Shown: in pieces, positions 1-40,416 of the stretch | How positions within the stretch are numbered: position 1 is the stretch's first letter | Layout: every line of letters starts with the position of its first letter | Assembly: GCF_002077075.2 (NCBI RefSeq) | Contig: NZ_LCWM02000003.1 | Location: forward strand, 30,762 to 71,177 | Direction: 5' to 3' | Origin: Thermoproteus sp. CP80 | GTDB lineage: Archaea > Thermoproteota > Thermoprotei > Thermoproteales > Thermoproteaceae | DNA length: 40,416 nucleotides | The notes under the pieces: model-generated | What the model was told of the DNA's origin: nothing | The model's input: the letters and a program-made list of their open reading frames with translations, nothing else | Database searches by the model: none | Position numbers and translations under genes: made by a program

Positions 1-23
1 AAAGGTGGCATGGAGGTGGGGCC

Positions 24-638
24 ATGTCCGAGGAGTACGGCATCGGCGCTACGGCTGTCGGCATAAAGGCTAAGGACGGCGTCGTCCTCGCGGCGGAGAA
101 GCGGATAACCTATGGGTTCTACTCTCTGAGCTCGTCCGGCAAGAAGGTGTATGTGGTCAACGACAGGCTGGCGCTGGCCTCCGCAGGCGTCATCGCCGAC
201 ATGCAGACCATATCGAAGATATTGAGGGTCAACTCCAAGATGTACGAGCTGGAGTCCAGGAGGAAGCCCAGCGTAGCGGCTATGGCCAAGCTCCTCTCGG
301 TGATCATGTTCAACAGGAGGATCATGCCGTTTATCGCCGAGGTGCTGGTGGGGGGCTACGACGAGGAGGGTCCCCACATCTTCGTCTTGGACCCGGTGGG
401 CAGTCTGATCGAGGACGACTACGCCGCGTTGGGGACCGGGGCCAAGATGGCCATAAGCATCCTCGACGCGAACTACAGCAAGGATATCGACGTGCAGGGA
501 GCCAGGAAGCTGGCCGTAAACGCCATAAGGGCGGCGCTCGAGAGGGACCCCGTCTCCGGCGGCGGGATAGATCTGGCCGTGGTTACCGCCAGCGGCGTCG
601 CTGAGGAGGAGGTCAAGGTCTCCACCACGATGGTCTAA
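24..638 (+). CDS. psmB: Proteasome beta subunit, probably non-catalytic
   Basis: A beta-type subunit of the archaeal 20S proteasome core, 204 aa, the usual family length. The fold is clear from the N-terminal [20 protein letters not shown] block, the GKK around residues 39-41 (Lys33 equivalent at 41) and the YAALGTGA and [10 protein letters not shown] blocks. Aligned with Thermoplasma beta (G followed by TTTVG), the residue that should be catalytic Thr1 is Ala9. There is only an 8-residue leader, so self-processing is not expected. Crenarchaea usually carry two beta subunits, and the Sulfolobus beta-1 N-terminus (ATAIG) looks the same, so this is probably the structural partner of a catalytic beta subunit encoded elsewhere. 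A GGAGGTG ribosome-binding site at about 11-17 supports the ATG at 24 and suggests a preceding gene in the same transcript. The stop overlaps the convergent endonuclease V stop. Confidence 0.93.
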
Positions 639-1300
639 CAACCGGCCTCGCCCCACTTGTCGAAGGAGGCCGCCGCGACGCTTCTCTTAAGCTCGTTGGC
701 CTTGTTGTGGGCCAGCTGTATCGGCAGAGGCATGCCGCCGTCGGCGCACAGCGTCCTCACGGCTCTGACCGCGTCGTCCAAGGTCACCCTATTGCCTATG
801 GATACGTACAGAGGCCTCCGGCACTTCACCACGGCGCCTATCACCTTCCCGTTGCGCGGATCCACCAGCCTATCGCCGACGATCTCTCCGAACAGCCTGG
901 ATTTGGCGACGCCTATGGTCGGCGCCCCGAGGACGACCCCCAGATGGGCCGCTATGCCCAGCCCGTACGGGTGGGCGACCCCCTGTCCGTCCACCATGAT
1001 TAGGTCGTAGCGGACAGTCAGCCTCCTCAAGGCTCTAACCATCGGCATGAGCTCTCTGAAGGATAGAAGCGTCGGCACGTAGGGGAAGATGACCATATTG
1101 GCCGAACAGCTGTAGCCCACCGCCCTGCCCTCGCGGACCGAATAGGCGACGGCGGCCGAGATGCCCACATCTCCTCTATACGCGACGTCGAGCCCCACCA
1201 CCACGTCGAAATCGCCCAGGGGCTCCTCGGCGACTTTCGCGGCCAGCCTGCTCTGTACCCTCCTCGCTAGATCTATTCTAAATCCTTCTGGAACTCTCAC
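635..1300 (-). CDS. nfi: Endonuclease V (deoxyinosine 3' endonuclease)
   Basis: A DNA repair nuclease that cleaves the second phosphodiester bond 3' of deoxyinosine, which forms by adenine deamination at high temperature. The 221-aa protein carries the family motifs in order: GLDVAY (first metal-binding Asp), [11 protein letters not shown] (Tyr of the strand wedge and metal-binding Glu), [18 protein letters not shown] (catalytic Asp) and GVAKSRLFG (catalytic Lys). The C-terminal [12 protein letters not shown] is also typical. It lies 3' of the DUF357-nucleotidyltransferase gene and overlaps it by 23 bases, so the two are probably co-transcribed. Its stop overlaps that of the convergent proteasome gene. 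Confidence 0.93.
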
Positions 1301-1967
1301 AGAAGGTCTCCAGTATTTTATTTATAATCTTCGTGGTGGAACATAGATCGCAATCGTAGGGATTGGCGCGCAGTATCTGGGCCTCTACGCCTCTGCGCCT
1401 GAGCTTCTCGGCGAGGGGTCTCTCGTCGAAGGGCTGGTTGGCCCCCAGCAGGACCACGTCCGGCTTCTCCTCCTCAACCACCCTCAGCATGTCGTCCTCG
1501 TAGCCTATCCTCGCCTTATGTACGTAATATATGCTCGATACGACTCTGGCCCTGTTCTCGGCCGGTATAGCTATACTACGGCCTTTTATCTTAGCCGCAT
1601 TTACGTCCCGGGAAACTACGGCGACCACGCGGCCTAGGCGCCAGGCCTGCTCCATATAGCTTATATGGCCTGGGTGCAAAAGCTCGAAGGTCCCCGCTAT
1701 GAGGACCTTCTTGTAGTTCTTCTCGATCTCGCTCGGCCTGCTCCACGCGAATTCGGCGTAGCCCAAGAGCCTCAAGGCGTCCAGCAGACCCTCGGCGTAC
1801 GACGCGGCGGCTATCGACGTAATCACGTCGCCTCTGGAGAGGTAGTGTTTGGAGTCCCTCAGGTACGCCTCGGCCAGCTCGGCCACCTCTCTGGCTCTGC
1901 TGTCGGCGAGCTTCAAGGTCTCCAGAGCCCGCTCTAGGTTCTTCACGTAGATCTCGGCCCGCTCCAC
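1278..1967 (-). CDS. DUF357 domain fused to a RibL-like nucleotidyltransferase
   Basis: A two-domain protein of 229 aa. Residues 1-75 are helical and match the archaeal DUF357 pattern (HYLSRGDVITSIAAASYAEG). Residues 86-225 are a cytidylyltransferase-like domain with GTFELLHPGH at 92-101, the nucleotide-binding GTF and HxGH signature of the family that holds archaeal FAD synthetase (RibL) and phosphopantetheine or glycerol-3-phosphate nucleotidyltransferases. The ISTTK equivalent appears as CSTTKIINKIL near the C-terminus. The substrate cannot be fixed from sequence; FMN adenylylation or phosphopantetheine adenylylation are the main options. The GTG start at 1967 is supported by a TATA box centred about 23 bases upstream. 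It is divergent from the small gene at 2035 and overlaps endonuclease V. Confidence 0.8.
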   Translation of the reverse strand: MERAEIYVKNLERALETLKLADSRAREVAELAEAYLRDSKHYLSRGDVITSIAAASYAEGLLDALRLLGYAEFAWSRPSEIEKNYKKVLIAGTFELLHPGHISYMEQAWRLGRVVAVVSRDVNAAKIKGRSIAIPAENRARVVSSIYYVHKARIGYEDDMLRVVEEEKPDVVLLGANQPFDERPLAEKLRRRGVEAQILRANPYDCDLCSTTKIINKILETFCESSRRI

Positions 1968-1986
1968 GAGGCGGAGGCTCTGACGT

Positions 1987-2014
1987 ATTATAAGCCTTTA
2001 GTCATCTTTAAATA
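1987..2014. promoter_or_regulatory. Two TATA boxes of a divergent promoter region
   Basis: The minus-strand box CTTATAAT (1987-1994) lies about 23 bases upstream of the GTG at 1967. The plus-strand box TTTAAATA (2007-2014) lies about 24 bases upstream of the ATG at 2035. Both distances fit leaderless transcription, so each start codon is probably at or next to the transcription start. Confidence 0.6.
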
Positions 2015-2034
2015 TAGCGGGAGTAGCTCGCTCG

Positions 2035-2229
2035 ATGGCGGAGGAACTCCAGGAGGCGGCTAGGTCCATAGTTGTCGGCTTGAGGCAGGCGGAGGAGCTG
2101 GCTAGACAGGGCAAGAGGGAGGAGGCCGAGAAGCTATACAGAGAGCTGAAGAAACAGGCGCTTGAGAAGAGGCTCTATAGGGGCTTCGCCGGACTTTTCA
2201 GAAGGGTCGAGAGGCTCATACGGGGCTAG
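2035..2229 (+). CDS. Small charged helical protein
   Basis: A 64-aa protein that is almost entirely predicted helix, rich in Glu, Arg, Lys and Ala, with a heptad- or TPR-like pattern (ARQGKREEAEKLYRELKKQALEKR). It has its own TATA box 24 bases upstream and codon use like its neighbours, which argues for a real gene. Its last 14 bases overlap the 3' end of the convergent UPF0179 gene. I do not recognise the family. It may be a small nucleic-acid- or protein-binding helical hairpin; no function is assigned. Confidence 0.6.
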   Translation: MAEELQEAARSIVVGLRQAEELARQGKREEAEKLYRELKKQALEKRLYRGFAGLFRRVERLIRG

Positions 2230-2641
2230 CCTCGACGACGAAGAACTCGCGCCCGTTGCATACGGTTTTGCCCAACACCTTTTCCACCAGTATCTTCTCG
2301 CCGGGGCTCAGCGTGTCCTCGCCGGGGCAGTCCCTACACCCTCTGCACTCGCCCTCGTAGGTGACTACGACGCCTTCAAGCGCCTTTTTCCTGGGCAGTG
2401 GAAGCCTCAGGGGGACCTCCTCCACGACTACCGGCGTCATCTCGCCGCCTGTGATCTTACACCTCTGGCCTAACGACGGGCGTACCTCAGCCACCACATA
2501 GGTCCTGCCCGGCTTGAGCCTCCCCATACAGACTTGGTACAGCCTGCAGCTGGAGCACTCGTCGGGTATTCTGACAACCCTAAACCTATGGCCAACCTCG
2601 GCCTGTTCCCTAGACACCAGGGTCACTATGGCCCTCCCCAC
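2216..2641 (-). CDS. UPF0179 family cysteine-rich protein
   Basis: A 141-aa member of the archaeal UPF0179 family, function unknown. It begins with the family block AIVTLVSREQAEVGHRFRVV and has two cysteine clusters, CSSCRLYQVCMG and CRGCRDCPGED, plus single Cys residues at RCKITGG and TVCNGREFF. These probably bind zinc or an iron-sulfur cluster. The frame stays open to an ATG at 2746, but I prefer the GTG at 2641: homologs begin close to the ITLVG-like strand, and an ATATTTTAT element lies about 27 bases upstream of that GTG. This start also removes the overlap with the divergent kinase gene. Confidence 0.8.
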   Translation of the reverse strand: MGRAIVTLVSREQAEVGHRFRVVRIPDECSSCRLYQVCMGRLKPGRTYVVAEVRPSLGQRCKITGGEMTPVVVEEVPLRLPLPRKKALEGVVVTYEGECRGCRDCPGEDTLSPGEKILVEKVLGKTVCNGREFFVVEASPV

Positions 2642-2738
2642 AGTTGCTGAGCGCGGAGTGGCGATAAAATATTTATGCCCAACAGCGCCGCGGGAGAGCG
2701 GCGGCATTGCAATAATTTTTATTCCGGTATATTTTTCG

Positions 2739-3674
2739 GTGTCCATTAGGTCTCTGGTGGAGGCCTACAACGCCCTGGATAGGCTCGACCTGAGGGTCCT
2801 CAGACTCCTCGAGGCGGCGCACGTCAGGCGTGAGTACATACCGTACGGATTGGTCGTGCGGTGGGCCGGAAGGGACGAGGGGGCCGTCGGCAGATCTCTC
2901 TCCAAGCTGAATAGGCTCGGGCTGATACAGAGGATCAAGGGCCCCTACGAGGGCTTCCGGCTGACGTTTAACGCATACGACGTGCTGGCCCTACACACCT
3001 TAAGGAAATCGGGGAAGCTTGTCAGCATATCCCCGACGCCCATAGGCGTAGGCAAGGAGTCGGTGGTCTATTCTGGGGAAATCCCCAGCGGCGTTAAGGC
3101 GGCCGTCAAGTTCCACAGGACCGGCACTTCCTCGTTTATCAGAGCCAGGAAGGCGCGCGCCTTCCTGGCCAGGAGAAGGCATTTGACTAAGCTCTACGAA
3201 GCCAGGCTTTCAGCCCATGCGGAGTTCGCGGCGCTGAGCGCCGTGTTCGACGGAGGCGGCCTCGTGCCCGAGCCCATAGCGGTCAACAGACACGTGGTGG
3301 TGATGAGATACATCGAGGGGGTAGATGCGCGCAGGATCAGGCCGGAGGACGCCCTGCCCACCGCTAGAGACGTCGTCGAGACCGTGGAGGTCGCGCTGGA
3401 GAACGGCATAATACACGGCGACCTATCGCCGTACAATATACTGGTGGGCGATAGGGCGTACGTCATAGATTGGCCCCAGTGGATCCCCGCGTCTAGCCCC
3501 AATTCTGTCGAGGCCCTGTCGAGGGATATAGCGCGCCTGGAGGAGCTCTTTTCTGGATTCAATATATCTATAGATAAAAATAGATTAATTAATATTATAG
3601 TAAACAACAAATATAAACAAATAGATTTTAGTAATGTATATGAGAGAGTGTTGAGATCATTTATAAAGACATGA
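2739..3674 (+). CDS. rio2: Rio2-type serine protein kinase
   Basis: An atypical kinase/ATPase that in eukaryotes acts in late 40S maturation and is conserved in archaea. The 311-aa protein has an N-terminal winged helix (about 1-85, including GLVVRWAGRDEGAVGRSLSKL) that marks Rio2 rather than Rio1. The RIO kinase domain has nucleotide loop GVGKESVVY (103-111), Lys124 in AAVKFHR, the catalytic loop HGDLSPYN (226-233) and the metal-binding Asp244 in IDWPQ. The open frame extends upstream to 2514, but homologs start next to the winged helix, so the GTG at 2739 is chosen (GTG 2757 is an alternative). The last 40 codons are strikingly AT-rich. The gene overlaps the DUF460 gene by four bases (ATGA), implying coupled translation. 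Confidence 0.9.
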   Translation: MSIRSLVEAYNALDRLDLRVLRLLEAAHVRREYIPYGLVVRWAGRDEGAVGRSLSKLNRLGLIQRIKGPYEGFRLTFNAYDVLALHTLRKSGKLVSISPTPIGVGKESVVYSGEIPSGVKAAVKFHRTGTSSFIRARKARAFLARRRHLTKLYEARLSAHAEFAALSAVFDGGGLVPEPIAVNRHVVVMRYIEGVDARRIRPEDALPTARDVVETVEVALENGIIHGDLSPYNILVGDRAYVIDWPQWIPASSPNSVEALSRDIARLEELFSGFNISIDKNRLINIIVNNKYKQIDFSNVYERVLRSFIKT

Positions 3675-5431
3675 GGATATTGGGCCTAGATATAAGCGGC
3701 AGGGATAAATTCGCCTATACCGTAGTGGAGGCCGGCTCGGCGCTGGAGCAAGGCACCGCGTCGGCGGCCGATCTGCTGAAGGTCATCAAGAAGTACAGGC
3801 CCGGGATCCTCGCCGTGGACAGCATCTCGGAGCTGATGGAGCACGGGAGGATCGTCGTCAAGGCGTTGGGCAGACTGCCCTTCAACGTGGAGGTCGTCGA
3901 GGTGACGCGTGGCGAGGACAACGTGAGCCTGCCCATGGAGGCGTTGGTGGAGAAACACTTCAAGGTCGTCCGGGGCCGGCTGGACCCTCTAGAGACGTCT
4001 TTCTTCGCGGCGTTGCTGGCCGAGAGGGGACTCGGGGCCAAGATCAAGCTGTACGAGGAGGAGACAGTAGTATTGATAAAGCGCGTCTCCTCCACAAGCC
4101 CCGGCGGGATGAGCCGCAATAGGTATATGCGGAACGTTAAACACAGGATAAGGGATCTGGCCGACCGCATATCTAGACGGCTCAACGAGGTCGGGCTCGA
4201 CTACGACCTCTTCTTCAAGGAGGAGTCGGGCGACATAACCTCGGCGAAATTCGTGGTCTACGCCAGGAGGGATCTGGTCAGGAGGTACGTCAAGCCCCTT
4301 AAGAGCTCCGACGTGGTGATAAGGGTTTTCTCCGAGCCTGTGAAGTCCTACGGATCGGAGCAGGGAGGCCGGTATCTGATAGTGGGGGTCGATCCCGGGG
4401 TGGTTACCGGAATCGCCATAATGGACCTGGAGGGCAAGGTGCTACATACAGAGGCCAGGAGGAATCTGCCCAGAGGGGAGTCGCTCAGGAGGATCTACCA
4501 GTGGGGCGTGCCGGTCGTAATAGCCACAGACGTGTCGGACGTCCCTGAATACGTCAAGAAGCTGGCCGCCATGAGCGGCGCGGTTCTATACAAACCCGAC
4601 AGGGATCTGTCGGTCGGCGAGAAGAGCTCGATCGTGGAGAAGATAGGATACCCCGTGGGGACCAGCCACGAGAGGGACGCCCTGGCGGCTGCCTACAAGG
4701 CCTTCGCCGAGTATAGGACCAAGTTCGAGAAACTCGAGAGGGATTTCGGAGCTGTGCTGACCAGGCGGCAGCTGGCCGAGGCCAAGGCGCTCGTGGCTAA
4801 GGGCAAGTCGATAGCGCAGGCCGCCGCCGAGGTCCTTAAGGGCGATAGAGAAGCGGGTTATACAAAAGTAATATATATACCTATAGAAAAATCCTGTAAA
4901 AATATAGATGAATATAATAAAATTATGATAAATGCTCTAGAATATGAAAAAAGACAACTTGAAAAAGAACTAGAGGAACTTAGATCCAGAGTCTCCTCGC
5001 TGTCCCGCGCCCTCAGCGACTCCCTGTGGAGGGACGCGAAATATAGGGAGCTGCAGAGACGCGTCGAGGACCTCTCCAGCTCGTTGAAGGCCTGCATGGA
5101 GGAGAAGGAGAAATTCGCGGAGGAGCTCATGGAAATCGTCTTGGGTCTACTGTCGGGCAGATACAGGCTGTATAGAGAGGACGAGGTGGCCGAATGCAGG
5201 AAGACCGGCGGCGCCCTGTGTAGCGACATCTCGACGGTCGAGGAGGCTGTGAGCAACGGCGTGTCCGGCGTGCCCGTAGGCCTTGTCACTAGATATAAAT
5301 CTAAAGGTTACTACATAATTGACGAATCCAAGAGGCGAGAGATAGCCGAAGCGATAAGGAAGGCCTTAGCTGAGAAAAGGTTTGATCTCAAGAAACTGCT
5401 TGACGAATATAGAAGGCGTCTGCCGGGCTAG
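3671..5431 (+). CDS. DUF460 protein, RNase H-like (RuvC-type) nuclease fold
   Basis: A 586-aa archaeal protein of the DUF460 family, predicted to contain RNase H/Holliday-junction-resolvase-type folds. Two candidate strands carrying acidic residues are visible: LGLDISGRDKFAY at the N-terminus and IVGVDPGVVTGIAIMD in the middle (about 235-250). The middle one closely resembles the YqgF/RuvC DxGxxxxG motif. The ERDALAAAYKAF segment (about 335-346) supplies a likely C-terminal acidic residue. A coiled coil follows (about 415-490: KRQLEKELEELRSRVSSL), then a C-terminal region with [11 protein letters not shown]. It is translationally coupled to Rio2, suggesting an RNA- or ribosome-related role, which is inference. 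The segment 4857-4980 is unusually AT-rich compared with the rest of the gene. Confidence 0.85.
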   Translation: MRILGLDISGRDKFAYTVVEAGSALEQGTASAADLLKVIKKYRPGILAVDSISELMEHGRIVVKALGRLPFNVEVVEVTRGEDNVSLPMEALVEKHFKVVRGRLDPLETSFFAALLAERGLGAKIKLYEEETVVLIKRVSSTSPGGMSRNRYMRNVKHRIRDLADRISRRLNEVGLDYDLFFKEESGDITSAKFVVYARRDLVRRYVKPLKSSDVVIRVFSEPVKSYGSEQGGRYLIVGVDPGVVTGIAIMDLEGKVLHTEARRNLPRGESLRRIYQWGVPVVIATDVSDVPEYVKKLAAMSGAVLYKPDRDLSVGEKSSIVEKIGYPVGTSHERDALAAAYKAFAEYRTKFEKLERDFGAVLTRRQLAEAKALVAKGKSIAQAAAEVLKGDREAGYTKVIYIPIEKSCKNIDEYNKIMINALEYEKRQLEKELEELRSRVSSLSRALSDSLWRDAKYRELQRRVEDLSSSLKACMEEKEKFAEELMEIVLGLLSGRYRLYREDEVAECRKTGGALCSDISTVEEAVSNGVSGVPVGLVTRYKSKGYYIIDESKRREIAEAIRKALAEKRFDLKKLLDEYRRRLPG

Positions 5432-6639
5432 AACAGCCTGACCTTACCCTCAAGCACCAGTTGCGTTATCGCGGTCACGCGGCTCAGCTCCTCGGCCGCT
5501 ATGGCCTCAGCCTCCCTCTTCAGCTCGCCTGTCAGCTCGCCGCCGTCTGTGATAATCTCGACGTTGAGTATTCTCGGCTCGGTTATGGGCTTCCCTATCT
5601 GGCTAACCACCTCGACTGAGACCTCCCTCACTCCCTTCACCTCGGCATAGATCCTGTCGGCTATCCTCTGGGCCAGCACGTTGTATATCTTGCCCACGTG
5701 GGATACCGGGTTTTTGCCGGCGGAGGCCTCCATCGACATGACCCTCATGGGAGTTATGAGGCCGTTGGCCCGGTTGCCCCTCCCGGTCATGCCGTCGTCG
5801 CCGTGCTCCGCGCTTGTGCCCGTCACGGTTAGATAGAATATGTTGTATTCGGGCTTGTCCGCCGTATTTACGTCCACAGATACGTTGTATCCAGGCGCTA
5901 TTTTCGCCGCGAGGTCCTCAACGCGCCTCTTGACCTCCTCCTTGACCGATATATAGTGGTCTTTATCCTTGACCAGCTGGCTGATCATGGCGGCCGCTAT
6001 GGTGAGCTTGATGTCTCGGCCGATCCTTACGCCCATGACCTTGACGTCTTCGCCGACCTCGGGCAGCCTCGACTTCAGCTCTACCGAGTTCAGAGTGCGC
6101 TCGACCCTATACACGAGGTTCTCCAGTGGGGATAGAGGGGCGTAGCCCACGCCGATAGATGTATCGTTGGCAAGAGGTATCGACTTGGCCCCTAGGTCGT
6201 AGACTCCGGTGAGGTCAGCTGAGCCCTGCCCGATCCTGTAGTCCACTATCACATGTCTGTCGGGGTCCAGATATCTGAAGTTCTCCCTAATCCACTTCCT
6301 GGCGGCTTCAAGCACCAGAGGCCCGATAGGTACCCGCTCGACCCCGTTGCCACGCCTCACCTCCACCGTGGCCCGCCCCGAGACGAGTATATATATCGGC
6401 TGGATCACGTCGCCGCCTCCAAACTCAGGCCTCGCCTGGCCTCCGACCACCAACGTCTTGTCCACGTTGTGGTGGAGAATCACGCCGTATTTCTGAAGGT
6501 AGTATCTAGATAGGTAGAGGCTGACGTATTCCGAGATGCCGTCGGCGATATAGTCAGGATGTCCCTGGCCCTTCCGCTCCACGATCTCGATGTCCTGCTC
6601 CTCTACGGGCGCCCTGTTGGCCCTCGTTACGGTGATCAT
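5428..6639 (-). CDS. mat: Archaeal S-adenosylmethionine synthetase
   Basis: Makes S-adenosylmethionine from methionine and ATP. The product of 403 aa is of the divergent archaeal type, recognised by [17 protein letters not shown] (GHPD at 26-29), [38 protein letters not shown] and [11 protein letters not shown]. The frame is open to 6765, but the ATG at 6639 overlaps the LSm stop by four bases and gives the family N-terminus ([11 protein letters not shown]). It is the last gene of a unit that starts at LSm, and ends with a four-base convergent overlap with the DUF460 gene. SAM is the co-substrate of the three radical SAM enzymes and the methyltransferase in this window. Confidence 0.95.
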
Positions 6640-6896
6640 GCCGCCGCCTCCTCGCTGGAGATATAAATTACCTGGCTCCCCCTTATGAGTATCCTGCCGT
6701 ATTTCATCTTGGCGGCGCCGGCCTTGTCGAGCTCCTCGGCGTCGTCCAGGACCAAGTTCATACACGAGTCGTATATGCTCAAGACACCTCGAACGACCAC
6801 ATCGCCTTTAAGCCTGGCGACGACCACCTTATTCACCATTTTGGAGAGCACCTTCAGCGGCGAGGGCAGTTTCAATTGCTGGCCTTTGTTCGACAT
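6636..6896 (-). CDS. Sm-like RNA-binding protein (LSm/SmAP)
   Basis: An 86-aa Lsm-fold protein that forms ring oligomers binding U-rich RNA. Sm1 is visible as KMVNKVVVARLKGDVVVRGVLSIYDSCMNLVLDDAEE and Sm2 as YGRILIRGSQVIYIS. The ATG at 6896 is chosen over upstream in-frame starts because it lies 25 bases from a TTAATAAAA box (6917-6925) and gives the normal family length. It is coupled to S-adenosylmethionine synthetase by an ATGA overlap. It follows rpoN but has its own promoter. Confidence 0.93.
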   Translation of the reverse strand: MSNKGQQLKLPSPLKVLSKMVNKVVVARLKGDVVVRGVLSIYDSCMNLVLDDAEELDKAGAAKMKYGRILIRGSQVIYISSEEAAA

Positions 6897-6916
6897 TGCC
6901 CAGCACCTCAAGCCCG

Positions 6917-6925
6917 TTAATAAAA
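6917..6925 (-). promoter_or_regulatory. TATA box of the LSm-SAM synthetase unit
   Basis: The minus-strand element TTTTATTAA is centred 25 bases upstream of the LSm ATG at 6896, the spacing expected for a leaderless mRNA. It decides the start of LSm and indicates that LSm and mat are transcribed separately from the rpoN run. Confidence 0.6.
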
Positions 6926-6940
6926 TTTTACGGAAGCCTC

Positions 6941-7138
6941 TCAGCGGGCCTCGAACTTGAGGACGTCGTCGATCCAATCCACGTGGGCCAACAGAGTCCT
7001 GCGGCAACAATACCTAGACACGCCCAGCTCGTCGAGCACTCTGCCGGGATCCTCGCCGGCCAGGACCCTTTGCCTAAAGGGCTCCCATAGATGCCCCAGA
7101 GGCCTCCCGCAGGTGAAGCAACGGACGGGGGCCATCAT
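6941..7138 (-). CDS. rpoN: RNA polymerase subunit N (Rpo10)
   Basis: The small zinc-binding subunit of archaeal RNA polymerase, 65 aa, equivalent to eukaryotic RPB10. The zinc site is formed by CFTCG near the N-terminus and the double cysteine of [16 protein letters not shown]. The segment [20 protein letters not shown] is typical. It sits 4 bases after the S9 stop, in the conserved order rpoD-L18e-L13-S9-rpoN. Two ATG codons start the frame; the first is used here. Confidence 0.96.
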
Positions 7139-7142
7139 GGCG

Positions 7143-7601
7143 TTAGCGGTATGCCTTTTGTCTCTTGGAGCGCGCGTGCTTAAGGCCGGGCTTCTTGGGC
7201 TCGGCCCTCCTGGGATCGCCCTTCAGCATGTACGGGTCGTACCTAATGTATAGATCCCTCAGCTTCTGGTCCTCGAAGTATTTCGCAAGGCCTCTCGCGA
7301 TCGCCATTCTGACCGCGACAGCCTGGCCCATATATCCGCCGCCATGTACGTCCACATCTATATCCACCTTGTTGGCCAGATCCCCTGCCAGCAACAACGG
7401 CTCGGCCATCTTCTGGCGCGCCATCTCGACGGGCCAGAGCTCCAAGGGGTATCCGTTCACCCTGACACGCCCCACGCCAGGCCTCACCACGGCTCTTGCC
7501 ACGGCTGTTTTCTTCCTCCCAACGGCGAGCACCACGCGCGGGGATTCCTGCGCCACATAGGCGCCGGGAGCCCTGGTTGCGGCTTCTGCGGCCTCTGTCA
7601 T
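7143..7601 (-). CDS. rps9: Small-subunit ribosomal protein S9 (uS9)
   Basis: A 152-aa uS9 protein. The core starts at [22 protein letters not shown], continues with [12 protein letters not shown] and the [22 protein letters not shown] block, and ends with the basic tail [12 protein letters not shown] that reaches the P-site tRNA. The first 20 residues are a lineage extension rich in Ala and Glu. It lies between L13 (5-base gap) and rpoN, in the usual archaeal order. Confidence 0.96.
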
Positions 7602-7606
7602 AGCCC

Positions 7607-8137
7607 CTATCTAGTCGAGGGTTTTAACTTTTCCGACAGCATCTGCGCCTCCCTCCATCTGCCCCAGGCCTTGGGGTCTATGAGCCTCCAGAGCTCCTCC
7701 AGCGTCACGGCCTTATATAGAGGCCTGGGCTTTATCAAGGCCTCAGGGACGTAGTAGAGCTCCCCCTTTAGGTCGGGGGGCATGGCCATGAATACCCTAA
7801 GCCTCTTCAATGCGAGCCTCCCCTCTTTCTGTTTATAGGGCAACATGTCGCGGACGACCCTCTTGAATATGCGGTCTGGCCTCCTGGGTATCTTGGGGCC
7901 TGCCTTCTCCGGATTGTAGTGGGTCCTCCACAGAGATATCTTCCTAGCGTACCAATTCACCACCATCTTTCTGCTACCTACTATAAAGGCTCTATCTATA
8001 TTGACAACTATGACGTTTATGTTTTTATTATCTCGGAGGATCTTGGCGATAGCAGAAGCCAACCTCCCCACCACATGGTTCGTCGCGTCGATCACGACGG
8101 TCCCCCTCTCTATCCGCTGAGGCAGAGGCTTGCTCAT
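7607..8137 (-). CDS. rpl13: Large-subunit ribosomal protein L13 (uL13)
   Basis: A 176-aa uL13 protein. Diagnostic parts are VVIDATNHVVGRLASAIAKIL near the N-terminus, VVNIDRAFIVGSRKMVVNWY, and IPRRPDRIFKRVVRDMLPYKQKEGRLALKRLRVFMAMP. The ATG overlaps the L18e stop by four bases, so translation is probably coupled. A short run around 8000-8040 coding for the NKNINVIVVN strand is visibly AT-rich. Confidence 0.96.
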   Translation of the reverse strand: MSKPLPQRIERGTVVIDATNHVVGRLASAIAKILRDNKNINVIVVNIDRAFIVGSRKMVVNWYARKISLWRTHYNPEKAGPKIPRRPDRIFKRVVRDMLPYKQKEGRLALKRLRVFMAMPPDLKGELYYVPEALIKPRPLYKAVTLEELWRLIDPKAWGRWREAQMLSEKLKPSTR

Positions 8138-8502
8138 ATCACTATCTTGACGTTGGTGCCCTTCGGGTTCTCCCTGACCAAAGCAGATATGGGCACTAGC
8201 CGTCCGCCGGATTCGAGCACGGCCTCGGCGGCCGTCCTGGAGGCGGCCAAGGCGGCCACGGTCACCTTCTTCTGTAGCCTGCCGCCGCCCAACAACTTCC
8301 CTGGCACCACAACCACATCGCCGTCGTTCACAAGCTTGTTCAACTTACCTACACCTACGGCCACTCTCCGTCTCCGCGGCGCAGATATCAAGTCGGCCAC
8401 GTAGGCCCAGATAGGCGCCTCGTTGGACTTAGCTGCCTTTCTGAGGAATCGAGCCAACATCCTCAGCCGTACGTTAGTAGGGCCTGTGGGATTAGGCGGC
8501 AC
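8134..8502 (-). CDS. rpl18e: Large-subunit ribosomal protein L18e (eL18)
   Basis: A 122-aa eL18 protein, found in archaea and eukaryotes only and homologous in fold to uL15. Recognised by TNVRLRMLARFLRKAAKSNEAPIW, RRRRVAVGVGKLNKLVNDGDVVVVPGKLLGGG and the C-terminal NPKGTNVKIVI. It starts with GTG at 8502, 22 bases after the rpoD stop, and overlaps L13 by four bases. Confidence 0.95.
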   Translation of the reverse strand: MPPNPTGPTNVRLRMLARFLRKAAKSNEAPIWAYVADLISAPRRRRVAVGVGKLNKLVNDGDVVVVPGKLLGGGRLQKKVTVAALAASRTAAEAVLESGGRLVPISALVRENPKGTNVKIVI

Positions 8503-8524
8503 GCCGCCTCTTCTCTGGCCGTAT

Positions 8525-9364
8525 TTAAACGTTATCGGCCTTGGCTTCCCCCGCCTCTGCGCTTGTCCGTCTGTAGATTTCTCTCTCCAGAGCTTCGATA
8601 AATGTATTCAGCTTAACCTTGAATATGCGGAAGGCTTCGCTCAACATCTTATCGACAGACATGTTGCCATAAGACTCGATATTCATTATGTATTTAAACC
8701 GATCCCAATCCACGGTCAATAGGCCGTTGCAGAGGTTCTCGCACGTCTTGAGCTTGCCAAAACTGCATCTATACGGGTCGAACTCGTTTAGGCTGTCTCC
8801 AAAGGCGTCGGGACATATGGATTTACATCGAGCGAGGCATTGGGGATCCTCGCCCTTAACCGTCAACTTGGGGAAGTAGTAATAGGAGGCCAGTCCGGCC
8901 TGCCACTTGGCGTGCTCCTTGGCGCGGCCGAGTCTGGCGTATGCCTCAAGCGAGATGGACTGGCCTTTAACAAGCTTAACTATGGGTATGTCGCTATATA
9001 CCGGCTTCACGTCGGGGTGGTCCGACGCAAGATCGCCGGAGTATACGGTCCTGGCGTCGTCGGCGGTTATCTGCAGCGTCAACCTGACGGTGCATTCGGC
9101 GGGGTCCACCATGCCGGTTTCGCATTCCTCTATCTTTGGAAAGAGGTCAAGGGGGGTGGTGAGGGGGATCAGCCCGAGCCTGTGGGCCAACATCTCGTCG
9201 TACATAGAGGATGTGTTGTTGACTATAAGTACTTGATCTATAGCGAAAACTGGAACCTCAGATATAACAATTCGCCTTATGGAATTTATCAAAGAGGGTT
9301 TTACCCCCTCTACGTAGATTTTTAGGTGTAGGGAATCCCGTTCTAGGACCTTTGCAGACGGCAT
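8525..9364 (-). CDS. rpoD: RNA polymerase subunit D (Rpo3) with a cysteine-rich domain
   Basis: The 279-aa assembly-platform subunit equivalent to RPB3 and bacterial alpha. The dimerisation domain is clear from LINSIRRIVISEVPVFAIDQV and NNTSSMYDEMLAHRLGLIPL. The inserted domain 3 keeps six cysteines in a ferredoxin-like arrangement (C176, C180, C184, C200, C208, C212), as expected for the iron-sulfur-binding form of subunit D known from Sulfolobus. The ATG overlaps the S12 stop by one base, a join that differs from the common S13-S4-S11-rpoD order. Confidence 0.96.
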   Translation of the reverse strand: MPSAKVLERDSLHLKIYVEGVKPSLINSIRRIVISEVPVFAIDQVLIVNNTSSMYDEMLAHRLGLIPLTTPLDLFPKIEECETGMVDPAECTVRLTLQITADDARTVYSGDLASDHPDVKPVYSDIPIVKLVKGQSISLEAYARLGRAKEHAKWQAGLASYYYFPKLTVKGEDPQCLARCKSICPDAFGDSLNEFDPYRCSFGKLKTCENLCNGLLTVDWDRFKYIMNIESYGNMSVDKMLSEAFRIFKVKLNTFIEALEREIYRRTSAEAGEAKADNV

Positions 9365-9807
9365 TAACGCGTGGGCTTCTGCTTTTTGCCGCGTAGCACG
9401 GCAAGAAGCGAAACTCCGTTGACCTTAGTGACCTTGAACCTTATCCCCGGGATATCGCCGAGGGATCTGCCCTCAGGCCCGCCGATACGTTCTATTATGA
9501 CCTCGTCGTGCTCGTTGATGAGGTTAAGCCCGCCGTCGTAGGGCACAAACGCGGTCACGACCTTGCCGTTTTTCACCAGCTGAACCCTGACGCATTTCCT
9601 CACGGCTGCGTTGGGCTTACGCGCCTCGACGCCGACTTTCTCGAGCACGATGCCTCTCGCCATCGGGGCGCCCTCCAGCGGGTCGAACCGCTCGGCCAGC
9701 CTTAGAACCCTCCTCTTATAGGTTATGTCGTTCCACTTGAACCTCTGCTTCTTCTCTTTCAGCTTCCTCGCCGCGAATAAACCGACAGGGGACTTCTTGC
9801 CGGGCAC
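9364..9807 (-). CDS. rps12: Small-subunit ribosomal protein S12 (uS12)
   Basis: A 147-aa archaeal uS12 protein of the decoding centre. Recognised by [48 protein letters not shown] and [22 protein letters not shown], then [10 protein letters not shown]. It starts with GTG at 9807 and has its own TATA box 24 bases upstream, so it can be transcribed apart from nusA. The gene that normally follows, S7, is absent; rpoD comes directly after with a one-base overlap. Confidence 0.96.
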
Positions 9808-9826
9808 AGGGCCTTACTTCTGGCAG

Positions 9827-9835
9827 TATATAAAG
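9827..9835 (-). promoter_or_regulatory. TATA box upstream of S12
   Basis: CTTTATATA on the minus strand, centred 24 bases upstream of the GTG of S12. It implies an internal promoter that feeds the S12-rpoD-L18e-L13-S9-rpoN run. Confidence 0.6.
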
Positions 9836-9851
9836 TTTGATGCGGAGCCCG

Positions 9852-10286
9852 TTAAGTTAACACGACCCTATCCACGTCGTAATACCTCTTAGCCAGTAGC
9901 TTGGCCTTGGCTATATTCCTCCCGTTTTTGCCTATGGCGATGCTCTTGTCCTCCGGCACAACTGTGGTTATGGCCACCAAGTTGCCGGAAGGCGATTTGG
10001 TCACCTTAACCGCTATAACCCTGGCTGGGTATAGGCTGTTCTTTATGAGCTCTTCGGGGGTCTCCGCGTATTCGACAACCTCGATGTCCCTCCCTATGAT
10101 CTGTCTCAACATCCTCACGTTGTTGCCGCCTTTGCCCACCGCCAGCGCCGCCTGGTTCTTGCTGACGACGAAAATTATCCTGTTGTAGTCGCCGTCGACC
10201 ACCACATCTAGGGGCGTCACTCCGGTCATCGACTCGAAGAGAGTGGCGTACCTGATCTCCTCGTCGGTTAGCCTTATATCAGGCAT
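9852..10286 (-). CDS. nusA: Archaeal NusA-like KH-domain protein
   Basis: A 144-aa protein made of two KH domains and lacking the N-terminal and S1 domains of bacterial NusA, as usual in archaea. The KH GxxG loops are visible in [20 protein letters not shown] and [20 protein letters not shown]. The typical start is [20 protein letters not shown]. It overlaps the 3' end of L30e by 8 bases and follows rpoA2-L30e, the conserved neighbourhood. It is an RNA-binding protein presumed to act in transcription termination or antitermination. Confidence 0.94.
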
Positions 10287-10593
10287 GTCCAGCCAACTTC
10301 AGTATCTCGCTTTGGCCTGGATCTATAATCGCTATGGCCGATATCTTGAAGGGCTTTCGGGCGGCGGCGCCCAGCTCCAGGCTGGAGCCTGGGAAGACGA
10401 AGATAGGAGTGCCCGCGATCTTCGAGTAATACTCGAGATCTCCCCTAACTCTCGGCGGGGCGTTGGCCGCTAGAACCACCATCTTGGCGCGTCCGCCGAG
10501 CACGGCGTCCTTGACGCTTTTGTAGCCGATGGACACCTTGCCGGTCGCGATCGCCACCTGGAGCTCCCTAGCCAGATCTATCGACGAGCTCAC
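10279..10593 (-). CDS. rpl30e: Large-subunit ribosomal protein L30e (eL30)
   Basis: A 104-aa eL30 protein of the L7Ae/L30e RNA-binding family. Recognised by [40 protein letters not shown], then [35 protein letters not shown]. It starts with GTG at 10593, with a TATATA element 25 bases upstream, and lies between rpoA2 and nusA as in most archaea. Confidence 0.95.
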
Positions 10594-10613
10594 GGCCCTT
10601 GGAATTAAGGCAC

Positions 10614-10622
10614 ATATATAAG
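10614..10622 (-). promoter_or_regulatory. TATA box upstream of L30e
   Basis: CTTATATAT on the minus strand lies about 25 bases upstream of the L30e GTG. It would allow L30e and nusA to be transcribed independently of the RNA polymerase genes. Confidence 0.55.
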
Positions 10623-10629
10623 TTTTAGG

Positions 10630-11769
10630 CTAGAGGCGCATCAGCAGCTTGACCATGCCCGTGCCGATGGGGATATGGCGCCCCGCAATTATGTTCTCGA
10701 AGACCCCTCTGAACGGCTCTACCTCGCCTTTCACCGACGCCTCGACCAACGTCTTCACGGTCACCTCGAAGGCGGCCTTGGCCAGCGGCGACTCCTTTGA
10801 GCCCACGACTCCATGTCTGCCGATAGGCCTCACCTTGCCCAGCCAGGTCATGGCGTCGGCTACAGTATACATGTGTCTGCTGTCCACGTCGAGGCCCTGC
10901 TCCGCGAGGACTCTCTTGATCTCGAGCGCTATCAAAGTCCTGGCTACCTCGATCCCCAACACCTCCGCGACTTCGTGCAGATCGTTGCTGTAGGTCCTCG
11001 TGTGGTCGACCTCCTCCAGCTGCAGTACCCCCTCCAGATTGTTGCCCTCGGTTATGATGTACCACTCCCCGGTGTTTCTGTCTTGATCGACCAGGACCTT
11101 CCTGACGCCCTTTATGCCGCCTATCCTCGTCTGGAGCACCTTGTCGCGTAGCTTCCTCAGCTTCAACATGTCGGGGGTTTCGAGCCTAATGGTTATAGTA
11201 TATCTCTCTATCTCTATAGATACGCCTTTACCGCGCATTCTAGAAAGTATCCTCTCTACATCTTTAATATTTATTCCTCGATACTTCATCTGTTCCGGAT
11301 CTAGTTCTATAGTGATGCCGTACGTTATATAGTCTACATCGACAAATTTAGCTAGGTTCTCTATGGTGGTCAGCTGTATCTTCTTAGCGACCTCTGTTGC
11401 TGATTCCTTAGATTTATTGTGGGGATGTTTCAAATAGACATACATAAGAGGCGTCGAAGGCTTCCTTCTGGCGTCGACTATCTCTATCATTCTGGGCAGG
11501 CCGCGCGCCATGGAGAACTCCCTCAGGCCGGCGAAGTGGAAAGACCTCAGGATCATCTGCGTCGATGGTTCGCCTATGGACTGGGCGGTTATTATGCCTA
11601 TGGCCTCGCCGGCATCTATAAGAGATAGGGCGTAGAGCCTCAACGTCCTGTAGATCAGCCGTAGCGCCGTCTCTTCGTCGAGCCCCTCGACGGCCTTCTT
11701 GAGGTCCTCGTAGAGAGTTCTGGGGATTGCCGACGATAGGTCTTCGAGCAGCTTCGCGACCGACATCAC
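10630..11769 (-). CDS. rpoA2: RNA polymerase subunit A'' (Rpo1C)
   Basis: The C-terminal part of the split archaeal largest subunit, 379 aa. The trigger-loop and bridge region shows GEAIGIITAQSIGEPSTQMILRSFHFAG, and the cleft end shows IARTLIALEIKRVLAEQGLDVDSRHMYTVADAMTWLGKVRPIGRHGVVGSKESPLAKAAFE. Its ATG overlaps the rpoA1 stop by four bases. The stretch 11205-11350, coding a beta-rich region, uses AT-rich codons unlike the rest of the gene. Confidence 0.97.
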   Translation of the reverse strand: MMSVAKLLEDLSSAIPRTLYEDLKKAVEGLDEETALRLIYRTLRLYALSLIDAGEAIGIITAQSIGEPSTQMILRSFHFAGLREFSMARGLPRMIEIVDARRKPSTPLMYVYLKHPHNKSKESATEVAKKIQLTTIENLAKFVDVDYITYGITIELDPEQMKYRGINIKDVERILSRMRGKGVSIEIERYTITIRLETPDMLKLRKLRDKVLQTRIGGIKGVRKVLVDQDRNTGEWYIITEGNNLEGVLQLEEVDHTRTYSNDLHEVAEVLGIEVARTLIALEIKRVLAEQGLDVDSRHMYTVADAMTWLGKVRPIGRHGVVGSKESPLAKAAFEVTVKTLVEASVKGEVEPFRGVFENIIAGRHIPIGTGMVKLLMRL

Positions 11770-14417
11770 CTTATGTAGAGCCTCATTATATTTACGTTTG
11801 CAGACTTGCCGTGGTCGGATTTGGATACGTCGGTGCCGTCGTCGCCGTATAGGGGCTGTAGGAGAAGTCCGGAGCCGTAGCGCACAGTGCCGTCGTAGGC
11901 CACATAGGCGTCCTGTAGCGCGTTGATTATTCTGCGCTGCATATATCCGCTTTGGGCCGTGCGCACGGCGGTGTCTATCAAGCCGTCTCTACCGCCCGCT
12001 GCGTGGAAGAAGTACTCCACCGGCGTAAGGCCCTTGATGAAGGAAGACGACACGAAGCCGCCCGAGAACGGCCCTATATCTCCCACGGGGAAATGCGGCA
12101 GGGTCCTCGTCCTGTATCCCCTCTTGATCCTCTCGCCCCTTATGGTCTGCTGGCCCAGAGTGGCCACCATCTGGACTATGTTGGTCAAGCTCCCGCGCGC
12201 CCCCGTCTTGGCCATGAGGTAGGCCTCCGAGCTCCTGTTGATGTATCTGTCCACGACGCCCTCGGCGTCGCTGCGCACCTTAGAGAGTATCTCGGCCAGC
12301 CTGTTCTCGAGGGTTTCCTGCACGGTGTAGCCGGGCATGGCCTCCAGCTTGCCCTCCCTGTAGAGCTCTATGAGCTCCATCGCCTTGTCTATGCCGCTCC
12401 TTATGATCTTATCCACCTCGGCCATGGCCTCGTCGGGTATATGGAGCGAGTCGAGGCCTATGGAGAAGCCCTTGAGGTCCAGGTACCTCAGGAACGCCCG
12501 CAGAGAGGAGTCCAGCCACCTTCTGGCTATATCGGCCGGGTAGTCCCTAGCTATGCGGTGCCAGAGCGAGTCCACCTGCTCGGCGCCTATGGACTTTTTG
12601 TCCAGAGTGCCCGTCACCATGTTGCCGTTTATTATTATTATCCACTCGTCCGTCTCGCATCCATAGGGCTCCTTGCAGGTGGACTTGAACGCAGTCGGCT
12701 GAACCCAGTTGAGGTCTTTGGGCAACGCCATGCTTATGATCTGCTTCCCCGTCCACAGCTCGACGGGGTGCATTATGGCCGGCTCCGGCAGATCTCCCTC
12801 CAGCTTCATGGCGCCGGCCAGATAGGCCGCCTCCTTCTTCGTGAGGAGGGTAGTCTTGCGCGATAGGAGGTAGGCGCCTATAATATAGTCCTGCCTGGCG
12901 CCTATTATGGCGCCGCCGTAGCGCGGAGTCACTATGTGTTCTTGGACCAGCATCAAGGTCCGCGCCTCGGCCCTCGCCTCCTCCGTCTGCGGTATGTGGA
13001 GGTTCATCTCGTCTCCGTCGAAATCGGCGTTGTAGGGCGGACATACGGCGAGGTGGATTCTGAAGGTCCTGCCCGGCAGGACCCTCACTATATGGCCCAT
13101 CATGGACACCCTATGTAGCGACGGCTGTCTGTTGAAGAGGGCTATGTCCCCGTCCCTTATGTGGCGCTCGACCATCCAGCCGGGGGCCAGCTTCTCGGCG
13201 AGCTGCTTTCTGTCCTTGACGTAGCGCAGATCGACGCGTCTGCCCTCAGGCGTTATCACGTAGTTGGCGCCGGGCCAAGTCTCGGGCCCCCTCATCACGG
13301 CCTGTCTGAGGTAGTCGAGGTTCCACTCGGTGACCCTCTCGGGCACAGTCAACACCTTGGCTATGTCGACGGGGACCCCGACCTCGTTTATGCTCAGGTT
13401 GGGGTCCGGGCTTATCGCCGTGCGGGCCGAGAAGTTGACGCGTTTGCCGGAAAGGCTCCCCCTAAATCTCCCCTCCTTGCCCTTAAGCCGTTGCGCTATG
13501 CCCTTGAGGGGTCTGCCGCCTCTGTGTTTGGCCAGGGGTATGCCCGGCAGCTCGTTGTCGAAATAGGTCGCGGTATGGTACTGGAGAAGGTCCCAGAGGT
13601 TGTCTATCACGTTGGTAGGCGCGCCTGTCTCCAGCGCTATCTTCAGCTTCTCGTTCATCCTCATTATGTCGACCAGCTTGTGGGTCAGATCGTCCTCGCT
13701 CCTTATGCCGGTCTCGAGCTGTATGGAGGGCCTCACGTGGGGGGGCGGGACCGGCAACGTCCTGAGGATCGCCCACTCGGGGCGAGCCACCGTGGGGTCG
13801 ACCCCCAGGAGCTCGAGGTCGCCGTTGGGCACCTTGACCAGCCTCTCCAAGATGGTCTCGGGGTCCAGCTTCACCAAGGCGCCCGCCTCGGTCTCCTCGT
13901 AGAAATTATAGGGCCTTTCGAACCTCACCTTGTTGCGTCTATAGCCGCAGTGAGGGCAGGTGGTCCTCTCGGCGGCCTTCCTGAGGATCTTCTCGTGGAG
14001 ATTCGTGGCCAGCAGCTTCCACCTGCCCCTGAGCCTCTGAAGACGCTCGCTGTACCTCCTGATCTCCTCGTCCTTCAGCATTATCCTGCCGCAGTTGGGG
14101 CAGGTGGCCCTCAGGACGTCGTATATAAACCTGGCGAACTCCACGTGTATCACCGGCTTCACAAGCTCTATGTGGCCGAAGTGGCCGGGGCACACGTCGT
14201 AGGGCTGTCCGCAGGTCTCGCATCGGGCTCCCGGCTCCGCGACGCCGAGCCTCCTATCCATCAATCCGCCGCGGATGGGCAACCCGCCCTCGTCGTAAAT
14301 CTCTGACGTAGTTATCTCGAGGACCGAATATCGCCTTATTAGGTCGGAGCTGAGGATTCCGAACTTTACATCTCTTATAGTCTTAGTGGGGATGTAATCC
14401 TGTTGCTGAACGGCCAC
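11766..14417 (-). CDS. rpoA1: RNA polymerase subunit A' (Rpo1N)
   Basis: The N-terminal part of the largest subunit, 883 aa, normal length and without an intein. Zinc sites are visible in CETCGQPYDVCPGHFGHIELV and in the CPNCG and CPHCG pairs. The catalytic magnesium loop is NADFDGDEMNLH. Also seen are RFRGSLSGKRVNFSARTAISPDPNL and HAAGGRDGLIDTAVRTAQSGYMQRR. The start is GTG at 14417, with a TATA box 24 bases upstream, so rpoA1-rpoA2 has its own promoter here. In most archaea rpoB lies directly upstream; here a 3.5-kb island separates them. Confidence 0.97.
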   Translation of the reverse strand: MAVQQQDYIPTKTIRDVKFGILSSDLIRRYSVLEITTSEIYDEGGLPIRGGLMDRRLGVAEPGARCETCGQPYDVCPGHFGHIELVKPVIHVEFARFIYDVLRATCPNCGRIMLKDEEIRRYSERLQRLRGRWKLLATNLHEKILRKAAERTTCPHCGYRRNKVRFERPYNFYEETEAGALVKLDPETILERLVKVPNGDLELLGVDPTVARPEWAILRTLPVPPPHVRPSIQLETGIRSEDDLTHKLVDIMRMNEKLKIALETGAPTNVIDNLWDLLQYHTATYFDNELPGIPLAKHRGGRPLKGIAQRLKGKEGRFRGSLSGKRVNFSARTAISPDPNLSINEVGVPVDIAKVLTVPERVTEWNLDYLRQAVMRGPETWPGANYVITPEGRRVDLRYVKDRKQLAEKLAPGWMVERHIRDGDIALFNRQPSLHRVSMMGHIVRVLPGRTFRIHLAVCPPYNADFDGDEMNLHIPQTEEARAEARTLMLVQEHIVTPRYGGAIIGARQDYIIGAYLLSRKTTLLTKKEAAYLAGAMKLEGDLPEPAIMHPVELWTGKQIISMALPKDLNWVQPTAFKSTCKEPYGCETDEWIIIINGNMVTGTLDKKSIGAEQVDSLWHRIARDYPADIARRWLDSSLRAFLRYLDLKGFSIGLDSLHIPDEAMAEVDKIIRSGIDKAMELIELYREGKLEAMPGYTVQETLENRLAEILSKVRSDAEGVVDRYINRSSEAYLMAKTGARGSLTNIVQMVATLGQQTIRGERIKRGYRTRTLPHFPVGDIGPFSGGFVSSSFIKGLTPVEYFFHAAGGRDGLIDTAVRTAQSGYMQRRIINALQDAYVAYDGTVRYGSGLLLQPLYGDDGTDVSKSDHGKSANVNIMRLYIR

Positions 14418-14436
14418 GGCAACCGGTGAGACCCGC

Positions 14437-14444
14437 TATATAAG
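14437..14444 (-). promoter_or_regulatory. TATA box of rpoA1-rpoA2
   Basis: CTTATATA on the minus strand is centred about 24 bases upstream of the rpoA1 GTG. It lets rpoA1-rpoA2 be expressed although the gene has been separated from the rpoH-rpoB promoter. Confidence 0.6.
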
Positions 14445-14478
14445 TTTTCATATATCGACGCGGCGGGCTCCCTAGGCC

Positions 14479-14661
14479 TCACTCCAAGATCTCCGCAGGT
14501 ACATCGATAGCCATGTCAGGTGTAATGCAGATATGGCTCCCCTTCTTCCGGCATCCTGCGACTAAATAGCCATACCAAGGCCCCAGCAACTGTGCCCTCA
14601 ACTCCGCCCCTCGATGGATCGAACCGCCTGCGCCGGAAGGCCGCATGCGCCACCTAGACAA
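14479..14661 (-). pseudogene. Possible HicA-like toxin remnant ending in the rpoB tail
   Basis: A 60-codon frame with a weak TTG start. The segment LLGPWYGYLVAGCRKKGSHICIT, followed by AIDVP, resembles the core of HicA (YcfA) mRNA interferases, where an R-x-KGSH-hydrophobic strand precedes a VP strand. The usual P-x-H and the C-terminal helix are missing: the frame ends right after VPAEILE. Its last five codons and stop position match the end of RpoB (AEILE-stop), and 14 bases are identical. It may therefore be a toxin fragment fused by recombination to a copy of the rpoB end, or a chance open frame. No toxin activity is expected. HicA assignment is tentative. Confidence 0.3.
14483..14496. 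repeat. 14-bp direct repeat, copy 1 (rpoA1 side of island)
   Basis: TCCAAGATCTCCGC is identical to positions 18008-18021 at the 3' end of rpoB. Read on the minus strand, both copies encode AEILE immediately before a stop codon. The pair brackets the radical SAM island, as expected for an integration-site duplication that restored the end of rpoB. Confidence 0.6.
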
Positions 14662-14855
14662 GTCTTCAACTATAGCGGCGCCGCCCTAACCCCAATCAAC
14701 AGCCCTGCCTCCGTCAAGCAGTCCTTTCGCCCTCTATTATTATCCTCGACGCCTGCCCGTCTCCCAGATACACAGTCCAGCCTGAGCCACAGCCTCTAGG
14801 CTCTCCATCTTCGGCGTTGTTCAAAAAATCATTTGAACGGCAGTTAATATGTATA

Positions 14856-14865
14856 TTTAAATATA
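14856..14865 (+). promoter_or_regulatory. TATA box of the radical SAM pair
   Basis: TTTAAATATA is centred about 27 bases upstream of the GTG at 14888. It supports that GTG as a leaderless start and suggests a two-gene operon. Confidence 0.55.
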
Positions 14866-14887
14866 GGAAACGGGAATTAAAATTATT

Positions 14888-16399
14888 GTGTCATCGTTAG
14901 GTGAAAACCTTGATAAGATTATAGAGAAAAATAATAAGAACTCAGGAAGCGGGGCTGGCGCGTTGATTGCGGCGATTAGGATATTGAACAAGGGCGCTGT
15001 TAGGCGGGTCCTAAGACTGTTCACGAAGGAGGTGGAGTTCAACGGTGAAAGGAAGCCGTTGATGGATTGGGTGTTGGCAAAATACGTCGGCGAGGAGCAG
15101 TGCCCAACGGTCGTCCACTTCGTGGCGCCGTTTTTCGAGATGGGCATGAAGCTGGCTACGGCGTGGCTTCACGCCGACGAGGATTCCATCAAGGAATTGT
15201 TGAGCGACCCGGCATTGAGGAGGGGTATAGTTACGACGTTGCGCGGCATTGCGCTGTTCGGCGTAACCACGCCCCAGAAATTGCCTGCTCCGTTTTTCAT
15301 TGTGTGGAATTTCACAAACGTCTGCAACCTAAAGTGTATACATTGCTATCAGAACGCAGGAAGGCCGTTGCCTAACGAGCTAACGCTTGAGGAGAAGCTT
15401 AGAGTTGTCAAGGAGCTTGATGAGGCAGGCGTGCCGGCAATTGCCCTATCTGGCGGCGAACCGACGGTGCACAGGGACTTCTGGCCAGTCCTGGCTGAGA
15501 TAAGTAGGAGGGGCTTCTACCCGGCCATTGCCACGAATGGGATAACTTTTGCGAGTCTGGAGTTTGCTGAGAGAGCCAAGAAGCTTGGGCTTAGGTACGT
15601 TGAGATGAGCATAGATGCCGCCAATCCGGCGGTTCACGACAAATTCAGGGGCGTCCCTGGCGCTTGGTCCAAGACCGTTCAGGGGTTGAGGAACGCCGTC
15701 AAGCTGGGCTTCACCACAGCCCTTGCGTTTACGGTAACGAAGGTCAACATACAAGAGGTCGATAGCATACTTGATTTAGCCCAAGAAATTGGCGTCAATA
15801 AGGTTGTGTTCTTTAACTTCGTGCCGGTGGGTAGAGGCCGTGAGAATCTCGAGATCGATCTGTCGCCAGAGGAGAGGGAGGAGTTCCTTAGACATATCTA
15901 TACTGAGACGAAGAAAAGGAAGATGGAGATAATCAGCACGGCCCCCCAGTACGGTAGGGTGGTCAATCAACTAAGTGCTGGCGAGGACGTATCGCCGACG
16001 CACTTCGTCATAGCCAACGACCCAATAACTAGGGAATTGACCGAATTCATCGGCGGTTGCGGCGCCGGCAGGGTCTATGCGGCTATCGAGCCTGAGGGCA
16101 CCTTAACGCCTTGCGTTTTCCTGCCATATCCGGTGGGCAACCTGAGGACCAAGTCCTTCTGGGACATATGGATGGACCCATTTATGGAAAACTTCAGAGA
16201 TAGGGATAGGCTAGAAGGCTTCTGCGGCAAGTGTCCGTACAAGCTGATATGCGGCGGTTGTAGGGCTAGGGCGTACAACTACTTCGGCGATGTGTTGGCG
16301 CCGGACCCAGGCTGCATCTACAACTCGGCAGAGTGGCGTAAATTGACGGAGGATCTAAAGCGGATTAAGATTAAAGTATCGCCGATGGCGTTTAAGTGA
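14888..16399 (+). CDS. Radical SAM/SPASM domain enzyme
   Basis: A 503-aa iron-sulfur enzyme of unknown substrate. A helical N-terminal domain of about 130 residues is followed by the radical SAM core with CNLKCIHC (C146, C150, C153), the SAM-binding LSGGEPTVHRDFW and the strand AIATNG. A C-terminal SPASM region (about 388-480) is rich in Cys: GGCGAGR, LTPCVFLPYPVGNLR, CGKCPYKLICGGCRARAYN and DPGC, able to hold one or two auxiliary 4Fe-4S clusters. This layout is shared by PqqE, NirJ and AhbC/D-type enzymes and peptide maturases, so cofactor or peptide modification is possible but not proven. No precursor peptide is evident nearby. It is followed 4 bases later by a second radical SAM gene. Codon use differs from the flanking polymerase genes. 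Confidence 0.88.
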   Translation: MSSLGENLDKIIEKNNKNSGSGAGALIAAIRILNKGAVRRVLRLFTKEVEFNGERKPLMDWVLAKYVGEEQCPTVVHFVAPFFEMGMKLATAWLHADEDSIKELLSDPALRRGIVTTLRGIALFGVTTPQKLPAPFFIVWNFTNVCNLKCIHCYQNAGRPLPNELTLEEKLRVVKELDEAGVPAIALSGGEPTVHRDFWPVLAEISRRGFYPAIATNGITFASLEFAERAKKLGLRYVEMSIDAANPAVHDKFRGVPGAWSKTVQGLRNAVKLGFTTALAFTVTKVNIQEVDSILDLAQEIGVNKVVFFNFVPVGRGRENLEIDLSPEEREEFLRHIYTETKKRKMEIISTAPQYGRVVNQLSAGEDVSPTHFVIANDPITRELTEFIGGCGAGRVYAAIEPEGTLTPCVFLPYPVGNLRTKSFWDIWMDPFMENFRDRDRLEGFCGKCPYKLICGGCRARAYNYFGDVLAPDPGCIYNSAEWRKLTEDLKRIKIKVSPMAFK

Positions 16400-16403
16400 G
16401 GCC

Positions 16404-17819
16404 ATGAGAGTCCTGCTGGCGGTCCCGCCAGGTATCGATAAACTTGAGTTGTACAAAGTGCTCGGCCTTAAGGCGCCGCCGCTGGGTCTCGCCTGGATAG
16501 CCGCAGTTCTGGAGATGGCCGGCCATAAAGTTAGGGTAATTGACTCGCCTACGGAGGGCGTCGACTTAAAAACGTTCATAAACGAGGTCGAGTCTTGGAG
16601 CCCCGACGTAGTGGGTATTACCTCTATAACGCCGACGATATACAAGGCCTACGATGCGGCTAAGGCGATTAAGGAGTACGATAAGGACTTGCCCGTGATA
16701 ATGGGCGGTCCTCACGTCACGTTTATGTACGAGGAGGCGCTCAGCAACGGAGTCGATGTTGTGGTTAGAGGCGAAGGCGAGTACACGACCTTGGAGTTGG
16801 TGAACACTATGGAGAAGGCCGGTCTCGACGCAGAGCGTCTAAAGTCGATAAGGGGCTTGGCGTTTAGGCGCGGTGGCGAAATTGTGAGAACGCCCGATAG
16901 GCCGCCCATTAGGAACTTGGATGAATTGCCGCCGCCAGCCCGCCACCTATTGCCGATGGATAAGTACACCTTGTTTGGCAAACCCATCAGGATAATACAT
17001 GCGATGGCTAGTAGGGGTTGCCCATACGGTTGTTCCTACTGCTCCACGTCGTATTTCTGGGGCAGAATGATCCGCTATAGGTCGGCTGAGGCTGTGGCCG
17101 ACGAGATCGAGGATGCGGTTAATAAATACAAGACAAATATTGTCGTATTTACCGATGATGAGTTCACGCTAGGTAAGAGGTTTGTTTATGATTTCCTTAG
17201 GGAAATTAGGGAGAGAGGGCTTGACATAAGCTTCTCATGTGGTTCGAGGGTCGATACAATAGATAGAGATATGATGGCGAAATTGAAGGAGCATGGATGC
17301 ACGGCGCTTTACTTCGGCGTCGAATCGGGAAGTCAAGACACCATAAACAGAGTTGGCAAGAACATAACGTTGGAACAAGCCAATAGAGTGTTCCAATGGG
17401 CTAAGGAGATTAACATAGACCATGTTGGTTCATTCATAATAGGTTTCCCGTGGGAGACCATAGACGACATGAAGAATACCGTGAGGTTCGCCATGAAGCT
17501 GAACCCGACCTACGCCCAACTCACTGTGGCCACTCCATATCCAGGAACGCCACTTTACTACCAAGCCGTCAACGAGAACCTAATCGAGGACTGGAACTGG
17601 GAGCACTACACAACGCTCAGAGCGGTTATGAGGGGTTATAGGTTTACGAGGGAGCAGGCGCAGAGGATGCTACAGTGGGCCTATGTCAAATTCTACAGTA
17701 GACCTAAGTTCCTAGTTCACGAGCTAATCCATGGTAGATTAGGCACGATAATTACCGCAGTAAGGAACTCGTTAGTTCCTTGGTTCAACGAGAAATTACT
17801 AGGAAGATCTAGCGAGTAA
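16404..17819 (+). CDS. B12-binding-type radical SAM enzyme (COG1032)
   Basis: A 471-aa protein with an N-terminal Rossmann-like cobalamin-binding-type domain (about 1-135: APPLGLAWIAAVLEMAGHKV, DVVGITSITPT, VIMGGPHVTF and VVVRGEGEYT). A radical SAM core follows with ASRGCPYGCSYC (C206, C210, C213) and FTDDEFTLGKRF. The strict DxHxxG cobalamin motif is absent, as in many COG1032 proteins. Related enzymes carry out methylations, ring formation (BchE) and lipid modification, including hopanoid methylation and tetraether-lipid cyclisation. Start ATG at 16404 is preceded by a GTGAGG ribosome-binding site and sits 4 bases after the SPASM enzyme, so the two probably act in one pathway. Confidence 0.87.
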   Translation: MRVLLAVPPGIDKLELYKVLGLKAPPLGLAWIAAVLEMAGHKVRVIDSPTEGVDLKTFINEVESWSPDVVGITSITPTIYKAYDAAKAIKEYDKDLPVIMGGPHVTFMYEEALSNGVDVVVRGEGEYTTLELVNTMEKAGLDAERLKSIRGLAFRRGGEIVRTPDRPPIRNLDELPPPARHLLPMDKYTLFGKPIRIIHAMASRGCPYGCSYCSTSYFWGRMIRYRSAEAVADEIEDAVNKYKTNIVVFTDDEFTLGKRFVYDFLREIRERGLDISFSCGSRVDTIDRDMMAKLKEHGCTALYFGVESGSQDTINRVGKNITLEQANRVFQWAKEINIDHVGSFIIGFPWETIDDMKNTVRFAMKLNPTYAQLTVATPYPGTPLYYQAVNENLIEDWNWEHYTTLRAVMRGYRFTREQAQRMLQWAYVKFYSRPKFLVHELIHGRLGTIITAVRNSLVPWFNEKLLGRSSE

Positions 17820-18003
17820 TTAGATCTCCATACGTCAAATATCGCCGGAATTTTTCCTACAAGAATGTACCTATTCATTTTCCGCTTTCTTGACCATTCA
17901 CCTCATACGAGCTTTATGTCGTCGCACAGCAAGGTTGCCCTAGCCATCTACGACAACGCACCCCGTCTTACTAATCGGGAGAGCGAGAGGGGACCTAAGT
18001 TCG
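17820..18003. other. Short gap between the radical SAM genes and rpoB
   Basis: These 184 bases hold no supported gene. A T-rich run (TTTTTCC near 17852 and TTTTCCGCTTTCTT near 17878) could terminate the plus-strand radical SAM transcript. The convergent rpoB gene ends at 18004. Confidence 0.4.
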
Positions 18004-21000
18004 TTATTCCAAGATCTCCGCGAGCTCTAGTTTCGGATAAATCCCCAGCGCGATCAGCTCTTGAAGCAACAGCTTAAAGGCATAGGGCACCGTTACCTTG
18101 GCGAACTGGCCCGACTCGCCGTGTATGGGGCACTTCGGCCTGTTCGTCTTGGCGTCTAGATAGGCGGGGAGACCGCACAGCTCGCAGACGTACATGATGT
18201 ACTTGTCGCTCGACTCGACCATCCTCTCGTAGAGGAGGGCGGAGGCTCCGTGGGCGATGAGCACATCGCGCTCCATCTCGCCGAGCCTCAGCCCGCCCTC
18301 GCGCGAACGTCCCTCGGTGGGCTGTCTCGTGAGTATCTGGACGGGCCCTCTGGAGCGGGCGTGTATCTTGTCAGCCACCATGTGGTGGAGCTTCTGGTAG
18401 TAGGTTATGCCTATGAATATATCGGCGACGAGCTTCTCGCCGGTTATTCCGCTGTACATGACCTCCTTCCCGTCCCATCTGAATCCCAGCTTCATGAGGA
18501 GCTCCCTCAGCTCTCCCTCCGTGACTCCCTCGAAGGGCGTCGCGTCCACCAGCTGCCCCGTCAATGCGCCGGCTTTGCCCGCTATCGATTCCAGCAGCTG
18601 GCCGACCGTCATGCGCGAGGGCATGGCGTGGGGGTTGACGATTATATCGGGGACTATCCCGTCCTCTGTAAACGGCATGTCCTCCTGTCTCAACAACATG
18701 CCGATGACGCCCTTCTGGCCGTGGCGCGAGGCGAATTTATCGCCGAGCTCCGGCACGCGCAGCTCCCTCAGCCGCACCTTGACCAGCTTATTGCCCTCGG
18801 GCGACTCGGTTATGACGACCCTGTCGACGATCCCCCTCTCGCCCCGCCTCACCGGTATCGAGGCGTCGCGCCTCTCCTTCAGGATCTTCTCGGTCTCGAG
18901 GGTCATGTAGAATCTCGGCGGGGCGGTCTTGCCTATGATGACCTCCCCGCCTGTGACGTACACCTCGGGGGGAGCTATTCCGTCCTCGTCCAGATGGCTG
19001 TAGGCCTCCGGCCCTCTATATCCTCTGGCCGAGGGGTCGGGCACCTCTATCCTATCCTCCTCGCCTCCCAGATATCTCTGCTCCTCGGTCTCGTAGGTGC
19101 GGTAGAAGTTGGAGCGGAGGAAGCCGCGATCCACCGACGACTTGTTCATGATGACGGCGTCCTCTATGTTATAGCCGGTGTACGTGAGGAGGGCCACCAC
19201 GGCGTTCTGGCCCGCGGGCTTCCTGGAGTACCCGACCAGCTCGAGCCCTCTGGTAGTAACGATGGGCCTCTCGGGGTAGTAGAGCATGTGGCCGCGCGAG
19301 TCCAGCTTGTACATGAAGTTGGCTTGCGGCAGGCCGAGGGACTGCTTCGCCATAGCGGCCTCGTATTGATTTCTGGGCGACTGGTTGTGCTCCAGGTAGG
19401 GTATTATGGACGCTATCGCGCCTAGGATAGACGACGGGATTATCTCCATGTGGGAGTACTTGCCCATATCGGGCTCTGGGCCGACCGCTATGTAGGCGTT
19501 TTCCTCCTCGTCTGCGTCTAGGTACTCCACGACGCCCATCTTGACCAGGTCGTTCCAGGTGAGCTCGCCCGATGCGAGCTTCTGGACGTGCTCCTTGGTG
19601 AGCTTCAATCTGCCGTCCTCGACGACCAGCAGGGGCCTCCTGATGCGTCCGCCGTCGCAGTTGACGTAGACGGCGTCGCCTATATGGGCCACGTTGACCT
19701 CGTCCGAGATTCTGCCCTGCCGCCTCATCTTGCGGAGGGTCTTGACGAGCTCCTCGGGGTTCTGGTGTACGCCCACGAGCCGCCCGTTTAGGTAGACCTC
19801 GGCGCCCTCGAGCCCTCCCCTCCTTGCCTCCAGCACGGGCACCACGCCCAGCTCGGTCAACATCTTCTCGACGGCGGCCTCGTCCACCCCTATAGTTACC
19901 TCGGCCAGTAGGGCCAGGTTCTTGACGAGCCCGACGTTCTGACCCTCGGGGGTCTCGACGGCGCACAGCCTGCCCCATTGGGTCGGGTGGAGGTCGCGGG
20001 CCTCGAAGTGGGGCTGGGTCCTGCTGAGCGACGACACGACCCTCCTCAAATAGCTGAGCGTGGAGAGGTAGTTGGTCCTGTCCAGTATCTGCGAGACGCC
20101 TGTCTTGCCGCCGACCCAGTTGCCCGTCGCCAGCGCTTGTTTGACGCGCTCGGTTATGATATCGGGTCTGACTATGGTCTGGAGATGCGGTATCTTGCCC
20201 CTTGCGTAGTACTTCTCTAGCTGGTTCTTGAGCTCCTGGAGGAATTGCTTCATGACGGTTCTGAACAGCTGGGCCAGGAGGTCGTTAACGAGCCTCACGC
20301 GTTTGTTGGCCACGTGGTCCTTGTCGTCAGGCTTCCTTCTGCCCAGCTGCATCTCTATAAGCCCCTTAACCACCTGCCCCAGCAGCAACGCCTTCTTTAT
20401 CCTGGCTTCCTCCATGGCCTTCTCGTCGGGCTTCTGGGGGTTGAGGTTCGGCAGGAAGTATTTGTCGAGTATCTGGAGAGCCCTCTCTATCCTTATGGGC
20501 TTCGGCTGGCCGACCGCGATCTTCCCGCCAATGAAGTCCAACGCGTCGTCCTTAGTCGTGGCTATCTCCTGGCCTGCCAGCAACGAGGGCAGCAGCTCCT
20601 TCTGTATATCTGGGTCGTCCGAGACCGCCAGGACTATGTCCTGGTCGCTCTCGAGCCCCATGGCGCGCATATACACCGTGAACGGGATCCTGACGGGTAT
20701 GGCGGATAGGGTCACGTATATGACGCCGTCCTTGTGGTACTCGACGGTCATCGTGGCGCGGTAGCCGGGCCCCGTCGATATGACCTTGGCCAGATACCTG
20801 ATGGTGGGCTTGTCGCCCGCGTCGTAGATAGGCCTGTCCGTGACCAGGTCCTCCTGGCTTATGACGACTCGCTCGCTCCCGTTTATTATGAAATAGCCGC
20901 CGGGGTCCTCCGGGTCCTCGAACCGCTTGGGGTACTCCTCGGGCTTCAGCCTGGTGAGGTTGCACTTCTTAGACTTGACCATTATGGGCAGCTCGCCGGC

Positions 21001-21387
21001 GTATATGGTCTCTGTCGCATACGGCTCGTCCTCGACGTAGAGAGTCACCGTCAAGTACATCGAGGCGCTGTACGTGGCGTTTCTGAGCCGGGCCTCCATG
21101 GGGTATATGGCGGTCTCGGAGCCGTCGGGCTCCTTTATCCTCGGCCACCCTATCTCGACGCGCTCTATGGCCACCTTCAAGCCCTTTATCTCGGTCTCGA
21201 CGACGCCCATCTCCTCTATTATCTTGGGCAACTTCCTGTCTATGAAGTCGTTAAAGGCCCTTATTTGGTGATCCGCTATCCCTCGGTCTCTGATGAAGGC
21301 CTTGACCAACGTCCACCTATCATCCGACGTGGGGAACCCGCCGTCCTCAGACCTGTACCTTATCGGTAACGGGAGCAGATCGACCAT
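18004..21387 (-). CDS. rpoB: RNA polymerase subunit B (Rpo2)
   Basis: The second-largest catalytic subunit, 1127 aa, unsplit and without an intein. Landmarks are GGYFIINGSERVVISQEDLV, KTGVSQILDRTNYLSTLSYLRRV, RDLHPTQWGRLCAVETPEGQNVGLVKNLAL, SRHGQKGVIGMLLRQEDMPF, NPHAMPSRMTVGQLLE and the C-terminal zinc site CELCG with CPIHG. It overlaps rpoH by one base. In most archaea rpoA1 follows directly; here the RpoB end (AEILE-stop) is followed by the radical SAM island, and a copy of its last 14 coding bases is found on the far side of that island. Confidence 0.97.
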   Translation of the reverse strand: MVDLLPLPIRYRSEDGGFPTSDDRWTLVKAFIRDRGIADHQIRAFNDFIDRKLPKIIEEMGVVETEIKGLKVAIERVEIGWPRIKEPDGSETAIYPMEARLRNATYSASMYLTVTLYVEDEPYATETIYAGELPIMVKSKKCNLTRLKPEEYPKRFEDPEDPGGYFIINGSERVVISQEDLVTDRPIYDAGDKPTIRYLAKVISTGPGYRATMTVEYHKDGVIYVTLSAIPVRIPFTVYMRAMGLESDQDIVLAVSDDPDIQKELLPSLLAGQEIATTKDDALDFIGGKIAVGQPKPIRIERALQILDKYFLPNLNPQKPDEKAMEEARIKKALLLGQVVKGLIEMQLGRRKPDDKDHVANKRVRLVNDLLAQLFRTVMKQFLQELKNQLEKYYARGKIPHLQTIVRPDIITERVKQALATGNWVGGKTGVSQILDRTNYLSTLSYLRRVVSSLSRTQPHFEARDLHPTQWGRLCAVETPEGQNVGLVKNLALLAEVTIGVDEAAVEKMLTELGVVPVLEARRGGLEGAEVYLNGRLVGVHQNPEELVKTLRKMRRQGRISDEVNVAHIGDAVYVNCDGGRIRRPLLVVEDGRLKLTKEHVQKLASGELTWNDLVKMGVVEYLDADEEENAYIAVGPEPDMGKYSHMEIIPSSILGAIASIIPYLEHNQSPRNQYEAAMAKQSLGLPQANFMYKLDSRGHMLYYPERPIVTTRGLELVGYSRKPAGQNAVVALLTYTGYNIEDAVIMNKSSVDRGFLRSNFYRTYETEEQRYLGGEEDRIEVPDPSARGYRGPEAYSHLDEDGIAPPEVYVTGGEVIIGKTAPPRFYMTLETEKILKERRDASIPVRRGERGIVDRVVITESPEGNKLVKVRLRELRVPELGDKFASRHGQKGVIGMLLRQEDMPFTEDGIVPDIIVNPHAMPSRMTVGQLLESIAGKAGALTGQLVDATPFEGVTEGELRELLMKLGFRWDGKEVMYSGITGEKLVADIFIGITYYQKLHHMVADKIHARSRGPVQILTRQPTEGRSREGGLRLGEMERDVLIAHGASALLYERMVESSDKYIMYVCELCGLPAYLDAKTNRPKCPIHGESGQFAKVTVPYAFKLLLQELIALGIYPKLELAEILE
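18008..18021. repeat. 14-bp direct repeat, copy 2 (rpoB 3' end)
   Basis: TCCAAGATCTCCGC within the last codons of rpoB, identical to 14483-14496. The rpoB stop codon lies at 18004-18006. Confidence 0.6.
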
Positions 21388-21626
21388 CAGCCGGGCACCA
21401 CGAGGCGGTATATAACTGATTCTCCCGCGGTCTCAGAGCGCCTGACTATCTTCAGCACGTCGCCGGGCTTCGCGCCGACGGCCTTCACCAGAGGATCGCT
21501 CGACCTGATCCAGGGTATCTGCCAAGGCCTTACGTGAAGCCTCCTCAAGAGAGCTCTGGCCTCCTCCTTGGTGAGTATAGAAACCTCTACGGGGCCCAGC
21601 ACATGCTCCAGTATCTTCCGGCTCAC
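21387..21626 (-). CDS. rpoH: RNA polymerase subunit H (Rpo5)
   Basis: The archaeal counterpart of the RPB5 C-terminal domain, 79 aa. Recognised by VPVEVSIL-like strand (LGPVEVSILTKEEARALLRRL), HVRPWQIPWIRSSDPLVKAVGAKPGDVLKIVRRSETAGESVIYRLVVPG. The frame has an ATG at 21638, but the TATA box (21645-21652) is only about 11 bases from it. The GTG at 21626 lies 23 bases away, fits a leaderless start and matches the usual N-terminus better, so it is chosen. It overlaps rpoB by one base and probably drives it. Confidence 0.92.
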   Translation of the reverse strand: MSRKILEHVLGPVEVSILTKEEARALLRRLHVRPWQIPWIRSSDPLVKAVGAKPGDVLKIVRRSETAGESVIYRLVVPG

Positions 21627-21644
21627 ATGCCCCTCCATCTGTCG

Positions 21645-21652
21645 ATATAAAA
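21645..21652 (-). promoter_or_regulatory. TATA box of rpoH-rpoB
   Basis: TTTTATAT on the minus strand between atpA and rpoH. Its spacing favours the GTG at 21626 over the ATG at 21638 as the rpoH start. Confidence 0.6.
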
Positions 21653-21669
21653 CCTTTTTTCTCTTGCCG

Positions 21670-23454
21670 TCAGCCCCTGGCCTTCGCGATGAGAGCGTTG
21701 ATCTCGGCCTTGAGGCTCTCTATGAATTTCCCGAGCTCCCTCTCGGCCTCATCGTTCTTGATCTCCATCCTCAGCCTGGGAAGGCGTTTGACCAAGTCGA
21801 GCTCTCTGAGCGACGAGGCGGGGACCCCGGCCTCCACGGCCTTCAGCCCAGCCTCGTAGTACGTATAGATGGCCCTCATCAGGAGGGCTTGCTTCTTGGG
21901 CATAGACGGGGTATCCGTGGGATTAAACGCGTCTTGCTTCAGGAAGCCCTCCCTTATTAGAAATGCCGCGTTCAAGATGTGCTTCTCCTGCTCGCTGAGG
22001 GCCTCCGTGCCGAGGATCCTGACCACCTCCTGCAGCTCCGCCTCTCTGCTCAAAATCGACTGGAAGACGTCTCTGATGCGGCGCCACTCCGGATCTACGC
22101 CCTTAGACCACCACTCCTGTACGGCGTCCACGTAGCGGGAGAACCCCATCAGCCAATCTATCGCAGGGTAGTGGCGCGAATAGGCCAGGCGGGGGGATAG
22201 AGGCCAGAAAGCCCCTATGAAGCGCAACGTGTTGGACGTTACGGGCTCCGTGAAGTCGCCTCCCGGCGGGCTCACGGAGGCCGCTATGGTGAGCGAGCCG
22301 ATGCGCTCCTTGCTGCCTATTAGGAACACGCGGCCGGCGCGCTCGTAGAACTCGGCCAGGCGCGTGGGCAGATAGGCCGGATATCCCTCCTCGCTCGGCA
22401 TCTCGCCGATACGTAGAGCCACCTCCCTCATGGCCTCCGCCCATCTGCTCGTGGAGTCTGCGGACACGAGCACGTCGTAGCCCATGTCGCGGAAGTACTC
22501 GCCGATGGCCGCGCCGGTGTATATCGAGGCCTCCCTCGCCGCCACGGGCATATTCGACGTATTCACTATTATCGTGGTTCTCTCAAGCAACGACTTGCCG
22601 GTATACGGGTCCTTCAGCTTCAGCAGACCTTGAAGCGCGTCGGCCGCCTCGTTCCCCCTCTCGCCGCAGAGCACAGGCACTATTATTCTGCTCTGCGCGT
22701 AGAGGAAGAGCGTGCGTATAGTCACAGTCTTCCCGGAGCCGAACGGCCCCGGTATAGCGGCGGCGCCGCCCTTGGCTATGGGGAACATCGTGTCGATGGT
22801 GCGCACGCCGGTTATCAACGGCTCCGTCGGCGGGAGCTTCTCGCGGAAGGGCCTAGGCCTACGCACAGGCCATTTATGCCACATCTTGACCTCCACAGAG
22901 CCCGACCTCATCCTTATCCTAGCTATGACGTCATCGACCCTATATTTGCCCTCAGCTATCCACTCCACCACCCCAGGCCCGTTGCCGGGCAGAGGCGGAT
23001 ACATAATTCTGTGTTCTATCAACGAAGTCTCCTGGACGGCCCCCAGCACGTCGCCCGGCTGCACCTCCTCCCCCACCTTGACGAGGGGCTTGAAGTCGTA
23101 CTCGGCCTTGAGGTCCAGAGGCGGGGCCTGGTCGTAGCCTATCCCCCTGGCCACGAACGGCGTATTTGACATCTCGAATATGGCCTTCAGAGGCCTCTGG
23201 ACCCCGTCGTATATCCTGCCCAGGATGCCCGGCCCGAGCCAAGCGCTTAGAGGCTCGCCGCTTCTGACAACGGGCTCCCCGGGCCTTATACCGGTGGTGT
23301 CCTCATACACCTGTATAAACGCCTTATCGCCCTGTATTCTGACCACCTCGCCGAATAGCTTGAGCTCGCCGACGAAGACGAGCTCGTAGAGCCTGGCGCC
23401 GGGCAGATCGGCCTTCACCACAGGGCCCGATATATACTCTATCCGTCCGCTCAT
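21670..23454 (-). CDS. atpA: A-type ATP synthase subunit A (catalytic)
   Basis: The catalytic nucleotide-binding subunit of the archaeal A1Ao ATP synthase, 594 aa, normal length and without an intein. Walker A is GPFGSGKT (236-243). Other landmarks are CGERGNEAADAL, NTSNMPVAAREASIYTGAAIGEYFRDMGYDVL, ADSTSRWAEAMRE and GEMPSEEGYPAYLPTRLAEFYERAGRV. The bulge domain (about 115-190) is present. It overlaps subunit E by four bases. Subunit B, which usually follows A, is not here; rpoH follows instead. Confidence 0.97.
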   Translation of the reverse strand: MSGRIEYISGPVVKADLPGARLYELVFVGELKLFGEVVRIQGDKAFIQVYEDTTGIRPGEPVVRSGEPLSAWLGPGILGRIYDGVQRPLKAIFEMSNTPFVARGIGYDQAPPLDLKAEYDFKPLVKVGEEVQPGDVLGAVQETSLIEHRIMYPPLPGNGPGVVEWIAEGKYRVDDVIARIRMRSGSVEVKMWHKWPVRRPRPFREKLPPTEPLITGVRTIDTMFPIAKGGAAAIPGPFGSGKTVTIRTLFLYAQSRIIVPVLCGERGNEAADALQGLLKLKDPYTGKSLLERTTIIVNTSNMPVAAREASIYTGAAIGEYFRDMGYDVLVSADSTSRWAEAMREVALRIGEMPSEEGYPAYLPTRLAEFYERAGRVFLIGSKERIGSLTIAASVSPPGGDFTEPVTSNTLRFIGAFWPLSPRLAYSRHYPAIDWLMGFSRYVDAVQEWWSKGVDPEWRRIRDVFQSILSREAELQEVVRILGTEALSEQEKHILNAAFLIREGFLKQDAFNPTDTPSMPKKQALLMRAIYTYYEAGLKAVEAGVPASSLRELDLVKRLPRLRMEIKNDEAERELGKFIESLKAEINALIAKARG

Positions 23455-24011
23455 AGCACCGACGACATCGCCCTCTTTATCTCATCCACGTTGGTCTCCA
23501 GCAAGGTGTCCAGCGTCATATCGAGCACAATGGCTCCATCGCGTGAAGACGCGATAAGCCCCCCCGACATGTCCCTATCGACGACCTCTCCCCTCAGGCC
23601 ATGTTTTCGCATTAATATGGTCAGGACGTTCCTATCCTTCGGAGATGAATACACCAACACGTCCTCCCCGATTACCTCCTTGGCCTTCAGAAGCACGTTC
23701 TCCAGGAATTTTATATACCGCTCATTCGTCCTATTTTTATCAATGTAATCCCTTATATCTTTTTCAATTTCTTTTAATAAATCTTCATAGGTATTTGATA
23801 TAATCCGCCTGCTCTCCACAAGCGCCTCGTAGAGAATCCTTTCCCGCTCCAGCGTAACTTGGCTCTGAACGTTGCCTATCTCTTCAGAATATTTAGATAA
23901 CAGTTCATAGGATCTCTGTTTAATCTTAGTCTCGACCTCGCTAAGAAGCCTCTGCTTCAAGGCCTCGAGCTCCTTGATGTGCTGATCCACTAGATCCTCG
24001 AAAAGGCTCAT
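23451..24011 (-). CDS. atpE: A-type ATP synthase subunit E (peripheral stalk)
   Basis: A 186-aa stalk subunit. The N-terminal half (about 1-110) is a long charged coiled coil, and the C-terminal half is the globular head with SGGLIASSRDGAIVLDMTLDTLLE, typical of subunit E. A TTTAAA box (24032-24037) lies 24 bases upstream of the ATG at 24011. It overlaps atpA by four bases. The 23726-23815 part is AT-rich. Confidence 0.9.
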   Translation of the reverse strand: MSLFEDLVDQHIKELEALKQRLLSEVETKIKQRSYELLSKYSEEIGNVQSQVTLERERILYEALVESRRIISNTYEDLLKEIEKDIRDYIDKNRTNERYIKFLENVLLKAKEVIGEDVLVYSSPKDRNVLTILMRKHGLRGEVVDRDMSGGLIASSRDGAIVLDMTLDTLLETNVDEIKRAMSSVL

Positions 24012-24031
24012 GGAGGCCTTAACGGCCTATT

Positions 24032-24037
24032 TTTAAA
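24032..24037 (-). promoter_or_regulatory. TATA box of atpE-atpA
   Basis: TTTAAA centred about 24 bases upstream of the atpE ATG, in the 41-base gap after atpF. It suggests atpE-atpA can be transcribed separately from atpF. Confidence 0.5.
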
Positions 24038-24052
24038 GTGTTTTCGGCGCCG

Positions 24053-24343
24053 TTATCCGCCGAGTATCTGGCGGACGAGCTGAAGGTAGTTGACCTCCCT
24101 CTCCATGTTCTCCAGGACGCTTGGTATCTCCACGAATATCTTATTTGTATTTCTAAGCCTGAGCTCGTCTAGCTCTTTTCTGAGCTGTCTAGCGAAGTTT
24201 GATGAAATAAAAAATATATTATATATATTAATATTTTTTAATATATATTCATATAGCTCCTTCGCATCGGTGAAAGCGCGTCCGTTGAATCCCATCAACT
24301 TGAATAAATCGACAGTGTACCTATCGCCGAGAACTATAGACAT
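24053..24343 (-). CDS. atpF: A-type ATP synthase subunit F
   Basis: A 96-aa central-stalk-associated subunit. The Rossmann-like fold shows as IVLGDRYTVDLFKLMGFNGRAFTDAKELYEYIL, then a switch helix and FVEIPSVLENMEREVNYLQLVRQILGG. A TTTAAA box (24364-24369) is about 24 bases upstream. It is first in the short F-E-A series. The segment 24199-24257, coding IYNIFFISSNF, is extremely AT-rich. Confidence 0.85.
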   Translation of the reverse strand: MSIVLGDRYTVDLFKLMGFNGRAFTDAKELYEYILKNINIYNIFFISSNFARQLRKELDELRLRNTNKIFVEIPSVLENMEREVNYLQLVRQILGG

Positions 24344-24372
24344 AGCGGATAGTCCACGCCAGTTTTAAAGGA

Positions 24373-24876
24373 TTACCAAGGCTCTTTTTTCAGCCGTAGC
24401 CGGTAGGCCGCGATATTGGTCGCTCTGTGGATCGCCGGCGTTATTAAGGCCGAGATGAATATAGCGGCTATCGGTATATATGTATATAGGGAATAGACGA
24501 GCAGAGACATGAGCAAGAAGTCCAGCTGGTCGAGAGGAAACGCGGGGTGTCCGCGCGGGAGGCATAGCCTCCTCTTTATGAAGGCGCCGAGCAGATCCCC
24601 CAGGAGGGCGGACGCGGAGAGAACCGCGGCGTCGCCTATGCTGAGGACGTTGTACAGTAGGTTGGGAAGCCACCCTATGGTGGTCCCTAGGGTGAGGCCT
24701 ATCGCGAAGCCCTCGAAGGTTTTCCCGTCTCCGAATATCCTAGAGCCGCGCCACCTCCTGCCGAAATCTATCGGGTGCCTTTTCGGCAGGGCGGAGGCCA
24801 ACACGGCCAATCCGTTGGCCACGTAGGGGGGCCATATAAGCACCAGCGAATACGCCAGGAGGTCCAGCGGGCTCAT
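24373..24876 (-). CDS. carS: CDP-archaeol synthase
   Basis: Transfers CMP from CTP to unsaturated archaetidic acid (2,3-digeranylgeranylglyceryl phosphate) in archaeal membrane lipid synthesis. The 167-aa integral membrane protein of the former DUF46 family has about four or five hydrophobic segments. Diagnostic stretches are GDGKTFEGFAIGLTLG and LLGDLLGAFIKRRLCLPRG with FPLDQLDFLL. The ATG overlaps the stop of the upstream zinc-finger gene by four bases, so the two are co-transcribed. Confidence 0.9.
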   Translation of the reverse strand: MSPLDLLAYSLVLIWPPYVANGLAVLASALPKRHPIDFGRRWRGSRIFGDGKTFEGFAIGLTLGTTIGWLPNLLYNVLSIGDAAVLSASALLGDLLGAFIKRRLCLPRGHPAFPLDQLDFLLMSLLVYSLYTYIPIAAIFISALITPAIHRATNIAAYRLRLKKEPW

Positions 24877-25193
24877 TCGTGGGTCCTCGTTATGTGGACG
24901 AGCAAAGCCTCCCGATCGACGAACTCCCTGCCGCAGACGCCGCAGAAATACCTATTGTCCTCGCCCACCGCGAAGTGGCCACGGATGTGGTTCCTCACAT
25001 CGTTTTTCTTAACCTTGGCGTTACATATCCCGCAGATGACGTCGTTGCCCGACGGCTTCACGTGCTTCATGTAGTGGGACACGGCGTTGTCCCAATCTAT
25101 CGCGGCGCCGCATATGGTGCATTTATACTCAGTCGCCGCCACGAAATACCCATTGCCCCTGGCCTGGCAGATCAGGCAGATTTCGCCGGCCAT
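24873..25193 (-). CDS. Small multi-zinc-finger protein (C2H2-like)
   Basis: A 106-aa protein with four Cys pairs: CLICQ, CTICG, CGIC and CGVCG. The last three are followed by spaced histidines (HYMKH, HIRGH, HITRTH), so it holds about three C2H2-type fingers plus one orphan pair. It is likely a nucleic-acid- or protein-binding factor, but the target is unknown. The ATG at 25193 is chosen because a TATTAAA element lies about 24 bases upstream. The frame is open further upstream without family-like sequence. Coupled to carS by a four-base overlap. Confidence 0.8.
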   Translation of the reverse strand: MAGEICLICQARGNGYFVAATEYKCTICGAAIDWDNAVSHYMKHVKPSGNDVICGICNAKVKKNDVRNHIRGHFAVGEDNRYFCGVCGREFVDREALLVHITRTHE

Positions 25194-25210
25194 GCGGCTG
25201 GGGGAGTAGC

Positions 25211-25223
25211 TTTTATTAAATTT
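25211..25223. promoter_or_regulatory. Shared TATA element of a divergent pair
   Basis: TTTTATTAAATTT lies midway between the zinc-finger ATG (25193, minus) and the GTG at 25239 (plus). It can be read as a TATA box in both directions at about 22-25 bases from each start. Confidence 0.5.
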
Positions 25224-25238
25224 GACGCCGGCCTCCAC

Positions 25239-25712
25239 GTGTTCGGCATAGCTATGCCTGACTGGAGAGACGGCGTAATAGCCGTGGTCAAGGCGGACGA
25301 GTCCGTGAGGGACGCGGTTGCGCACGTGATGTCGTCCTGCGGGGTCTCCACCTTAAATACAGCGGAGCTGCCGAGGTATAAATTATCATGTATAGAAATT
25401 CTCTTGAAAAAATATAAGTATGAATCTATAATATATATAACAGATATTTATGGCATAGTAAATAGGGTAGCCCTGAAGAGCGGCGTAGGCCGCTCGGCCC
25501 TCTTCGAGGCGGCGTGGGCCTATCTATCCAGACATATCTGCGGGGGGATCGACGCGGCGGAGTGCGACGGCGAGACGAAGTTGTCGTGTTGCGGATCGAG
25601 CTGCGGCGCCTTGTGCGAGCTGGCCAAGCTGGAGGCCAACATGAGGCGCGGGGTCGTGGTGGATCTGACGAGGAAGCTGGCCGAGGCCCTAGGCGTATCT
25701 CAACACATCTAG
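25239..25712 (+). CDS. Unknown cysteine-cluster protein
   Basis: About 157 aa, family not recognised. The N-terminal half begins with a beta-strand (DGVIAVVKADESVRDAVAHVMSS) and the middle is AT-rich and Lys/Tyr/Ile-rich (25376-25466). The C-terminal half has a compact cysteine cluster (CGGIDAAEC, then LSCCGSSCGALCELAKLE) that could bind zinc or an iron-sulfur cluster. The GTG at 25239 fits a leaderless start from the shared TATA element; the ATG at 25254 is an alternative that would leave a 15-base leader. Its 3' end overlaps the convergent radical SAM gene by 24 bases. Codon use supports a real gene. Confidence 0.6.
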   Translation: MFGIAMPDWRDGVIAVVKADESVRDAVAHVMSSCGVSTLNTAELPRYKLSCIEILLKKYKYESIIYITDIYGIVNRVALKSGVGRSALFEAAWAYLSRHICGGIDAAECDGETKLSCCGSSCGALCELAKLEANMRRGVVVDLTRKLAEALGVSQHI

Positions 25713-27275
25713 GCGTTTCTCGTTCCATTTGGCTCTCAACATCTCCTTATACCGCTCTATGTCAGGCTCTATGCTGTCCAGCTTCTTCTCTGCATAGTTT
25801 ATGAAATAATTTGTTAATAATCTAATGGGCGAGTAGCGGAGGCCTTTGAAATAGAACTTGTTGACTATATCGCGGGCCCAGAAGATGGAGTGCTTCGCGA
25901 CCACCTTCAAGAGGTCTATATGTTCAGGGTATAGGTTCATTTTATCCAGCCAGCCTGTCTTCTCGGCCTTGACGTGGCTCATGGGCACGTAGAACAGCGG
26001 GACTATGAGGGATCTGTACGGCCTCAGCCGCTCTATCAGCTCTATGGTCTGAACCACGTCGTCGGGCTGCTCGCCGGGGAGACCCACTATGAGGGTCACC
26101 GCGGGTATGAGCTTGAGCTCGTGCATTATGGCCATGGACTCCTCAACGATATCATGCCACTGCTCTATCTTGTAGGGCGCCGCCTTGCCCGGCATTATCT
26201 GTTTGGCGACCCTCACGGACCCGGTCTCCAGCCCTATCTCGGCGCCCCACCAGTCCTGATGCTCATCCTCTATTATGTCGGCTATCTTCGTCATGAGTTT
26301 CCCGTATTTCCTCTCGGCGAGCAGAACCGCCACGAAGGTGGTGTGGCTCCACCCAACCTTTCTGTAGTACCTCTTGGCCAGCTTATGTAGCTCTATGAGG
26401 GCCGTGGGGTTTAGCTCAACCCCGTTGGACCCGTATAGAGGCACCTCGTCAGAGTGCAGAATGCCGTCGATTACGCCGGCCCTCGCGTTGACCTTCAGCT
26501 CCTCCTCGATCTTGCTGAGGGGATACCACCTCAGAGGCCTCAACGTGACTGAGCAGAAGGCGCAGCCCCTGGGGCATCCCCTGCCTATTTCGACCAAGCC
26601 GTTTATGGAGGCTCCCTTGATGGTGGGGATCTCCTCGACGCTCGGGGCCTCGGAGGCCCCCACGTAGATATACCTCGGCGGCGTCTTCCCCTCCAGAGTA
26701 TTCTTGACTATCTCCACTATCAGCCTGTCACCCTCCCCGTCGAATATCGTGTCTATGCCCCAGCGCTCCACCAAGTCTGGGTAGTAGAGCCACTGCCAGG
26801 CCGCCGGCCCCCCGACCATGACCTTCAAGCCGCCCGCCCTCTTGGCCTCCCGTATATGCCCCTCTATCCGTTCCATGAACCTCCTGAAGAGGTAAGCGTT
26901 GAGGGTCTCTCTGCCGAGTATGACGCCCCAAGTGCTCGACGGGGGATTTACGCCGAAGTAGTCGTGGTGGCTCAACATCAGGATCTTGGCGCTCTTGAGG
27001 TATCTAGGGACGTGGTCTGGATCTATTATGACGGCGTTTATGCCCGCATCTAGCAATTTAGCCTCTATCTTCCTCATGCCGTAGGGCGCCTGCGCGGGCC
27101 TCCCCATCTTGTCCGTCTTGATCTTCGGCGCGAAGAGGAAGGTGTGGAATCTCTCGGAGAAACCGAAGGGGAGCTCGACGAAAACGGGCCCGGTGGTGCC
27201 GAAGCCCAAAAACTCCTTCCCGTGGTAGTTGCTCATCATGCCCCTATCCGTGGTCAACACAACGTCGAAACCCAT
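25689..27275 (-). CDS. COG1032-type radical SAM enzyme
   Basis: A 528-aa protein with an N-terminal cobalamin-binding-like Rossmann region (about 60-200: INAVIIDPDHVPRYL, KVMVGGPAAWQWL and IFDGEGDRLIVEIV). The radical SAM core has GRGCPRGCAFC (C234, C238, C241). Later blocks are GLETGSVRVAKQIMPG, TLIVGLPGEQPDDV and a helical C-terminus. The opening TTDRGMMSNYHGKEFLGFG is characteristic of a widespread archaeal group of unknown substrate. The broad family includes enzymes that cyclise tetraether lipids in Sulfolobus, so a lipid role is possible but unproven. It shares a palindromic TATA box with the divergent gene at 27324. Confidence 0.85.
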   Translation of the reverse strand: MGFDVVLTTDRGMMSNYHGKEFLGFGTTGPVFVELPFGFSERFHTFLFAPKIKTDKMGRPAQAPYGMRKIEAKLLDAGINAVIIDPDHVPRYLKSAKILMLSHHDYFGVNPPSSTWGVILGRETLNAYLFRRFMERIEGHIREAKRAGGLKVMVGGPAAWQWLYYPDLVERWGIDTIFDGEGDRLIVEIVKNTLEGKTPPRYIYVGASEAPSVEEIPTIKGASINGLVEIGRGCPRGCAFCSVTLRPLRWYPLSKIEEELKVNARAGVIDGILHSDEVPLYGSNGVELNPTALIELHKLAKRYYRKVGWSHTTFVAVLLAERKYGKLMTKIADIIEDEHQDWWGAEIGLETGSVRVAKQIMPGKAAPYKIEQWHDIVEESMAIMHELKLIPAVTLIVGLPGEQPDDVVQTIELIERLRPYRSLIVPLFYVPMSHVKAEKTGWLDKMNLYPEHIDLLKVVAKHSIFWARDIVNKFYFKGLRYSPIRLLTNYFINYAEKKLDSIEPDIERYKEMLRAKWNEKRLDVLRYA

Positions 27276-27296
27276 AGACGAGTTCCGTTACGTCAA

Positions 27297-27302
27297 TTTA
27301 AA
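27297..27302. promoter_or_regulatory. Symmetric bidirectional TATA box
   Basis: TTTAAA is centred at 27299.5, exactly halfway (24.5 bases) between the minus-strand ATG at 27275 and the plus-strand ATG at 27324. The palindrome is the only TATA-like element in the 48-base gap, so one site probably serves both leaderless genes. Confidence 0.65.
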
Positions 27303-27323
27303 GTATTGCAGTCGTAGGCCGCC

Positions 27324-27953
27324 ATGGACGTGATAGAGCTGCGGCCTGTGGACAGGCGGGAGGTCGAGGAGGTGCTCGCCGCGTTGAGGGAATTCGGGGA
27401 GGTGCCCGCCGACGTCGTCCTGATATTTGCGGACAGAGACTCTGCGAGGGAGCTGGCCGGAGCCGACGTTGAGGGGGCCAAGGCCGTCGAGAGCGGGGGC
27501 CATTACGCCGTAGTCGTGGTGAGTCCCGACAAGCTGTCGCTGTGGCGCGAGCTGGCGGCCATAAGCGCGTTGAACGATGTGGATGCCGTGTCCATATGGG
27601 CGCGGCCCGAGCACGCCGTCGGCGAGCTCGCGGGGATTCTGTCGGCGGCCCTCTATAGACGCGTGGTGGATCTATATATAGCGCGGAGGGACGTCCGGCT
27701 GTTGGCGGCCCGCTTCAACCCGCAGGACATACCGGTGGAGGCCGACGACGTGAGGAGATCCTTGGTCTACACGCTGGCTCTGGACGCGACTGTCAGCATG
27801 GCGGTCGCCGGCTTCAAAAGCCTCGCCGAGGAGCTCTACCTACGCGCCAGAAGGATCCCGATATACAACCTCTACGGCAGATTTAGGGATTTTGTCATAA
27901 AGAACTTTAAGTTCGAGTATATATACAATTATTTATCCCTATTTAGTCCGTGA
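27324..27953 (+). CDS. Unknown conserved-looking protein
   Basis: A 209-aa protein I do not recognise. The first 100 residues look alpha/beta ([40 protein letters not shown]). The rest is mainly helical, ending in an AT-rich segment coding [21 protein letters not shown]. No membrane segments or metal motifs are seen. The ATG lies at leaderless distance from the shared TTTAAA box. Its 3' end overlaps the convergent radA gene by 11 bases. Confidence 0.6.
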
Positions 27954-28956
27954 GGCCGTCCTCAGTTATTTTAAATGTGGCCTCCCGCTCGGGGTGGTAG
28001 GGCGAGTCGAAGATCTTCGCTATCCTTATGTTCTCCTTGCTCTTCCTGAGCCACAGCCGGTAGGTTGCGCCGTGGGCCAGCACGTTGCCTCCGGCGGGCC
28101 TCAGCGGATTGCCGAAAAACACGTCCGGCTGGGCCATCACCTGGTTGGTCACGACGACAGCCACATCGTAGGCGTCGGCCACCTTCAGGAGATCCGCTAT
28201 GTGTTTATTGAGCTTCTGTTGCCTCTCGGCCAGGTTCTCCCTGCCCGGGAACTCGGCGCGGAAGTGGGCCACTATCGAGTCGACCATCAGCAACTTTACG
28301 TTATCTTGCTTTATGATCCGCCTGGCTTGTTCCACCAAGATCATCTGGTGGTCAGAGGAGTAGGCCCTGGCGTAGTATATGTTCTTAAGCGCCTGGTCCG
28401 GATCGAGGCTCCGCGCTCTGGCCATCTGCGTAATGCGCTCAGGGCGGAACGTGTTCTCCGTATCTATGTATATGGCCTTGGCGCTGAGCCCGCCTCTATC
28501 CTCGGGAAGCTGGACCATCACGGCCAGCTGGTGGCAGAACTGCGTCTTCCCGGCGCCGAACTCACCGGCGACCTCGGTCACCGCGCCCGTCTCCACGCCT
28601 CCGTTCAGCAGCTCGTCCAGGGAACGCACGCCGGTGGATATACGCTTTATGTTGACGCGCCTTCTGTATACATCAAGGGCCGATATGAAGCCGGACAGCC
28701 CCAGCATGCTCCTGGCCGCCTCTATTATCTGCACGGCCCTCTCCTCATTGCCTATGATATCTGCTATCTCCTTGACGGAGGCGAAGGCGAGATCCCTCAC
28801 TGTGTAGTACCCTCTCTCTTTAAGTTTCTGGCCCGTCACCTTGCCGATGCCCTCCAGCTCCTCTACGTCCAGCTCGGCTTGTCCGGCTGCAGGCCGCTCC
28901 ACCACCTCCACCTCCGGCTCCTCCTGAGCCTCCTCCCTCTTCTTCGGCCTCGGCAC
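27943..28956 (-). CDS. radA: DNA repair and recombination protein RadA
   Basis: The archaeal RecA/Rad51 recombinase that forms filaments on single-stranded DNA and catalyses strand exchange. The 337-aa protein has an N-terminal helix-hairpin-helix domain ([27 protein letters not shown], about 34-60), Walker A GEFGAGKT (131-138), Walker [16 protein letters not shown] and the L2 region [25 protein letters not shown] charged tail of about 30 residues precedes the HhH domain. It starts with GTG at 28956, with TTTATAA centred 26 bases upstream (28979-28985). No intein. Confidence 0.97.
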
Positions 28957-28978
28957 GTCTTAAATATCGGTCCGAACA

Positions 28979-28985
28979 TTATAAA
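28979..28985 (-). promoter_or_regulatory. TATA box of radA
   Basis: TTTATAA on the minus strand, 26 bases upstream of the radA GTG. A separate plus-strand box (TTTTATA, 29039-29045) serves the divergent methyltransferase gene. Confidence 0.6.
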
Positions 28986-29061
28986 CTTGATGGAGAGCTT
29001 ACTGGCGCCGATGGATGAGGCCGGGGTCAGGGACTGACTTTTATAGTGCGCACTACGTATC

Positions 29062-29889
29062 GTGGCCCTCAGGAATATGCTGAAGGGGGTCGTCCCCGAG
29101 GATCTTCTGGCGGCCGTGCCCTCGTCGTTCGACATAATAGGCTCGCGGCAGGGAGCCCTCGCCATCGTGGAGCTGCCCGACGAGCTAGAGCCCTACAAGT
29201 TGGAGATAGCGGATGCCGTGAGGCGGCTGAATAAAAACATCAAGGCTGTGCTTAGACGCAGGGGGGCCAGGTCCGGTCCCTACAGGCTCTACAACTACGA
29301 GGTGTTGATAGAGGGGCCGACGGAGGTCGTGCACAGAGAGCACGGCTACCTCATAAAGGTGGACCCCACAAAGGTCTACTTCTCTCCCAGGGATCAGAGC
29401 GACAGAGCCGAGCTGGCCGATATGGCCCAAGACGGCGAGCGGATACTCTACCTGTTCGCCGGCGTCGGGCCGTACGCCGTGGCCATAGCCAAGAGGCGGA
29501 AAGTCCGCTGGATATACGCCGTCGAGCTGAACCCCTGGGGCTTCAAGTATATGGTGGAAAACGTCAAGATGAACAAGCTGACCTCGGTGGTGCCGGTCAA
29601 GGCCGACGTGGCGGATTTCTGCTCAGCCTTCGCCGCCAGAGCCGACAGGGTCTTGATGACGTTGCCGCTGGGCGCGAAGGACTATCTGGACCTCGTCCTC
29701 AGGTGCGTCGAGGACGGCGGATATCTCCACTTCTACTACACCGGGCCCGAGGAGGATCCATTCGGCGAGGCTGAGGAGCTCGTAAGGTCTCTATGTGGCG
29801 GATGCGCCGTAGTGAGCCGGAAAATCGTGAGGGACTACGCTCCGCATGTATACAAAATAAGGATCGACGTAAGGGTCAGAAGAACCTAG
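29062..29889 (+). CDS. Trm5/Taw22-like tRNA (guanine-37) methyltransferase
   Basis: A SAM-dependent tRNA methyltransferase of the Trm5/TYW2 group, 275 aa. Recognised by LKGVVPEDLLAAVPSSFDIIGSRQGALAIVELPDELEPYK, then KVYFSPRDQSDRAELADM, the SAM-binding LYLFAGVGPYAVAIAK and YAVELNPWGFKYMVENVKMN. The N-terminal D1 domain of long Trm5 forms is missing. The catalytic-loop motif, usually NLP or NPP, reads TLPLGAKDYL, with Thr for Asn. Likely substrate is G37 or 4-demethylwyosine-37 of tRNA. GTG at 29062 is used; the TATA box is about 20 bases upstream, slightly close, and the ATG at 29077 is an alternative. Confidence 0.85.
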   Translation: MALRNMLKGVVPEDLLAAVPSSFDIIGSRQGALAIVELPDELEPYKLEIADAVRRLNKNIKAVLRRRGARSGPYRLYNYEVLIEGPTEVVHREHGYLIKVDPTKVYFSPRDQSDRAELADMAQDGERILYLFAGVGPYAVAIAKRRKVRWIYAVELNPWGFKYMVENVKMNKLTSVVPVKADVADFCSAFAARADRVLMTLPLGAKDYLDLVLRCVEDGGYLHFYYTGPEEDPFGEAEELVRSLCGGCAVVSRKIVRDYAPHVYKIRIDVRVRRT

Positions 29890-30352
29890 GGGTCTCCTGG
29901 CCGCCTCCCCTCCTCCTTCCGCCGCCCTCGCCCTGTCCCTGTGCCCCCCTCTGCATTATGTAGAGGGTGACGACCTCGGGGACCTTGCCCTCCTTGGCGT
30001 ATTTCGCCAGCAGATCGCGGTATTCCGACGTGTGGTCTATGTCGACTTGGATGAACTTCACGGCGACTTCGCGCAACATGCTCTCGAGACGTCTGAGCAT
30101 GTCCAGCGGCATTATGGCGGTGACGAGCGGGTTGTTCAGCCACGACTCGAAGTCCTTCAACACGCGGCCTATATAGTTCAGCATGGCCTGGGCCGAGTAG
30201 AGCAGGGTCAGCCGGTCGGCGACCTCCATGACCTTTCCGTGGGTCTCCAGGTCGTTCACTATCCGTTGCTGTTCCTTGACCCACTGCTCCAGCCGCTCTA
30301 TCATGCTCTCCAGGTAGTCCATTATCGGCTCTGAGGCCGGTACATCCGACAT
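29876..30352 (-). CDS. DUF2153 family protein
   Basis: A 158-aa, mainly helical protein matching the archaeal DUF2153 pattern (MDYLESMIERLEQWVKEQQRIVNDLETHGKVMEVADRLTLLYSAQAMLNYIGRVLKDFESWL). The C-terminus is a Gly/Arg-rich tail (GGGRRRGGGQ). Function is unknown; the helical bundle and basic tail suggest nucleic-acid or complex binding, which is inference. The ATG at 30352 is preferred over the in-frame ATG at 30373, because the TATA box (30374-30380) overlaps the latter and sits 25 bases from the former. It overlaps the Trm5-like gene at the 3' end. Confidence 0.75.
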   Translation of the reverse strand: MSDVPASEPIMDYLESMIERLEQWVKEQQRIVNDLETHGKVMEVADRLTLLYSAQAMLNYIGRVLKDFESWLNNPLVTAIMPLDMLRRLESMLREVAVKFIQVDIDHTSEYRDLLAKYAKEGKVPEVVTLYIMQRGAQGQGEGGGRRRGGGQETPRFF

Positions 30353-30398
30353 ACGTAGCACATCGTCCGACATTAATAAAGTTATGTTTCCGCCGAGG

Positions 30399-31988
30399 CT
30401 AGAGAAGGGAGGCGAACAGCAGCGGGGCCAGTATCAGATAGACCACTGCCAACGCCCCCAGCCTCTTGTAGCTCTCCACCACGCTCCTTATCTTGGCGAA
30501 GTTGGGCCCGAACACGTCCGCCTCGATCTCCAGCACCCTGTAGGCCCCCCTCCTGGCCCCCAGGGAGCTCTCGGCCGCGGCGACGGCCCTGTTGACCAGC
30601 TTGAGGAGCTCCTCGCGCCGTATGCCGGAGCCCACCACCCTGTAGCCGCCTCCGCCGACGCCCATGCCGGTAGACGCATGGGTGTCTGTGGTGATGGCCT
30701 CGACTAGGGCATAGGCGCCGCTAAGTCTGTCCCGCAGCTCCCTATAGAACGAGCCGTCCATGTTGTTCCCGTCGAATATCAGCAAGAGGCTCTTCTGCCC
30801 GTCGCAGTCGGTTACGACGGCAGCAACTCCCCCGGCCCCCAGCTCAAGCCTCAAGGGGTCCACCAGCGAGGAGTCGGCTCTGCCTATCCCTATCTTGAAG
30901 TCGCGGCAGCCCTCGGCCCTCGATGCGTCGTCGAGAGCCCTCTGGAGGGAGGCCACGTCGTCGTCATCCCACCGAAGAGGACCGTCGAACTTGTTCTGCG
31001 CGTCCACCATCACGTAGCCTCTGGGGTCCACCCTCTGCGCCACGTCCAGAGGCACGTCGTCGGAGGCCGAGTTGACCCGCGACACTATGGCCAGCGGCGG
31101 GCCGACCCCCAGCGAATAGGACGTCAGCCTCACGTCGCCGACCTCTATCCTCCTAGGCCTTATGCCCCTCAGCACGTCGACGGCCTGCATGGAGGACGCG
31201 GCCCTGAAGACCTCGCTGACTATCCTCTCGACGTCGTCGGAAGACACCGGATCGCGCTCGTGGCCGCCTACGCCGTGGATGAACACAACGTCGTAGCCTC
31301 CTCTGAGCCCTCTGGCGACGAGCTTCTCCACCAGGATGCCCCCGCCGACGTTCCTAAACGGCCCTGGGTGGAAATCCGAGACGACAACCAAGTGCCTCCC
31401 CTCTATGAGGTATAGATGGATCTTACCCAAGTCCTTAACCCCCAGAGGCTTGAAGACGTGGTCGAACATGCCCTCGGCCGAGACCGAGGAGTAGAGAAAG
31501 CTGCTGAACATACACAGCGCGTCGCTGCCCTTGACTCTGCCCGCCAGATATTTCCTCAACAGCGGCATGGAGACGGCGTAGGCCGCGGCGACTGCCGCGA
31601 GCGGGTAGTCGCCTACATAGAGGTAATATAGCGGAGTTAATACGACAGGCGCCAGATATACGCCGTCCCTGCAGTGTAGGGACATGGACATGGAGGAGGC
31701 TATTACGGACGAGATCAGCAGGTAGTGCAGAGGAGGTCTGCCCAAAAGCAGGTCGAACAACGCGCCGAGGCCTAGGGCGAAGGAGGTGACCTTAAACACG
31801 GTGGTCCGCGTCCATAGGCGCCGCCCGACGAAGAAGAAGAACGCGTAGAAAATTAAAAAGAATATTATATATAATAAAGTTCTTTTAATAATAGTATCAA
31901 TTAGAATAACTATAATTAAAATATATGATAATATATTGGGCGCCTCGCTGAAGATGTTGCTATATGCCTCCTCGAACGTCCTCTTCAT
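30399..31988 (-). CDS. DUF2070 membrane protein
   Basis: A 529-aa archaeal membrane protein of unknown function. About six hydrophobic segments occupy residues 15-170, and one more is at the C-terminus (LAVVYLILAPLLFASLL). The large soluble part between them carries SDFHPGPFRNVGGGILVEKL, IHGVGGHERDPVSSDDV and VEAITTDTHASTGMGVGGGG, histidine- and aspartate-rich blocks typical of DUF2070 that look like a hydrolase or metal site. It overlaps the upstream gene by four bases. The segment 31849-31940, coding the first membrane helices, is strongly AT-rich. Confidence 0.85.
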   Translation of the reverse strand: MKRTFEEAYSNIFSEAPNILSYILIIVILIDTIIKRTLLYIIFFLIFYAFFFFVGRRLWTRTTVFKVTSFALGLGALFDLLLGRPPLHYLLISSVIASSMSMSLHCRDGVYLAPVVLTPLYYLYVGDYPLAAVAAAYAVSMPLLRKYLAGRVKGSDALCMFSSFLYSSVSAEGMFDHVFKPLGVKDLGKIHLYLIEGRHLVVVSDFHPGPFRNVGGGILVEKLVARGLRGGYDVVFIHGVGGHERDPVSSDDVERIVSEVFRAASSMQAVDVLRGIRPRRIEVGDVRLTSYSLGVGPPLAIVSRVNSASDDVPLDVAQRVDPRGYVMVDAQNKFDGPLRWDDDDVASLQRALDDASRAEGCRDFKIGIGRADSSLVDPLRLELGAGGVAAVVTDCDGQKSLLLIFDGNNMDGSFYRELRDRLSGAYALVEAITTDTHASTGMGVGGGGYRVVGSGIRREELLKLVNRAVAAAESSLGARRGAYRVLEIEADVFGPNFAKIRSVVESYKRLGALAVVYLILAPLLFASLL

Positions 31989-32857
31989 AGACTTTCAATA
32001 TATGAACGTAAAGCCATGGATTGTGAATGAGATGAGATATACTTGCTGAGATATGTATTATGCCTAGGAAATCTATATATGTATAACATTTCGTTTACGA
32101 GATCCAGCGCCATGTATCCGCTCGGCGAGATCTCGAGCTCGGCCAGCCTGTTGGCGACGGACCTATGGACTCCGGGATTCACGTAGGGATGCATGAGGAC
32201 CGCGTAGTCAACGCCGTACCTCAAGTAGTCGTTCACGGCGGAGAAGCCCATGTGCACCGTCCTAGTGATATCCATATACTTAATACTGATAATATATTTA
32301 TTATCAAGCTTTATCAAAATATCTATTTGTGTATTATACTTATTTATTAACTGAGGTATAAATGATATTTTAGTTAATATTTTCTCGACTTTTCCCCACA
32401 TAAAATATCCGGCGGAGCCCACATAGCCGGTAAACGCCTCTATGGGATCCCCCCCGGAGATGCCCGAAAGGCTCACCGCGTAGGGCCTCTTGATCTGTTG
32501 CGCCCCCTCGTCCTCCACAGGTAGATAGTCGAGCAACCTCTCGTTCAGCGCCGTGTGGGGCACGTAGTAGAAATCGCCCAAGCCCTCCGCCAGCCCGGCC
32601 CTCGACATCGCTTGAAGCTGCCGGCATATTCCAGACCCGCCGGAGCAGTCGACGAGGAGGCTCCCCGAGAGGAAGCCGAAGGCCCTATTCTTTATGCCGT
32701 TGTTCCTCAGGGAGGCTAGGGCCCTCAGCGCCTCGCCGGGCACTTCGACTACCCTCTCCAGTATTGCCTCCTGGGGATAGAGCTCGCCGGCCCTCTCGGC
32801 CTCGCCCCTATAGTCGGCCGGAGTGCACGAGAGCCTCGCGGCGCAGAGCAGATCCAC
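31985..32857 (-). CDS. Unknown protein, weakly nuclease-like
   Basis: A 290-aa protein I do not recognise. An N-terminal helical part with several Cys is followed by an AT-rich core (about residues 155-200). This core contains YNTQIDILIKLDNKYIISIKYMD, an alternating beta pattern like the D-x-n-[E/S]-x-K core of PD-(D/E)XK nucleases (D179, then S191-I-K193), followed by VDYAVLMHPYV. The Glu is replaced by Ser, so this is only a suggestion. Start GTG 32857 with a TTATTA-like box about 23 bases upstream. Coupled to the DUF2070 gene by a four-base overlap, so they probably work together. Confidence 0.6.
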   Translation of the reverse strand: MDLLCAARLSCTPADYRGEAERAGELYPQEAILERVVEVPGEALRALASLRNNGIKNRAFGFLSGSLLVDCSGGSGICRQLQAMSRAGLAEGLGDFYYVPHTALNERLLDYLPVEDEGAQQIKRPYAVSLSGISGGDPIEAFTGYVGSAGYFMWGKVEKILTKISFIPQLINKYNTQIDILIKLDNKYIISIKYMDITRTVHMGFSAVNDYLRYGVDYAVLMHPYVNPGVHRSVANRLAELEISPSGYMALDLVNEMLYIYRFPRHNTYLSKYISSHSQSMALRSYIESL

Positions 32858-32944
32858 GGAACCACAAGCCCTTTAATAATTTTTCAGACAATCGAGCGCT
32901 CTTCACCGATCCAGCCGGGGATAAGTCATCACAGCCTCTCTCCG

Positions 32945-33535
32945 CTACATGTATTTTAATAGGCCTCCCCCGCCTCCGATGAATCTCGCGAGATCCTCCT
33001 CGAGGGCGCCCCTCAGCTTGGGGTTGTAGAGCGCGGCCGCCGGGTGGTACGTCACACAGAGGGTGGTGTCGACGGCGCCTATGCGGACCTCAAAGCACTT
33101 GCCCCTCACGTCCGCGATCTTCGCGATTTTGCGGCCGGCGAGGCCCATCAGCGTCCTGGCGCTGTGTACGCCAAGGGCTATTATCAGCCTGGGTCTAACC
33201 GCCGCTATCTGCTCCACCAGATAGGGCGTACACGCGGCTATCTCGTCCTCCAGAGGCTCTCTGTTGCCCGGAGGCCGGCACTTAACCACGTTTGTTATGA
33301 ACACGTCGCGCCCCCTATCTACGCCGTGTCTCGCCAATATGGCGGTCAGAAGCTTGCCGGCGGGCCCCACGAACGGCCTGCCCTCCTCGTCCTCCTTCTC
33401 GCCGGGCGCCTCGCCGACGATCATGACGCCCTTCTCCGCCCTTCCCTCGCCTGGAACCGCCAGCCGCCTGGTCTCGTGCAACCTGCACCTCGCGCATCTA
33501 CGTATCCGCTCGGCTATCTCCAGCAGCCTATCCAC
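32945..33535 (-). CDS. udg4: Uracil-DNA glycosylase, type 4 (iron-sulfur)
   Basis: Removes uracil formed by cytosine deamination from DNA. The 196-aa protein has the family motifs GEAPGE (41-46) and, near the C-terminus, TYHPAAALYNPKLR. Four cysteines (C14, C17, C86, C102) match the 4Fe-4S site of family 4 enzymes. Start GTG at 33535 with a TTAATTG-like element about 25 bases upstream. Together with endonuclease V and RadA it adds to the DNA-repair content of the window. Confidence 0.95.
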   Translation of the reverse strand: MDRLLEIAERIRRCARCRLHETRRLAVPGEGRAEKGVMIVGEAPGEKEDEEGRPFVGPAGKLLTAILARHGVDRGRDVFITNVVKCRPPGNREPLEDEIAACTPYLVEQIAAVRPRLIIALGVHSARTLMGLAGRKIAKIADVRGKCFEVRIGAVDTTLCVTYHPAAALYNPKLRGALEEDLARFIGGGGGLLKYM

Positions 33536-33570
33536 AGATGCCGCTTAATACATGCAATTAACTATTACCC

Positions 33571-33577
33571 TTTTTAT
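33571..33577 (+). promoter_or_regulatory. TATA box of the CdvA-like gene
   Basis: TTTTTAT centred about 24 bases upstream of the GTG at 33598, supporting that codon as a leaderless start. Confidence 0.55.
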
Positions 33578-33597
33578 CGCTCCGCGCGCCCAATGTC

Positions 33598-34251
33598 GTG
33601 TTCTGGCGTTTGTTCGCGCCCCAGAGGCGGAGAGAGGTGCCTAAGGTGGGCGGGAAGCCTGTATACATAGGGGGAATGCTGCTTCTGGGCACGGCGGAGC
33701 GCGGCGAGTTCGACGTGAGGAGGCACAAGTTGATAGCTATATATATAAGGGACGGCTCGAGCCAATATAGGCTGGATACGAGCGACGTCAAGGTCAAGAT
33801 ATCTAAAGAGAGCGTGGACCTGGAGATATCTGCAGTACCTAAGTTCTTCGAGGTGAAGATGCGCGAGCTCAACGACGTGGTGAAGAAGCTCGGCGACGAG
33901 AGGAGGGACATAGAGGGCTCGTACAGGAAGCTCGAGGAGGCGCTGATAAGGGGGGCGATCAGCATGCAGATATACGAGGAGTCGAAGAAGAGGATAGCCG
34001 AGAAGGAGAAGAGGCTGGTCGCCTCGTGCATGGAGGCCGAGAGGAGCTTCGTGAAGATAAACGACGACTTGAAGAGGCTTCTGGGCGACGTCGAGTCGAA
34101 GAGGGAGGCGCTGGAGGCCAAGAGGCTCCTGGACAGATTAGATAGGGGCGAGGAGGAGACGCTGGCCAACCTGACGGTTTTGAAGTCCAGCATAACGTCG
34201 ATAGAGCAGATGTTGAACACCCTGTTGCTGCAGCTGAGGCTGGTCTGCTAG
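33598..34251 (+). CDS. PRC-barrel/coiled-coil protein with CdvA-like architecture
   Basis: A 217-aa protein. Residues 15-75 form short alternating strands (KPVYIGGMLLLGTAERGEFD, KLIAIYIRDGSSQYRLD and SDVKVKISKESVDLEI) that look like a PRC-type beta-barrel. Residues 80-205 are a long coiled coil. A segment LEEALIRGAISMQIYEESKKRI matches in pattern the Sulfolobus CdvA coiled-coil element [22 protein letters not shown], as recalled from memory. CdvA recruits ESCRT-III-like CdvB to the division site in Sulfolobales; the Thermoproteales are usually described as lacking Cdv proteins. No CdvB or CdvC gene is in this window, so a division role is speculation. The gene is single, between udg4 and the zinc-ribbon/RimK pair. 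Confidence 0.7.
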   Translation: MFWRLFAPQRRREVPKVGGKPVYIGGMLLLGTAERGEFDVRRHKLIAIYIRDGSSQYRLDTSDVKVKISKESVDLEISAVPKFFEVKMRELNDVVKKLGDERRDIEGSYRKLEEALIRGAISMQIYEESKKRIAEKEKRLVASCMEAERSFVKINDDLKRLLGDVESKREALEAKRLLDRLDRGEEETLANLTVLKSSITSIEQMLNTLLLQLRLVC

Positions 34252-34454
34252 TCGGCGATATCGACCCCGGCGAAATCGCCCGGTGGGGCGAGGCGCCCGC
34301 TGTCGTCGTAGTAGCCCAGCACGGCGTGCTCCCTATTCGCCTTGCACCTCCTGCAATATATGTAGAGGCGGCCTCTGAACGCCGTCAAGTTGAATCCCAC
34401 GTCCAGCACGCGCTCACTGCCGCAGACGGTGCAGCGGAGCAGCCATTTGGTCAT
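34248..34454 (-). CDS. Small zinc-ribbon protein
   Basis: A 68-aa protein with two CxxC knuckles, CTVCG and CRRC, 27 residues apart, forming one zinc ribbon. No recognised family; it lacks the acidic EDWGE tail of LysW, so it is not the amino-acid carrier. Its ATG overlaps the RimK-like stop by four bases, which implies coupled translation and perhaps a joint function. The 3' end overlaps the convergent CdvA-like gene by four bases. Confidence 0.7.
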   Translation of the reverse strand: MTKWLLRCTVCGSERVLDVGFNLTAFRGRLYIYCRRCKANREHAVLGYYDDSGRLAPPGDFAGVDIAD

Positions 34455-35326
34455 CGTCTGAGCAGAGCGATATATTCTGCTATATGCTGGGCAGGGTTTA
34501 TGCCGGTGCTCGACTTGAAGCCCCTCCAGTCGGGGGAGGCGTTGACCTCGAAGACCACATATCCGTCCTTGGCCTCGCCTATGTCGATACCCGCGTAGAC
34601 CAGGCCGAGCACCTTGGTGGCCCTCACCGCTATGTCCTCGAGCTCGGGGCTCAAGCTGCACGGCTCCGCCCTCGCCCCCTGGGCTATGTTCGTCTTCCAC
34701 ATATTGGAGATTCTGTACATACACCCGATGGCCCTTCCGTCGACCACTATCACGCGGATATCCCTGTTGGGCTTCTCGACGTATTTCTGGATGTAGAGCG
34801 GGTTGCGAGATATCAGGAGCGTCCTCATCACCTGGAAGGCCAGATCGGGGTCGGAGAAGAGCATTGCGCCGAAGCCTCTACTGCCCTGTATGGGCTTGAC
34901 GACCACGGTCTCGAGGGCCTTAGTCGCGTTGTATGCGTAGAAGAGATCCTCGGTGACGACCGTGGGGGGCACCGGTATCTTCGCCCTCCTCAGTATGTAT
35001 AGACTCATCAACTTATCCCTGGAGGCCATCAGGCCGCGGACTGGGTTTATGGCCGTGGCGCCTTCCTCCTCCAAGATCTCGAGGGTGGTCACCCGCCTTA
35101 TCATCGTGTTGGAGTCCAGGAGGAAGCCGATGCCCCGTATTACCACCACGTCGGGCCTCACGGGCCCCCTCCTGGTCTCGACGAAGACCCCCTCCTGGGA
35201 CATTCTGACGGACAGCCGCTGGATGGGCACATATCTGCAGTTAATACCCCTCTTCCTCAGCTCCAGCAAGACGTCTCTGGCGGGCTCGTCCGGTATCGAG
35301 GACTCCGCAACCACTAGCGCCTCCAC
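34451..35326 (-). CDS. RimK-family ATP-grasp ligase
   Basis: A 291-aa ATP-grasp enzyme that would join an amino acid, often glutamate, to a carboxylate. Seen are the N-terminal pre-ATP-grasp domain, MASRDKLMSLYILRRAKIPVPPT, the nucleotide-binding KPIQGSRGFG (144-153), KYVEKPNRDIRVIVVDG and the metal-binding EVNASPDW (260-267). Family members include RimK, LysX and the tetrahydromethanopterin and F420 glutamate ligases MptN and CofF; the exact substrate cannot be set. Start GTG 35326 shares a palindromic TATA box with the divergent gene at 35373. Confidence 0.85.
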   Translation of the reverse strand: MEALVVAESSIPDEPARDVLLELRKRGINCRYVPIQRLSVRMSQEGVFVETRRGPVRPDVVVIRGIGFLLDSNTMIRRVTTLEILEEEGATAINPVRGLMASRDKLMSLYILRRAKIPVPPTVVTEDLFYAYNATKALETVVVKPIQGSRGFGAMLFSDPDLAFQVMRTLLISRNPLYIQKYVEKPNRDIRVIVVDGRAIGCMYRISNMWKTNIAQGARAEPCSLSPELEDIAVRATKVLGLVYAGIDIGEAKDGYVVFEVNASPDWRGFKSSTGINPAQHIAEYIALLRR

Positions 35327-35346
35327 GGAGGGGGCCGTATTTCAGC

Positions 35347-35354
35347 TTATATAA
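35347..35354. promoter_or_regulatory. Palindromic TATA box shared by divergent genes
   Basis: TTATATAA, centred 35350.5, lies 24.5 bases from the RimK-like GTG (35326, minus) and 22.5 bases from a GTG at 35373 (plus). An in-frame ATG at 35364 would be too close to the box to be transcribed, so the box decides the start of the plus-strand gene. Confidence 0.6.
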
Positions 35355-35372
35355 ATAGACGACATGCCTCAA

Positions 35373-35939
35373 GTGAGGCTGCGCCCAAGCGGTGGGGTCG
35401 CCATGTGCCCCTCCTGCGGATTCGCCATGCCCGGTCTGGACATATGCGAACTGACCGGCACATGCGTGGAGTGCGCCCGCAAGTCCCTGGGGGACGCCTG
35501 CGCCCGTTGTCCGGAGAAGGCCCGCTGCGACTCCGCGCTGGAGGGTCTGAGGTTCGTCAAGTCGCTCGAGCCGCGGCTGGACGTCTTCGTGGACGTGTCG
35601 CGCAGAGTTGTCAGCAAGGCGGAGAAGTACGGGAGGGTCGACGTGGCCGTGGCGTTCATGAAGTCGCTCATGGGGCTCGTCAAGGCGCTGAGGGAGGCCC
35701 CGCCGAACGTCGCGTTCCCGGCCTGGGTAGCCGCCGTCCTGAGACGCGACGCCGTGGCCAAGCTGGCGAGGACGCCATACGTATTCGCCGGGGATTTCTA
35801 CGAGGAGTTCAGGTGGTTCTGCGCCGAGTTCGGATGCCGCGGCCTCGAGGCCCCCCTATCGAACCTCCTCGCATCTATACTGAGCCTGTCGTTGATAGAA
35901 GGCGTTGCCGACCCCTCCCGGTACTTTAACTACGTCTGA
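35373..35939 (+). CDS. Unknown protein with N-terminal cysteine-rich domain
   Basis: About 188 aa. The first 55 residues carry nine cysteines in CPSCG, C-x5-CVEC-type and CARC/ARC patterns, probably two zinc sites. The rest is helical and ends in LSNLLASILSLSLIEGVADPSRYF. Family not recognised. GTG 35373 is preferred because the shared TATA box excludes the ATG at 35364; the ATG at 35403 next to the first CxxC is another option. The 3' end overlaps the convergent membrane-protein gene by 14 bases. Confidence 0.6.
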   Translation: MRLRPSGGVAMCPSCGFAMPGLDICELTGTCVECARKSLGDACARCPEKARCDSALEGLRFVKSLEPRLDVFVDVSRRVVSKAEKYGRVDVAVAFMKSLMGLVKALREAPPNVAFPAWVAAVLRRDAVAKLARTPYVFAGDFYEEFRWFCAEFGCRGLEAPLSNLLASILSLSLIEGVADPSRYFNYV

Positions 35940-36474
35940 CCGCCCTCGGGGCGTAGTAGGCGAACAACGCGCCCAAGATCCTCCGAGATAATATATACAT
36001 AATCGTCGCAATTATATTTATAACTAGATACGCCCCGAAACCGATATATATATTCATCTTAAAATTAGATATACAGGCGGAAATTTCTGACGCGGCCACG
36101 GCTTGGGTCTGGCAGATCATCTGCACTATGCCGTACATCAACGGGGTGAAAGCGACGGCCGACAGAGCTATGGCCGCCGCCGAGAAGAGCAACGCAGCTA
36201 GAAGCAACTTGGCGGCCGATCCGTACTCCCCCCTCACTACGCCCGACTTGGACAGATAGCCGGCTACCGCGGCCACGATGGAGAGGAAATACGATGCGAT
36301 CAACATGCCGCTAGGCAGCTCCCCGAAGAGGAAGTAGCTGGGTAGCCCGAACGCTATATATATCGCTATGCCGGCCACCGCGGCCGACATGGAGAGGGCC
36401 ACGGCTACCCATATATACCTGCTATATTGGGCCCTCCTGTCCTCGATCTCCCTCAATGCGCGCGCTCGGCTCAT
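35926..36474 (-). CDS. Unknown four-helix membrane protein
   Basis: A 182-aa protein with a short basic N-terminus (SRARALREIEDRRAQYSRY) and four clear hydrophobic segments, at about residues 20-42, 55-75, 88-112 and 145-165, the last encoded by an AT-rich stretch (35990-36070). Two cysteines, at about 119 and 132, lie in a loop before the last helix and could form a disulfide. Its ATG overlaps the stop of the upstream 57-aa zinc-ribbon gene by four bases. No family recognised. Confidence 0.65.
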   Translation of the reverse strand: MSRARALREIEDRRAQYSRYIWVAVALSMSAAVAGIAIYIAFGLPSYFLFGELPSGMLIASYFLSIVAAVAGYLSKSGVVRGEYGSAAKLLLAALLFSAAAIALSAVAFTPLMYGIVQMICQTQAVAASEISACISNFKMNIYIGFGAYLVINIIATIMYILSRRILGALFAYYAPRAVRRS

Positions 36475-36644
36475 CTGGTCAGATAGACTACCTCCCTGAT
36501 CTTCACCTTGCAGTGGGGGCAGATGAGCAGACGCTCCAGCACCCTATTGCCAGTCAGGTGTTCAACCCTCATGATTCTGCTGTCTTCGTTCATGGGCCTT
36601 CCGCAGGACGGGCATATCGACAACAGCTCGAGATCCACGGCCAC
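36471..36644 (-). CDS. Very small zinc-ribbon protein
   Basis: A 57-aa frame with CPSCG and CPHC knuckles 31 residues apart, reading VAVDLELLSICPSCGRPM at its start and REVVYLTR at its end. The GTG at 36644 is 24 bases from a TATTAAAAG-type box (36663-36672), giving a leaderless start; a second GTG follows at 36638. The stop codon overlaps the ATG of the membrane-protein gene by four bases. The zinc-binding pattern, promoter and coupling together argue for a real gene despite its size. Function unknown; a zinc-ribbon partner of the membrane protein is plausible. Confidence 0.65.
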   Translation of the reverse strand: MAVDLELLSICPSCGRPMNEDSRIMRVEHLTGNRVLERLLICPHCKVKIREVVYLTR

Positions 36645-36662
36645 GGTGGCGCCACCAAGGCA

Positions 36663-36688
36663 CTATTAAAAGGTTGAGGCTTAAATAA
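36663..36688. promoter_or_regulatory. Divergent promoter with two TATA boxes
   Basis: CTTTTAATAG (minus, 36663-36672) is 24 bases upstream of GTG 36644. CTTAAATAA (plus, 36680-36688) is about 25 bases upstream of ATG 36710. Both give leaderless starts. Confidence 0.55.
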
Positions 36689-36709
36689 CCGTCCACTATC
36701 GGTAGGTCC

Positions 36710-37126
36710 ATGGAGAGGATCTCGCTGTCGGCGTTAGTCGAGAGGATCAAGGCCGGCGAGAATCTGGAGGTCGGCGGATATGAGGGCGAATACGCGCTCG
36801 TGGACAGAGTGAGGGGCATAGTCAAGGGCGATATATCTGCCGAGGAGCTCTCCGACCTCAAGAAGAGAAGGCCGCGGGGCGGGCCTGCCAAGAAGCAGCT
36901 GGAGGCCGCCGGCGAGATCGCCAGGAGGCTTGCCGAGAACAGGATAGCGTTCAAGGTGGTGTTCGGCCCCAGGGAGGCGACGATAAGGGTTGGGAGGGGG
37001 TTCATAAGGCTTGTCGACGGGGTGAGGATCGCCGGCTTCTCATCGCTCGACGAGGAGCCTCTGCCGTTGATCATAGACGTCCTCGAGAAATACGGCGACG
37101 TCAAGTTGCTGAAGCCCCTGAAGTAA
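36710..37126 (+). CDS. Unknown alpha/beta protein
   Basis: A 138-aa soluble protein, family not recognised. It shows an N-terminal helix-strand unit (LSALVERIKAGENLEVGGYEGEYALVDRV), a basic linker (LKKRRPRGGPAKKQ) and a C-terminal beta-rich part (FKVVFGPREATIRVGRGFIRLVDGVRIAGF). The basic linker might contact nucleic acid. It has its own TATA box and a plus-strand neighbour 35 bases downstream. Confidence 0.6.
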   Translation: MERISLSALVERIKAGENLEVGGYEGEYALVDRVRGIVKGDISAEELSDLKKRRPRGGPAKKQLEAAGEIARRLAENRIAFKVVFGPREATIRVGRGFIRLVDGVRIAGFSSLDEEPLPLIIDVLEKYGDVKLLKPLK

Positions 37127-37161
37127 CTGCTGTAGTTAAATTAACGCCGTCGGAAGATGGC

Positions 37162-37875
37162 GTGTTGCCGTCATATCTGATAACGGAGTCGCATCCGCGT
37201 CTGCGGATAGACGCCGGGGGAGGCATCTGCGTCGAGTACGCGCGCGGCGGCCCCTTGGTTAGGAGGGACTGCGAGGACGTGGACTACCTGGTGCTGGAGC
37301 CCTACAGAGGCGTGTCGCGGCGCAACGCGCCGGCTAGGCCGTTCAGCGACAGCGCCGTCGAGTTCTTCGACTTCTACGTGGTCGGCGGCTTCGGGCTGGG
37401 CGGATATAGAATGGTCGTGAGGGGCGGGAGGGCTTCCTTGAGGCGTATACACGAGATAGGTCTTTTCAATGGATTTGTCAAATCAGGCGAGTACAGGGCC
37501 GTGGAGAAGGCCTTTGAGAACTACGTCAGGGAATATGTGTCCAGCTGCATATTCGGGTGCCTGGCCTCGATGGCGTTGGCCGGGCTCTCCGAGGTGCCTC
37601 TGCCGAAGGCTGCGCTGGAGCGCAGGGGGAGGATATACTATGCCCCCGGACTTGCGGTGTACGTGGAGCCGAGGGGGAGGTCGAGCGCCGTGGTGGAGAT
37701 AGCCGCCTCGGCGCAGAGGGCCGACGAATTCAGGGAGATGGCCGTAGGTCTCTTCAGGGAGGCCTACGGCGTGCATTGGGCCTATATGGGCAGACTGCTG
37801 GCCCTATCGCCGTCCATGTTGCTGGACGTATTTCTGTCCAACCCTAGGAGGGCTGTTGCTGGGCCGGCCCTCTGA
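37162..37875 (+). CDS. Unknown 237-aa protein
   Basis: Family not recognised. An N-terminal beta-rich part (RLRIDAGGGICVEYARGGPLVRRDCEDVDYLVLEPY) is followed by FFDFYVVGGFGLGGYRMVVRGGRASLRRIHEIGLF and a helical C-terminus. There are two Cys near CIFGC. GTG at 37162 lies 23 bases from a TTAAATT box (37136-37142). The 3' end overlaps the convergent winged-helix gene by 32 bases. Confidence 0.6.
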   Translation: MLPSYLITESHPRLRIDAGGGICVEYARGGPLVRRDCEDVDYLVLEPYRGVSRRNAPARPFSDSAVEFFDFYVVGGFGLGGYRMVVRGGRASLRRIHEIGLFNGFVKSGEYRAVEKAFENYVREYVSSCIFGCLASMALAGLSEVPLPKAALERRGRIYYAPGLAVYVEPRGRSSAVVEIAASAQRADEFREMAVGLFREAYGVHWAYMGRLLALSPSMLLDVFLSNPRRAVAGPAL

Positions 37876-38176
37876 GCGCGACTATATTTATGCGGCCCTG
37901 CCGCCTCACCTCGACGAGGCCCCGCTCGGCGAGCCTTCTGACCGCCTTATGCACCGTGCTTTTGGGCAGATAGAGGTCCTTGACTATGTCCCCCTGATAG
38001 GCCAGCCCGCCGCGGGCTCTTAGGTAGTTGAGTATCTGCTCGTCGACGTCGGCCGGGCCGTCGAGGTTTTCCTCCTTCGGCGAGCTGTTGAGCGCCTTCA
38101 GGATGCGCCGCCGCCCGGTGTACGTTGCAAGGGCAAGGAGGGCGAGCTCCAGCGCCAGCAACAGATAGCCTAGCAT
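37844..38176 (-). CDS. Membrane-anchored winged-helix regulator
   Basis: A 110-aa protein. Residues 2-18 are a single hydrophobic segment (LGYLLLALELALLALAT) followed by basic GRRR, so it is anchored with the rest in the cytoplasm. Residues 40-105 form a winged helix (DEQILNYLRARGGLAYQGDIVKDLYLPKSTVHKAVRRLAERGLVEV). This layout is common in archaeal one-component regulators that sense the membrane. The ATG at 38176 overlaps the upstream gene by seven bases; open frame further upstream lacks family-like sequence. Confidence 0.75.
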   Translation of the reverse strand: MLGYLLLALELALLALATYTGRRRILKALNSSPKEENLDGPADVDEQILNYLRARGGLAYQGDIVKDLYLPKSTVHKAVRRLAERGLVEVRRQGRINIVALRGPAQQQPS

Positions 38177-38655
38177 GCGCCTGCCCTCTGCAGGGCGGCG
38201 TCGGAGACGTCCAGCGCCTCGACCAACGTCTTGAATTCCCTCTCGGCCTCGACGCCCGCCCCCACTCTCCGCACGGAGAAGCCGAGTTGCTTCAGGTGGT
38301 CGCTGCAGTCGGCCGTCGAGAAGAGCTGGAGGCGCCTGTTGACGCAGTCGCACTCCACGACGGTTATGCGGGAGCCCGAAGGCGCCGATTTGCGCATCCT
38401 GGACAGATCTCTGTCCACGATCCATCCGTCGCTCGCCAACGCGTAGAGGAGGTCCAGCTTGAGGTCGCTGGGCATCGTGGCGCATAGAGATCTCAGGGAT
38501 TCCTCGACGCCGTCGACGTAGGGAACCGCCCTTATGCGTCCCCCCTCCTCCTCGACCCTCTCGGCCAGGCCCCTCAGGGAGAGGTAGGCGACGACGCGCT
38601 CAAGCTCGGGGGCCTCGAAGACCAAGGCGTCTCCGTCCCTATACGCCAGACACAC
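38170..38655 (-). CDS. Unknown protein co-transcribed with the winged-helix regulator
   Basis: A 161-aa protein, family not recognised. It has several Cys (CLAY, SLCAT, VECDCVNRR, ADCSDH) and an alternating helix-strand pattern such as SGSRITVVECDCVNRRLQLFS. GTG at 38655 is at leaderless distance from the shared AT-rich box at 38671-38682. It overlaps the winged-helix gene by seven bases and may be its sensor or co-regulator, which is inference from position only. Confidence 0.6.
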   Translation of the reverse strand: MCLAYRDGDALVFEAPELERVVAYLSLRGLAERVEEEGGRIRAVPYVDGVEESLRSLCATMPSDLKLDLLYALASDGWIVDRDLSRMRKSAPSGSRITVVECDCVNRRLQLFSTADCSDHLKQLGFSVRRVGAGVEAEREFKTLVEALDVSDAALQRAGAC

Positions 38656-38670
38656 GGAGAGGGCGCACCG

Positions 38671-38682
38671 TATTAATATAAA
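38671..38682. promoter_or_regulatory. Shared TATA element of a divergent pair
   Basis: TATTAATATAAA lies at the midpoint between GTG 38655 (minus) and GTG 38698 (plus). It reads as a TATA box in both directions at about 20-23 bases from each start. Confidence 0.55.
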
Positions 38683-38697
38683 GGTTTATGACCGTCC

Positions 38698-39063
38698 GTG
38701 CGGGGGGAGATGGGCCCGTTGCTGAGCTTCAAGGAGAAATACCTGGCGAGGGTATTGAGCGGGGAGAAGCGCGTGACCATCAGGCTGGGCACCTTAAGGC
38801 CCCGCTTCCAGCTGGTATACGTAGCGTGTTGCGGCATGTTGTACGGCGAGGCTGTAATAACCAAGGTGGAGTACATACGGCTGAGGGATCTCGGCGAGGA
38901 CGTCTTGAGGGAGGAGGGCTTCAGAGACCTCGACGAGGCTCTGTCGGAGCTGAGGGAGTTGTACCCGAGAATAGAGCTGGGCGACGTGGTTTCTGTGATC
39001 AGATTTTCGCTGGTTAGGCGGTATGAGAATCCAATACATATAAGCGCAATTAAGAGAACATGA
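38698..39063 (+). CDS. ASCH-domain protein
   Basis: A 121-aa protein with the compact PUA-like ASCH fold: LLSFKEKYLARVLSGEKRVTIRLGTLRPR at the N-terminus and ELGDVVSVIRFSLVRR near the end. ASCH proteins are predicted or shown RNA/nucleoside-binding enzymes or regulators (for example human ASC-1 and bacterial YqfB amidohydrolase). The start GTG 38698 fits the shared promoter; the ATG at 38710 is an alternative. The function here is not determinable. Confidence 0.75.
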   Translation: MRGEMGPLLSFKEKYLARVLSGEKRVTIRLGTLRPRFQLVYVACCGMLYGEAVITKVEYIRLRDLGEDVLREEGFRDLDEALSELRELYPRIELGDVVSVIRFSLVRRYENPIHISAIKRT

Positions 39064-39247
39064 GGCGCCTGCTGGAGGCCCCTCGCGGTGGGGGCTGTGT
39101 GTACGCAACGCGGCTTTGTGTTGTATATAGTGGATGCCGGCCCCGAGCGGCGGGCTCGCCTCAGCGGCGGCTCGACTTCGCGAGCTCGGCCTGTATCTGC
39201 AAGGCCCACGGGCCCCACGGCCGAGGCTCGGGCGTCCTCGGGATGGC
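39064..39247. other. GC-rich gap beside PaREP2b
   Basis: No supported gene on either strand. It contains a TATATA element (39124-39129) followed by very GC-rich sequence with complementary blocks, such as CCGAGC at about 39143 with GCTCGG at about 39184 and the hairpin GCTCG-ACTTCG-CGAGC (39170-39185). A structured RNA is possible, but no known family consensus was found. Confidence 0.35.
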
Positions 39248-40416
39248 CTACCGCCCCGTCTCCTCGAGCCATCTCCTTATGGCGTCTGCAAGTTCGGCGA
39301 AGCGGGCGAGGCCGTCGAGGTGTTCTCTGTTGCATATAATCTCTATGGTGCCGTCGCTCCTCCGGCGTATCCTCGGCTCCTTCCCCGTCAGGGCCTTAAT
39401 CACGGCGGCGAGCCTCTCGGCGTCCGCCTCCCTGCCCCCCGGCGCGTCGGCCCTAGCCACAGCGTAGCCCACGGCCGCGTTGTCTTTCCCATACCTGCCA
39501 AACGTAATCGTGTACTCACGCACCACGGGGTCTACAATGTGCTCGCCCTCCACGCGGCCCACCTCCGCCTTTATCTTAATCCTTAGCAACTTCCTGCCGC
39601 CTCTATCCTCCTCAACGGCTTCTCCGCCTATCACCTTCATGACATATGGCCTGCCGTTCACCTCAACCTTCTTCTCAAAGTCCTCCAGCTTTAGAGAGCC
39701 TCTCTCCTTGCCCTCCTCTATGATCTTTTGAGCCTTTTCGAAGACCTCCTTGCCCTCCTTTTCGGCCCTCTTCGGTATGAGGTCTACGAACTCGGCCGCG
39801 AGCCTCTGCTGGTCGCCCTCGCCGTGTACGGAGAGCCATGCGGCGTACGCCAAGCCCTCCCTGAGGATTGAGACGTAGCCCTCCCTGCCGCCCTCCGGCA
39901 TCCTGACTGCGAAGTGCCTGCCCTCCTCAAGGCCCATGTCCCTAAGCCGCTTGGCCTCCCGCTCTATGTTGCCGGGGTTGGTGGTCTCGTATCTGACCTC
40001 AAGTGCGCCGCTACGCGCCAGCCCCACGTAGTACTTCGGCCAGCCCTCCCTCAGCGTGATGCCGCTCTCTAGCTTGTCGAGCCAGCGGTCAGCCGTCTCC
40101 CTGTTCACCCAGCCGCTCTCGGCGGCCTTCCTGACGATCTCGGCGAGGGCGTCCCTAAGCTCCTTGCGGCCCGCCGCAAGCCTGTCGGTAGTGGCTTCGA
40201 CATGCCACTCGTCTCTATTGCCCGCCCTCTTCACCTCCGCGTCTACGCCCGCGAGCTTGAGGAGGCGCGCCGCGAGCTCTGCGCGGCCCCGGTCGGTCGA
40301 GACGAATTGGAGCATGATCGCGTTCTCGCGCAGATAGACGTTGTACTTGACGTCGGCGCCGCCCTCCGATATGGTCAGATCGGCGGCGACGCGTCTGCGC
40401 TTGGTTCGCCTTATGC
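39248..40416 (-). CDS. PaREP2b-family protein, 5' end outside the window
   Basis: A partial gene; at least 388 codons are visible and the frame continues past the right edge. The run KYNVYLRENAIMLQFVSTDRGRAELAARLLKLAGVDAEVKR is characteristic of PaREP2b, a multicopy protein family known mainly from Pyrobaculum and relatives. Other parts are LREGLAYAAWLSVHGEGDQQRLAAEFV, MKVIGGEAVEEDRGGRKLLRIKIKAEVG and ADAERLAAVIKALTGKEP. Function is unknown; copy number and variable location suggest mobility or gene conversion. An internal ATG at 40315 is not the true start because the homologous sequence continues upstream of it. Confidence 0.8.
   Translation of the reverse strand, partial: IRRTKRRRVAADLTISEGGADVKYNVYLRENAIMLQFVSTDRGRAELAARLLKLAGVDAEVKRAGNRDEWHVEATTDRLAAGRKELRDALAEIVRKAAESGWVNRETADRWLDKLESGITLREGWPKYYVGLARSGALEVRYETTNPGNIEREAKRLRDMGLEEGRHFAVRMPEGGREGYVSILREGLAYAAWLSVHGEGDQQRLAAEFVDLIPKRAEKEGKEVFEKAQKIIEEGKERGSLKLEDFEKKVEVNGRPYVMKVIGGEAVEEDRGGRKLLRIKIKAEVGRVEGEHIVDPVVREYTITFGRYGKDNAAVGYAVARADAPGGREADAERLAAVIKALTGKEPRIRRRSDGTIEIICNREHLDGLARFAELADAIRRWLEETGR

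Follow-up and report, generated by a model that had tools for sequence, protein, structure and literature searches.

What do two adjacent radical SAM enzymes modify in the hot-spring archaeon Thermoproteus sp. CP80, and how did their genes come to lie between rpoA1 and rpoB? The window analysed here, a contiguous stretch of 40,416 nucleotides, carries a radical SAM/SPASM gene and a B12-type radical SAM gene, for which a lipid, a tetrapyrrole and a peptide had been put forward as candidate substrates. The original prediction of two such genes, 4 bases apart behind one TATA box, agrees with the coordinates, the Pfam matches and the promoter element.

A two-gene operon between rpoA1 and rpoB

The operon and its flanking genes are as follows.

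14888..16399, plus strand: ORF1 (gms), a radical SAM/SPASM protein of the GMGT synthase family, 503 aa, starting at GTG
16404..17819, plus strand: ORF2, cobalamin-type radical SAM enzyme from a family linked to gms, candidate methylase of the tetraether core lipid (GMGT), 471 aa, ATG start
14855..14864, plus strand: TATA box TATTTAAATA serving both genes, with a putative leaderless start (read directly from sequence)
11766..14417, minus strand: rpoA1, one flank, native Thermoproteus-type
18004..21387, minus strand: rpoB, the other flank and the insertion target, native Thermoproteus-type

Both genes of the pair are on the plus strand and are separated by 4 bp. The TATA box precedes the GTG of ORF1 by 24–33 nt, a spacing typical of archaeal transcripts that lack a leader, so that transcription would begin near this start codon. 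Genomes of the Vulcanisaeta group maintain both frames, at 84–91% identity for ORF1 and 81–86% for ORF2, in identical gene order and with close spacing; this conservation marks ORF1 and ORF2 as real genes rather than fortuitous reading frames. Among carriers, V. distributa has the pair intact; Caldivirga maquilingensis carries it as well, and Thermoproteus tenax lacks it.

ORF1 as a GMGT synthase

Although the pairing had at first not been recognised as a known pathway, ORF1 fits Gms, the GMGT synthase described in 2024, which joins the two chains of tetraether lipids by a C–C bond (PMC11186832). The relevant regions of ORF1 are listed here.

14888..15265, plus strand: N-terminal all-helical domain, residues 1–126, first helix of low confidence (AlphaFold model)
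15323..15346, plus strand: radical SAM motif CX3CX2C, formed by C146, C150 and C153 (alignment)
16058..16315, plus strand: SPASM region, in which seven Cys are conserved: C391, C409, C446, C449, C455, C458 and C476 (Pfam, alignments)

ORF1 matches the Radical_SAM and SPASM families above their Pfam cut-offs (E 3e-12 for SPASM). Its radical SAM cysteines, C146-X3-C150-X2-C153, are invariant in an alignment of the Gms family, and the SPASM cysteines for two auxiliary 4Fe-4S clusters are present. In the AlphaFold model (pLDDT 89), six confident helices occupy residues 21–124 behind the low-confidence first helix, bearing out the helical N-terminal domain of about 130 residues that had been predicted (residues ~1–126 in the model). 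The bridge is composed of two helices (residues 327–343 and 354–362) and two strands (368–371 and 374–376), the latter forming a β-hairpin at 368–376. A structure search returned SuiB as the best solved fold for this model, with Tes matching as well; it was to the SuiB structure that the authors of Gms aligned their enzyme (Li et al. 2024, PMC11186832). ORF1 thus resembles Gms in its helical cap, radical SAM domain, two-helix and β-hairpin bridge and SPASM order, as it does in its cluster cysteines, its clade and the presence of Tes in the genome.

For Gms of M. okinawensis, the published cysteines are C123, C127, C370, C372 and C438 (PMC11186832). A Methanococci homolog (L133), with which ORF1 aligns, reproduces the spacings of these cysteines at a constant offset of 22. 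The exception in ORF1 is C372, adjacent to C370, which is replaced by Ala393, as it is in most of the family. Published thresholds for Gms homologs are E <1e-50, identity >30% and length >420, along with separation from AhbC/AhbD. ORF1, at 503 aa, falls within all of these when compared with environmental homologs, rather than the exact reference proteins, at 38–50% identity: 49.6% to Thermococcus gms (E 5e-141) and 38% to Methanococci gms (E 5e-107). In a phylogenetic tree, ORF1 shares one clade with the Thermococcus and Methanococci sequences, and the branch to AhbC/AhbD-like paralogs encoded in the genome that carries it (L002, L003) has a support of 99, with three long-branched paralogs being unplaceable.

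The genome also encodes a Tes homolog (E 1e-133 against 7tol), so that the host is predicted to make the GDGT substrate. V. distributa, in which the pair is intact, is said to produce GMGTs. On the strength of these sequence and model comparisons, ORF1 is almost certainly a GMGT synthase. In the proposed mechanism, Tes of the same cell would make the tetraether GDGT, and ORF1 would use its radical SAM cluster, together with the two auxiliary clusters of the SPASM domain, to activate C–H bonds on the two C40 chains. The chains would then be joined by a C–C bond, generating the cross-linked lipid GMGT.

Linkage of ORF2 to gms

Among 80 named gms loci, drawn from archaea and bacteria, an ORF2 homolog was found within the stretch fetched in 19, and in 15 of these it lies at most ~165 bp from gms. 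Relatives of ORF2 are the commonest neighbour family at gms loci. The linked pair is hosted by Desulfurococcales, Archaeoglobi, Thermoplasmatota, Methanomicrobia, Alkanophaga, a Nitrososphaerales MAG and others, and is arranged in both gene orders as well as convergently. Within the Thermoproteota, 299 genomes were sorted into those with ORF2 and gms (62), with ORF2 in the absence of gms (3), with gms alone (72) and with neither (162), although these genomes are related and a Fisher test on the counts overstates their independence. The three exceptions, out of 65 ORF2-bearing genomes, are all drafts in which gms was not detected, and the two genes adjoin in 26 of the 62 genomes having both. 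These counts employed ortholog thresholds of E ~1e-156 for ORF2 and ~1e-110 for gms, which were needed to tell orthologs apart from the paralogs that Bathyarchaeia-like genomes hold in several copies.

By this distribution, the ORF2 family depends almost obligately on gms. That ORF2 rarely occurs without gms, while gms often occurs alone, is what one would expect of an enzyme acting on the product of Gms. GMGT is regarded as the probable substrate of ORF2. The expectation that both enzymes act on one molecule gains from their adjacency across archaeal phyla and from the near absence of ORF2 where gms is lacking, and the same two observations favour a lipid among the candidate substrates. Neither of the two observations that were to refute the original prediction was made: homologs of the pair lie side by side in unrelated archaea, and neither member is assigned to a known unrelated pathway.

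Grs-type homologs are found near gms in six loci of unrelated archaea (L086, L125, L079, L132, L137 and L143), with the order grs-gms-ORF2 in L086 and gms-ORF2-grs in L125. This arrangement suggests that loci joining Grs-type genes and gms are tetraether-tailoring gene islands.

A large expansion is seen in Bathyarchaeia-like genomes (G351, the genome of locus L122, and family f12), which have up to 12 ORF2-like and about five gms-like matches each. ORF2-like genes also occur in bacterial carriers of gms from the Caldiserica and Latescibacteria (G355, G356 and G361, the genomes of loci L094, L104 and L142), and modified GMGTs are possible in gms-bearing bacteria. A search meant to show whether ORF2 is connected with lipid methylation in Methanothermobacter covered 32 genomes of the phylum around one Methanococci genome, phylum membership being uncertain, and returned one distant match to ORF2.

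Fold and relatives of ORF2

Two regions of ORF2 define it as a cobalamin-type radical SAM enzyme.

16461..16799, plus strand: B12-binding domain, residues 20–132 (Pfam)
17019..17042, plus strand: radical SAM motif CX3CX2C, formed by C206, C210 and C213 (alignment)

The B12-binding and Radical_SAM families are both matched above their Pfam cut-offs. The model of ORF2 (pLDDT 90) adopts the fold of Cbl-type radical SAM enzymes and matches the structures of AprD4, MgmA, TsrM, CysS, OxsB and TokK, which are mostly methylases (MgmA, TsrM, CysS and TokK). MgmA (9ccb), TsrM (6wte), CysS (9n1b), OxsB (5ul4) and AprD4 (6fd2) share with ORF2 a Rossmann domain and a radical SAM barrel, at TM-scores of ~0.64–0.77 by query length. 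Cbl-type enzymes of solved structure nevertheless differ from ORF2 in their substrates and are only 17–24% identical to it. Among NCBIfam profiles, ORF2 scores 242 bits for BchE, 201 for HpnJ, 143 for HpnR and 118 for the MgmA type, each below the family cut-off; the equivalog cut-offs of BchE, HpnJ and HpnR are 481–650.

The GrsA/GrsB ring synthases of Sulfolobus acidocaldarius are, like ORF2, radical SAM proteins; they act on tetraether lipids, and homologs of them lie near gms in some loci. An identification of ORF2 as GrsA/GrsB was at first backed by a single match in S. acidocaldarius, which proved to be the third homolog of that organism, and was rejected. Two radical SAM proteins are encoded at 199 and 1353 kb of a genome that we take to be that of S. 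acidocaldarius, and are 32% identical to each other. By position and this mutual identity they are likely GrsB and GrsA, respectively, the published similarity of GrsA and GrsB being 31% (PMC8473941). ORF2 is only 22% identical to these likely GrsA/GrsB proteins and has a Pfam B12-binding match, which they lack. It also falls outside the GrsA/GrsB clade, in a tree whose rooting branch is long and in which GrsA and GrsB are themselves assigned by inference. Separate Grs homologs are found in V. distributa (half of the genome covered) and in Thermoproteus genomes; with Grs genes of their own, these organisms would not need ORF2 for rings.

The third S. acidocaldarius homolog, at 1551 kb, is probably Saci_1785. 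It is the closest protein of that organism to ORF2 (30% identity) and has a B12-binding domain, but it belongs to a separate Sulfolobaceae clade, and no Sulfolobaceae were found with a Gms-level match. One such B12-radical SAM protein (L213 and relatives) is present in each of the seven Sulfolobaceae genomes followed up.

The reaction of ORF2

As the second enzyme of the proposed pathway, the cobalamin-dependent ORF2 would work on GMGT and most likely methylate the hydrocarbon chain, a reaction that we favour modestly over any other chemistry. By its title, a study of 2024 concerns two GDGT-modifying proteins (Garcia et al. 2024, PNAS). ORF2 is a radical SAM enzyme linked to gms, which is one of the attributes of a GMGT methylase. 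The two proteins of the 2024 study are reportedly Gms and such a methylase, Gmm, a radical SAM enzyme said to act with Gms on the same lipid, and the dependence of ORF2 on gms fits this account. Compared by description only, ORF2 is not filed here as Gmm; it may belong to the same family or be another partner of Gms.

Alternatively, ORF2 could be a cobalamin-dependent enzyme that oxidises GMGT or forms C–C bonds on it, for example closing additional rings or setting the position of the bridge, rather than transferring a methyl group. BchE and HpnJ, its nearest profile families, are non-methylating Cbl enzymes, and GMGTs with up to six rings have reportedly been observed in V. distributa, a carrier of the pair, which would suit a ring-closing ORF2. 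Additionally, ring structures in lipids have been proposed as the work of Cbl radical SAM enzymes (PMC13142503). Ring closure is opposed, however, by the dedicated GrsA/B homologs of V. distributa and Thermoproteus, and by the distance of ORF2 from the likely GrsA/GrsB. Methylation is, moreover, the commonest chemistry of Cbl radical SAM enzymes. A non-methylating ORF2 is therefore considered rather unlikely, although not negligible. Similarly doubtful is the broader form of this proposal, in which ORF2 founds an uncharacterised Gms-dependent, non-methylating family and gms-ORF2 forms a small cassette for lipid tailoring that is passed from one archaeon to another.

A non-tetraether substrate, be it a heme or other tetrapyrrole or a peptide, is highly improbable: the best NCBIfam scores of both proteins do belong to tetrapyrrole enzymes (AhbD and NirJ2 for ORF1, BchE for ORF2), but these lie far below family cut-offs of 480–500 bits (for ORF1, 247 and 240 bits against an equivalog cut-off of 500), and neither ORF1 nor ORF2 reaches any NCBIfam equivalog cut-off. 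The tetrapyrrole and peptide candidates of the original prediction lose further support in that ORF1 stands outside the AhbC/AhbD-like paralogs that exist elsewhere in its genome and groups with the Thermococcus and Methanococci Gms. The recurrent neighbours of gms are the ORF2 family and the Grs-type lipid ring synthases, and the listed gms neighbour clusters include no recurring neighbour of peptide type.

Insertion at the end of rpoB

The position of the methylase candidate and its gms partner is best described by an insertion into the 3′ end of rpoB, the elements of which are given below without strand.

14497..18021: inserted segment with the operon, 3,525 bp, in one of two equivalent end placements (14-bp repeat)
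14483..14496: 14-bp direct repeat copy 2, the native rpoB 3′ end (AEILE-stop frame), ~60 bp before rpoA1
18008..18021: 14-bp direct repeat copy 1, forming the current 3′ end of rpoB

The insert is bracketed by two exact copies of a 14-bp sequence, TCCAAGATCTCCGC, a duplication of the codons with which rpoB ends (AEILE); such repeats have a chance expectation of ~1.5e-5 in the two short stretches compared. Excising the 3,525 bp restores the end of rpoB and a spacer of ~60 bp to rpoA1, a length within the range that relatives show. Compared with the flanking rpoB, the gene of a genome of the same genus (G005) is 97% identical and that of a Vulcanisaeta-group genome (G034) 71%, while ORF1 is 91% identical to its counterpart in G034 and 88% to that of V. 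distributa. The two genes of the pair have 67% and 62% GC at third codon positions, as opposed to 81–84% for rpoA1 and rpoB and 58% for V. distributa. The pair was not found in any of the five other genomes of the genus examined, four of them at least 99% complete and one 73%. By these measures of identity and composition the pair is foreign, having apparently been acquired horizontally from a Vulcanisaeta-like donor.

The native flanks, the foreign identity of the pair, the 14-bp duplication and the restored rpoB end together indicate that the insert is most likely a real and fairly recent horizontal acquisition, not an assembly join. An assembly or binning chimera is very improbable, despite the draft state of this MAG (77% complete, 80 contigs) and the lack of the pair in the four near-complete genomes of the genus, as rpoB and rpoA1 are both native Thermoproteus genes on one 71-kb contig and bracket an insert with the duplication and clean excision described above.

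Duplications of 14–15 bp at the 3′ termini of conserved genes are reminiscent of casposon insertion; neither a casposase nor terminal repeats are present with the rpoB-end insert. The insert contains no integrase-sized ORF besides the two genes and has no terminal inverted repeat of more than 6 bp, the window contains no tRNA, and a search for plasmid or phage relatives of the insert found none. A second sporadic occurrence in the family is a 71%-identical, GC-rich pair on a 4.3-kb contig of a Pyrobaculum-group MAG (G017; L020/L048).

Implications

The operon would thus constitute a membrane-lipid tailoring cassette from a Vulcanisaeta-like donor, carried in a 3.5-kb insert at the 3′ end of rpoB. 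This explanation as a whole, comprising Gms, an ORF2 that acts on GMGT and horizontal transfer, is judged likely. The Gms pathway itself has been known since 2024, and the points of interest here are the unsettled second enzyme and the clean transfer event. GMGTs are studied as indicators of temperature and oxygen, and it matters which archaea produce or modify them. With its near-obligate dependence on gms, the ORF2 family could serve as a marker for modified GMGTs. In turn, given the recent arrival of the pair in a Thermoproteus relative, species of a single genus are predicted to differ in their membrane lipids.
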